From the NCBI RefSeq assembly GCF_028764065.1, contig NZ_JACOFN010000015.1, forward strand, positions 1 through 36,897: a stretch of 36,897 nt of DNA, in the 5' to 3' direction. The stretch comes from Fructobacillus sp. CRL 2054 (GTDB taxonomy: Bacteria; Bacillota; Bacilli; Lactobacillales; Lactobacillaceae). A program made the position numbers and the translations under genes. Below are positions 1-36,897 of the stretch, in pieces (the stretch's first letter is position 1; each line of letters begins with the position of its first letter). Under the pieces are notes generated by a model. That model ran no database searches. It was not told the origin of the DNA and worked only from the letters and a program-made list of their open reading frames with translations.

Positions 1-157
1 CAATTTTAAAAAGAGAACTTATTTATCCGAACCAGTTTAAGAGTAAATTTGAGCTGGTTACGCGAATATCACGCTATATCCATCGATATAATCATGAACG
101 GATTCATACCTATGAATCGAACCTAGTAATGTAAAAAAAGTGTCTAACTTATTGACA
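1..157 (+). mobile_element. Right end of an IS3-family insertion sequence (partial)
   Basis: The window opens inside an insertion sequence. The tail of an IS3-type transposase frame ends at 134 and is followed by a terminal sequence whose outer end, read inwards on the minus strand, is TGTCAATAAGTTAGACAC. It begins with TG, as IS3-family ends do, so the element probably stops at 157. The left part lies outside the window. The boundary is inferred from the TG...CA rule and from the break in the neighbouring WxL gene; the target duplication cannot be seen. Confidence 0.7.
3..134 (+). CDS. IS3-family transposase OrfB, C-terminal fragment
   Basis: The open frame from base 3 to the TAA at 132-134 encodes about 43 residues. 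It starts ILKRELIYPNQF and contains ISRYIHRYNHERIH. This matches the end of IS3-family (IS150-like) DDE transposases, where a K-E-L stretch including the catalytic glutamate of DDE is followed by a YI.YYN.ERIH-like segment. Only the end of the rve integrase domain is present because the window begins inside the gene. The stop lies just before the terminal inverted repeat, as is usual. The family call rests on motif recognition only, and the exact IS name cannot be given. Confidence 0.75.
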   Translation: MLKRELIYPNQFKSKFELVTRISRYIHRYNHERIHTYESNLVM

Positions 158-632
158 TACGAGCATTACCTGTGATTTGACCATTAGTTGAGGCATCAGC
201 TTTTCCATCAGTTGTGGTAAAAAGGAACCCATTGGTTGTTGCCATTGGCAACTTAATACTCTGATCCTTTTCGTAGGCTAATTGATCAGCCTTAGCAGAA
301 ACGATATAGCCGCTACTTGAACCAGTCAAATCAGTAACTTGGATATATTCACCATCTGCTGTATATTGACTGTTCATACTTGAAGTAAGTGTCTTTGTTT
401 GGAAATCAAAGTTAGGAACATGGTCCAAAGTAAGGCCATTTGTTGTATCACCAGTAAAAGTAATTTTTGCAGTCCCCGTCAGGTTTTTGTTACCTGCTCC
501 TTTTTGATTGTCGACCCCTGCTACTGCAGGTGATGTCGCATTGTCATCCGCAAATGCTGCTGCAGGTGTTGCTAATGCTCCCGCAGTTAACAAAGTTGCT
601 ACGACTAGGTTTAACTTTGTAAATTTTTTCAT
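144..632 (-). pseudogene. WxL-domain-like surface protein, 3' end cut off by the IS element
   Basis: The start is taken at the ATG at 632, preceded by GAGGA with good spacing; a TTG further upstream would add seven residues without a better site. The product begins with a signal peptide (MKKFTKLNLVVATLLTAGAL..., likely cut after AAAFA near residue 27). The body has features of WxL proteins: an LTLDHVPNFDF segment followed by a VTDLTG...GYIVSA segment in place of the usual V.D.RG...GW. WxL domains normally continue to a final Y..TLTWTL-like strand, and that part is missing. The last codons and the stop (144-157) lie inside the inverted repeat of the IS3-type element, so the gene was truncated by insertion. 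WxL domains bind peptidoglycan non-covalently, so this remnant probably no longer anchors. The gene has its own promoter at 675-703. Confidence 0.75.
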
Positions 633-674
633 ATCTTCGTCCTCTATTTTCAAATAATTGTTACATCGGTAATA

Positions 675-710
675 ATTGTATGCTTTCCGTCACAATATGT
701 AAATTGTGAC
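675..710 (-). promoter_or_regulatory. Promoter of the WxL gene with an inverted repeat over the -35
   Basis: On the minus strand, TTTACA (698-703) and TACAAT (675-680) are separated by exactly 17 bases. A perfect inverted repeat, GTCACAAT-N6-ATTGTGAC (689-710), straddles the -35 box. This is typical placement for a repressor operator, but the regulator is unknown. A TGTTACAT motif at 659-666 lies between the -10 and the gene. Confidence 0.6.
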
Positions 711-795
711 AAATAGGGCAGTTTTGTTAAAATGGTACATTTATTTTTTAAAATCGCTCTGTATCAGTTATAAAGACGGTTTTAAAATATGAAAA

Positions 796-831
796 AAAAG
801 CAACAAATTCTTTTTTGAATTTGTTGCTTTT
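796..831 (-). terminator. Rho-independent terminator of lepB
   Basis: A 15-bp stem AAAAGCAACAAATTC / GAATTTGTTGCTTTT with a six-base loop lies directly downstream of the lepB stop and is followed on the minus strand by a T run. Confidence 0.85.
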
Positions 832-857
832 GTCTTTATTATGTCGCAAAAATGTAA

Positions 858-1481
858 TTATACGAAGAAATGTTGCTCTTCTTTGGCGATATTATTCTTT
901 ACGGTTGTTGAATACCAGAACGGTACGTGGACTTTTCCAATCACATGCTTCTTAGAAACAAATCCGAAGTAACGGGAATCGTTTGAAACAGAACGGTGAT
1001 CACCAAGGACAAAGTAAGAATCCTTTGGCACAACCGTTGAGTTACGGTCGCTTTGTTTCCATAGTCCGGTTGAAGACAAGGACTTCAAATCCCAAGATGA
1101 ACCAAAGGAGGAAGCAGTTCCGGTTGTTTGTTCGCTAGAACTGATGAAGTCTTGGTTTACCTTCTTGTTGTTAACGTAAAGGGTTCCGTCCTTGTATGAA
1201 ACAGTATCGCCGGCAACGGCGATGACACGCTTAACGTAGTCCTTGTTACCGCTTTGAATACGTGGGTCTTCCTTACGGGCGTCAAAAACGACAACATCCC
1301 CACGTTTCAAGTTCTCTGTCTTTTGGACAAAGACTTTTTGCTGGTCGAGCAAGTTAGGGTCCATCGAATCACCGTTAATGGTTACAATGTTAATCCAGAA
1401 AGTGGTGATGGCCAAATAGGCCACAACACCCAAGGCAATTGGAACAATCCAGTTCCAAATAAATGATAGTAATTTCTTCAT
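858..1481 (-). CDS. lepB: Type I signal peptidase
   Basis: The 207-residue product has one N-terminal membrane segment (about residues 8-30) followed by an extracellular S26 peptidase domain. The family's signature boxes are all visible: GDSMDP with the catalytic serine S39, YVKRVIA with the general-base lysine K84, and the downstream LGDHR.VSNDSR box. It removes signal peptides from Sec-exported proteins at the outer face of the membrane, and the surface proteins in this window would be clients. The length fits Gram-positive SipS-like enzymes with a single anchor. The ATG is preceded by GAGGATATTACT, which supports the start. It is transcribed alone, with a strong terminator downstream and about 100 bases separating it from rbsK. 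Confidence 0.95.
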   Translation of the reverse strand: MKKLLSFIWNWIVPIALGVVAYLAITTFWINIVTINGDSMDPNLLDQQKVFVQKTENLKRGDVVVFDARKEDPRIQSGNKDYVKRVIAVAGDTVSYKDGTLYVNNKKVNQDFISSSEQTTGTASSFGSSWDLKSLSSTGLWKQSDRNSTVVPKDSYFVLGDHRSVSNDSRYFGFVSKKHVIGKVHVPFWYSTTVKNNIAKEEQHFFV

Positions 1482-1587
1482 AGTAATATCCTCGAACTAA
1501 GCTTACTCGTTTCCTCGCGGACTGACAAGCTAAGCATCAGATTCTGTGATTTTTTCTGTTTTCTTCTATATAAATAGCAAAAAATTT

Positions 1588-2523
1588 TTAGTTAATTTTT
1601 GGTAATTCTGACAATACCGCTTCTTCATATGGAATAGAAGGGAGTGCCCCAGCAGAAGCAACCGTAATAGAAGAGGCAGCAACGGCGTAGCGAATGGCCC
1701 CTTCGATGTTGTCAAATGATGGAGACAAACGAGAAAGCAGTGCCCCGATGAAGGTATCTCCTGCAGCGGTCGTATCAATGGCCGTTGTCTTGATGGCCGG
1801 TACCATGACTTCCTTACCGGACTTAGACTTGTAGAAGGCGCCTTTATCACCCAGGGTAATCAACACATGCTCTAGGCCCATGTCAAAGAAGAAGTTGGCA
1901 TTGGCAATCAGAGACGCACGGTCGGTCACAGGAATGTTTGAAATCAATGCCGCCTCGTGTTCGTTTGGGATAATCATATCCGTCAAAGCTAACAAAGACT
2001 TAGGCAGGTCTTCCTGATCAGGAACAGGCGCTGGATTCAAGACAGTGGTCACGTCCATGTCCTTAGCTTCCTTGAAGGCGGCCTGGGCTGTCTCCAAAGG
2101 AATCTCTAATTGGGTCAAGCAAAAGTCTGAGTCTTTCAATGATTCGCGTTGGTCCCAGATATCTTTAGCAGAGAGATCCCCGTTAGCACCTTCGTATACA
2201 TAGATGATGTTATCACCGGTTGCCTTCGAAACGGTAATGTAGGCCTGGCCGGTCTGGAACTTATCAGACTGCAAAACGTAGTCCAAATTCAAGTTATCTT
2301 CTGCTACCTGCTGACCAAGGTCAAAGTCCGATCCGACTTTGGTAATGAAGTTCGACAGAGCACCTGAACGGGCAATAGCCACCGCCTGGTTCAGACCCTT
2401 ACCACCCATTACTTCTTCCTGGTGTTGAGCAATTGATAATGTCTCCCCGGATTCCGCCAAGCGGGGCACTCGGGTTACACGGTCCAAATTAGTTGAGCCA
2501 ACTACGGTTACTTGCTTTTTCAT
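1588..2523 (-). CDS. rbsK: Ribokinase
   Basis: PfkB-family sugar kinase of 311 residues. The N-terminal region has the substrate-binding GGKGLNQAVA box, and the C-terminal region has the catalytic TTAAGDTFIGAL motif containing the base aspartate. The expected reaction is ATP-dependent phosphorylation of D-ribose to ribose 5-phosphate. Two ATGs compete; the downstream one at 2523 is chosen because AAAGG lies six bases upstream, whereas the ATG at 2529 abuts that site. It is divergent from rpiA, whose product uses ribose 5-phosphate, so the pair forms a ribose-to-pentose-phosphate unit. No ribose transporter or RbsR regulator is adjacent. Substrate specificity is inferred from overall similarity and the rpiA neighbour. 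Confidence 0.88.
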   Translation of the reverse strand: MKKQVTVVGSTNLDRVTRVPRLAESGETLSIAQHQEEVMGGKGLNQAVAIARSGALSNFITKVGSDFDLGQQVAEDNLNLDYVLQSDKFQTGQAYITVSKATGDNIIYVYEGANGDLSAKDIWDQRESLKDSDFCLTQLEIPLETAQAAFKEAKDMDVTTVLNPAPVPDQEDLPKSLLALTDMIIPNEHEAALISNIPVTDRASLIANANFFFDMGLEHVLITLGDKGAFYKSKSGKEVMVPAIKTTAIDTTAAGDTFIGALLSRLSPSFDNIEGAIRYAVAASSITVASAGALPSIPYEEAVLSELPKIN

Positions 2524-2633
2524 GGTCATCCTTTTCTGTCTGACAAAATTTATTCACCTCTTATTTTACTAAAAATGCCCGACTTTAGCAGTAAAAATAG
2601 GAAAGTCATCCCGGCCAAAGGGCGCCTGTCTGC

Positions 2634-2639
2634 TATAAT
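2634..2639 (+). promoter_or_regulatory. Candidate -10 box of rpiA
   Basis: TATAAT lies 37 bases before the GTG start, preceded by a GC-rich stretch with no convincing -35 box. The start region is therefore only partly supported. Confidence 0.45.
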
Positions 2640-2676
2640 AGAAAATAGATTATGTCGTTTTAATGGAGGATTTACC

Positions 2677-3354
2677 GTGAATGACCATAAAGTAAAAGCT
2701 GCTCAAATGGCCGTTGAGTTGATTCCTAACCAAGCCATCGTTGGCCTCGGTTCTGGCTCAACCGCTTCCATCTTTATCGACTTGCTAGCTAAGAAAGCCC
2801 ATGAAGAATCCATGGATATCACATGCGTGGCCACTTCTGGTCAAACGCAGCAACTGGCCCTCGGTTTCGGCCTAAAAGTTGTCGACATTGATGCCGTTGA
2901 TCGAATCGATGTCACGGTTGATGGCGCCGACGAAGTGGATCCCTACCTAAACGGGATTAAGGGTGGCGGTGCCGCCCTTCTCTTCGAAAAGATTGTGGCT
3001 GTTAACTCACAAAAGAACATCTGGGTGGTTGATTCTTCTAAGAAGCATCCCCGCCTCGGATCCTTCAAGCTTCCGGTTGAAGTGGTGAAGTTTGGTGTGC
3101 ACCACGTGTACAACTATTTGAAGGAACGGGATTTGAAGCCCGTCTACCGTCAGCAAGAAGACGGCAACTACCTAACAACGGATTCAGGTAACTACATCAT
3201 CGATATCGATATTTCACGTGTTGATGACTTACCTAAGTTGGCCGATGAATTGAAATCCCTGACGGGAGTCGTTGAACACGGACTCTTTATCGACGTCTGT
3301 GACGTGCTTTTGGACGGTAATACCGGTCAAAGCATCTACCGAAAAGACTTATAA
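2677..3354 (+). CDS. rpiA: Ribose-5-phosphate isomerase A
   Basis: The GTG at 2677 is chosen because TGGAGGA lies seven bases upstream and because it gives a 225-residue protein, the usual size for RpiA. A longer reading from 2512 would run through the promoter. Family motifs are clear: GLGSGSTAS near the N-terminus (phosphate loop), DGADEVDP with the catalytic aspartates, and the GIKGGGAALLFEKIVA segment with the catalytic glutamate. It interconverts ribose 5-phosphate and ribulose 5-phosphate in the cytoplasm, linking ribose catabolism to the phosphoketolase pathway of heterofermenters. It is divergent from rbsK and ends at a strong terminator. Confidence 0.95.
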   Translation: MNDHKVKAAQMAVELIPNQAIVGLGSGSTASIFIDLLAKKAHEESMDITCVATSGQTQQLALGFGLKVVDIDAVDRIDVTVDGADEVDPYLNGIKGGGAALLFEKIVAVNSQKNIWVVDSSKKHPRLGSFKLPVEVVKFGVHHVYNYLKERDLKPVYRQQEDGNYLTTDSGNYIIDIDISRVDDLPKLADELKSLTGVVEHGLFIDVCDVLLDGNTGQSIYRKDL

Positions 3355-3360
3355 TCAAGA

Positions 3361-3392
3361 AAAGCGGTGAAACAATGTTTCACCGCTTTTTT
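3361..3392 (+). terminator. Terminator of rpiA
   Basis: The stem AAAGCGGTGAAAC / GTTTCACCGCTTT with a three-base loop is followed by a T run. It can also serve the convergent TetR gene. Confidence 0.88.
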
Positions 3393-3402
3393 AATGCACT
3401 TT

Positions 3403-4011
3403 TTAATCACTTAACGTAAATTGACGTTCAAACTGCTGGAACTGCCGGTCAATTTGAAGTTCCTGCAGTTCCCCGGTCAAGGCGAGAACGTTCATCCCTT
3501 CGATCAAAAGCATCAGTTCTTCAGCAAGCAAACGGACCTGGTCGCTTTCAATCTTTTTCTGCTCAGCACCTAGGTTTAGGACCGCCTGCACAGTTGCCCG
3601 GGTTGCATTGACCTGCTTTTGCTTCAAGCGACGGTCTGCCTCCGTGTTATGGGTAAAGGAATACTCATACATGGCTCGCAGTAAGGAAGGCTTTCCTTCG
3701 GACAACCCAAGCAGGCGTTTCTTATGATCAGCCAGATAGTCGGTTAGTACCTTATCAAAGTCCGGCTTATCCTTTAGCTCCTGACGGATGAGGTCAAACT
3801 GTCGAACCGAGCGGCTCCGCACCACTTCAACAAAGAGTTCATCAACAGACTGAAAGTAAAGATAAATGCCGCCACGGCTAATCCCACAGGCATTAATAAT
3901 GGCCTGCATGTTCACGTTTAAGAAGCCCTCTTCCGAAAAGACCTGCGTGGCCGTCCTCAAAATAGCTTCTTTTTTAGCCTGTCTTGTCTTACTTAACTCT
4001 ACTTTTGCCAT
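3403..4011 (-). CDS. TetR/AcrR-family transcriptional regulator
   Basis: 202 residues. The N-terminal TetR helix-turn-helix is visible: KEAILRTATQVFSEEGF, then the recognition region IINACGISRGGIYLYF. The C-terminal ligand domain is unremarkable. The start at 4011 follows GAGGTAAGTC. The gene is divergent from a FolT-like ECF transporter S-component. The 100-base spacer holds two similar TGACA-type palindromes, one on each -35 box, so it very likely represses both itself and the transporter gene. The ligand is unknown and would be expected to relate to the transported molecule. It is a paralogue-type relative of the TetR regulator at 14937 (hrtR), which also sits next to TGACA...TGTCA sites, but the half-site spacing differs. 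Confidence 0.85.
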   Translation of the reverse strand: MAKVELSKTRQAKKEAILRTATQVFSEEGFLNVNMQAIINACGISRGGIYLYFQSVDELFVEVVRSRSVRQFDLIRQELKDKPDFDKVLTDYLADHKKRLLGLSEGKPSLLRAMYEYSFTHNTEADRRLKQKQVNATRATVQAVLNLGAEQKKIESDQVRLLAEELMLLIEGMNVLALTGELQELQIDRQFQQFERQFTLSD

Positions 4012-4028
4012 GACTTACCTCAAATATA

Positions 4029-4090
4029 AAATGACACGGTTGTCAATTTATAGTATAATCGATTTTATTGAAATGACAAAGGTGTCATTT
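4029..4090. promoter_or_regulatory. Divergent promoters with two matching operators
   Basis: Operator 1 is AAATGACA-N4-TGTCAATT (4029-4048) and operator 2 is AAATGACA-N4-TGTCATTT (4071-4090, perfect). Their centres are 42 bases apart, about four helical turns. Each overlaps a -35 box: ATGACA (4031-4036)-N17-TATAAT (4054-4059) reads toward the transporter, and TTGTCA (4074-4079)-N16-TATACT (4052-4057) reads toward the regulator. The -10 boxes overlap back to back. Confidence 0.75.
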
Positions 4091-4111
4091 TTTATAAAAG
4101 AGAGGTTACTC

Positions 4112-4609
4112 ATGATTAAAGAAAGTAAAAAAATTGCCGGGCTAGCGGTATTACTAGCCATCCACATCCTACTCAGTCGCATTGCCATCGGGCCCGACTT
4201 TGCCAAAATTAGTTTGGCCTTCATCCCCCTTGTCATTGCCGGCTACTTTTATGGCAGTGTGGCGAACATGTTCATGTGCATGCTGGCCAACATCATCGTC
4301 TTTACCATTTTCTCAACGGGTACTTTCTCCCCCTTCTTCCTATTCTCGGCAGCACTGGCAGGTTTAGTTTACGGGTTACTGCAAAAACCAACGATTACTC
4401 GAATCATCCTGGTAAACCTCGTGGTGGTTGTGGGTATTTCATTCTTTTTAAATACCGCCATCATCTCCTTCTCCTACCACGTGCCACTAGAAGGCTTACT
4501 GCTTAGCCGTGCCATTCGAACGACCATCACCCTTGTGATTCAGATTGCCATCTCGATTACACTCTTAAAGAACTCGGCAATTCAACAATTCAAAAATAAA
4601 ATGAACTAA
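4112..4609 (+). CDS. ECF transporter S-component, FolT-like
   Basis: 165-residue, very hydrophobic protein with about five to six membrane segments. The start at 4112 follows AGAGAGGTTACTC. Segments such as LSRIAIG, SLAFIPLVIAGYFYGS and SAALAGLVYGLL resemble the folate-type ECF substrate-binding subunits (FolT). These join a shared energizing module (EcfA, EcfA', EcfT) encoded elsewhere to import a vitamin. Folate is the best guess by resemblance, but the substrate cannot be fixed. Control by a divergent TetR repressor is unusual for vitamin S-components, which more often use riboswitches; no riboswitch is visible here. A terminator follows. Confidence 0.75.
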   Translation: MIKESKKIAGLAVLLAIHILLSRIAIGPDFAKISLAFIPLVIAGYFYGSVANMFMCMLANIIVFTIFSTGTFSPFFLFSAALAGLVYGLLQKPTITRIILVNLVVVVGISFFLNTAIISFSYHVPLEGLLLSRAIRTTITLVIQIAISITLLKNSAIQQFKNKMN

Positions 4610-4620
4610 ATGAAGGCAAA

Positions 4621-4653
4621 TAAAAAGACATCGATGCGAATCAATGTCTTTTT
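4621..4653 (+). terminator. Terminator after the ECF S-component
   Basis: An imperfect hairpin pairs AAAAAGACAT with ATGTCTTTTT and ends in a T run. Confidence 0.7.
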
Positions 4654-4678
4654 TAATGCTTTTTATTTTTTAATGAAC

Positions 4679-6328
4679 TTACTTATGGCTCTTTGTAAAG
4701 AAGTAAGCCAATGTGGCAGAAATACCTAACGCAAGTGGTAGAAGAAGGCCAAGGTGCTTCTCAACCTGCTGGCCAGTACTTGGCAACTGTGTCAATAGCT
4801 TACGACTAGCTACCTTACTATTTCGGGTAGAGCCAACTTGATTAGACTGACCATCGTCCCCACCAGTTGTTGGAAGGCTGATACCCTTGTGATGATTCTT
4901 GTTATTTGGTGATGGGGTCGGTGTTGGCGTTACGGCCTTCATACTATAGAGTACGTTGACAACCTCGTCCTGCTCATCAGCCGTATCGGTCAACTTTGGC
5001 TTCTCAGCAGCAATCATCGTAACAGTCTGGCCATTTACCTTAGGGTCCTCATACTTCGAATCGATGGTTGCTGGCACTGTTACCGCGGCAAACTGGCTAT
5101 CCTGTCCATCGGTGACGACCCAATCAGTCTTAGTCGTTGTATTATTCATCATGTCCTTCGTGACCGTCCGCTGGTAAGTTAACTGCTGAACGGTTGAAGA
5201 AGCAATAACATGACCAGAAGCGTCCTGATAATTGATTGTTCGCTTAACAACCTTGCTTTCTTGGCTAGTGATATAACGTCCCCAGACGTACCAACCACCG
5301 GGTTGGTTACCAGTATCATAAAGTTTACGGTAGGTATCCGCATCCATTGTCGTGCCGGTTGTTTCTCGATCATCTGGGTTATTAATTGGCGTGTAAAGAT
5401 GATCATAACGATTGCCCTTCCACGTATCACCCAGTAATGACCACCAGGTAAAATGAGACTTTGGCATATTAATGTAAAGCAAGTCACCATTACCAATACC
5501 ATTAAACATGTAATCCATATGGTCTGCAACGACTTTTTGAGTATCAAAACTACTAATATCCAAGCGGGTTAGTCCCGATGCCATCGAGAACATACCATAC
5601 ATTGTAGTGGCGTTCGACGTATTAAAGTGACTCAAATCCAAAGTCTTCAAGGAAGCATCATTTGAAAATAGATAACGGAAATAAACTACCTGACTAGTAT
5701 CGAAGTTGCGAACATCTAGGCTCTGCAAGGCGGTCATATCAGAAAACATGGCTGACATGTCGGTTACCTTCGAGGTATCAAAATGACTAACATCAAGGGA
5801 GGTTACCTTGGCATCCCCCCGGAACATGTAGTACATCGAAGTAACGTTGGATGTATCCAAGTAAGTTAATCCGTCGATGCTTGTCAAATTAGGCAACTCG
5901 GCTAACAAGTGATCTGAATTAACTGGCGCTTGGACAGCTCCTGTAAAACGAATTGTTTGAATATCATTGGCAAAACTTAAGGCACTCACCTTGCTCATGA
6001 TACCAGCGCCATTAATTGTCAAAGTCTTGCTACTATCATTCCAACTATAGGTTGCTGTTCCTAAATTACCGCTGTCAGCACTTTGGGCCACTACTGTCTG
6101 CCCAGTTGTTTCAGAAGCCATGGCCGTCGAATGACTTTCAGAGCTCAAAACACCGCTTCCACTAATCAATGCAAGGGAAGTCAATGGTAGAATAAGCCAA
6201 TTCTTTGCAGCATTGAGTGGAAAACGATTTTGATTATTTGACTGTACGCTATACTTCATAATACATTGCTTAGGTTTTTTTGAGATAAGCCACTCCGATT
6301 TATCAATTTTTGTTACTTTATGTAACAT
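4679..6328 (-). CDS. LPXTG surface protein with DUF285 (BspA-like) repeats and a Mub-like domain
   Basis: Up to 549 residues. After a hydrophobic export segment (about residues 45-62), the body carries at least four DUF285 repeats of about 24 residues (for example TSNVTSMYYMFRG, TSKVTDMSAMFSD, TSQVVYFRYLFSN, TSNATTMYGMFSM), each led by an L-D-S/V-F-T-like strand. One Mub B2-like domain starts at KRTINYQDASGHVI, followed by a short TPTPTPSP linker. The C-terminus has a sortase signal LPSTGQ (residue 515), a hydrophobic stretch and the tail TKSHK. A second motif, LPTTGG, sits 30 residues earlier. The likely role is adhesion or surface display; sortase is not in this window. The start is uncertain: the first ATG has only a weak AAAG site, and an alternative ATG at 6259 gives a more compact signal peptide but has no visible ribosome site. 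Confidence 0.85.
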   Translation of the reverse strand: MLHKVTKIDKSEWLISKKPKQCIMKYSVQSNNQNRFPLNAAKNWLILPLTSLALISGSGVLSSESHSTAMASETTGQTVVAQSADSGNLGTATYSWNDSSKTLTINGAGIMSKVSALSFANDIQTIRFTGAVQAPVNSDHLLAELPNLTSIDGLTYLDTSNVTSMYYMFRGDAKVTSLDVSHFDTSKVTDMSAMFSDMTALQSLDVRNFDTSQVVYFRYLFSNDASLKTLDLSHFNTSNATTMYGMFSMASGLTRLDISSFDTQKVVADHMDYMFNGIGNGDLLYINMPKSHFTWWSLLGDTWKGNRYDHLYTPINNPDDRETTGTTMDADTYRKLYDTGNQPGGWYVWGRYITSQESKVVKRTINYQDASGHVIASSTVQQLTYQRTVTKDMMNNTTTKTDWVVTDGQDSQFAAVTVPATIDSKYEDPKVNGQTVTMIAAEKPKLTDTADEQDEVVNVLYSMKAVTPTPTPSPNNKNHHKGISLPTTGGDDGQSNQVGSTRNSKVASRKLLTQLPSTGQQVEKHLGLLLPLALGISATLAYFFTKSHK

Positions 6329-6348
6329 TTTCTTTACATTTGTTACAT
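6311..6348. repeat. Iterated TGTTAC/GTAACA motifs
   Basis: TGTTAC (6311-6316), GTAACA (6322-6327) and TGTTACAT (6341-6348) form nested inverted repeats, including ATGTAACA-N13-TGTTACAT. They overlap the first possible start codon of the DUF285 surface gene. TGTTACAT also occurs before the WxL gene at 659-666. This may be a regulator site; its function is unknown. Confidence 0.4.
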
Positions 6349-6521
6349 ATCAACTATGTTTTACCACCATAATCTAAAATTGTACATAGTTTCCCTTTTA
6401 TTTTTTATACTTTTTCAACATAAAATTTCTTTTATCTGATTCCTTGAAAAATATAGGTCAAAAGCCTATCATAAAGCTATATTTTACTAATCTAGAATCT
6501 TTCTTTAATGGAGCCTGAATT

Positions 6522-7883
6522 ATGACCTCGTCAACAACTAAATCAGCCCTGAACGATACCATTCATCCCGAGCACTTACGCCAGCACATGGCAGTCCGCT
6601 GGGAAAAGTTCATCGGCGAAGAAAAGGTACCCGCTCGAGAGTCTACCCTCCCCGTTCGCGCCTCAATCGTGGGTCGTGTGGGGATTCTCTTACTTTCCTG
6701 CGGAACGGGAGCCTGGCGTGTTCGATCAGCCATGAACACCGTTGCCCGCGCCTTACAATTAACGGTATCCGCCGATATTGGCTTTACCGCCATCACCTTT
6801 TCCTGCTTTGACGGTGTTGAGTCCTATACCGAGTCACTTACGCTGGCAGCGACCGGGGTCAATACTCACAAAATGACCATGATTGAGAACTTTGTCGCTG
6901 ACTTTGCCAGCGAATATGCTGATCAAACACCACAAATCGTCCACAAGGCTCTAAGCAAGATTCAAAAGCAGCCTGGAAACTACTCAGCCTTAATGGCTGG
7001 ACTAGCCGCTGCCATCGCCTGTGCAGGATTTATTTTTTTGCTTGGTGGTGGACCAGTTGAAATGCTTGGTTGCTTTACTGGCGCCTTTGCCGGAAACTTT
7101 ACTCGTAAGGTGCTTGGTGGCCGTCACTGGAACGCCGTCGCCACCACTGGTCTAGGCGTTGCCGCCGCCTGTCTGACTTACGTCGCCACCCTTTTCATTC
7201 TGGGACTTTTTGTTCACCTTTCATCCGCCCATGAGGCTGGTTACATTGGTTCAATGCTCTTCGTAATTCCTGGTTTCCCATTTATCACTTCCATCCTGGA
7301 CCTCTCTAAAAATGATATGCGATCCGGATTAGAGCGACTCGCCTTCGCACTGATGATCATCTTCTCAGCAACCCTGATTGGTTGGCTGCTGGCATTAGTC
7401 TTCCAGTTGCACCCTCAAAACTTCTTACCCCAAGGACTATCACTTTATCCATTGATTGCCTGCCGTTTGATGGCCTCTTTCGCCGGGGTCTTCGGTTTCT
7501 CCATGATGTTTAACTCCAAACCTAAAATGGCCATTACGGCTGGACTAATTGGTGCCGTTGCGAACACAACTCGCCTTGAATTAGTTGATCTTTCACAGCT
7601 CCCACCTGCAGCCGCTGCCTTTGTTGGTGCCCTGATTGCTGGAGTAGCCGCATCCTTGATTAACCACCGCACAGACTTTCCGCGGATTTCATTGACTGTT
7701 CCGGCCATCGTCATCATGGTTCCTGGCCTTTATATTTACCGTGGTGTTTATAACCTTGGTTTGAACAACATCGGAACTGGTGCTACCTGGCTGGTTCGCG
7801 CTGCACTCATCATGGTCTTCCTACCATTTGGGCTCTACGTCGCTCGTTTCCTCTTTGATAAGGACTGGCGTAAAGTCGATTAA
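6522..7883 (+). CDS. ThrE-family threonine/serine exporter
   Basis: 453 residues. The N-terminal soluble part (about 1-160; VGRVGILLLSCGTGAWRVRSAMN, then SADIGFTAITFS) matches the conserved start of the ThrE domain (formerly DUF1212). The remainder holds about ten membrane helices covering the ThrE and ThrE_2 regions in one chain; many Firmicutes carry these as two separate genes. Members export threonine, serine or small peptides using the proton gradient. The start at 6522 has GGAG upstream. It is monocistronic, divergent from the LPXTG gene, and ends in an imperfect terminator. Which substrate it prefers cannot be read from sequence. Confidence 0.85.
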   Translation: MTSSTTKSALNDTIHPEHLRQHMAVRWEKFIGEEKVPARESTLPVRASIVGRVGILLLSCGTGAWRVRSAMNTVARALQLTVSADIGFTAITFSCFDGVESYTESLTLAATGVNTHKMTMIENFVADFASEYADQTPQIVHKALSKIQKQPGNYSALMAGLAAAIACAGFIFLLGGGPVEMLGCFTGAFAGNFTRKVLGGRHWNAVATTGLGVAAACLTYVATLFILGLFVHLSSAHEAGYIGSMLFVIPGFPFITSILDLSKNDMRSGLERLAFALMIIFSATLIGWLLALVFQLHPQNFLPQGLSLYPLIACRLMASFAGVFGFSMMFNSKPKMAITAGLIGAVANTTRLELVDLSQLPPAAAAFVGALIAGVAASLINHRTDFPRISLTVPAIVIMVPGLYIYRGVYNLGLNNIGTGATWLVRAALIMVFLPFGLYVARFLFDKDWRKVD

Positions 7884-7902
7884 ATTATCTAATTGTTAAA
7901 CA

Positions 7903-7942
7903 AAGCGCTCTCGAGAAGAATACTTTTTCGGGTGCGTTTTTA
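7903..7942 (+). terminator. Probable terminator after the ThrE-like gene
   Basis: An imperfect hairpin (AAGCGC...CGAGAAG against CTTTTTCGGGTGCG) ends in a T run. It has several bulges, so it is less certain than the others. Confidence 0.45.
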
Positions 7943-7975
7943 TCATCCTCTGATATCGCTTACCCTTAACTATGC

Positions 7976-7981
7976 TAAAAT
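7976..7981 (+). promoter_or_regulatory. Candidate extended -10 box
   Basis: TGCTAAAAT is an extended -10 element, placed 35 bases before the ATG of the membrane-anchored protein. No good -35 box is seen. Confidence 0.4.
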
Positions 7982-8015
7982 ATTGACGTTTAGTGAAAAT
8001 TAAAGAGAGAAGAAT

Positions 8016-8597
8016 ATGAATTTTATTAAAAAGCACCGTTTACCAATCGGCATTCTAGTTGTTCTAGCCTTAGTGGCAGGAACTGTAGCCTTTATGAATC
8101 AAGAACCATCTGGCCACAATAATCAGTCAGAAGAAAGCTCCGTTACCGTTGAAAAGATCTCTTCCGATAAAAAGAGTAACTCATCTGCTAAAAGCTCTTC
8201 TTCAAACTCAAAAAACAGCAAAAAAAGCGAGTATGGTTTTCAACTAATCTCAGATAAACCAAACCCCAAGTTTCCAATTGACCTTTCACAGTACACAACG
8301 AGTAAAGTCCAACAATTCCGTGCCTATGACGGCCATGAAGAGGTCAACCTTCCAATGACAGAAGGAACCATTAAGCCAAACAAAGTTTACACTGACGGCT
8401 TGGCCTATTGGCATAGCAGCCTAACTATTGATGGTAAAAAGATTCCCGTTGTGGCTTCCTATCAACGACAAGGCTACTTCGCCCTTTACACCGCTGAACC
8501 GAGGGAGAAAAGTCTCGACTTTACCTATATCGGACAAGACTACAACGACTACATCGGTAAAGATAACTTAGACGCTATTGCTAATAAAAGTAACTAA
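8016..8597 (+). CDS. Membrane-anchored extracellular protein of unknown function
   Basis: 193 residues, no family recognised. A basic N-terminus (MNFIKKHR) is followed by one hydrophobic segment (about residues 10-27) without a lipobox cysteine. A low-complexity Ser/Lys/Asn linker (about 36-70; runs such as SSAKSSSSNSKNSKK) leads to a compact C-terminal domain rich in Tyr and Asp (about 71-190). This suggests an N-terminal anchor, wall-spanning linker and outside domain. AGAGAGAAGAAT precedes the ATG. It has its own terminator and no obvious functional partner. Confidence 0.75.
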   Translation: MNFIKKHRLPIGILVVLALVAGTVAFMNQEPSGHNNQSEESSVTVEKISSDKKSNSSAKSSSSNSKNSKKSEYGFQLISDKPNPKFPIDLSQYTTSKVQQFRAYDGHEEVNLPMTEGTIKPNKVYTDGLAYWHSSLTIDGKKIPVVASYQRQGYFALYTAEPREKSLDFTYIGQDYNDYIGKDNLDAIANKSN

Positions 8598-8612
8598 GGC
8601 AATCAATTAAAG

Positions 8613-8650
8613 AAACCCAGGAGAAGCTAGTTAACTCTCCTGGGTTTTTT
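8613..8650 (+). terminator. Terminator of the anchored protein gene
   Basis: The perfect stem AAACCCAGGAGA / TCTCCTGGGTTT is followed by T residues. Confidence 0.9.
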
Positions 8651-8656
8651 ATGCAC

Positions 8657-8687
8657 AAAAAAAGAACCGCCAAATGGCGATTCTTTT
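8657..8687 (-). terminator. Terminator of the malolactic enzyme gene
   Basis: On the minus strand, AAAAGAATCGCCA pairs with TGGCGGTTCTTTT (one wobble pair), followed by T residues. Confidence 0.85.
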
Positions 8688-8709
8688 AAAACAAAGTTAA
8701 GAGTAACTC

Positions 8710-10335
8710 TTAGTACTTTGGTTCCCACTTCAAGGCTTCGATAGCAGCCTTAACGTCAGAAATCTTTTCCTTCGTGATACCTTGGTCAACGGCTGATTGA
8801 GCAACCGCGATGGCAACATCTTCAGAGAACTTTGTCAATTGTGAAACAGGAGGCAAAACAGCGGCACCTGGTTGTGATGCATCAACCAAACCACCCAATG
8901 AGTGAGCAGCGGCTGAGATCATTTCATCGTTCAATACCGTAGCAGTTGAAGCGATAGTTCCAAGTCCAAGACCTGGGTAAACCAAAGCGTTGTTAGCTTG
9001 TCCGATGTTGTAAGTTACACCCTTGTATTCGATTGGGTCAACAGGGATACCGTTGGCAACCAATGCCTTACCATCAGTCCATTCAAGCAAGTCCTTAGCA
9101 GTTGCTTCAACCAACTTAGTTGGGTTAGACAATGGGAAGATGATTGGGCGTTCTACGTGAGAAGCCATTTCTTGAACGATTTCCTTAGTGAAGGCACCAG
9201 GAACAGTTGAAGTACCAACCATGATTGATGGCTTGATAGTTTGAACTGCAGTCAACAAATCAGTCAATTGGTCAGCGTTTTCGAATTCTGAACGCTTGCG
9301 AGCAAATGGCTTTTGTTCTGGAGTCAAGTCATCCATGTCATCAAAGAGGACACCTTGCTTGTCGAACAAGTAGATGTGTGACTTAGCTTCGTCTTCTGAC
9401 AAACCTTCTTGCAACATTTCGTCGAAGATACGTGCGGCGATTCCACATCCGGCTGAACCAGCACCGAATGACAAGTATGTCTGGTCTGACAACTTTTCAC
9501 CAGTGATGTTCATGGCACCCAATGCAGCGGCCAATGTGATGATTCCAGTTCCTTGGATGTCATCGTTGAACGTTGTGATGTCGTTCTTGTACTTGTTCAA
9601 GATCTTAGCACCGTTTTGACGGGCAAAGTCTTCCCAGTGCAAGTAAAGGTTAGGGAAAGTCTTTTCAGCAGCTTGTACGAAGTCATCAACAAACTTGTCG
9701 TACTTTTCGCCGCGAACACGTTCGTGACGGTTACCCAAGTAGTTAGGGTTTTCCAACAATTCCTTGTTGTTTGTTCCGTTATCCAAGACAACTGGCAAAA
9801 CGTCGGCTGGGTTAACACCTGCGGCTGCAGTATAAACCATCAACTTACCAACGGCGATATCAACACCGTTAACACCCCAGTCACCAATACCCAAGATACC
9901 TTCAGCATCAGTAACAACAATCAACTTGATGTCACGTCCGTTTGCGGCGTTCTTCAAGGATTCTTCCATGCCTTCAGGGTTGTCGATTGACAAGTAAACA
10001 GCGTTTTGTGGGTCAACAAACAAATCTGAGTAGTTTTCGATCGTGTCAGCGATAACTGGATCGTAAACGATTGGCATGAATTCAACCACGTGTTGTGAGA
10101 ACATGTAGTAGAACAATGTGTGGTTTGTGTTGAAGATTTCCATCAAGAACAAACGCTTTTCCAAATCAGATGGCTTTGATTGGTATTGTGCGTAAGTTGC
10201 TGCTTCTTGTTCTTCCAAAGTTTGCACGCGTGGAGGCAAGAGACCGGCTACGCCGAGTTCCTTACGTTCTTCCATTGTGAAACCTGTCCCCTTGTTCAAG
10301 AAGGGGTTGTTCAAAATCTCGATTGGTGTTGTCAT
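8710..10335 (-). CDS. mleA: Malolactic enzyme (malic enzyme family)
   Basis: The start at 10335 (MTTPIEIL) follows AGGAG and gives 541 residues, the size known for lactic acid bacterial malolactic enzymes; an upstream ATG would add 13 residues. The chain resembles that family along its length: [13 protein letters not shown] near the start, [20 protein letters not shown], a malate-site region [28 protein letters not shown], and an NAD-binding loop [12 protein letters not shown]. The reaction is L-malate to L-lactate and CO2 using bound NAD and Mn2+, which alkalinises the cytoplasm and helps make a proton gradient. A malic enzyme giving pyruvate is the alternative, but similarity and length favour the malolactic type. 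The usual partner mleP (malate permease) is not next to it, and a divergent LysR gene lies upstream. Confidence 0.88.
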
Positions 10336-10501
10336 ATGAGATGAACTCCTTTTTCTATCCACTTTAGGTTGCATCTTGTGATGCTCTTCCTTACCTAAGT
10401 TCTGGCCACTAGTTTACAAGCAAAATTGCTCTCCGTCAAACAAAAACGGTTCTATTTCGCGGACAATATTTCGATAATGTCGCTTTATTAGGCAACATAT
10501 T

Positions 10502-10510
10502 TGATATAAT
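10502..10510 (+). promoter_or_regulatory. Extended -10 promoter of the LysR gene, in the mleA-mleR spacer
   Basis: TGATATAAT is an extended -10 box about 70 bases before the LysR start. The 244-base spacer also holds an imperfect repeat region around 10459-10483 (GCGGACAAT...ATAATGTCGC), a candidate LysR-type binding site. The mleA promoter itself is not clear. Confidence 0.5.
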
Positions 10511-10579
10511 TTAAATACTTTTAAATCGAACGCACTTTTTTAGCATTTTAACTTTTTTATAATTTGATAAGGAATCCAA

Positions 10580-11233
10580 ATGAGAATTCAAGATTTAGAA
10601 TACTACCTTTCACTAGCCGAACTTGGTTCCTTTTCCCAGGTATCAAAAAAGTTCCAGGTTTCCCAGCCAACGGTTTCTTTGGCCATGCAACGATTGGAAA
10701 AAGAACTGAATACCGAGTTAATTTGGCGTGACCCTGGACATAAAAAATTAGCCTTAACCCACCCCGGCCACATTCTATTGAAGCATGCCAGGAAGATGGT
10801 CGCCCAATACCACCAGGCCGAAGACGAAATTCAAAAGGAAGCGGAACAAAAACTCGTTCTCGGCTTGTCTGAGATTGTCGACTTTGCCTACTTTCCTTCA
10901 ATTGAACAGCATCTGTCCGACCACTTCTTTACCCACCTTCGTAAAGAAACTGTAAATGGCGTAGACGCATTGTCAAAACTACACAAGGGACAATTCGACG
11001 CCCTCTTAATAACCGGCCCTCTTCCTATAGAAGAAAAGTTAACCGTGATTGACATTCCGCATCCCCCCTTGCGTCTATCAGAGGACAAGGCACTGCCGGA
11101 CTTTAAACTATCCTTTGTTTACCAAGAAGACAGCCTACAAAACAGCGATTTGGCTCTAATTCTAAAAGAGCTGGTGGGGGCCATCGTTTCCGCCCAAGAG
11201 AAAGACTTTACCCTTATAAGCAAAAGTGAGTAA
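10580..11233 (+). CDS. LysR-type regulator with a shortened effector domain, MleR-like
   Basis: 217 residues against about 290 for the family. Residues 1-65 form a normal LysR winged helix (MRIQDLEYYLSLAELGSFSQVSKKF, then VSQPTVSLAMQRLEKEL). The effector domain has a first-half-like segment (about 95-155), then passes straight into a segment resembling the end of LysR proteins (DFKLSFVYQEDS...LALILKELV). This suggests that most of the second subdomain (RD2) is missing. Divergent placement opposite the malolactic enzyme gene points to the MleR role of malate-responsive activation. AAGGAATCCAA supports the start. Whether it still senses malate is doubtful. No frameshift is visible near the end that would restore a full-length protein. 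Confidence 0.75.
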   Translation: MRIQDLEYYLSLAELGSFSQVSKKFQVSQPTVSLAMQRLEKELNTELIWRDPGHKKLALTHPGHILLKHARKMVAQYHQAEDEIQKEAEQKLVLGLSEIVDFAYFPSIEQHLSDHFFTHLRKETVNGVDALSKLHKGQFDALLITGPLPIEEKLTVIDIPHPPLRLSEDKALPDFKLSFVYQEDSLQNSDLALILKELVGAIVSAQEKDFTLISKSE

Positions 11234-11317
11234 AGACCACCTGTTTGACTATAAGATTTTGACTCCGTTATGCTTAGAACGTTGTTTAGAAACACTTTCT
11301 GCGAAAGGAACAGAATC

Positions 11318-12208
11318 ATGAAAAAAACTGGTATTTTGGTTGGGGTCATGACGGTCTTACTGGTCATCGTCCTAGCCGTTGTGCTCTGGCCTAAGTCGAG
11401 TCAAAAGTCTAGCAGCGATGGCAAGCTAAGCATCGTCGCTTCAACAAACGTCTACGCTGAAGTCGCCGAGACAGTTGCAGGCGATAAGGCCAACGTTTCC
11501 GCCATCATTACGAAGCAATCGGTTTCGCCCGAAGACTACGATCCAACCAACGATGTCGCTAAAAAGGTTTCCAAGGCTGACATTGCGCTTGGTAACGGTC
11601 TCGGCTACGACGCCTGGTTGAATAAGTTAACCAAGTCTTCTAAGAAGACGAAGTTGTTGCTCGCTTCTGACATGTTGAACAAGGATAGCAAAGCCAATCC
11701 CCACCTTTGGAACGACCCAGAAAACATGATTACGGTTGCCCAGAAGTTGGCCGATGAATTGTCAAAGAAGGATCCTGATAACAAGAATTACTACCAGAAC
11801 AACGCCGCTGCCTATAAGCAAAAGTTGCAACCAGTAACGGATAAGGTAAATGAATTGAAGGCTAAGGTTGCTGGTAAGAAAGTCTTTGAAACTGAGTCCA
11901 TCTATGAATACATGCTGAAGGACTTAGGCGCAACGATTGTCGGTGACGACTTCGCCGAGTCGATTGCCGAAGATAGCGACCCTTCCGCTAACGCAACCAA
12001 GGAAGTCCGCGAAGCTTTGAACAACCGTCAGGTTGACTTCGTTGTTCAGAACACCCAAACCACGGGTGGCGATGTTGATAAGATGGTCAAGCTGGCCAAG
12101 GAACAGAACATTCCAATCGTCAAAGTCACGGAAACATCCCCAGACAACACCTCCTACGTTGACTGGAAGTTGTCAGAATTGAATCAAATTGAAAAAATTG
12201 TTTCTTAA
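11318..12208 (+). CDS. ZnuA/TroA-like metal-binding protein homologue, orphan and divergent
   Basis: 296 residues; the start at 11318 follows AAAGGAACAGAATC. The fold markers of the metal ABC transporter binding-protein family are present (LSIVASTNVYAEVAETVAG; ALGNGLGYDAWLNKL; ANPHLWNDPENM). One metal-ligand histidine, H129 in NPHLW, is kept. The first site, normally P-H-x-Y-E-P-T, reads PEDYDPT (71-77), and the third, normally a His before the Y-x-x motif, is E193 in ETESIYEYML. The N-terminal hydrophobic segment (5-24) has no lipobox cysteine, so it would be held by an uncleaved helix or released. No permease or ATPase gene is adjacent. It is either a family variant with changed metal chemistry or a protein with a different job. 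Confidence 0.75.
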   Translation: MKKTGILVGVMTVLLVIVLAVVLWPKSSQKSSSDGKLSIVASTNVYAEVAETVAGDKANVSAIITKQSVSPEDYDPTNDVAKKVSKADIALGNGLGYDAWLNKLTKSSKKTKLLLASDMLNKDSKANPHLWNDPENMITVAQKLADELSKKDPDNKNYYQNNAAAYKQKLQPVTDKVNELKAKVAGKKVFETESIYEYMLKDLGATIVGDDFAESIAEDSDPSANATKEVREALNNRQVDFVVQNTQTTGGDVDKMVKLAKEQNIPIVKVTETSPDNTSYVDWKLSELNQIEKIVS

Positions 12209-12213
12209 AGTAG

Positions 12214-12249
12214 AAAAGTCGTCTCGCGGGTTTGCGAGACGACTTTTTT
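12214..12249 (+). terminator. Terminator, shared by convergent genes
   Basis: The perfect 14-bp stem AAAAGTCGTCTCGC / GCGAGACGACTTTT with a six-base loop is followed by a T run. Confidence 0.92.
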
Positions 12250-12261
12250 AATTGAAATCTT

Positions 12262-13026
12262 TTATTTTTGCATCGCACGAATGCGACGGGAAAGAACGGG
12301 TTCATGCTTCTTCCAATAGAAGAAAAGCACAATCACTAGAATAATCTTAAAGCAGGAGAAGGCCGATTGAGCATAGCCTTGAAGCACCCCTTCAGTTCCC
12401 GTTGTCGTCAGGATGAAATCATCGAGAAAGTGAGCAGCGACTGGCGCCCAAATCGAACCAGTCTGTGCGTAAAGGGCCGAAAAGGCCAAACCGCCAACGA
12501 ATGCCACCGCTGACTGCGCAATGACGTAGTTCAGTGGCATGTGCGTTAAGTTGGTAAAGTGCATCAACGCAAAGACGAGGTCTAAATAAAGAATCCCCTT
12601 GATCAAGTTACCACGGCTATAGCCCTGCTTTAACAAGTAGGTAAGGAAGAGGCCCATCAAAACACCACGGGCGAAGAATTCCTCTGGGAACCCGCCCATC
12701 AAGCCAGTACCAAGTGATTCCCAAATGTTGTTCGCCGAGAGAAATGGTACGGCCACGGCCACAACAAAAATCCAGTATACCCCTTCCCACCAGGAGAAGG
12801 CTGGTTTGATGAAAATTTTCTGCTTTGTGACGAAAGCGTTGATACCTAGCACCACGAACAGTTCCGTCATCTTCGAGATGAACTGAGCGGTGAACTGTTC
12901 CATATGAAACTGGTAAAATGTCCAGTTCACTGCTTGATAAACCAACACGTGCTGAACGATTAAATCGAGCAAGAGGAAACTGATGGTTAAGGTCATCAGT
13001 TTTTTAAAGTCAGTCTGCTTTTTCAT
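12262..13026 (-). CDS. CPBP-family intramembrane metalloprotease
   Basis: 254 residues with about seven membrane helices. The three CPBP (Abi/CAAX-protease-like) motifs are present: EExxxR as PEEFFARG (E115, E116, R120), a histidine in FALMHFTN (H156), and HFLDD (H199). These residues are expected to hold the active site inside the membrane. Members process prenylated or bacteriocin-like peptides, give self-immunity, or act on unknown membrane substrates. No bacteriocin gene is seen nearby, so the substrate is unknown. The start at 13026 has AAAGGA eight bases upstream; the ATG four bases earlier is out of frame. It is transcribed alone. Confidence 0.85.
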   Translation of the reverse strand: MKKQTDFKKLMTLTISFLLLDLIVQHVLVYQAVNWTFYQFHMEQFTAQFISKMTELFVVLGINAFVTKQKIFIKPAFSWWEGVYWIFVVAVAVPFLSANNIWESLGTGLMGGFPEEFFARGVLMGLFLTYLLKQGYSRGNLIKGILYLDLVFALMHFTNLTHMPLNYVIAQSAVAFVGGLAFSALYAQTGSIWAPVAAHFLDDFILTTTGTEGVLQGYAQSAFSCFKIILVIVLFFYWKKHEPVLSRRIRAMQK

Positions 13027-13121
13027 TCATGTATCCTTTTTATTTTAAATATCTTCTTTTATTTAAATTTCATTTCGGAGTATACCACATCAAAGGCGAA
13101 CTTCGCTAAAGCCTTAATAAA

Positions 13122-13152
13122 AAAGAACTGGTCGAGTTAGACCAGTTCAAAA
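13122..13152 (-). terminator. Terminator of the hrtRBA operon
   Basis: GAACTGGTC / GACCAGTTC with a six-base loop, followed on the minus strand by TTTTTT. Confidence 0.88.
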
Positions 13153-13199
13153 CAAAAGTGTATTTAAGATGATATAGGGCAGGTTTACTCCCCCGCTAA

Positions 13200-13880
13200 T
13201 TAGTTAGACTTTTCCAAGGAAATTTGACCGTCAACGAGTTGGTAAATTCGGTCCGCTTCCGCTCGCAAGCGCAAGTCATGGGTTACCACAACCACCGCCT
13301 TGTTTTCCTTTTGAGCAATGTTCTTGAAGAGTTCTGCTACCTCTTGTACACGGGCTGAATCCAAGGCCGCCGTTGGCTCATCCGCCAGAATGAAATCAGG
13401 ATTAGCGTACAGCGCGCGGGCAATAGCAACACGCTGACTTTGCCCACCTGATAATTCACCCGGATACTTGTTCAGCAGCTTTTCAATGCCGAGTCGCTTC
13501 AGGTCCTCCTGGAAGCGTTGAATATCCAAGTTACCGGTCTTCTTGACTTTATCGACTAACTGAAACTGCTCTTTCACCGTTAGATAAGATACTAAACTGT
13601 AAGACTGGAGCACAAAGCCGATGTGATCCAGTCGAAAGGCATCCGCTGTTTTTCCCTTTTGGTTGTCGAAACGCTTGCCATTAATCAACACCTGCCCTTC
13701 GGTTGGTTGTTGCAGTCCACCAAGAATGGTCAAAAGCGTGGACTTTCCAGAACCTGAAGGGCCCAAAATAAGGGTTAGTTCCCCAGCCTTGGCTTCAAAA
13801 TTAACATGGTCAAGGGCTTGCACGCGATTGGTACCTGCGCCGAAGACTTTGCTAACATTTTTTAATTCAAGTTTTTGCAT
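13200..13880 (-). CDS. hrtA: ABC transporter ATPase, HrtA-like heme exporter subunit
   Basis: The start at 13880 follows GGAGGTTAAC and lies one base after the permease stop; the longer frame to 13943 lies inside the permease gene. 226 residues with Walker [10 protein letters not shown] (40-48), signature [15 protein letters not shown], Walker B FILADEPTAALD, and the LolD/MacB-type start with F-G-A-G before the A-loop. It belongs to the MacB/LolD exporter ATPase group. With the FtsX-like permease and the TetR regulator in the order R-B-A, it matches the lactococcal heme efflux operon hrtRBA. It energises export of heme from the membrane. Confidence 0.82.
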   Translation of the reverse strand: MQKLELKNVSKVFGAGTNRVQALDHVNFEAKAGELTLILGPSGSGKSTLLTILGGLQQPTEGQVLINGKRFDNQKGKTADAFRLDHIGFVLQSYSLVSYLTVKEQFQLVDKVKKTGNLDIQRFQEDLKRLGIEKLLNKYPGELSGGQSQRVAIARALYANPDFILADEPTAALDSARVQEVAELFKNIAQKENKAVVVVTHDLRLRAEADRIYQLVDGQISLEKSN

Positions 13881-13881
13881 G

Positions 13882-14937
13882 TTAACCTCCAATGACCGAA
13901 ACAGGGTCGATTTTTGCAATGATGCGCATTGGAATAACTGCACCGATGATACCGGTTACGATCAGGAGTCCGGCCGTTGTTGCAATTAATCGAGGGTCAA
14001 AACTCATTGGCACGGCTGTTGGGATGATTAAAGCGGTGCCCGCAGCTAATACGACTGCCAACAAAACGGCAATTATCAAAATCAAGACCGTTTGAGCTAG
14101 CGTGTTCCAAATTAAGTAAGAACTTGGGATTCCCTGGGCACGTAAGACTGCCAAATTCTCCAACTTCTGCATGGTTAGAATATAGAGGAAGATGGCGACA
14201 ATGACGATGGAAATAATAATTAGAAAGGCGATCATGAAGAGAAAGGTTTGCGTTTGAGCAGAATAGCCCGGCATCTTATTAAAGAGCTCCTTCTTGTTTA
14301 GAACTTGGAGGCTGCCATCTGTAGTACTTTGCTTGGTGCTGCTAATGAGACCTGATCCGACAAAGTCGCCCGTCACACCCTTAATGTTGGACCAATCATC
14401 AATGGAGCCGTAGACAACCGGTGCCATGTTGTAGACCGCCTTCTTCGCGAATCCGACGATGGTGTATTCTTCGTTTGAAAGGCCCATCTTAACCTTTTGG
14501 TTAATGTGGAAACCCTGGTCTTTCAGCTTATCAGAGAGCACAACTTCGTTATCATTATTATTCCAGTGGCCAGAGGATAACTGAACGTTTTGGCGAAGGT
14601 TAGACTTTTCCGTTAAGCCGACAAAGGTTGCTGACTGGCGGGCATTGCCCGCCTTCAAAATTCCCTGGGCCAAACCGACTATTTCGCCTTTATTGGATTC
14701 ACTAGCGGTCTCGACTTGATTCCTTGTCATCATCGATTGAGCTAAGTTCCCGTTGGCATCTTTATTCAAGATAACGGACTGACTCTTCCAGGAATTAAAG
14801 GCGTTGGTATTCTGGCTAGCTAGTCCCTGGGCTAATGCTGACAGAATAAAAATCAGGTAGGCGACTAGTAGAATCACGCCGATGACTAAACCATAGCGTA
14901 ACTTTTCCTTTTTCATTTCGTGTAAAGCTAAGAACAT
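13882..14937 (-). CDS. hrtB: FtsX-like ABC permease, HrtB-like heme exporter subunit
   Basis: 351 residues in the MacB/FtsX layout: an N-terminal helix (about 17-40), a large extracellular domain (about 45-225), and three C-terminal helices ending in IPMRIIAKIDPVSVIGG. The ATG at 14937 overlaps the regulator stop as TAATG and has AAGGA upstream, which indicates translational coupling; the longer frame to 14958 would lie inside the regulator. It pairs with the HrtA-like ATPase. In known HrtBA systems this permease extracts heme from the membrane, and the assignment here rests on operon order and the operator sequence. Confidence 0.82.
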   Translation of the reverse strand: MFLALHEMKKEKLRYGLVIGVILLVAYLIFILSALAQGLASQNTNAFNSWKSQSVILNKDANGNLAQSMMTRNQVETASESNKGEIVGLAQGILKAGNARQSATFVGLTEKSNLRQNVQLSSGHWNNNDNEVVLSDKLKDQGFHINQKVKMGLSNEEYTIVGFAKKAVYNMAPVVYGSIDDWSNIKGVTGDFVGSGLISSTKQSTTDGSLQVLNKKELFNKMPGYSAQTQTFLFMIAFLIIISIVIVAIFLYILTMQKLENLAVLRAQGIPSSYLIWNTLAQTVLILIIAVLLAVVLAAGTALIIPTAVPMSFDPRLIATTAGLLIVTGIIGAVIPMRIIAKIDPVSVIGG

Positions 14938-15443
14938 TAGTGACTTCCTTTCTGCCATTTTTCAACTGCGGACAACTGGGCAAGAATTGTTTCTTTATCC
15001 ACAGGGTTTAAGAAGAACTGCCGTAACAAATGGTGCACGGCGAGTGACCCCAACCATTTTGGTAGGGCTTCTTGAGAGCTGACCTTTTCTTTATACCCTT
15101 GATGAGCCTCTAAAACGGCTTCATTAATCACGTAGTAGTGCCGGATAAAATCTCGGTCAGGATTCTGATCAATCGTTTGGATAAAGTCCCGGGCTGCCTC
15201 GAAAGGATTACCCGTGTATGTTTGTTTATGGACACGGGTCAACACGGTTTCTAGCACCTGTGAGTAAGCATCCTGCAAGTCCTCAAAGTAGGTGTAGAAG
15301 GAACCACGCGGAATCCCAGCCTCTTCCACAATGTCTTTGACCGACACGGTTAGTAAATCTTTTTTAGAAAAAACAGTGAACAAAGCTTGAATGATTTGTT
15401 CTTTTTTTTCAGTTTTTAGGTGGTCAAACATCGCCTTTGCCAT
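14937..15443 (-). CDS. hrtR: TetR-family heme sensor, HrtR-like
   Basis: 168 residues starting at 15443, chosen because AAGGAG lies six bases upstream; the ATG at 15449 abuts that site. The N-terminal helix-turn-helix is clear (KDIVEEAGIPRGSFYTYF). Lactococcus lactis HrtR is reported to bind heme through two histidines, H72 and H149. The protein here has a histidine at exactly residue 72 (TRVHKQT) and a histidine pair at 137-138 (AVHHLL) in the C-terminal half. It is first in the operon, as in L. lactis, and two palindromes flank its promoter. The expected job is to repress the operon and release DNA when heme binds. Confidence 0.82.
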   Translation of the reverse strand: MAKAMFDHLKTEKKEQIIQALFTVFSKKDLLTVSVKDIVEEAGIPRGSFYTYFEDLQDAYSQVLETVLTRVHKQTYTGNPFEAARDFIQTIDQNPDRDFIRHYYVINEAVLEAHQGYKEKVSSQEALPKWLGSLAVHHLLRQFFLNPVDKETILAQLSAVEKWQKGSH

Positions 15444-15456
15444 CTTCATCTCCTTT

Positions 15457-15508
15457 TGACAGACTGTCATTTCACTGACTAGTATACAGCTAGTTGACAC
15501 AGTGTCAA
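15457..15508 (-). promoter_or_regulatory. hrtR promoter with two palindromic operators
   Basis: On the minus strand, TTGACA (15503-15508) and TATACT (15483-15488 region) are 16 bases apart. Operator 1, TTGACACAGTGTCAA (15494-15508), is a 15-base palindrome over the -35 box and matches the reported lactococcal HrtR site ATGACACAGTGTCAT at all but the two outer bases. Operator 2, TGACAGACTGTCA (15457-15469), lies between the -10 box and the start codon. The centres are 38 bases apart. Confidence 0.8.
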
Positions 15509-15526
15509 CTCGATTGCAAAAGAAAA

Positions 15527-15547
15527 AGCAGGAATACAATTCCTACT
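15527..15547 (-). terminator. Terminator of the T-box/argGH operon
   Basis: On the minus strand, AGTAGGAAT pairs with ATTCCTGCT (one wobble pair), followed by TTTTCTTTT. Confidence 0.75.
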
Positions 15548-15559
15548 TTGTTCCTTAAC

Positions 15560-16942
15560 TTAACGGCTCGCCAAGACTTTCTTAGCACTTTCCACTTCTT
15601 TTTGTACGTTTTCCATGGCCGTTCCACCGAGGGAGGTACGTGTGTTAACGGCTGTAACTGGGTCCAGCACTTGGTAGACGTCTTCTTCGAAGAGTTCAGA
15701 GGCCTTCTGCAATTCGGACAATGGCATATCCTCTAGTGCAGTACCTTCTTCAATGCCTTGGTAAACCAGCATTCCCACCACCGCGTGGGCCTGACGGAAT
15801 GGCAAGCCCTTCTTAGCCAAGTAGTCGGCCAATTCGGTTGCATTGGAGTAATCGCCCTTCAATGAAACACGCATCTTGTCCTTTTTAACCGTCATCGTTG
15901 ATAACATGCCGGTGAAGACTTTTAAAACGGCAATAATGGTGTCAAAAGTATCAAAAACACCAGCCTTATCCTCCTGCATATCCTTGTTGTAGGCCAATGG
16001 CAAGCCCTTCATCACTGTCAGCAAGCCCATCAAATGACCGTAAACGGAACCAGTTTTACCACGGCTGAGTTCGGCGAAGTCCGCGTTCTTCTTCTGCGGC
16101 ATGATGGATGATCCGGTTGAGAAACTGTCGGACAACTCCAAATAGTTGAACTCAAAGGAGGTCCAGAGAATCATTTCTTCGGCCATCCGGGAAAGATGGG
16201 CCATCAAAATGGCAGAGTTTGACAGGAATTCAAGGGCGAAGTCACGGTCTGAAACGGCGTCCAAACTATTGTGGTAAACCTTGTCGAATCCTAACTGATC
16301 AGCTACAAACTCACGGTCGATTGGAAAAGTCGTGCCGGCTAACGCTGCGGCACCAAGAGGCAAAATGTCGGTGTGCTTCTCGTTGAACTCGAAACGCTCG
16401 AAGTCTCGCTGCAACATCTCATAGTAGGACAAGAGGTAGTGCCCGTATGAGATTGGCTGGGCGTGTTGCAAGTGCGTGTAGCCGGGCATCAAGGTATCAA
16501 CATTCTTTTCGGCAAGAGTCACTAACTCTTGCTGCAAGTCCGTAATAGCCGTCTTGACGGCAGGCAAACGATGCTTCAACCAGAGGTGAAAATCGGTTGC
16601 CACCTGGTCGTTACGTGAACGAGCTGTGTGGAGTTTTCCGGCAACCGGCCCGACTTTTTCGGTCAGAATAGACTCGATGTTCAAATGGATGTCTTCGTTT
16701 TTCACGGAGAAGTGAATCTGACCCGCTTCGAACTCGGTCTCGATTTCCTTTAGGCCAGCAATGATTGTATCTGCTTCGTCTTCACCGATGATCCCCTGCT
16801 TGGCCAGCATCGTGGCATGGGCGATGGAACCTTCGATATCTTCTTTTGCAAGTTGGTAATCGAAGTGAATCGATGCGCCGAAATCGTCGACCCAATCTGC
16901 TGCTTGGCCGTGAAAGCGACCACCCCATAGTTTATCTGCCAT
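15560..16942 (-). CDS. argH: Argininosuccinate lyase
   Basis: 460 residues, full length for the fumarase/aspartase superfamily member ArgH. Seen motifs: GGRF near the start, [11 protein letters not shown] (107-117), YTHLQHAQP (155-163) and the signature [10 protein letters not shown] (277-286) carrying the catalytic serine. It splits argininosuccinate into arginine and fumarate in the cytoplasm, the last step of arginine synthesis. GAGGATAGTAGA precedes the ATG. It follows argG by 24 bases and ends the operon. No argBCDF or carbamoyltransferase genes are in the window. Confidence 0.96.
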
Positions 16943-16966
16943 TCTACTATCCTCGTTTTCTATCGT

Positions 16967-18166
16967 TTAGTCGTGGATGTGGTTGACCTGTTCGAAGACC
17001 GTTGTTGGCAATGACCAGAGCTTAATGAAGCCGGCCGCTGAAACTTGGTCGAATGAGTCCGCATCCGTGTAAGTTGCTAAGTTTTGATCGTAAAGTGAGT
17101 TCTTTTCTGATTGACGGGCGATGGCCGTGGCCTGACCCTTGAAAAGTTTCATCTTAACTACTCCGTTGACGACTTCCTGGCTCTTCTTGATGAAGGCCAT
17201 GGATGCGTCAAAGAGTGGTGAGAAGTACAAACCGTTGTAATACAATTCGGTAATCTTTGCTTCGATAACTGGCTTGAAGTGCGCGATGTCACGTTCAAGC
17301 GTCAGGTCTTCCAAGTCCTTGTGGGCAGTCATGATAACGGCCGCTGCAGGGGCTTCATAGATTTCACGAGACTTGATTCCAACCAAACGGTTTTCAATCT
17401 TGTCGATACGTCCGATACCGTGCTTGCCGGCCAAAACGTTCAATTCTTCGATGATGTCGACCAATGACTTTTCTTCGCCGTTAATCGCAACTGGCAATCC
17501 TTGTTCAAAAGTCAATTCCAAGACATCGGCTTCGTCTGGTGTGTCTTCAACCGCTGCTGTCAAAGCAAAGGCGTCTTCTGGCGCTTCATTCCAAGGGTTT
17601 TCCAAGATTCCGGCTTCGTTTGCACGACCCCAGAGGTTGTCATCGATTGAGTATGGTGACTTCTTACCAATTGGAACAGGAACGTTGTGATCCTTCGCGT
17701 AATCGATTTCTTCTTCACGTGACCAATGGAAGTCACGGATAGGGGCTTCGATTGCCAAAGATGGATCCAAGGCGTGGATGGCCGTTTCAAAACGAACTTG
17801 GTCGTTTCCCTTACCAGTTGATCCGTGGGCGATCGCCTTAGCGCCGGTTTCATGGGCAATTTCAACTAACTTCTTGATAATCAAGGGACGTGACAAGGCT
17901 GAAACCAACGGATACTTTCCTTCGTAGAGGGCGTTTGCTTGAATTACTGGTCCGACGAAGTCCTTGGCAAATTCATCCTTTCCATCGACGACGTATGATT
18001 CTACGGCACCAACCTGCAAGGCTTTTTCTTGTACTTCCTTCAAATTCTTACCTGATTGTCCGACGTCTAAGACAGCCGCCACAACGTCGTAGCCCTTATC
18101 CTTCAACCATGGAATGGCAACAGAAGTATCTAATCCACCGGAATATGCTAATACAATCTTGTTCAT
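16967..18166 (-). CDS. argG: Argininosuccinate synthase
   Basis: 399 residues, the normal size. The N-terminal PP-loop [10 protein letters not shown] binds ATP, and downstream blocks [13 protein letters not shown] and [12 protein letters not shown] bind citrulline and aspartate. It joins citrulline and aspartate using ATP to give argininosuccinate. GAGGAGAGTAAAC precedes the ATG. Only 19 bases separate it from the upstream transporter ATPase gene, with no promoter or terminator between, so it is co-transcribed with the uptake genes and falls under the T-box. Confidence 0.96.
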
Positions 18167-18185
18167 GTTTACTCTCCTCTTTGTT

Positions 18186-18929
18186 TTAGTCCATCAAAAC
18201 TTGTTCAATAAAGTGCTTGGTCTTTTCTTCCTTTGGGTTATTGAAGAGCGACTCTGGGTCGTTTTCTTCAACAATTTGGCCGTCGGCCATGAACCAAATT
18301 TTGTCAGAAACCTTCTTGGCAAAGTTCATTTCGTGGGTCACAATCACCATCGTGAGCTGTTCGTCAGCCAATTTCTGGATGACTTTTAGAACTTCCCCAA
18401 CGTTTTCAGGATCCAAGGCTGATGTTGGTTCATCAAAGAACAATACCTTTGGCTTCATCGCCAAGGCACGGGCAATCGCCACACGCTGCTTCTGTCCACC
18501 GGATAATGAATCGGGGTAAGCACTGGCCTTTTCCGCCATCCCCACCTGCTTCAAATATTCCATGGCTTCTTTGTTAGCCTGTTCATCTGACAACTTCTTT
18601 ACACGGCGTGGGCCAAGTGTGACGTTTTCCAAAACCGTATGGTTCGGGAAAAGGTTAAAGCTTTGGAAAACCATGCCAATCTTTTCCCCAAGGTGGGCCA
18701 TGTCCGACTTAGAAGCCTTCGTAAGGTCCTGTCCTTCAAAAATGACTTCCCCTGAGGTTGGGCCAGACAGCTGGTTCATAGCACGGAGTAGCGTTGACTT
18801 CCCCGATCCAGATGGGCCGATAATAGCCAATACTTGCCCCTCTTCAATAACTCCATTAATGCCCTTCAGCACTTCGTTTTCTTTAAACTTCTTGGTAACA
18901 TTCTTTAATTCAATGGCTGTATTAGTCAT
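18186..18929 (-). CDS. Amino acid ABC transporter ATPase (GlnQ/ArtM type)
   Basis: 247 residues with Walker [10 protein letters not shown] (38-46), signature [15 protein letters not shown] and Walker [15 protein letters not shown], typical of polar amino acid uptake ATPases. The start at 18929 follows AAGGAAGATGAACC and overlaps the end of the upstream permease by eight bases, so translation is coupled. It powers the fused binding-protein/permease. The context with argGH suggests arginine or citrulline as cargo; glutamine is the generic alternative. Confidence 0.9.
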
Positions 18930-20382
18930 GGTTCATCTTCCTTTCGAAGTAGTTCAAGGCCCGAGTCAACGTGAAGGTCATGATGAAGTAGATCACCATC
19001 ACAACAACGATTGGGGCAACGGCACGGTAAGTATCCGCCCGGACAACGTTTAGTTCGTAAATCAAGTCCGTAACACCGATGATGGAAACAATGGAACTTT
19101 CCTTCACAACGGAGATAAATTCGTTACCAAGTGATGGCCAAATGTTCTTAAAGGCCTGTGGCAAGATAACAAAACGCATCGTGTCGACTTTTGAAAGTCC
19201 AAGGCTCTGTGCAGCTTCCTTTTGTCCGGCATCCAAACTGTTAATTCCACCACGAATGATTTCGGCAACGTATGCACCTGAGTTCAAGGCAACGGCGACG
19301 ATACCTGCGACAAGGGCTGGCATGTTAATGATTGCGCCAAGTCCGAAGTAAACAAGCAATACTTGAACCATCATTGGCGTTCCACGAACGATTTCAATGT
19401 AGGCGGTCGCTGGCCATGAGAGCAACTTCCAAGCTGATAACTTCATCAAGACAAGGAGAATTCCAAGCATGATACCGAAGATAACGGCGACAACGGCAAT
19501 CAATGTCGTGTTCAAGAAACCGTTATAGAAGTACTTCCAGTAACGTGTCATGGAAGTGTCCTTCGTGTTGTCCTTCATGTACTTGGCTGACTTCTTCAAG
19601 TAATCAGAAGTCCAGTCGTTCTTTGTGATCTTATCAATACTCTTGTTAACTGCTGCGGCCAATGAATCAGAACCCTTTGCAAAGGCAACGGCTGCACCAG
19701 TTTCATTTTTATCCAACTTGTAGCCGGCATCGATGGCAACCAAGTCCTTGTTGTTTTCAACGTAGGCTGCGGCAACTGGCTTTTCAACTCCAACGGCATC
19801 TAACTTACCTGACTTCAAGGCGAAGACCAGGTTTGGTGTCTTTTCCATACTTGAAAGGGTACTGTCCTTAAAGTACTTCTTTGACAAAGTCTGTTGCAAT
19901 GAACCAGTTTGTGTTCCAATCTTCGCTCCGTGCAAGGCCTTGGCATTCTTGTACTTCTTGGCATCCTTCTTTTGAATCAAGAATGACTGTCCACCGTTGT
20001 AGTAGATGTCTGAGAAGTCCACTGACTTCCGACGTTCTTCCGTTGGGTTAACCCCGGTAATGGCCATGTCGACTTTACCAGTCTGAACGGCAACCAAAGT
20101 TGAACCGAAGTCCATGTTCATAATTTGTAGCTTCACACCCAAGTCCTTGGCGATTTGCTTGGCTACTTCGATATCCATTCCAACATCTTCGGACTGGCCA
20201 TTGATGGTTGCCCGGAATTCGAATGGTGGGTAATCAGGTGACGTTGCCACCTTCAACACTCCAGCATCCTTAATCTTCTGCAATGAATTATCATCTGCAG
20301 ATGCTGTTGCATGGCCTCCCCATGCCATCATGAAGAATACTAGCAGCGTTGCTAGCAAACTTCCTATCTTCGTCTTCTTCAT
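18922..20382 (-). CDS. Fused amino acid-binding protein and ABC permease (GlnP/ArtPQ-like)
   Basis: 486 residues from the ATG at 20382, which follows GGAGAAGGAAG; the longer frame to 20553 runs through the T-box and is not real. A signal sequence (about 1-29) leads to a family 3 solute-binding domain (about 30-255; ATSPDYPPFEF, DMAITGVNPTEERRKSVDFSDIYY). A His/Met-type permease domain follows (about 265-480) with the EAAQSLGL..VDTMRFVILPQAFK coupling loop. Such fusions, known in lactic acid bacteria, place the binding domain permanently on the channel. Being first in a T-box operon with argG and argH, it probably imports arginine or citrulline. Confidence 0.9.
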   Translation of the reverse strand: MKKTKIGSLLATLLVFFMMAWGGHATASADDNSLQKIKDAGVLKVATSPDYPPFEFRATINGQSEDVGMDIEVAKQIAKDLGVKLQIMNMDFGSTLVAVQTGKVDMAITGVNPTEERRKSVDFSDIYYNGGQSFLIQKKDAKKYKNAKALHGAKIGTQTGSLQQTLSKKYFKDSTLSSMEKTPNLVFALKSGKLDAVGVEKPVAAAYVENNKDLVAIDAGYKLDKNETGAAVAFAKGSDSLAAAVNKSIDKITKNDWTSDYLKKSAKYMKDNTKDTSMTRYWKYFYNGFLNTTLIAVVAVIFGIMLGILLVLMKLSAWKLLSWPATAYIEIVRGTPMMVQVLLVYFGLGAIINMPALVAGIVAVALNSGAYVAEIIRGGINSLDAGQKEAAQSLGLSKVDTMRFVILPQAFKNIWPSLGNEFISVVKESSIVSIIGVTDLIYELNVVRADTYRAVAPIVVVMVIYFIMTFTLTRALNYFERKMNHD

Positions 20383-20415
20383 CTTCCTTCTCCTCTTGTG
20401 TATTGGACGTAAATA

Positions 20416-20680
20416 ACAAAAAAAACGCCCTTTAGTCTTATTGACTAAAGGACGTTTGCACGCGGTACCACCTTGATTGTGCCCAAAAAGAACACCTCTC
20501 ATTATTCGATCAAAACTACTAATCGTCAGCTCTATAATGGGAGCACCCAGCATGGTTTACATCGCATGCACTCTTAGGCGACGTTCATCTTACTTGCACG
20601 TGTTTCACACCAACCAACACTTCACTGACCTACAAGATTAAGATTACTACTTCCTAAACATTTGTTTTTGTTATTAACTT
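20416..20680 (-). promoter_or_regulatory. T-box riboswitch controlling the transporter-argGH operon
   Basis: The minus-strand leader contains the T-box core AAGGTGGTACCGCG (20461-20474) followed by a terminator, AACGTCCTTTAGTC / GACTAAAGGGCGTT (20424-20456), and a T run. Upstream, Stem I is visible: base helix TTAGG/CCTAA (20653-20657 with 20574-20578), an AGTA strand opposite GAA, helix ATCTT/AAGAT, and a GGTTGGTGTGAAAC segment. The codon directly after GAA is CGT (20583-20581), an Arg codon; GTC one base on is the alternative. Uncharged tRNA would stabilise the antiterminator and switch the operon on. Confidence 0.9.
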
Positions 20681-20687
20681 GTCTTTA

Positions 20688-20715
20688 ACTATAACAGGGT
20701 TTTTTCATAATGCAA
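20688..20715 (-). promoter_or_regulatory. Promoter of the T-box operon
   Basis: TTGCAT (20710-20715) and TATAGT (20688-20693) are 16 bases apart, placing transcription start near 20680, just before Stem I. Confidence 0.75.
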
Positions 20716-20759
20716 GACTTTTATGAGTTTTTTTTAATTTTATTTTTATTTTTCTCAGA

Positions 20760-21938
20760 TTAGATCATGTCAAGGTGTGTTTGGTTCACCTTGATCCAGT
20801 TCATCTTGCGCATTGCCCAGTAAGTGAAGAATGAGACAACAACAGGGATAGCAACAGCAATTCCCATGTAGGCTGCAAACATTCCCATGCTCTTACCGAA
20901 GAGGGCAAGTGGCACGATGAATGAGTTAAATCCGATTCCGGCCATCGTAAATGGAACCGTCACGTGGAAGACAATCGTTGCAATTGGGGCAGCAATAGCA
21001 GCACCGATCATTGGTGGGATTAAGATCATTGGGTTCTTGATAACGTTAGGGAATTGGATTTTTGGCGTCACGATACCTTGGGCAATCGTTGCACCAATCT
21101 TGTTTTCATGCCATGACATCGCAGGGTATGAAACGAAGACAGCAGTCGTTCCAACAAGGATGGCACCAGCAGCTTCAGCAGAAGTAACACCAGTGGCACC
21201 AATCGCAACAGAAAGTGCAGCAGCAGAAGCAGGCGTCATTGTCATTGCACCGAATGCCATAGCAACGATAGCAGTTCCGATGATTGGGTTAACAGAAACC
21301 ATTGAGGCAATACCATGTCCTACCCATACAAGGAATGGTGTGGTAACGATGGCAAGGTAGTACCCAACAACCGTTCCGATAATTGTCGTTGCAGCAGGGA
21401 CAATAATCATGTCCAGTGGCGTCTTACCAGAAAGCCACTTTCCGAAAAGAACGGCTACAAGTCCAGCTAATACGGCTGAAATTGGCTGACCAGTGGTCAT
21501 GACAGCTGATCCAGCAACTTGTGCTGATGAGAAACCAGTCATCGTCTTTAATACCATTGGTGTCGTTGTGAAGAAGACGGCGTTCGCACCAACCGTTGAG
21601 GCAGCCATGGCTGAGAACATAACCATCGTGTTCGTCTTCATTTGTGAAGCAATCGCTGCACCGAAGGCAGCTGGCAAGATGACCTTCGTCACCGCACCCA
21701 TTTGGACCATTGGTCCCCAGTGAATAAATCCAGCAATCGTTTGGAGCAGCAGTCCCATTCCCAGTGTAACTAGGATGGCGTTTGAAACGCCGGCGGACAC
21801 GTTATAAACGTATTCCTTTGTCGTTGACTTGCTTTCATCCTGCTTTGTCATGGCTTGTTCAGCCTGTTCAAAGTCCTTAATGCTTTCTTCTTTCTTTCCA
21901 GTAGCAGGCATTCCTGCTTTGTTTCCTGACATATCCAT
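20760..21938 (-). CDS. PF13303-type membrane transporter (annotated as PTS EIIC-like)
   Basis: 392 residues from the ATG at 21938, which follows AAAGGAAAAGAATT; the longer frame uses a TTG within the terminator region. A hydrophilic N-terminal part (about 1-45) is followed by about nine or ten membrane helices rich in Gly, Ala and Thr, with stretches such as GAITVTMTPASAA-like AFGAMTMTPASAAAL. The sequence resembles the PF13303 family, labelled phosphotransferase system EIIC but with no EIIA or EIIB partners here and no visible phosphorylation site. The substrate is unknown. It is expressed through an unusual leader with a short reading frame and a strong terminator before the start codon. 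Confidence 0.75.
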   Translation of the reverse strand: MDMSGNKAGMPATGKKEESIKDFEQAEQAMTKQDESKSTTKEYVYNVSAGVSNAILVTLGMGLLLQTIAGFIHWGPMVQMGAVTKVILPAAFGAAIASQMKTNTMVMFSAMAASTVGANAVFFTTTPMVLKTMTGFSSAQVAGSAVMTTGQPISAVLAGLVAVLFGKWLSGKTPLDMIIVPAATTIIGTVVGYYLAIVTTPFLVWVGHGIASMVSVNPIIGTAIVAMAFGAMTMTPASAAALSVAIGATGVTSAEAAGAILVGTTAVFVSYPAMSWHENKIGATIAQGIVTPKIQFPNVIKNPMILIPPMIGAAIAAPIATIVFHVTVPFTMAGIGFNSFIVPLALFGKSMGMFAAYMGIAVAIPVVVSFFTYWAMRKMNWIKVNQTHLDMI

Positions 21939-21957
21939 AATTCTTTTCCTTTCAAAC

Positions 21958-22060
21958 AAAAAAGTCCCGGTAGTTGGTAACTACCGGGACCATAATTTGG
22001 CGAGCAGTTACTAGGTATCCTTTTCCTAGTAACTGACATACAAAAATCAACTTACTAGGT
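21958..22060 (-). promoter_or_regulatory. Candidate attenuator in the leader of the PF13303 transporter
   Basis: Segment A (ACCTAGTAA, 22052-22060) directly follows the leader-ORF stop. Segment B (CAGTTACTAGG, 22025-22035) can pair with A (8 bp) or with segment C (CCTAGTAACTG, 22005-22015; 11 bp). A strong terminator, GTCCCGGTAGTT / AACTACCGGGAC (21964-21990) plus six T, comes just before the ribosome site of the transporter gene. C can also pair over about 7 bp with the terminator's left arm. This is the layout of ribosome-controlled attenuation; the function is inferred. Confidence 0.6.
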
Positions 22061-22138
22061 TTAACATAGCAAGCTCAACAACAAGGCAAATTCAGATGAC
22101 TTAAATGATGAAGTGTTCTTTGATTGAGAGTTAAACAT
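22061..22138 (-). CDS. Leader peptide reading frame (25 residues)
   Basis: Begins MFNSQSK and ends ALLLSLLC, with seven serines, and five Leu codons plus a terminal Cys (TGT) among the last eight codons. AAGGAAG lies eight bases before the ATG, a good ribosome site, and a strong promoter is 40 bases upstream. The TAA stop touches segment A of the attenuator. A second, overlapping frame (22075-22146, 23 residues) starts MASCLTL and ends in two Cys codons (NLPCC), but its ribosome site is closer than ideal. Whether either peptide is made is not known. Confidence 0.55.
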   Translation of the reverse strand: MFNSQSKNTSSFKSSEFALLLSLLC

Positions 22139-22176
22139 GATGCCATCTTCCTTTCCTGATGTTTTATGATAAATTT

Positions 22177-22204
22177 ATTATAACATGAGATGAAACTTAT
22201 GCAA
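22177..22204 (-). promoter_or_regulatory. Promoter of the leader-ORF/transporter unit
   Basis: TTGCAT (22199-22204) and a perfect TATAAT (22177-22182) are 16 bases apart. Transcription should start near 22170, about 230 bases before the transporter start codon. Confidence 0.8.
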
Positions 22205-22243
22205 GCACAATATTAAAAAAAGTTCATTTTCTTTTAATTACCC

Positions 22244-23905
22244 TTAGAAAAGCCCAGTAATATGGCCTTTCTCGTCAATATCAATGTCCATTGCTGCTGG
22301 ATGTTTTGGCAATCCAGGCATCGTTAAGACGTTTCCAGTCAACGCAACCAGGAAGCCAGCGCCCAATTTCGGCACCAATTCGCGGACATGAACCGTGAAG
22401 TCCTTGGGCGCCCCCAACTTCTTCGCGTCGTCTGAAAGCGAGTACTGGGTCTTAGCCATCACGATTGGCAACTTATCCCAACCATGTTCTGCAAAAGTCT
22501 TTAACTGCTTTTGCGCTTTATCGGATAATTCAACACCAGATCCACCGTAAATGTTTTGAACAATTTTATTCATCTTCTCGACTGCGGAGTCGTTTAAATC
22601 GTACAACGGGGTAAACTGGTGCGCTTCTTCTGCCTTCTCGGCAACGAGTTCAGCTAGTTCCGTAGCGCCAGCACCACCCTTGGCCCAAACGTCAGCGGTT
22701 ACAGCGGAAGCGCCGACTTCTTCGGCTGCTTCGCGAACGACTTTCATCTCGGCTTCGGTATCGGCCGTAAACTGGTTTACTGCCACAACAACTGGCACAC
22801 CGTAGCGCTTCATCGCCTTGATGTTCTGTTGCAAGTTCACAACCCCAGCACGCAAAGCATCTAAGTTTTCTTCATTAAGGTCTTTTAAGGCCTGGCCCCC
22901 GTGGTGCTTCAAAGCACGAACCGTGGCAACCACCACAACAACGTCTGGTTCCTTACCAAGCTTTGGCACCTTAATGTCCATGAACTTTTCACCACCAAGG
23001 TCAGCACCGAAACCGGCTTCAGTGACAGCGTAGTCGGCCAGCTTCAAGGCCGCCTTCGTTGCCTGAATCGAGTTGGTTCCCTGAGCAATGTTGGCAAAGG
23101 GGCCACCGTGAATGATGGCTGGGGTGTGCGCGAGCGTCTGAACCAGGTTTGGCTTAATGGCATCCTTCAATAGAACGGTCAGCGCCCCGGCAACGCCCAG
23201 GTCCTTTACCGTCACTGGTTGCTTATCAAAGTCATAGGCCACCACAATCTTTTCGATTCGAGCCTTCAAGTCCATGAGGTCGTTGGACAAAGTCAAAATC
23301 GCCATCATTTCAGAAGCCACGGTAATGTCAAAGCCGTCTTCACGTGGCACACCAGAGGTTGGTCCACCCAAACCAATGGTCGTGTGGCGGAGGGCACGGT
23401 CGTTAATATCCAAGACGCGCTTCCAAATCACACGGCGCTGATCAATGTGTAATGGATTCCCTTGATAGATACTATTATCCAAAGCGGCCGACAGCATGTT
23501 GTGGGCTGCGGTCAAAGCGTGGAAGTCCCCCGTAAAGTGCAAGTTAATGTCCGCCATTGGGACAACTTGGGAGTAGCCACCACCGGTAGCTCCTCCCTTA
23601 AGTCCCATAACAGGGCCCAAAGATGGTTCACGTAAGGCAATCATCGTCTTACGACCAGAAGCCTGTAAAGCATCGGATAGACCAACGGTCACCGTGGACT
23701 TTCCCTCACCAGCTGGTGTTGGGTTAATGGAGGTAACAAGGATTAACTTTCCTTCCTTGTCTCGTTTAATAGAAGAATCTAAGTTAATCTTGGCCTTATC
23801 GTATCCATAGGGTTCGATTTCATTAGGCTTCAAACCAGCTTTTTCAGCAATTTCGCTAATTGGCAAAACCGTGGCTTCTTGTGCGATTTCAATGTCTGTC
23901 TTCAT
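22244..23905 (-). CDS. fhs: Formate-tetrahydrofolate ligase
   Basis: 553 residues from the ATG at 23905, which follows GGGAGG; the longer frame to 23950 adds a segment across the promoter region. The ATP-binding loop [11 protein letters not shown]-like [11 protein letters not shown] (61-71) and long conserved stretches ([44 protein letters not shown]) are typical. It makes 10-formyl-tetrahydrofolate from formate, tetrahydrofolate and ATP for purine synthesis and initiator tRNA formylation. It is monocistronic. No terminator is evident between its stop and the next promoter at 22177-22204. Confidence 0.97.
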
Positions 23906-23968
23906 GGGCGGACCTCCCTTTTTCTTATTTATAAGTATACCCGAATTCAAGACTTTTCTATTAAAAAA

Positions 23969-23992
23969 AGTGACCAGCCGAAGCCGGTCACT
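23969..23992 (-). terminator. Terminator of the ClC gene
   Basis: AGTGACCGGCTT / AGCTGGTCACT-like hairpin on the minus strand (outer stem AGTGACC/GGTCACT) followed by a run of seven T. Confidence 0.85.
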
Positions 23993-24002
23993 AAATACGT
24001 AT

Positions 24003-25304
24003 TTATGCTTTTTTCTTTGCCCGTCGTTCTTGCACCTGCAAATAGAACTTTGCTGTCGCAGATGACAAGGCCACGGCTACAGCAAAGATGATTAAGGCAG
24101 AAGAATGAAGGTGGGCAATTTCAAAGACCATGAACATGGCCATCAAAGGTGCCTGCTGTGACGCGGCCAATAAGGCAACCGCTCCAATCAAGGCAAAATG
24201 CCAGGGTTCAATGCCAGGTAGAATACCAGAAAAAATTGCTGAAACAACCAGACCTAATACAGAACCCAAGGCAATCGATGGTGTTAAGGTACCACCAGTA
24301 CCACCGCCGTACAAAGTCAGGAAGGTCATGGCAAACTTAATCAAGCCAAGGGCGATGAAAAAGAACAAAAGGTGTTCGTTTGTCTGGTGGAAGGCCAACT
24401 GAGCAACGGCACGTCCGTTTCCCATGACTTCCGGCATAACCCAGGCAATTAGCCCAGTCAACAAGCCAACCAAGGGCATCGTCAATAAGACTGTCTTCCC
24501 AGTTGCCTGCTGCTTTTGTGCCCAAGCAAAGCCCTGCTTTGCCCAGGCGCCAAAGATACCAGCCAATGGTCCGATGACCAAAGCGACAATCAGCATCCAA
24601 TGTGAAAAGTCCGCTGCTGCCACCCAGTAATAGGGAGTAAAGCCCTTAGCAATTGATCCAATCAAACAGGCAATGGTCGACATCAGAAGTGAAATCGCAA
24701 TGTTTTTAATCGAATTCTTCTTTAATAGTAGTTCGACGGAGAAAAGCATCCCTGTAATTGGCGCGATATAGACACCAGCGAAGCCGGCACCTGCTGCTGC
24801 AGCTAATAATAGTTGACGGTCTTCTTCAGTTAGTTTCAAGAAGCCCTTTTTCTTACCAAAATCCTGTACCTGCTGGGAGAGCATAACCCCCAACTGACGG
24901 GGTGCCAACTCACGTCCCACAGAGCCACCGGTTCCAACGTAGAAAATTTGCGTCAAAACGTTGATAATCGTCTTCCAGAAAGGCATTTTCTTGCCTTCCA
25001 AAGCCCCCTTGATTCCAACAATCTTAGGATCACGGCGACGAATCAAGTACCAAGTTGCACCCGCGATGATTCCCCCAACCGTCACTGATAGGAGACGGCG
25101 CAAGGCCGGAACATCATTTGGTGAAGCCGTATGGTAAGACTCATGAAAGTGCATGAAGAGGTCAGCGACAAAATCCAAAAAATAGGATAAGAGCATAGCC
25201 GAAATACCAATCAGCACCGCTAGGAACAAACTAGTGAACAGGAGGGAAAAAACGTGTCGCCAGTCCACAACCGGTTCCATTACTTGATTTTGGGATTCAT
25301 CCAT
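24003..25304 (-). CDS. ClC-family chloride channel or H+/anion antiporter
   Basis: 433 residues with about ten or more membrane segments. ClC selectivity-filter regions are recognisable: GSVGRELAP (the GxxGxE-type loop, with E in GRE) and [16 protein letters not shown]. The family conducts or exchanges chloride or fluoride with protons, often for acid tolerance. There is no C-terminal CBS pair. The expected GSGIP-type first loop is not obvious, so ion preference cannot be stated. The start at 25304 follows AGGTAGTACGA. It has its own terminator, and a 14-base palindrome sits in its promoter area. Confidence 0.85.
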
Positions 25305-25601
25305 TCGTACTACCTGATTTCTTTATATAGTAGAAAAAGTACTTTTTAAGCGTATTCTTTCGCTATTTAATGTACAAAATCAGGCTTTAAAAAGCAAGAA
25401 TTCTAGACAACATATAACTATACCAATGATTTTCTTTTTTTAATTTAATCAGCCAATTATACTATTTATCTGAACTTTAACCGCCGTTAAAAAGCAAATA
25501 AACATTATTCTGTTATTCAAACCAGACAAAATCCTTGCAGGGTTTAATCAGTTGATTTAAACTAGACCAGTAGAGATAATACTTTTTTATTGGAGGTTCC
25601 C
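25305..25601. other. AT-rich spacer between clc and copB
   Basis: Nearly 300 bases without a gene. It holds a perfect palindrome AAAAAGTACTTTTT (25334-25347), in the spacer of a weak clc promoter (CTTAAA-N17-TATAAA on the minus strand), and an inverted repeat TTTAAC-CGCC-GTTAAA (25476-25491). The copB promoter is at the right end. No TACAnnTGTA copper box of the CopY type is seen. Confidence 0.5.
25552..25580 (+). promoter_or_regulatory. Promoter of copB
   Basis: TTGATT (25552-25557) and GATAAT (25575-25580) are 17 bases apart, with the GGAGG ribosome site shortly downstream. Confidence 0.65.
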
Positions 25602-27755
25602 ATGGCAGCAGATAAGAATAATCAATCCATGTCAAATATGGACCAGCATTCAATGAATCACCATAACCATTCCGCGCATCCGGACCATGATCAAAAGCAC
25701 GAACATCAGATGACGATGCAAGATGGTATGGAACACGATTCCCAAATGTCAGATATGGGTTCCATGCACCACGGCCACAACCACAACATGAATGGTATGA
25801 ACCATGACCAGCACATGGGCAACATGCCCGGCATGGATATGGGACACGATGACATGAAGTCTCGTTTCTGGATTTCTCTAATCCTGCTCGTTCCCATCGT
25901 TTTTACCGCGCCATTTATGGGGGTCGACCTACCATTCACATTGACTTTCCCTGGTTCCCATTGGGTAACCGTCGGCATGGCGTCAGTGATGTACGTTATC
26001 GGAACAAAGCCCTTCTTTGAAGGGGCAAAGTCCGAGATTAAGAGCAAGAAACCCGCCATGATGTCCCTGATTTCAATGGGATTGGTCGTTACCTTCTGGG
26101 TTTCCATCTACGCCTTTATCCAGGAAACCTTCTTCCACAAAATGGCTATGGACTACTTCTTTGAGTTTGCCAGCCTAGTTGTCATCATGCTATTGGGCCA
26201 TGTCATCGAAATGGAAGCCACCATGAAGGCCGGCAACGCCACCTCCGAACTGGACAAGTTAACACCAGCTACGGCCCATGTAAAGCACGGCGATTCCTTT
26301 ATGGACATGCCTGTCTCATCCCTAAAAGTCGGAATGGAAGTTCAAGTACAGGCCGGCGAATCATTTCCAGCCGACGGGATCGTTCTTGAAGGTTCCTCCC
26401 AGGTTGACGAATCGTTGATGACCGGTGAATCAAAACCCGTGAAGAAGGAAAAGAATGCCAAGGTTATCGGCGGTACCATTAACGATGATGGTACCTTGCT
26501 TGTCAAAGTCGAAGCCGTTGGCGCCGATTCCTTCCTCGGTCACTTAAAAGAAACACTCAACCAAACGGAAACTTCCTCATCAAAAGCCGAATCACTTGCA
26601 AACAAAGTGGCCGGTTGGCTCTTTTGGATTGGTTTATCTGCCGCTCTAATCGCACTCTTCGTTTGGACGTCCGTCTCCGGTCCATCTGAAGCTTTTAACA
26701 CCGCGGTAACTACGTTGATTATTGCCTGCCCCCACGCCCTGGGTCTGGCCATCCCACTTGTCATCCAACGAACCAAGGCCATCGCTGCTAAAGACGGCAT
26801 TTTAATCAAGAAACACGGGGCTATTTTACAGGCCAAGCACCTGGATTACGCCTTGATGGATAAGACCGGTACTTTAACAAACGGACACTTCCAAGTTCAA
26901 AAGATTGAAACAAAGGACGGTAATTCACAGCAGGCACTCGCTGTCATGGCAGCTCTTGAAAATCAATCTTCCCACCCATTAGCCCGGGCTATTGTTCAAA
27001 AAGCCCAGGACGAGGACGTGACGACCAAAAATGCTGAAAACGTCCAAGCCATCAAGGGTGCTGGAATCAAGGGAACGATTGATGGTAAGGAGTACCTCCT
27101 TGTAAACTCCCGCTACCTAAGCGAACACAGCATCGACTTCACTTCCATGCAATCGGACGGCTCGGTTTCCTACCTAGTCCAAGGTCAGCAGGTTTTGGCC
27201 GCCATTTCCCTAGGTGATTCGCTGAAGCCTTCCGCCAAGGACTTTGTTCACTCACTCAAGCAGATGGGCATCACACCTGTCATGGTAACCGGTGATGGAC
27301 AAGCAAGCGCAAATCAAGTTGCACAGCAACTCGGTATAGAGGAGGTTCGTGCCCAGGTTTCACCAGACGATAAGATTAACCTGGTCAAAGAGTATCAGCA
27401 AAAGGGAAAGGTCATGATGATTGGGGACGGTATTAACGACGCCCCTGCCCTCGCACAGGCTGACCTTTCCGTTGCCATCGGAGCTGGAACAGACGTCGCT
27501 CAAGCTTCCGCTGATGCCGTCTTGATTTCAATCTCCCTACCCAAAATCATTGATCTCATTCACCTGGCTCACCAAGCCAACCGTAAGGAAATCGAGAACC
27601 TTTGGTGGGGTGCCGGTTATAACATTCTGGCCATTCCAACTGCTGCTGGAGTCTTTGCATTTGCCGGGGTTGTTCTTAATCCGCTTATCGGCGCCGTCGT
27701 GATGTCCCTTTCAACCTTAATTGTGGCTGGAAATGCGATGTTACTGCATAAATAA
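25602..27755 (+). CDS. copB: CopB-type copper-exporting P-type ATPase
   Basis: 717 residues; the start at 25602 follows GGAGGTTCCC. The first 80 or so residues are packed with His and Met (HNHSAHPDHDQKHEHQM, MHHGHNHNMNGMNHD), a metal-binding tail typical of CopB instead of CxxC domains. The P-type core follows: TGES in the actuator domain, the membrane motif CPH (C376-P377-H378) that defines the CopB subgroup, the phosphorylated aspartate D420 in DKTGTLT, and GDGINDAP in the hinge. It should export Cu+ (or Cu2+) or silver from the cell. Neither a CopY repressor nor a CopZ chaperone gene is adjacent. Confidence 0.93.
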   Translation: MAADKNNQSMSNMDQHSMNHHNHSAHPDHDQKHEHQMTMQDGMEHDSQMSDMGSMHHGHNHNMNGMNHDQHMGNMPGMDMGHDDMKSRFWISLILLVPIVFTAPFMGVDLPFTLTFPGSHWVTVGMASVMYVIGTKPFFEGAKSEIKSKKPAMMSLISMGLVVTFWVSIYAFIQETFFHKMAMDYFFEFASLVVIMLLGHVIEMEATMKAGNATSELDKLTPATAHVKHGDSFMDMPVSSLKVGMEVQVQAGESFPADGIVLEGSSQVDESLMTGESKPVKKEKNAKVIGGTINDDGTLLVKVEAVGADSFLGHLKETLNQTETSSSKAESLANKVAGWLFWIGLSAALIALFVWTSVSGPSEAFNTAVTTLIIACPHALGLAIPLVIQRTKAIAAKDGILIKKHGAILQAKHLDYALMDKTGTLTNGHFQVQKIETKDGNSQQALAVMAALENQSSHPLARAIVQKAQDEDVTTKNAENVQAIKGAGIKGTIDGKEYLLVNSRYLSEHSIDFTSMQSDGSVSYLVQGQQVLAAISLGDSLKPSAKDFVHSLKQMGITPVMVTGDGQASANQVAQQLGIEEVRAQVSPDDKINLVKEYQQKGKVMMIGDGINDAPALAQADLSVAIGAGTDVAQASADAVLISISLPKIIDLIHLAHQANRKEIENLWWGAGYNILAIPTAAGVFAFAGVVLNPLIGAVVMSLSTLIVAGNAMLLHK

Positions 27756-27809
27756 AGTAAAATTTATCTTAAAAAACTGAAATTTAAAGTTCCTTTATTC
27801 TAAGAAGGG

Positions 27810-27815
27810 TACAAT
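27810..27815 (+). promoter_or_regulatory. Candidate -10 box of the aquaglyceroporin gene
   Basis: TACAAT in GGGTACAAT, forming a small inverted repeat with ATTGTA (27821-27826). No good -35 box is seen at the normal distance. Confidence 0.45.
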
Positions 27816-27851
27816 AGAAAATTGTACAGAATGAATAAAGGAGCTTTTTTT

Positions 27852-28571
27852 ATGCGCAAGTACCTCTCAGAATTTTTGGGAACGGCTTTCTTGGTAATTT
27901 TTGCAACCGTTGCCTTGATTTACGTTTCAACTTTCTCAATCGGTCAATTATTTGACGTTATGGCTGTCTTAGGATTGGCCATCGCCATGTTGATGTTTGT
28001 CTTTGGACCATTTTCAAACGGTGGCCACTTCAACCCAGCCGTCTCATTGGCTGCTGCTTTGAACAAGCAAATCTCATGGAAGACTTTCGGTGGCTACCTT
28101 TTGTCACAGGTCATCGGAGCAATCGTTGGTCTCTTCCTTGCCGTTTCAACTTTGATTCCAGTAATCAACACGCAAATGGCCTCATCTTCAACCTCAACTT
28201 CTTCATCAGTTTCTGCAACGAAGATTTATGAGACTTTGGAACCCGCTGCATCTGTTGCCTCATTGCCAGTTTCATTGACAATCGAAGCCGTCTTCACTTT
28301 CCTTTTGGTCTTTGTAACGGTTTTGGCATTCAAGAAGATGCCTAAGCAAGCACCTGCCATCTCTGGTTTGACAATGACTTTGACATCATTTGTCGCTTAC
28401 CCATTGACTGGTGGTTTGATGAACCCTGCCCGTGCATTCGCCCCAGCAATCATGACTGGTTTGGGATCATCTGCTCACCTTTGGTTCTTCCTCTTGATTG
28501 AAATCATTGCTGCCGCATTAGCTGGATTGGCAGTGAAGTACTTCGCTAAAGACGACGAAGCAGCTGCCTAA
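27852..28571 (+). CDS. Aquaporin / glycerol facilitator (MIP family)
   Basis: 239 residues with six membrane helices and the two NPA half-helices: HFNPAVSLA and MNPARAFAPA. The start at 27852 follows AAAGGAGC. The region between helices 3 and 4 carries a Ser/Thr-rich outside loop (MASSSTSTSSSVSATK) longer than usual. MIP channels let water, glycerol or small neutral solutes such as lactic acid across the membrane. Which one applies depends on selectivity-filter residues that cannot be assigned with confidence here. Ends at a clear terminator. Confidence 0.9.
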   Translation: MRKYLSEFLGTAFLVIFATVALIYVSTFSIGQLFDVMAVLGLAIAMLMFVFGPFSNGGHFNPAVSLAAALNKQISWKTFGGYLLSQVIGAIVGLFLAVSTLIPVINTQMASSSTSTSSSVSATKIYETLEPAASVASLPVSLTIEAVFTFLLVFVTVLAFKKMPKQAPAISGLTMTLTSFVAYPLTGGLMNPARAFAPAIMTGLGSSAHLWFFLLIEIIAAALAGLAVKYFAKDDEAAA

Positions 28572-28589
28572 TTTTCAATAAATATAAAT

Positions 28590-28620
28590 AAAAAAGCAGT
28601 CCAGAAGGGCTGCTTTTTTA
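28590..28620 (+). terminator. Terminator of the aquaglyceroporin gene
   Basis: AAAAAAGCAGTCC / GGGCTGCTTTTTT hairpin with a four-base loop and T run. Confidence 0.88.
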
Positions 28621-28712
28621 TTTTGCATTTTTCATTTTATTGAATTTGTTAGTGATAATTTAAAAACAAGAAGTCGCCATTTTATATATTTAAATTTAGC
28701 GTCCTTTTTACT

Positions 28713-28742
28713 GGCTTTCGTATAAAAAACGAAGGCTTTTTC
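28713..28742 (+). terminator. Terminator-like hairpin before the signal-less surface gene
   Basis: GGCTTTCG and CGAAGGCT pair (one wobble) around an AT loop and are followed by TTTTTC. It lies only 47 bases upstream of the next reading frame. Confidence 0.5.
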
Positions 28743-28788
28743 TATTTTAAAAAAATTAATTTGGAAGAATTTAAAACTTTACTTAAAG

Positions 28789-30126
28789 ATGATTGATGTT
28801 CGTAACTGTGAAAACTTAGAAACTGCCTTCCATTCAAAGCATGGCGAAACCGTTTGGATTAGTGCTGGAATGACCAAGTTTATCGGCTGTGACCAAAACC
28901 GTGAACATACCGGAAATATCAATATTGACCTTGCTGGGTTAACAAAAATCAACGCGGACGGAACTCAAGAAATTGACCTTTCAAAGGTCCTATCACCAAC
29001 ATTCTTGGAAGTCTACAAAGAACATAAACAACCCGGCTTCAATCCAGATACAAATATTTTAACCATTCCAAAGGATCAAATGGCTTCTAAGTATGCTGCT
29101 GGCCAAGATGAAGATGGTAAGGATACGACTTGGACCTTTTATACAAAGGCTGACTTCCCATTTGATGAAATCCCAGCTACCCTTACAAGTACGGAAACAA
29201 AAATTGTTCGTCGCACCATTAACTTCCGAGATGCGGCTGGTAAGTTAATCCCTGGCCAACTGCCAATTACCCATGAAATCAAGTACACTCGTACCGTTTC
29301 ACAAGATTCAGAAACACTTGCTTTGTCAAAGACAGACTGGGTCGCTGACGAAAGTCTCCCAACGGTGACGGTTCCTCAAACGATTGATAACAAATACGAA
29401 AAGCCAGAAGTTAACAACCAAGCAGTTACAAGCATCGACGGAGCAACACCTGTTTTGACAGATGATACAAACGATCAAAGCTTCGTCGTCGATGTAAAAT
29501 ATTCCAACAAAAAGGAATCAGCAACTGAACACAAGTCCGCCAAGCGTACCATTAACTTTAAGGACAAGAACGGTAACCTCATTCCTGGTAAGCAGGCAAT
29601 CGAAGAGGAAGTTCACTACCACCGTACCGCAACAACCGATTTGGTAACTGGCGATGTGACTTATACGGATTGGGTAGCCGATGATGCTGCTAACAACGAA
29701 TTCGCCGGCGTTACCATTCCACAAAGTTTCGACCAATACAACAACCCAACGGTTGATGGTAAGTCCGTTAAAAAAATCGATGCTGCCACGCCTAAGTTGA
29801 ACGCTGACGGTACCCCTCAAGATGAAACCATCGATGTTGTTTTTGATGAAAAGGAACCAACTCCTGTGCCCACTCCAGATATGCCCGTTACGCCAAGTCC
29901 TAAGACTCCCGTAACTCCTACCACACCCGCATCTCCTTCAGCAACAACACCTGCTAAGGAAGATACAGCAGCTAAGGGTGTAACTTCTCCTGCACTTGCT
30001 AAGACAGTACAAGAAGCCCTTCCCGAAACCGCTAAGCAACTCGTTAAAAAGAATGTGCTCGGTCTATCAGCCATGGCCATTACTGCTTCTGCCCTTGTCT
30101 TCTTCATAACTAAGAAGCGTCACTAA
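28789..30126 (+). CDS. Mub-like cell-wall protein lacking a signal peptide, probably 5'-decayed
   Basis: 445 residues. The N-terminal part (1-130) is of unknown fold and starts without any hydrophobic export segment. Two Mub B2-like domains follow (about 137-240, from VRRTINFRDAAGKLIPG, and about 246-355, from KRTINFKDKNGNLIPG), then a Pro/Thr linker and an anchor region LPETAK plus hydrophobic helix plus KKRH. LPETA replaces LPxTG. The ATG at 28789 has no ribosome site, and the in-frame sequence up to the previous stop (28723-28725) offers no other ATG, GTG or TTG. The intact anchor and missing export signal suggest a gene that lost its 5' end. Domain type is shared with the protein at 4679-6328. 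Confidence 0.65.
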   Translation: MIDVRNCENLETAFHSKHGETVWISAGMTKFIGCDQNREHTGNINIDLAGLTKINADGTQEIDLSKVLSPTFLEVYKEHKQPGFNPDTNILTIPKDQMASKYAAGQDEDGKDTTWTFYTKADFPFDEIPATLTSTETKIVRRTINFRDAAGKLIPGQLPITHEIKYTRTVSQDSETLALSKTDWVADESLPTVTVPQTIDNKYEKPEVNNQAVTSIDGATPVLTDDTNDQSFVVDVKYSNKKESATEHKSAKRTINFKDKNGNLIPGKQAIEEEVHYHRTATTDLVTGDVTYTDWVADDAANNEFAGVTIPQSFDQYNNPTVDGKSVKKIDAATPKLNADGTPQDETIDVVFDEKEPTPVPTPDMPVTPSPKTPVTPTTPASPSATTPAKEDTAAKGVTSPALAKTVQEALPETAKQLVKKNVLGLSAMAITASALVFFITKKRH

Positions 30127-30142
30127 GATTTATCTAATTAAT

Positions 30143-30178
30143 CAAAAAACCTAATCGTAAAATACGATTAGGCTTTTT
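30143..30178. terminator. Bidirectional terminator
   Basis: CCTAATCGTA / TACGATTAGG (30150-30159 and 30163-30172) flanked by A and T runs, serving the convergent surface gene and rluA-type gene. Confidence 0.88.
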
Positions 30179-31085
30179 ATTTATCAGTAAATGGATTTGC
30201 AATCTGAAGAATCTTCTTTTCTCCCGTCCACGGAAGATAGAAGGTTAGTTCACTAGAATTTAAGTAGAGTCGTGAGGCTGGCCGCCCCCCATATAAATCG
30301 TCTCCAACGATGGGATGGCCATTAGCCGCCAGATGCACCCTAAGCTGATGCATACGGCCTGTTTCTAATTCCAGTCTTACTAGACTAGTCTGACTCTTTT
30401 GGTCCTCTGAGAGAACTTGGTAGCGTGTCAGAGCAGTCTGCCCACCATCTACAAGGGAACAGATAGCTCTTTTACGATCATCCTCTTGTAAACGACCGAT
30501 TGGCTGATCAAATTCACCGGATGACTGTAAGAAAAGTCCCTCGGCGCGAGCTAAATAGACCTTTTTAACCAATTTATCCTTAATCTGTCGATTTAAGATT
30601 GGTACAGCCAATGGATTCTTACCAATAATGACTAATCCTGAGGTTGCCCGATCTAGTCGATGAGTCATGTAGGCCTTAGCTGGTTGACCTAAGGATTGGC
30701 TTTCATTCTTATCTAGGTAGGCCTGTACATAATTCAATATTGTGTCAGTTTCAGTAGGCGAATGTGGGTGCATCTTCATTCCAGCCGCCTTATTTAAAAT
30801 CAGCATGTCCTCGCTTTCGAAGAGTATCTCTGGCAGGCAAGCATTGTTCGCTGGGTACGGCCCTTGCAGATCACCATCATCAATTGTAAGTGTCAATTCT
30901 AGCAAGTCGTTTTCAGCCAACTGGTAGGCCGTCGAAACAATGTAACCGTTCACCCGAATACCACGTTCCTGTCTTAACTGACCCCGCAGATGCTTTGGTA
31001 ACAGGTACTTTGTTAGGAAATCCTTGATACTATGGTCCGCATCTTTTTGCTGTATTTTAATTGTTTTCTTATATGTTCGATTCAT
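30177..31085 (-). CDS. RluA-family RNA pseudouridine synthase
   Basis: 302 residues. An N-terminal S4-like RNA-binding region (about 17-65; FLTKYLLPKHLRGQLRQERGIRVNG) precedes the catalytic domain with the RluA motif HRLDRATSGL, whose catalytic aspartate is D145. The family converts uridine to pseudouridine in 23S rRNA or tRNA; the target position cannot be told (RluD and YlyB-like subgroups are similar). The ATG at 31085 has no ribosome site and sits about ten bases past the terminator hairpin of the upstream ltaS gene. Confidence 0.88.
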   Translation of the reverse strand: MNRTYKKTIKIQQKDADHSIKDFLTKYLLPKHLRGQLRQERGIRVNGYIVSTAYQLAENDLLELTLTIDDGDLQGPYPANNACLPEILFESEDMLILNKAAGMKMHPHSPTETDTILNYVQAYLDKNESQSLGQPAKAYMTHRLDRATSGLVIIGKNPLAVPILNRQIKDKLVKKVYLARAEGLFLQSSGEFDQPIGRLQEDDRKRAICSLVDGGQTALTRYQVLSEDQKSQTSLVRLELETGRMHQLRVHLAANGHPIVGDDLYGGRPASRLYLNSSELTFYLPWTGEKKILQIANPFTDK

Positions 31086-31095
31086 TAATTAATAG

Positions 31096-31121
31096 AAAAG
31101 GCAGGATTTCTCCTGCCTTTT
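31096..31121. terminator. Bidirectional terminator between ltaS and the pseudouridine synthase gene
   Basis: Perfect stem AAAAGGCAGGA / TCCTGCCTTTT with a four-base loop, flanked by T residues on both strands. Confidence 0.85.
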
Positions 31122-31132
31122 TTTAATACCTT

Positions 31133-33250
31133 TTATTTTTCAGCAGCGTTCGTCTGATAGAGCGAGGCGGTACTATTCCCACCGTTTTTTGCAATCAGCG
31201 ATGTTGAATTTGACTGTTGCGAAGCCTTCTTCAACCGTGCTAAAGTCTTAGACTTGGAATAGTCATAGTTAGCTGGGTTAACACTCTTAAAGTCTTTTGG
31301 CTGGTAGAAACGTAGCAGGTTCTTCTGATTCAAAGAATCTGAAACACTCAGCTTCTCATTGGCATCCGATTGGAGCTTAGCAAAGAGTTTCTTTTGCGCA
31401 GTCGTTGGATTTTCTACGACCGTGTTCGTGTGACAGTCCCAGATGGTACCTGAGATTGAAGCGTAATCCGGTGTAATCCAATCCTTGTTACGCATGACAA
31501 CTAACTGTGAACGTTTTGTTGACAGCAGATCTTGCCCCAACTGGATGTAATCCTTGGTTGAAATACCAAGCAAATGCTCAATCGTTGGCGCAACGTCAAT
31601 TTCACCACCGTAGGTGTGACGAATTCCCCCCTCTTTCAAACCAGGCATATGGATAATTAACGGTGTTCGTTGCAAGTTCTCCGTATCCAAATCAGTCCAC
31701 TGGCTTGGGTCCTTCCCAAGAAGTGGTGCTAGTTCCTTGTCCTCAGTATTGTTGATGCCATAGTGGTCACCATACATCACAACCATCGTATTGTTATAGA
31801 GGCCGGACTTCTTAAGGTAGTTAAAGAACTCTTGAATGGACTGGTCCAAGTAATGGTTGGTAATAAAGTAGTTATCAATATATTTAGAACCTGAGTTACT
31901 GGTCTGGAAGTTTGGATCCTGATCCACTTTATCCAGTTCAAATGGCGTGTGGTTCGTAACAGTTAAGTACTTAACGTAGAAAGGCTGTTGTAGCTGTTCA
32001 AGATAGGGAATTGAATCCTTAAAGAGCAACTTATCCTTCAGTCCCCAAGCCGTTGAGCGCTTACCAGAAGTGTTGAAATAATCGCCTGAAATCCAATTCT
32101 GGTAACCCATGTTCTTGTAAACATTACTACGGTTCCAGAAGGATCCGTTGTTCCCGTGGAAGACAGCTGACGAGTAACCTGCTCGCTGGTTCAAAATAGC
32201 TGGCATGGCCTGGAAAGTCTGGTCATTACCCAACTTAGCAAAAAGCGATCCTTGTGGCAGACCGAAAGTCGACGTTTCTAACATGTTTTCGGCATCCGAA
32301 GTCTTTCCCTGACCCACTTCGTGGAAGAAGTTATCAAAGGAAAGGGAATCGGCACTGTGGTAGAGCGAATTCAAGAAAGGTGTTACTTCCTGTCCGTTCA
32401 CCTTGCGGTCGATGGAGAACTGTTGGAAGGATTCCAAGTGAATGACAATAACGTTCTTTCCCTTCGCCTGACCAGCATAAGTACTGTTCATGCCAGCATA
32501 GTGCTTATTCACGTAGTTTTGAACCGTCTTCAATTCTGAAGGCTTGGCAGACTTACGGACCTGGGAAGTATCAAAGGTGTTATAGGCATCTAATCCCATG
32601 AAGGGACCAATACCCAAATACTTAACCAAGTACTCACGGTCAAACTGACGAGTCAGCAACTGTGGCCGGTCAATGTCAGCTAAGACTAAGTTCACCATAA
32701 TGAAGAAAAAGCCAAGCATCATCAACAAGGCGGCCCGACTTTTACGGACAACCTGGCTCTTTTGACCAATTCTCTTTCGGAAAAGCAAGTATAGCAAGAC
32801 AACAATATCAAGCCAGAAAAGAATGTCACCGTAATCGAAGGAAACAGCACCAGCCGCCTTGCTTCCTTGATTGACAGAAGAGTATGTCAGAATGGTATTG
32901 ACCGACATGAAATCGGTAAATTCACGGAAATAGACAACGTTTAGATATAAAAAGGTCGTCAGCAAACCGTTCAAGGTTAGCATCGCCCCGTAGAACAAGG
33001 GCTTATTCTTGAAGAAAAGTGGTATCGCCATCACCACCATGGTGAAACCAAGTGGATTTACAATTAGTAAAAAGAATTGGAATGGCGTTGAGGCGTGCAT
33101 CCAGTGAAAGTCCGAACCATAGGCATATAATGTTTTAGCCCAAACCAAAAAGACCATCCAGCCATAAAAGCCAAAGCGTGTTTGACTCTTTTCTTTGGCC
33201 CAGACTAGCCCGTTCTTAATGTTTTTTAGTCGCTTTTTAAACCATTCCAT
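31133..33250 (-). CDS. ltaS: Lipoteichoic acid synthase
   Basis: 705 residues from the ATG at 33250; the frame is open further, to 33346, but that stretch contains the promoter. Five N-terminal membrane helices (about 20-205) are followed by an extracellular sulfatase-like domain. The catalytic threonine is T317 in GKTSDAENM; other metal-site blocks are IVIHLESFQ, YGDHYGINN and TNHTPFELD. It polymerises glycerol phosphate from phosphatidylglycerol onto a glycolipid to make lipoteichoic acid. No ribosome site precedes the ATG: the -10 box TATAAT ends only nine bases before it, so the mRNA may be leaderless. Confidence 0.92.
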   Translation of the reverse strand: MEWFKKRLKNIKNGLVWAKEKSQTRFGFYGWMVFLVWAKTLYAYGSDFHWMHASTPFQFFLLIVNPLGFTMVVMAIPLFFKNKPLFYGAMLTLNGLLTTFLYLNVVYFREFTDFMSVNTILTYSSVNQGSKAAGAVSFDYGDILFWLDIVVLLYLLFRKRIGQKSQVVRKSRAALLMMLGFFFIMVNLVLADIDRPQLLTRQFDREYLVKYLGIGPFMGLDAYNTFDTSQVRKSAKPSELKTVQNYVNKHYAGMNSTYAGQAKGKNVIVIHLESFQQFSIDRKVNGQEVTPFLNSLYHSADSLSFDNFFHEVGQGKTSDAENMLETSTFGLPQGSLFAKLGNDQTFQAMPAILNQRAGYSSAVFHGNNGSFWNRSNVYKNMGYQNWISGDYFNTSGKRSTAWGLKDKLLFKDSIPYLEQLQQPFYVKYLTVTNHTPFELDKVDQDPNFQTSNSGSKYIDNYFITNHYLDQSIQEFFNYLKKSGLYNNTMVVMYGDHYGINNTEDKELAPLLGKDPSQWTDLDTENLQRTPLIIHMPGLKEGGIRHTYGGEIDVAPTIEHLLGISTKDYIQLGQDLLSTKRSQLVVMRNKDWITPDYASISGTIWDCHTNTVVENPTTAQKKLFAKLQSDANEKLSVSDSLNQKNLLRFYQPKDFKSVNPANYDYSKSKTLARLKKASQQSNSTSLIAKNGGNSTASLYQTNAAEK

Positions 33251-33259
33251 AATAGCTAT

Positions 33260-33288
33260 ATTATACCCGTTCAAGTAACGTTTTTCAG
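33260..33288 (-). promoter_or_regulatory. Promoter of ltaS, immediately before the start codon
   Basis: On the minus strand, GGGTATAAT (TATAAT at 33260-33265) has CTGAAA 17 bases upstream. The predicted transcription start is near 33253, leaving about three bases before the ATG. Confidence 0.6.
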
Positions 33289-33318
33289 TGAAAAAAGATT
33301 TCGTAAATAACCAAAAAC

Positions 33319-33347
33319 TTGAAAGATTAAGAAAAGTAGCGGACAAT
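33319..33347 (+). promoter_or_regulatory. Promoter of the HAD phosphatase gene
   Basis: TTGAAA (33319-33324) and GACAAT (33342-33347) are separated by 17 bases. Confidence 0.6.
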
Positions 33348-33384
33348 GGTCACTATATCCCACTTAATTGACAAGGAGCACTTT

Positions 33385-34164
33385 ATGGCACAGTACGATG
33401 CGTATTTAATTGACTTAGATGGCACCATTTACCACGGTAAAAATCCTATTCCTGAGGCAAAACGTTTTATTTATCGTCTGAAGGAAGCAGATGTTCCCTA
33501 TCTCTTTGTTACCAATAATTCGACGAAGACAGCCGCAGCATTTGCCGATGATTTAACAACGCTGCACAACATTGAAACGACTCCTGAACAAGTTTATACC
33601 TCCGCGATGGCAACGGCAGACTATGTAGCCAATGACGACGCTGTACAGGGTGTCAAAACTGTCTATCTGATTGGTGAGGCAGGATTGAAGGAAGCCTTTA
33701 ACCGTCCTGAATTTAAACTCGTTAACGATGCTCAAGCCGACTACGTGGTCATGGGACTCGATCGGGAGTTCAACTATCAAAAGTTGATGACCGCGACTTT
33801 TGCCATTCAGAAGGGGGCCAAGTTTATCGCGACGAACGCTGACACGAACCTTCCTTCTGAAAAGGGTATGCTGCCCGGAGCGGGTTCACTTGTTGCTGCC
33901 TTGCAGACAGCCTCAGGAGTCCAAGCAACGATTATCGCCAAGCCGGAAGCACCTATTATGCAGGGTGCTTTAAAGCGCTTAGATAACCCAGAGAAGCCAA
34001 TCATGGTCGGTGATAACTACCAGACTGACATCCTAGCTGGTATCCAAAACGGACTGTCGACACTTCTCGTTTACACCGGTGTTTCAACAAAGAAACAAGT
34101 TGCAGCAAAAGATGTTCAACCAACCCACGAAATCGATAACTTCGACCAATGGGAAGTGAAGTAA
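33385..34164 (+). CDS. HAD-superfamily phosphatase (subfamily IIA, NagD-like)
   Basis: 259 residues; the start at 33385 follows AAGGAGCACTTT, and the longer frame from 33346 is rejected because it overlaps the -10 region. HAD motifs are in order: DLDGT with nucleophile D10 and acid/base D12, FVTNNSTK (motif II), the KPEAPIM lysine (motif III) and VGDNYQTDI (motif IV). The type IIA cap sits between motifs II and III. Members dephosphorylate small phosphorylated metabolites such as sugar phosphates, nucleotides and p-nitrophenyl phosphate; the physiological substrate is unknown. It is divergent from ltaS and ends at a clear terminator. Confidence 0.9.
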   Translation: MAQYDAYLIDLDGTIYHGKNPIPEAKRFIYRLKEADVPYLFVTNNSTKTAAAFADDLTTLHNIETTPEQVYTSAMATADYVANDDAVQGVKTVYLIGEAGLKEAFNRPEFKLVNDAQADYVVMGLDREFNYQKLMTATFAIQKGAKFIATNADTNLPSEKGMLPGAGSLVAALQTASGVQATIIAKPEAPIMQGALKRLDNPEKPIMVGDNYQTDILAGIQNGLSTLLVYTGVSTKKQVAAKDVQPTHEIDNFDQWEVK

Positions 34165-34167
34165 TAC

Positions 34168-34199
34168 AAAAAGAACTGGCTGTCGCCAGTTCTTTTTTA
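34168..34199. terminator. Terminator between the HAD and DUF2075 genes
   Basis: AAAAAGAACTGGC / GCCAGTTCTTTTTT stem with a TGTC loop. It overlaps the stop codon of the convergent DUF2075 gene. Confidence 0.9.
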
Positions 34200-35408
34200 T
34201 TTAGCTAGTTCTAATAAACGTTTATTTAATGCAGGATCTGCAGCAGCAATGTAGAGTCCGTAGTGGCCACGCTTTGCTAAAATATTGAGGGCGTTTAACA
34301 TAAAGTCCTGCTTAGCCTTTGCAATCGCCTTAGGGTCAGTCAAATGAGGAGACTTCTTATATATTTCGCGGTGAATGACTTTATCAGGGTTAACCCAGAT
34401 ACGGTCATTCTTAGCGTCGTATTCAAAGGCCGGACTAAGCAGTAGGCCGACCAAGTTCAGATCAAATCCCTGCACCGTATAGATTGAGCCGACTTCGTTA
34501 ATCGACTCCGGTCTTTTAGCCCAAACTAACTCTTGCGGATCATACTCGTCCCATGGTTGGTCAAAGTCATCCATGACCACATGGTGTTTTCCGTCTTCAT
34601 CGTGGTGAAAGCCGGTTGTCGATACGACACGGGCCATGCCCATCTTTTTATCGACCTGCTTTAACTTCGTAAAGAGGTCAGCCGCGCGGTGAAAGATTTC
34701 CAGGTCGTAACCATTTCGCTCAGATTTTGGAGGTAGTGGACGAAGAATTCCCTTTGCAAAATCATCAATCCAAGCCTTGACTTGAGGTGACGCCTTCATT
34801 CGATACTGAAAATCTAAATGGAATGTTTTGTGTGGAACATCCTTTACCACTTCATCTAGTAACTTCTGGTCCCAGAACATCTTACTCTGAATGACCTGGG
34901 CAAAGTCAAACACGACCACAACGACTTTGGATAATCGAATCAATTCAGCTAACTGATTATTCTGTTTAAACTTAATGTATGGCTCTGGCTTTGTCAGCAA
35001 CAAATGCCCCTCATCGATAAAGAGAATATCTAACTCTTCACCTTTTTTATCAAGGGAATTAATGATTGAGGTAGGACGCTGGTAGTCCTTTTTATAAATA
35101 TTCGAGTACTTGGCCCCCATGTCTTGGTAAACCTTTAGTAACTCAGGATGGTTCACCGTAAAAGCGGTTTTTAATCCATAGTAAGGACTTTTGGAATCCG
35201 TCTTCCCATCCCGTACCTCTTTAAAAAGTTTAGTTAAAATGACTGACTTACCGGTTCCGGCAGCGCCCTCATTAATGACAACGTGGTGCTGGCTACTCTG
35301 TAATGAAGAAGTGATATATTCCTTTAAGTTATGGATGACTTTTTCCTGTTCAGAAGATAAATCCGAGCGATCAAAAGCTTCTAAATTTTTATCGTATTCT
35401 TTACTCAT
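34197..35408 (-). CDS. DUF2075-family ATPase, helicase-like
   Basis: 403 residues from the ATG at 35408. Walker A is GAAGTGKSVIL (about 48-58) and Walker B is LDILFIDEGHLL; a QYRMK box and a YTVQGFDLN box near the C-terminus resemble superfamily 1 helicase motifs, as in DUF2075 (Schlafen-like ATPase) proteins. No nuclease domain is visible. A nucleic-acid motor role is inferred; the biological role is not known. A TTG at 35423 is rejected because it overlaps the -10 box. The ATG coincides with the expected transcription start, so the mRNA may be leaderless. Confidence 0.85.
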   Translation of the reverse strand: MSKEYDKNLEAFDRSDLSSEQEKVIHNLKEYITSSLQSSQHHVVINEGAAGTGKSVILTKLFKEVRDGKTDSKSPYYGLKTAFTVNHPELLKVYQDMGAKYSNIYKKDYQRPTSIINSLDKKGEELDILFIDEGHLLLTKPEPYIKFKQNNQLAELIRLSKVVVVVFDFAQVIQSKMFWDQKLLDEVVKDVPHKTFHLDFQYRMKASPQVKAWIDDFAKGILRPLPPKSERNGYDLEIFHRAADLFTKLKQVDKKMGMARVVSTTGFHHDEDGKHHVVMDDFDQPWDEYDPQELVWAKRPESINEVGSIYTVQGFDLNLVGLLLSPAFEYDAKNDRIWVNPDKVIHREIYKKSPHLTDPKAIAKAKQDFMLNALNILAKRGHYGLYIAAADPALNKRLLELAK

Positions 35409-35414
35409 ACCATT

Positions 35415-35442
35415 AGTATACAACGGCTAAAAGAAAGCACAA
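35415..35442 (-). promoter_or_regulatory. Promoter of the DUF2075 gene
   Basis: On the minus strand, TTGTGC is 16 bases before TATACT (35415-35420). The usual start point falls on the A of the ATG at 35408. Confidence 0.55.
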
Positions 35443-35464
35443 AAAAAGCCGACCGAAGTCGACT
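35441..35464 (-). terminator. Terminator of the tRNA cluster
   Basis: AGTCGAC-TTCG-GTCGGCT on the minus strand (one wobble pair) followed by seven T, directly after tRNA-Ile. Confidence 0.88.
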
Positions 35465-35469
35465 GATGA

Positions 35470-35543
35470 TGGGCCATCCTGGATTCGAACCAGGGACCTC
35501 TGCGTTATCAACACAGCGCTCTAACCAACTGAGCTAATGGCCC
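35470..35543 (-). tRNA. tRNA-Ile (GAT)
   Basis: 74-nt cloverleaf with GGGCCAT acceptor and anticodon loop TTGATAA. Last tRNA of the cluster; no encoded CCA. Confidence 0.95.
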
Positions 35544-35546
35544 ATA

Positions 35547-35617
<71 letters not shown>

Positions 35618-35644
35618 ATTATTTTCTGCTAAGGGTTTCCCCTA

Positions 35645-35717
35645 TGGCGCTGGACGGAATCGAACCGCCGACACATGCAGCTTCAATGCATTGCTCTACC
35701 AACTGAGCTACAGAGCC
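35645..35717 (-). tRNA. tRNA-Phe (GAA)
   Basis: Anticodon loop TTGAAGC. The acceptor pairs GGCTCTG with CAGCGCC, which leaves a U-C mismatch at position 4-69, unusual for this tRNA. No encoded CCA. Confidence 0.92.
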
Positions 35718-35742
35718 ATCTCTTTTATTTCCTAAAAGAAAA

Positions 35743-35816
35743 CGGTCACAACGGGGTTCGAACCCGTGATCTCCTGCGTGACAGGCAGGCGTCCTAACCA
35801 GCTAGACCATGCGACC
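35743..35816 (-). tRNA. tRNA-Asp (GTC)
   Basis: GGTCGCA/TGTGACC acceptor, anticodon loop CTGTCAC, discriminator G as expected for Asp. No encoded CCA. Confidence 0.95.
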
Positions 35817-35818
35817 AA

Positions 35819-35892
35819 TTGCGGGAGTAGGATTTGAACCTACGACCTTCGGGTTATGGGCCCGACGAGCTACCGAACTGCTCCATCCCGCG
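35819..35892 (-). tRNA. Initiator tRNA-fMet (CAT)
   Basis: Starts CGCGGGA and ends TCCCGCA, giving the C1-A72 mismatch of bacterial initiators, and has GGG/CCC pairs in the anticodon stem. Anticodon loop CCCATAA. Confidence 0.94.
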
Positions 35893-35926
35893 ATAATATT
35901 AATTGTATTGTGGGGCGTATGCCCTA

Positions 35927-36016
35927 AGGAGAATGAGGGATTCGAACCCTCGCGCCGATTTCTCGACCTGACGGTTTTCAAGACCGTTCCCTTCAGCCAG
36001 ACTTGGGTAATTCTCC
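35927..36016 (-). tRNA. tRNA-Ser (TGA)
   Basis: 90-nt class II tRNA with a long variable arm, GGAGAAT/ATTCTCC acceptor and anticodon loop CTTGAAA. The base at the discriminator position reads T, not the common G. Confidence 0.93.
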
Positions 36017-36029
36017 ATATTTTGGTCAA

Positions 36030-36103
36030 TGGACCATGTTGGACTCGAACCAACGACCGGACGGTTATGAGCCGTCTGCTCTAACCAACTGAGCTAATAG
36101 TCC
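36030..36103 (-). tRNA. tRNA-Ile2 (CAT, lysidine type)
   Basis: GGACTAT acceptor with anticodon loop CTCATAA. The body (AGACGGCTCATAACCGTC) matches the Bacillus-type tRNA-Ile2 in which C34 is converted to lysidine, rather than elongator Met. The call is from remembered similarity. Confidence 0.8.
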
Positions 36104-36115
36104 AGCACGAGTCTA

Positions 36116-36189
36116 TCGCGGCAGGGGGAATCGAACCCTCGACCTCTCGGGTATGAACCGAACGCTCTAGCCAGCTGAGCTACACCGCG
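36116..36189 (-). tRNA. Elongator tRNA-Met (CAT)
   Basis: CGCGGTG/TGCCGCG-type acceptor and anticodon loop TTCATAC, with a body (GTAGCTCAGCTGGCTAGAGC) like the Bacillus elongator Met tRNA. The T stem has one A-C mismatch. Confidence 0.82.
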
Positions 36190-36208
36190 ATTCCGCTGTT
36201 TCCAGCCA

Positions 36209-36282
36209 TCGGGACGACAGGATTCGAACCTGCGACCCCCTGCTCCCAAAGCAGGTGCTCTACCAAGCTGAGCTACGTCCCG
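36209..36282 (-). tRNA. tRNA-Pro (TGG)
   Basis: CGGGACG acceptor and anticodon loop TTTGGGA. No encoded CCA. Confidence 0.95.
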
Positions 36283-36324
36283 TTCCTTTTTAAGACCTGA
36301 GTCTTGTCTTCTGGAAGAAGACGA

Positions 36325-36398
36325 TGCACCTAGCAGGAGTCGAACCTGCAACCTTCTGATTCGTAGTCAGACACTCTATCCAATTGCGCTATAGGTGC
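36325..36398 (-). tRNA. tRNA-Arg (ACG)
   Basis: GCACCTA acceptor and anticodon loop CTACGAA. A34 is expected to be edited to inosine so it can read CGT, CGC and CGA. This is the tRNA that would read the candidate CGT specifier of the T-box at 20416-20680. Confidence 0.95.
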
Positions 36399-36404
36399 AT
36401 AATA

Positions 36405-36488
36405 TGCCGGCGACCGGGATCGAACCGGTACGATGTTTCCATCGCAGGATTTTAAGTCCTGTGCGTCTGCCTATTCCGCCACGCCGGC
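36405..36488 (-). tRNA. tRNA-Leu (TAA)
   Basis: 84-nt class II tRNA with GCCGGCG acceptor, anticodon loop CTTAAAA and a long variable arm. Confidence 0.95.
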
Positions 36489-36493
36489 ATCCA

Positions 36494-36565
36494 AGCGAAC
36501 AACGGGATTCGAACCCGCGACCCCCACCATGGCAAGGTGATGTTCTACCTCTGAACTATGTTCGC
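36494..36565 (-). tRNA. tRNA-Gly (GCC)
   Basis: GCGAACA acceptor, anticodon loop TTGCCAT, discriminator U. Confidence 0.95.
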
Positions 36566-36571
36566 ATAATA

Positions 36572-36644
36572 TGCCGACTAAAGGATTCGAACCTTCGACC
36601 CCCGCTTTACAAGAGCGGTGCTCTACCAGCTGAGCTAAGTCGGC
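36572..36644 (-). tRNA. tRNA-Thr (TGT)
   Basis: GCCGACT acceptor and anticodon loop CTTGTAA. Confidence 0.95.
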
Positions 36645-36683
36645 TGGATGTTTGCCCGACGCGGCGCTTTTGACCTTAGTCAA

Positions 36684-36756
36684 TGGACGATACAGGGATC
36701 GAACCTGTGACCCCCTGCTTGTAAGGCAGGTGCTCTCCCAGCTGAGCTAATCGTCC
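36684..36756 (-). tRNA. tRNA-Val (TAC)
   Basis: GGACGAT acceptor and anticodon loop CTTACAA. First tRNA after the 5S rRNA gene. Confidence 0.95.
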
Positions 36757-36758
36757 AA

Positions 36759-36776
36759 AATAAAAACGAGTCTCCT
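36759..36776 (-). terminator. Terminator-like hairpin between 5S rRNA and tRNA-Val
   Basis: On the minus strand, AACGAG-GAGA-CTCGTT followed by TTTATTTT. The stem is short. It may mark an rRNA processing site or partial terminator before the tRNA cluster. Confidence 0.5.
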
Positions 36777-36790
36777 CGTTTAATATGTAC

Positions 36791-36897
36791 AGGCATCGCA
36801 TCGTCCTATCCTCGCAGCCAGCGTTCCGGCAACTACTTTTGGCGCTAAAGAGCTTAACTTCTGTGTTCGAGATGGGAACAGGTGGTTCCTCTTTGCC
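36791..36897 (-). rRNA. rrf: 5S ribosomal RNA, 3' part
   Basis: The minus strand reads GGCAAAGAGGAACCACCTG, then CCCATCTCGAACACAGAAG and TTAAGCTCTTTAGCGCC, the conserved core of Lactobacillales 5S rRNA. The 5' end lies outside the window. The rRNA operon continues beyond 36897 and feeds into the tRNA cluster. Confidence 0.93.

Follow-up and report, generated by a model that had tools for sequence, protein, structure and literature searches.

The locus examined here raises the question of which signal is read by the RNA in front of a transporter gene whose family name, PTS_EIIC_2 (PF13303), points to sugars. The window, i.e. the whole stretch of DNA analysed, comprises 36,897 nucleotides of Fructobacillus sp. 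CRL 2054 (contig NZ_JACOFN010000015.1), and the gene is transcribed from its minus strand. The initial annotation proposed a ribosome-controlled attenuator at this site, with cysteine or leucine as the candidate signal. Our analysis supports ribosome-dependent attenuation that responds to an amino acid, and with high confidence we describe the leader as a leucine-responsive, ribosome-mediated transcription attenuator sensing charged leucyl-tRNA. The mechanism is of a known kind, the RNA family is absent from Rfam, and the target is unexpected.

Architecture of the leader

The leader lies between a formate-tetrahydrofolate ligase gene, located upstream on the same strand, and the PF13303 gene (Table 1). 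The promoter was initially called strong. It has a perfect TATAAT (22177-22182) with a TG one base upstream, forming an extended -10 element, but the -35 hexamer (TTGCAT, 22199-22204) is weak (3/6), and the promoter is missing from the list produced by a consensus promoter scan. The TATAAT context is retained in the upstream sequences of the Fructobacillus relatives that were compared, and some relatives (L008-L010) show TTGACT at -35.

Table 1. Features of the leader region and of the gene behind it, in window coordinates
Feature	Position	Strand	Basis or remark
Promoter	22177-22204	minus	read from sequence
Ribosome-binding site of the leader frame, AGGAAAGGAAG	22147-22157	minus	sequence
Leader peptide frame, 25 codons and stop, MFNSQSKNTSSFKSSEFALLLSLLC	22061-22138	minus	predicted from sequence
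Regulatory Leu codons, TTG TTG TTG AGC TTG CTA	22067-22084	minus	codon comparison
Segment S1 (last Leu codons; partner S2)	22067-22076	minus	covariation in alignment A1
Segment S2 (A of the initial annotation), directly 3' of the stop codon	22048-22060	minus	partners S1 or S3
Segment S3 (B of the initial annotation)	22025-22036	minus	partners S2 or S4
Segment S4 (C of the initial annotation with its 3' flank)	22003-22015	minus	partners S3 or S5
Segment S5 (5' arm of the terminator)	21976-21991	minus	covariation with S6
Segment S6 (3' arm of the terminator and U tract)	21957-21975	minus	terminator scan and sequence
Intrinsic terminator, 13 pairs (7 G-C), U tract	21958-21991	minus	directly before the PF13303 gene
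PF13303 (PTS_EIIC_2) membrane protein gene	20760-21938	minus	Pfam, 234.7 bits (cut-off 28.9)

The 25-codon frame with its good ribosome site is present as first described, and so are the three segments A, B and C, in which B is common to both pairings (8 contiguous pairs for A:B and 11 for B:C). A three-way match with at least 8 pairs on each side was found in 0/2000 dinucleotide shuffles, five Leu codons within six codons of one frame in 4/2000, and the leader folds better than its own shuffles (z -4.49). In addition, the terminator's 5' arm is complementary to the 3' part of C, and the last Leu codons are complementary to A. The terminator stands just before the transporter gene, with a U tract as expected, and has 13 pairs instead of the 12 originally counted. 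The transporter gene probably starts at the ATG at 21936-21938, with the ribosome site GAAAGGAAAAG, and the best segment of its protein shows 99% identity to the counterpart in F. durionis DSM 19113.

No familiar riboswitch had been seen in the leader, and the comparison with 4227 Rfam models agrees: none matched at its gathering score and nothing relevant appeared at E values up to 10, the T-box (RF00230) giving no match at either level. A T-box is found elsewhere in the window (20445-20671, minus strand), before the genes of an amino-acid ABC transporter, behind which lie argG and argH; its specifier position, read as GAA-CGU, suggests arginine.

Distribution of the RNA upstream of the transporter gene

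The survey covered 397 genomes of the family Lactobacillaceae, in 37 of which a close PF13303 homologue (identity at least 74%) was found. The covariance model R1 matches directly upstream of the gene in all 37. Twenty-eight of these leaders share sequence with the training set of R1 (26 directly, G189, which equals L040, and G105, which has 300 bases in common with the R1 row L050), and nine are independent of the model; two of the nine (G002 and G005) score lower because of N runs. Carriers with a name include Fructobacillus species, Convivina intestini and the two Leuconostoc species L. fallax and L. carnosum, beside two unclassified bacteria. The leader, its Leu run and its pairings stay with PF13303 in genera in which the sequence farther upstream looks different. 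The initial annotation would have been contradicted by relatives that keep the terminator and lose the frame and the segments; the relatives keep both, with compensatory changes.

Further R1 matches are weak (E about 4e-7 to 0.1), and several of these are opposite-strand echoes of true sites. Four others were rejected: L142 and L143 look like chance terminators, L138 and L139 like serine leaders. The latter two (G207:C4:38352-38491 and G365:C11:42035-42173) lie before serC genes and encode Ser-rich peptides ending in LISSSRSCCSHLRRP and LISSSLSTWLSV, respectively. Judged by these codons, they are perhaps serine attenuators of other Lactobacillaceae. The next gene is phosphoglycerate-dehydrogenase-like (below cut-off) in L139, while that in L138 has no family match at the strict threshold.

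Conserved leucine codons in the leader peptide

The motif Leu-Leu-x-Ser/Asn-Leu (LLxSL or LLxNL) occurs in 28/28 leaders compared, and the residue that follows is Leu in 26 and Gln in two. Pairwise comparison of the 15 distinct cores at four core positions gives 266 codon differences that are synonymous and 14 that are non-synonymous. Outside the Leu run, the N-terminal half of the peptide and its tail vary between leaders, and the ends are LLI, WTS, LLC, GNS, MYS and others. Within the last 12 codons Leu outnumbers Ile and Val together in 28/28 leaders (means 5.4 and 0.9). Both this count and that of the Leu run lean towards Leu by the choice of frames on L/I/V density and of the core by its pattern, with none of the 28 dropped. 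The pairing of S1 does not explain the first two Leu codons, since both lie outside this segment. The 28 leaders exclude L011 and L012 (N runs) and L051 (the same 300 bases as L050), in all of which the Leu run is visible too, as well as the R1-matched leaders of G166, G117, G370, G360, G315, G350 and G328. On this codon evidence leucine, not cysteine, is most likely the sensed amino acid.

Covariation of two mutually exclusive folds

The six segments can be arranged in two sets of helices, a terminating one (S1:S2, S3:S4 and S5:S6) and an antiterminating one (S2:S3 and S4:S5), which were compared in alignment A1 of 27 distinct leaders; structure and alignment were derived from the same sequences, and all values below are to be read with this in mind. 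In the terminating set 90.9% of the cells are paired and 17/34 pairs are changed on both sides. Its covariation is 0.377, with at most 0.133 when the partners are slid against each other, and none of 500 shuffles reaches it. For the antiterminating set the corresponding figures are 84.0% and 8/19, with a covariation of 0.352 (at most 0.131 slid; 0/500 shuffles), while its count of changed pairs is reached by 16/500 shuffles. The measure of further pair types does not exceed the shuffles in either set.

Among the single helices, S5:S6 is paired in 96.3% of the cells (8/12 pairs changed on both sides), S2:S3 in 95.1% (4/9), S3:S4 in 90.4% (7/12), S1:S2, formed by columns 18-27 with 41-50, in 85.2% (2/10), and S4:S5 in 74.0% (4/10). 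The support for S4:S5 is thus lower than that for S2:S3, and its register differs in some Fructobacillus.

Proposed switch and the position of the ribosome

In the proposed mechanism, RNA polymerase would transcribe the leader with a ribosome at work on the 25-codon frame. When leucine is short, the ribosome would stall on the Leu run and cover S1, leaving S2 free to pair with S3; S4 would then remain available for S5, no terminator would form, and the transporter gene would be transcribed. When leucine is plentiful, the ribosome would reach the stop codon and cover S2, so that S3 would pair with S4, the terminator S5:S6 would form, and transcription would stop. With no ribosome on the leader, the S1:S2 pairing may offer a route back to termination. 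We infer that the switch works in cells, in this direction, and that it is decided by folding during transcription; what the sequence itself shows is that the parts of the leader exist and are conserved, that both folds covary, that the Leu codons are kept, and that the RNA also stands before leucine biosynthesis genes, as described below.

Folding of RNA ending at S3 gives S2:S3 pairing above 0.5 in 27/27 leaders when the ribosome occupies the most favourable of the first three Leu codons and in 0/27 when it is at the stop codon, a contrast that is partly built in because the ribosome at the stop codon covers S2 by geometry. The same snapshot without a ribosome gives 26/27, and the state of an untranslated leader is uncertain in the model. 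When S4 is present and a ribosome occupies the first Leu codon, S2:S3 exceeds 0.5 at equilibrium in only 6/27 leaders and is 0.01 in the window. Equilibrium folding by itself does not produce the switch, which would therefore require S2:S3 to form during transcription, before S4 is made, as in classical attenuation. As for the second helix of the relay, S4:S5 in the window is clearly favoured (0.72-0.76) when the ribosome is on any of the first four Leu codons, whereas the value is 0.23 for the last Leu codon and 0.26 for the stop codon. The means over 28 leaders are 0.44 for the Leu stall and 0.31 for the stop codon, the difference being small or absent in many leaders and reversed in L013 and L052.

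Occurrence of the RNA upstream of leucine biosynthesis genes

The leader is not confined to the transporter gene. R1 matches before leuA in the five of five Leuconostoc-group genomes that were read (L134, L135, L136, L140 and L141) and in one genome of another genus (L137); genus g16 was assigned to Leuconostoc on the basis of G189, whose leader is also that of L. carnosum. In Fructobacillus, leuC is present in 2/13 genomes, and both have the leader before leuA-leuB, with peptides ending in ANLLGLLGNP and R1 E values of 2.4e-7 and 9e-8. The attenuator is therefore placed before genes of the metabolism of the sensed amino acid (leuA and leuB).

The gene assignments rest on NCBIfam matches above cut-off for leuB (L134, L137) and for leuC and leuD (L135). 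The LeuA proteins of L134, L136, L137, L140, L141, L147 and L148 have 2-isopropylmalate synthase as the best match, below cut-off because they comprise ~390 residues and the model 514, and LeuA of L135 was identified by its start only. In four loci (L134:7581-8753, L137:921-2087, L147:1254-2423 and L148:1802-2971) the match of LeuA is confined to the initial portion of the model with its 514 residues. The C-terminal domain of LeuA binds leucine and is regulatory, and the ~390-residue proteins may be devoid of it.

Further Leu-rich leaders with R1 matches are found in Leuconostoc. Three of them (L134:877-1028, L136:10540-10691 and L140:17949-18094) precede a frame that looks by eye like a regulator, which in L134 is followed by sufC, near leuA. 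LeuC is an Fe-S enzyme, so the leader near sufC could reflect co-regulation. Another three (L135:9600-9741, L141:3581-3719 and L140:2663-2808) precede a NicT/NicO nickel-cobalt transporter gene, identified by a profile scan in L135 and recognised by its start in L141 and L140. No clear Ile leader was seen before ilvD in the three ilvD loci read.

Paralogous and more distant PF13303 genes

The leaders of tandem copies of the PF13303 gene (61-64% identity) abound in Ile and Val, and so do those of a third copy (42-48%). Within the last 12 codons Ile and Val together outnumber Leu in 17/17 of these paralogue leaders (means 6.5 and 0.7), which were chosen by gene and only the frame in each by L/I/V density; the tandem leader L064, ending in AVIISSPS, is a weak example. 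The genome of the window holds both types (L001 with Leu, L048 with Ile/Val). Three of the Ile/Val leaders were folded singly.

In the tree the tandem Ile copies and the Leu copies form one clade (100/100) with unresolved inner order, and the third copy falls outside it, with a long-branch warning. R1 matches upstream of 7/7 tandem copies. For the third copy the E values are 0.005 (L066), 0.006 (L048) and 0.011 (L068), and on the strand of the gene L046, L069 and L071 give no match. With matches that are weak or absent, common descent of the third-copy leaders with those of the Leu type is no more than a possibility.

Among 30 upstream stretches of more distant PF13303 genes (L073-L082 and L084-L103; 46-54% identity), a leader rich in Leu, Ile or Val was recognised by eye in five (L093, L094, L098, L100 and L103) and judged absent in 25, with L077, L081 and L092 (6 L/I/V in 8 codons) left uncounted for their distance, start codon or place. 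None was seen in G190 either (63% identity, L065). The rule is therefore not general for PF13303. The five leaders and L020 mix Ile, Val and Leu, e.g. in a peptide that begins with MTPSAIVLIIIILVLVIIIV and in one that ends in ALLLGLILDLIIIS. The T-box was rejected as a PF13303 leader: the single match among 39 distinct upstream stretches (L085) lies on the strand opposite to the gene.

Alternative explanations

The Leu-rich peptide itself could act, by nascent-chain arrest or as a small hydrophobic membrane or signal peptide, with the RNA being secondary. The peptide is indeed short and hydrophobic, and the similar Leuconostoc leaders before the frame with sufC and before the nickel-cobalt transporter gene would suit such a role. 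An acting peptide would not explain why only the Leu run is kept, why the residue is changed to Ile/Val on the paralogues and why S1-S6 covary, and we regard this possibility as very unlikely.

The leader might also report a general slow-down of translation, since a ribosome anywhere before S2 acts alike in the folding model (window profile). A general sensor does not account for Leu codons being the ones that are kept, for their replacement by Ile/Val on the paralogues, or for the same leader on leucine biosynthesis genes, which makes it a highly improbable alternative to leucine sensing.

A cysteine-sensing attenuator, in which a ribosome stalled at the terminal Cys or at the overlapping Cys-Cys would steer the fold, was suggested by the window itself: a Cys codon precedes the stop codon, and the overlapping frame ending in Cys-Cys does exist in this leader. 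The expectation that terminal Cys or Leu codons would be kept held for the Leu run and failed for cysteine, which is the last codon in 2/28 leaders and occurs anywhere in 3/28; the Cys-Cys frame is found in 6/28, all close Fructobacillus relatives. Moreover, with Cys in the A site S2:S3 drops to 0.00 in the folding model of the window, as the ribosome then covers A (S2), which would favour termination, the opposite of induction by starvation. The cysteine reading is thus extremely unlikely and close to refuted.

Finally, the idea that the terminator serves the ligase gene, which does lie upstream on the same strand, with the frame and the segments arising by chance, can practically be dismissed, given that the leader follows PF13303 across genera with different-looking upstream sequence, that no shuffle reproduced the three-way pairing and that the same RNA stands before leuA.

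Comparison with known systems

The preferred reading, a leucine-responsive attenuator, has a parallel in layout in the his attenuator of E. coli and Salmonella, a six-segment relay in which A:B, C:D and E:F are opposed to B:C and D:E; that system uses His codons and belongs to Proteobacteria, and no sequence kinship is claimed. The T-box (RF00230) is similar in that the charging of tRNA controls an antiterminator in Firmicutes, but it reads the tRNA directly, without a leader peptide, and has no match on the window leader. T-box leaders on amino-acid transporters are described in PMC2494555.

A Leu-rich ilv-leu attenuator is reported for Staphylococcus aureus, with mention of Lactococcus lactis and Streptococcus as bacteria in which branched-chain biosynthesis is predicted to have leaders of this sort (PMC5794164). 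The S. aureus system shares with the leader studied here the Leu-rich peptide, the choice between terminator and antiterminator, and the Firmicute host, but it controls biosynthesis and not a transporter, and the likeness drawn here is one of layout. Rli60 of Listeria, a ribosome-mediated ilv-leu attenuator, also has a leader peptide with regulatory codons and opposes segments 2:3 to 3:4; it differs in having four segments, a 13-residue leader and a biosynthetic target, whereas the leader in the window passes the choice on, through the extra helix S4:S5, to a terminator that stands apart (PMC5864092 for Rli60). The attenuators with His leader peptides that precede hisS/hisZ genes of bacilli (PMC2965389) belong to Firmicutes too, but concern another amino acid and other genes. 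Among the open-licence matches listed, no title or beginning of an abstract describes attenuation for the PF13303 family or for Leuconostoc leu genes.

Putative function of the transporter

PTS enzyme I (TIGR01417) was found in 0/13 Fructobacillus genomes and in 14/14 control genomes, and the EIIB family PF02302 in 0/13 and 6/14, respectively; the search for the sugar PTS covered enzyme I and this one EIIB family, out of a system that also includes other EIIB, EIIA and HPr. With no enzyme I found, the protein is more probably an importer related to amino acids than a part of a sugar PTS, and gene content makes a sugar PTS role in Fructobacillus unlikely. There is no match for leuC in the genome of the window (about 92% complete) and none for ketol-acid reductoisomerase in any of the 13 Fructobacillus genomes, which makes the strain a likely auxotroph for branched-chain amino acids. 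As BrnQ-type transporters are present in 13/13 Fructobacillus genomes, import need not depend on the PF13303 protein alone.

The structure model of the transporter has a mean pLDDT of 34.8, and the sequence profile of the protein has no match to a solved structure at E up to 1. No description of a PF13303 substrate was found in the open-licence literature searched, and the single paper retrieved that names the family (PMC6952197) does so in passing. Induction by leucine shortage would fit a transporter that imports leucine, its keto acid or peptides. We lean, by a little, towards the broader reading that the PF13303 proteins of this clade are, instead of sugar PTS parts, an undescribed family of importers of branched-chain amino acids, keto acids or peptides, in which the leader codons would name the substrate class (Leu for the gene of the window, Ile/Val for the paralogues) and duplication would have gone along with a switch of codons.

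In general, the name of PF13303 points to sugar, and the Leu and Ile/Val switches give a specific and testable prediction of function in its place. The attenuator family, absent from Rfam, unites a transporter with the leucine biosynthesis genes in lactic acid bacteria.
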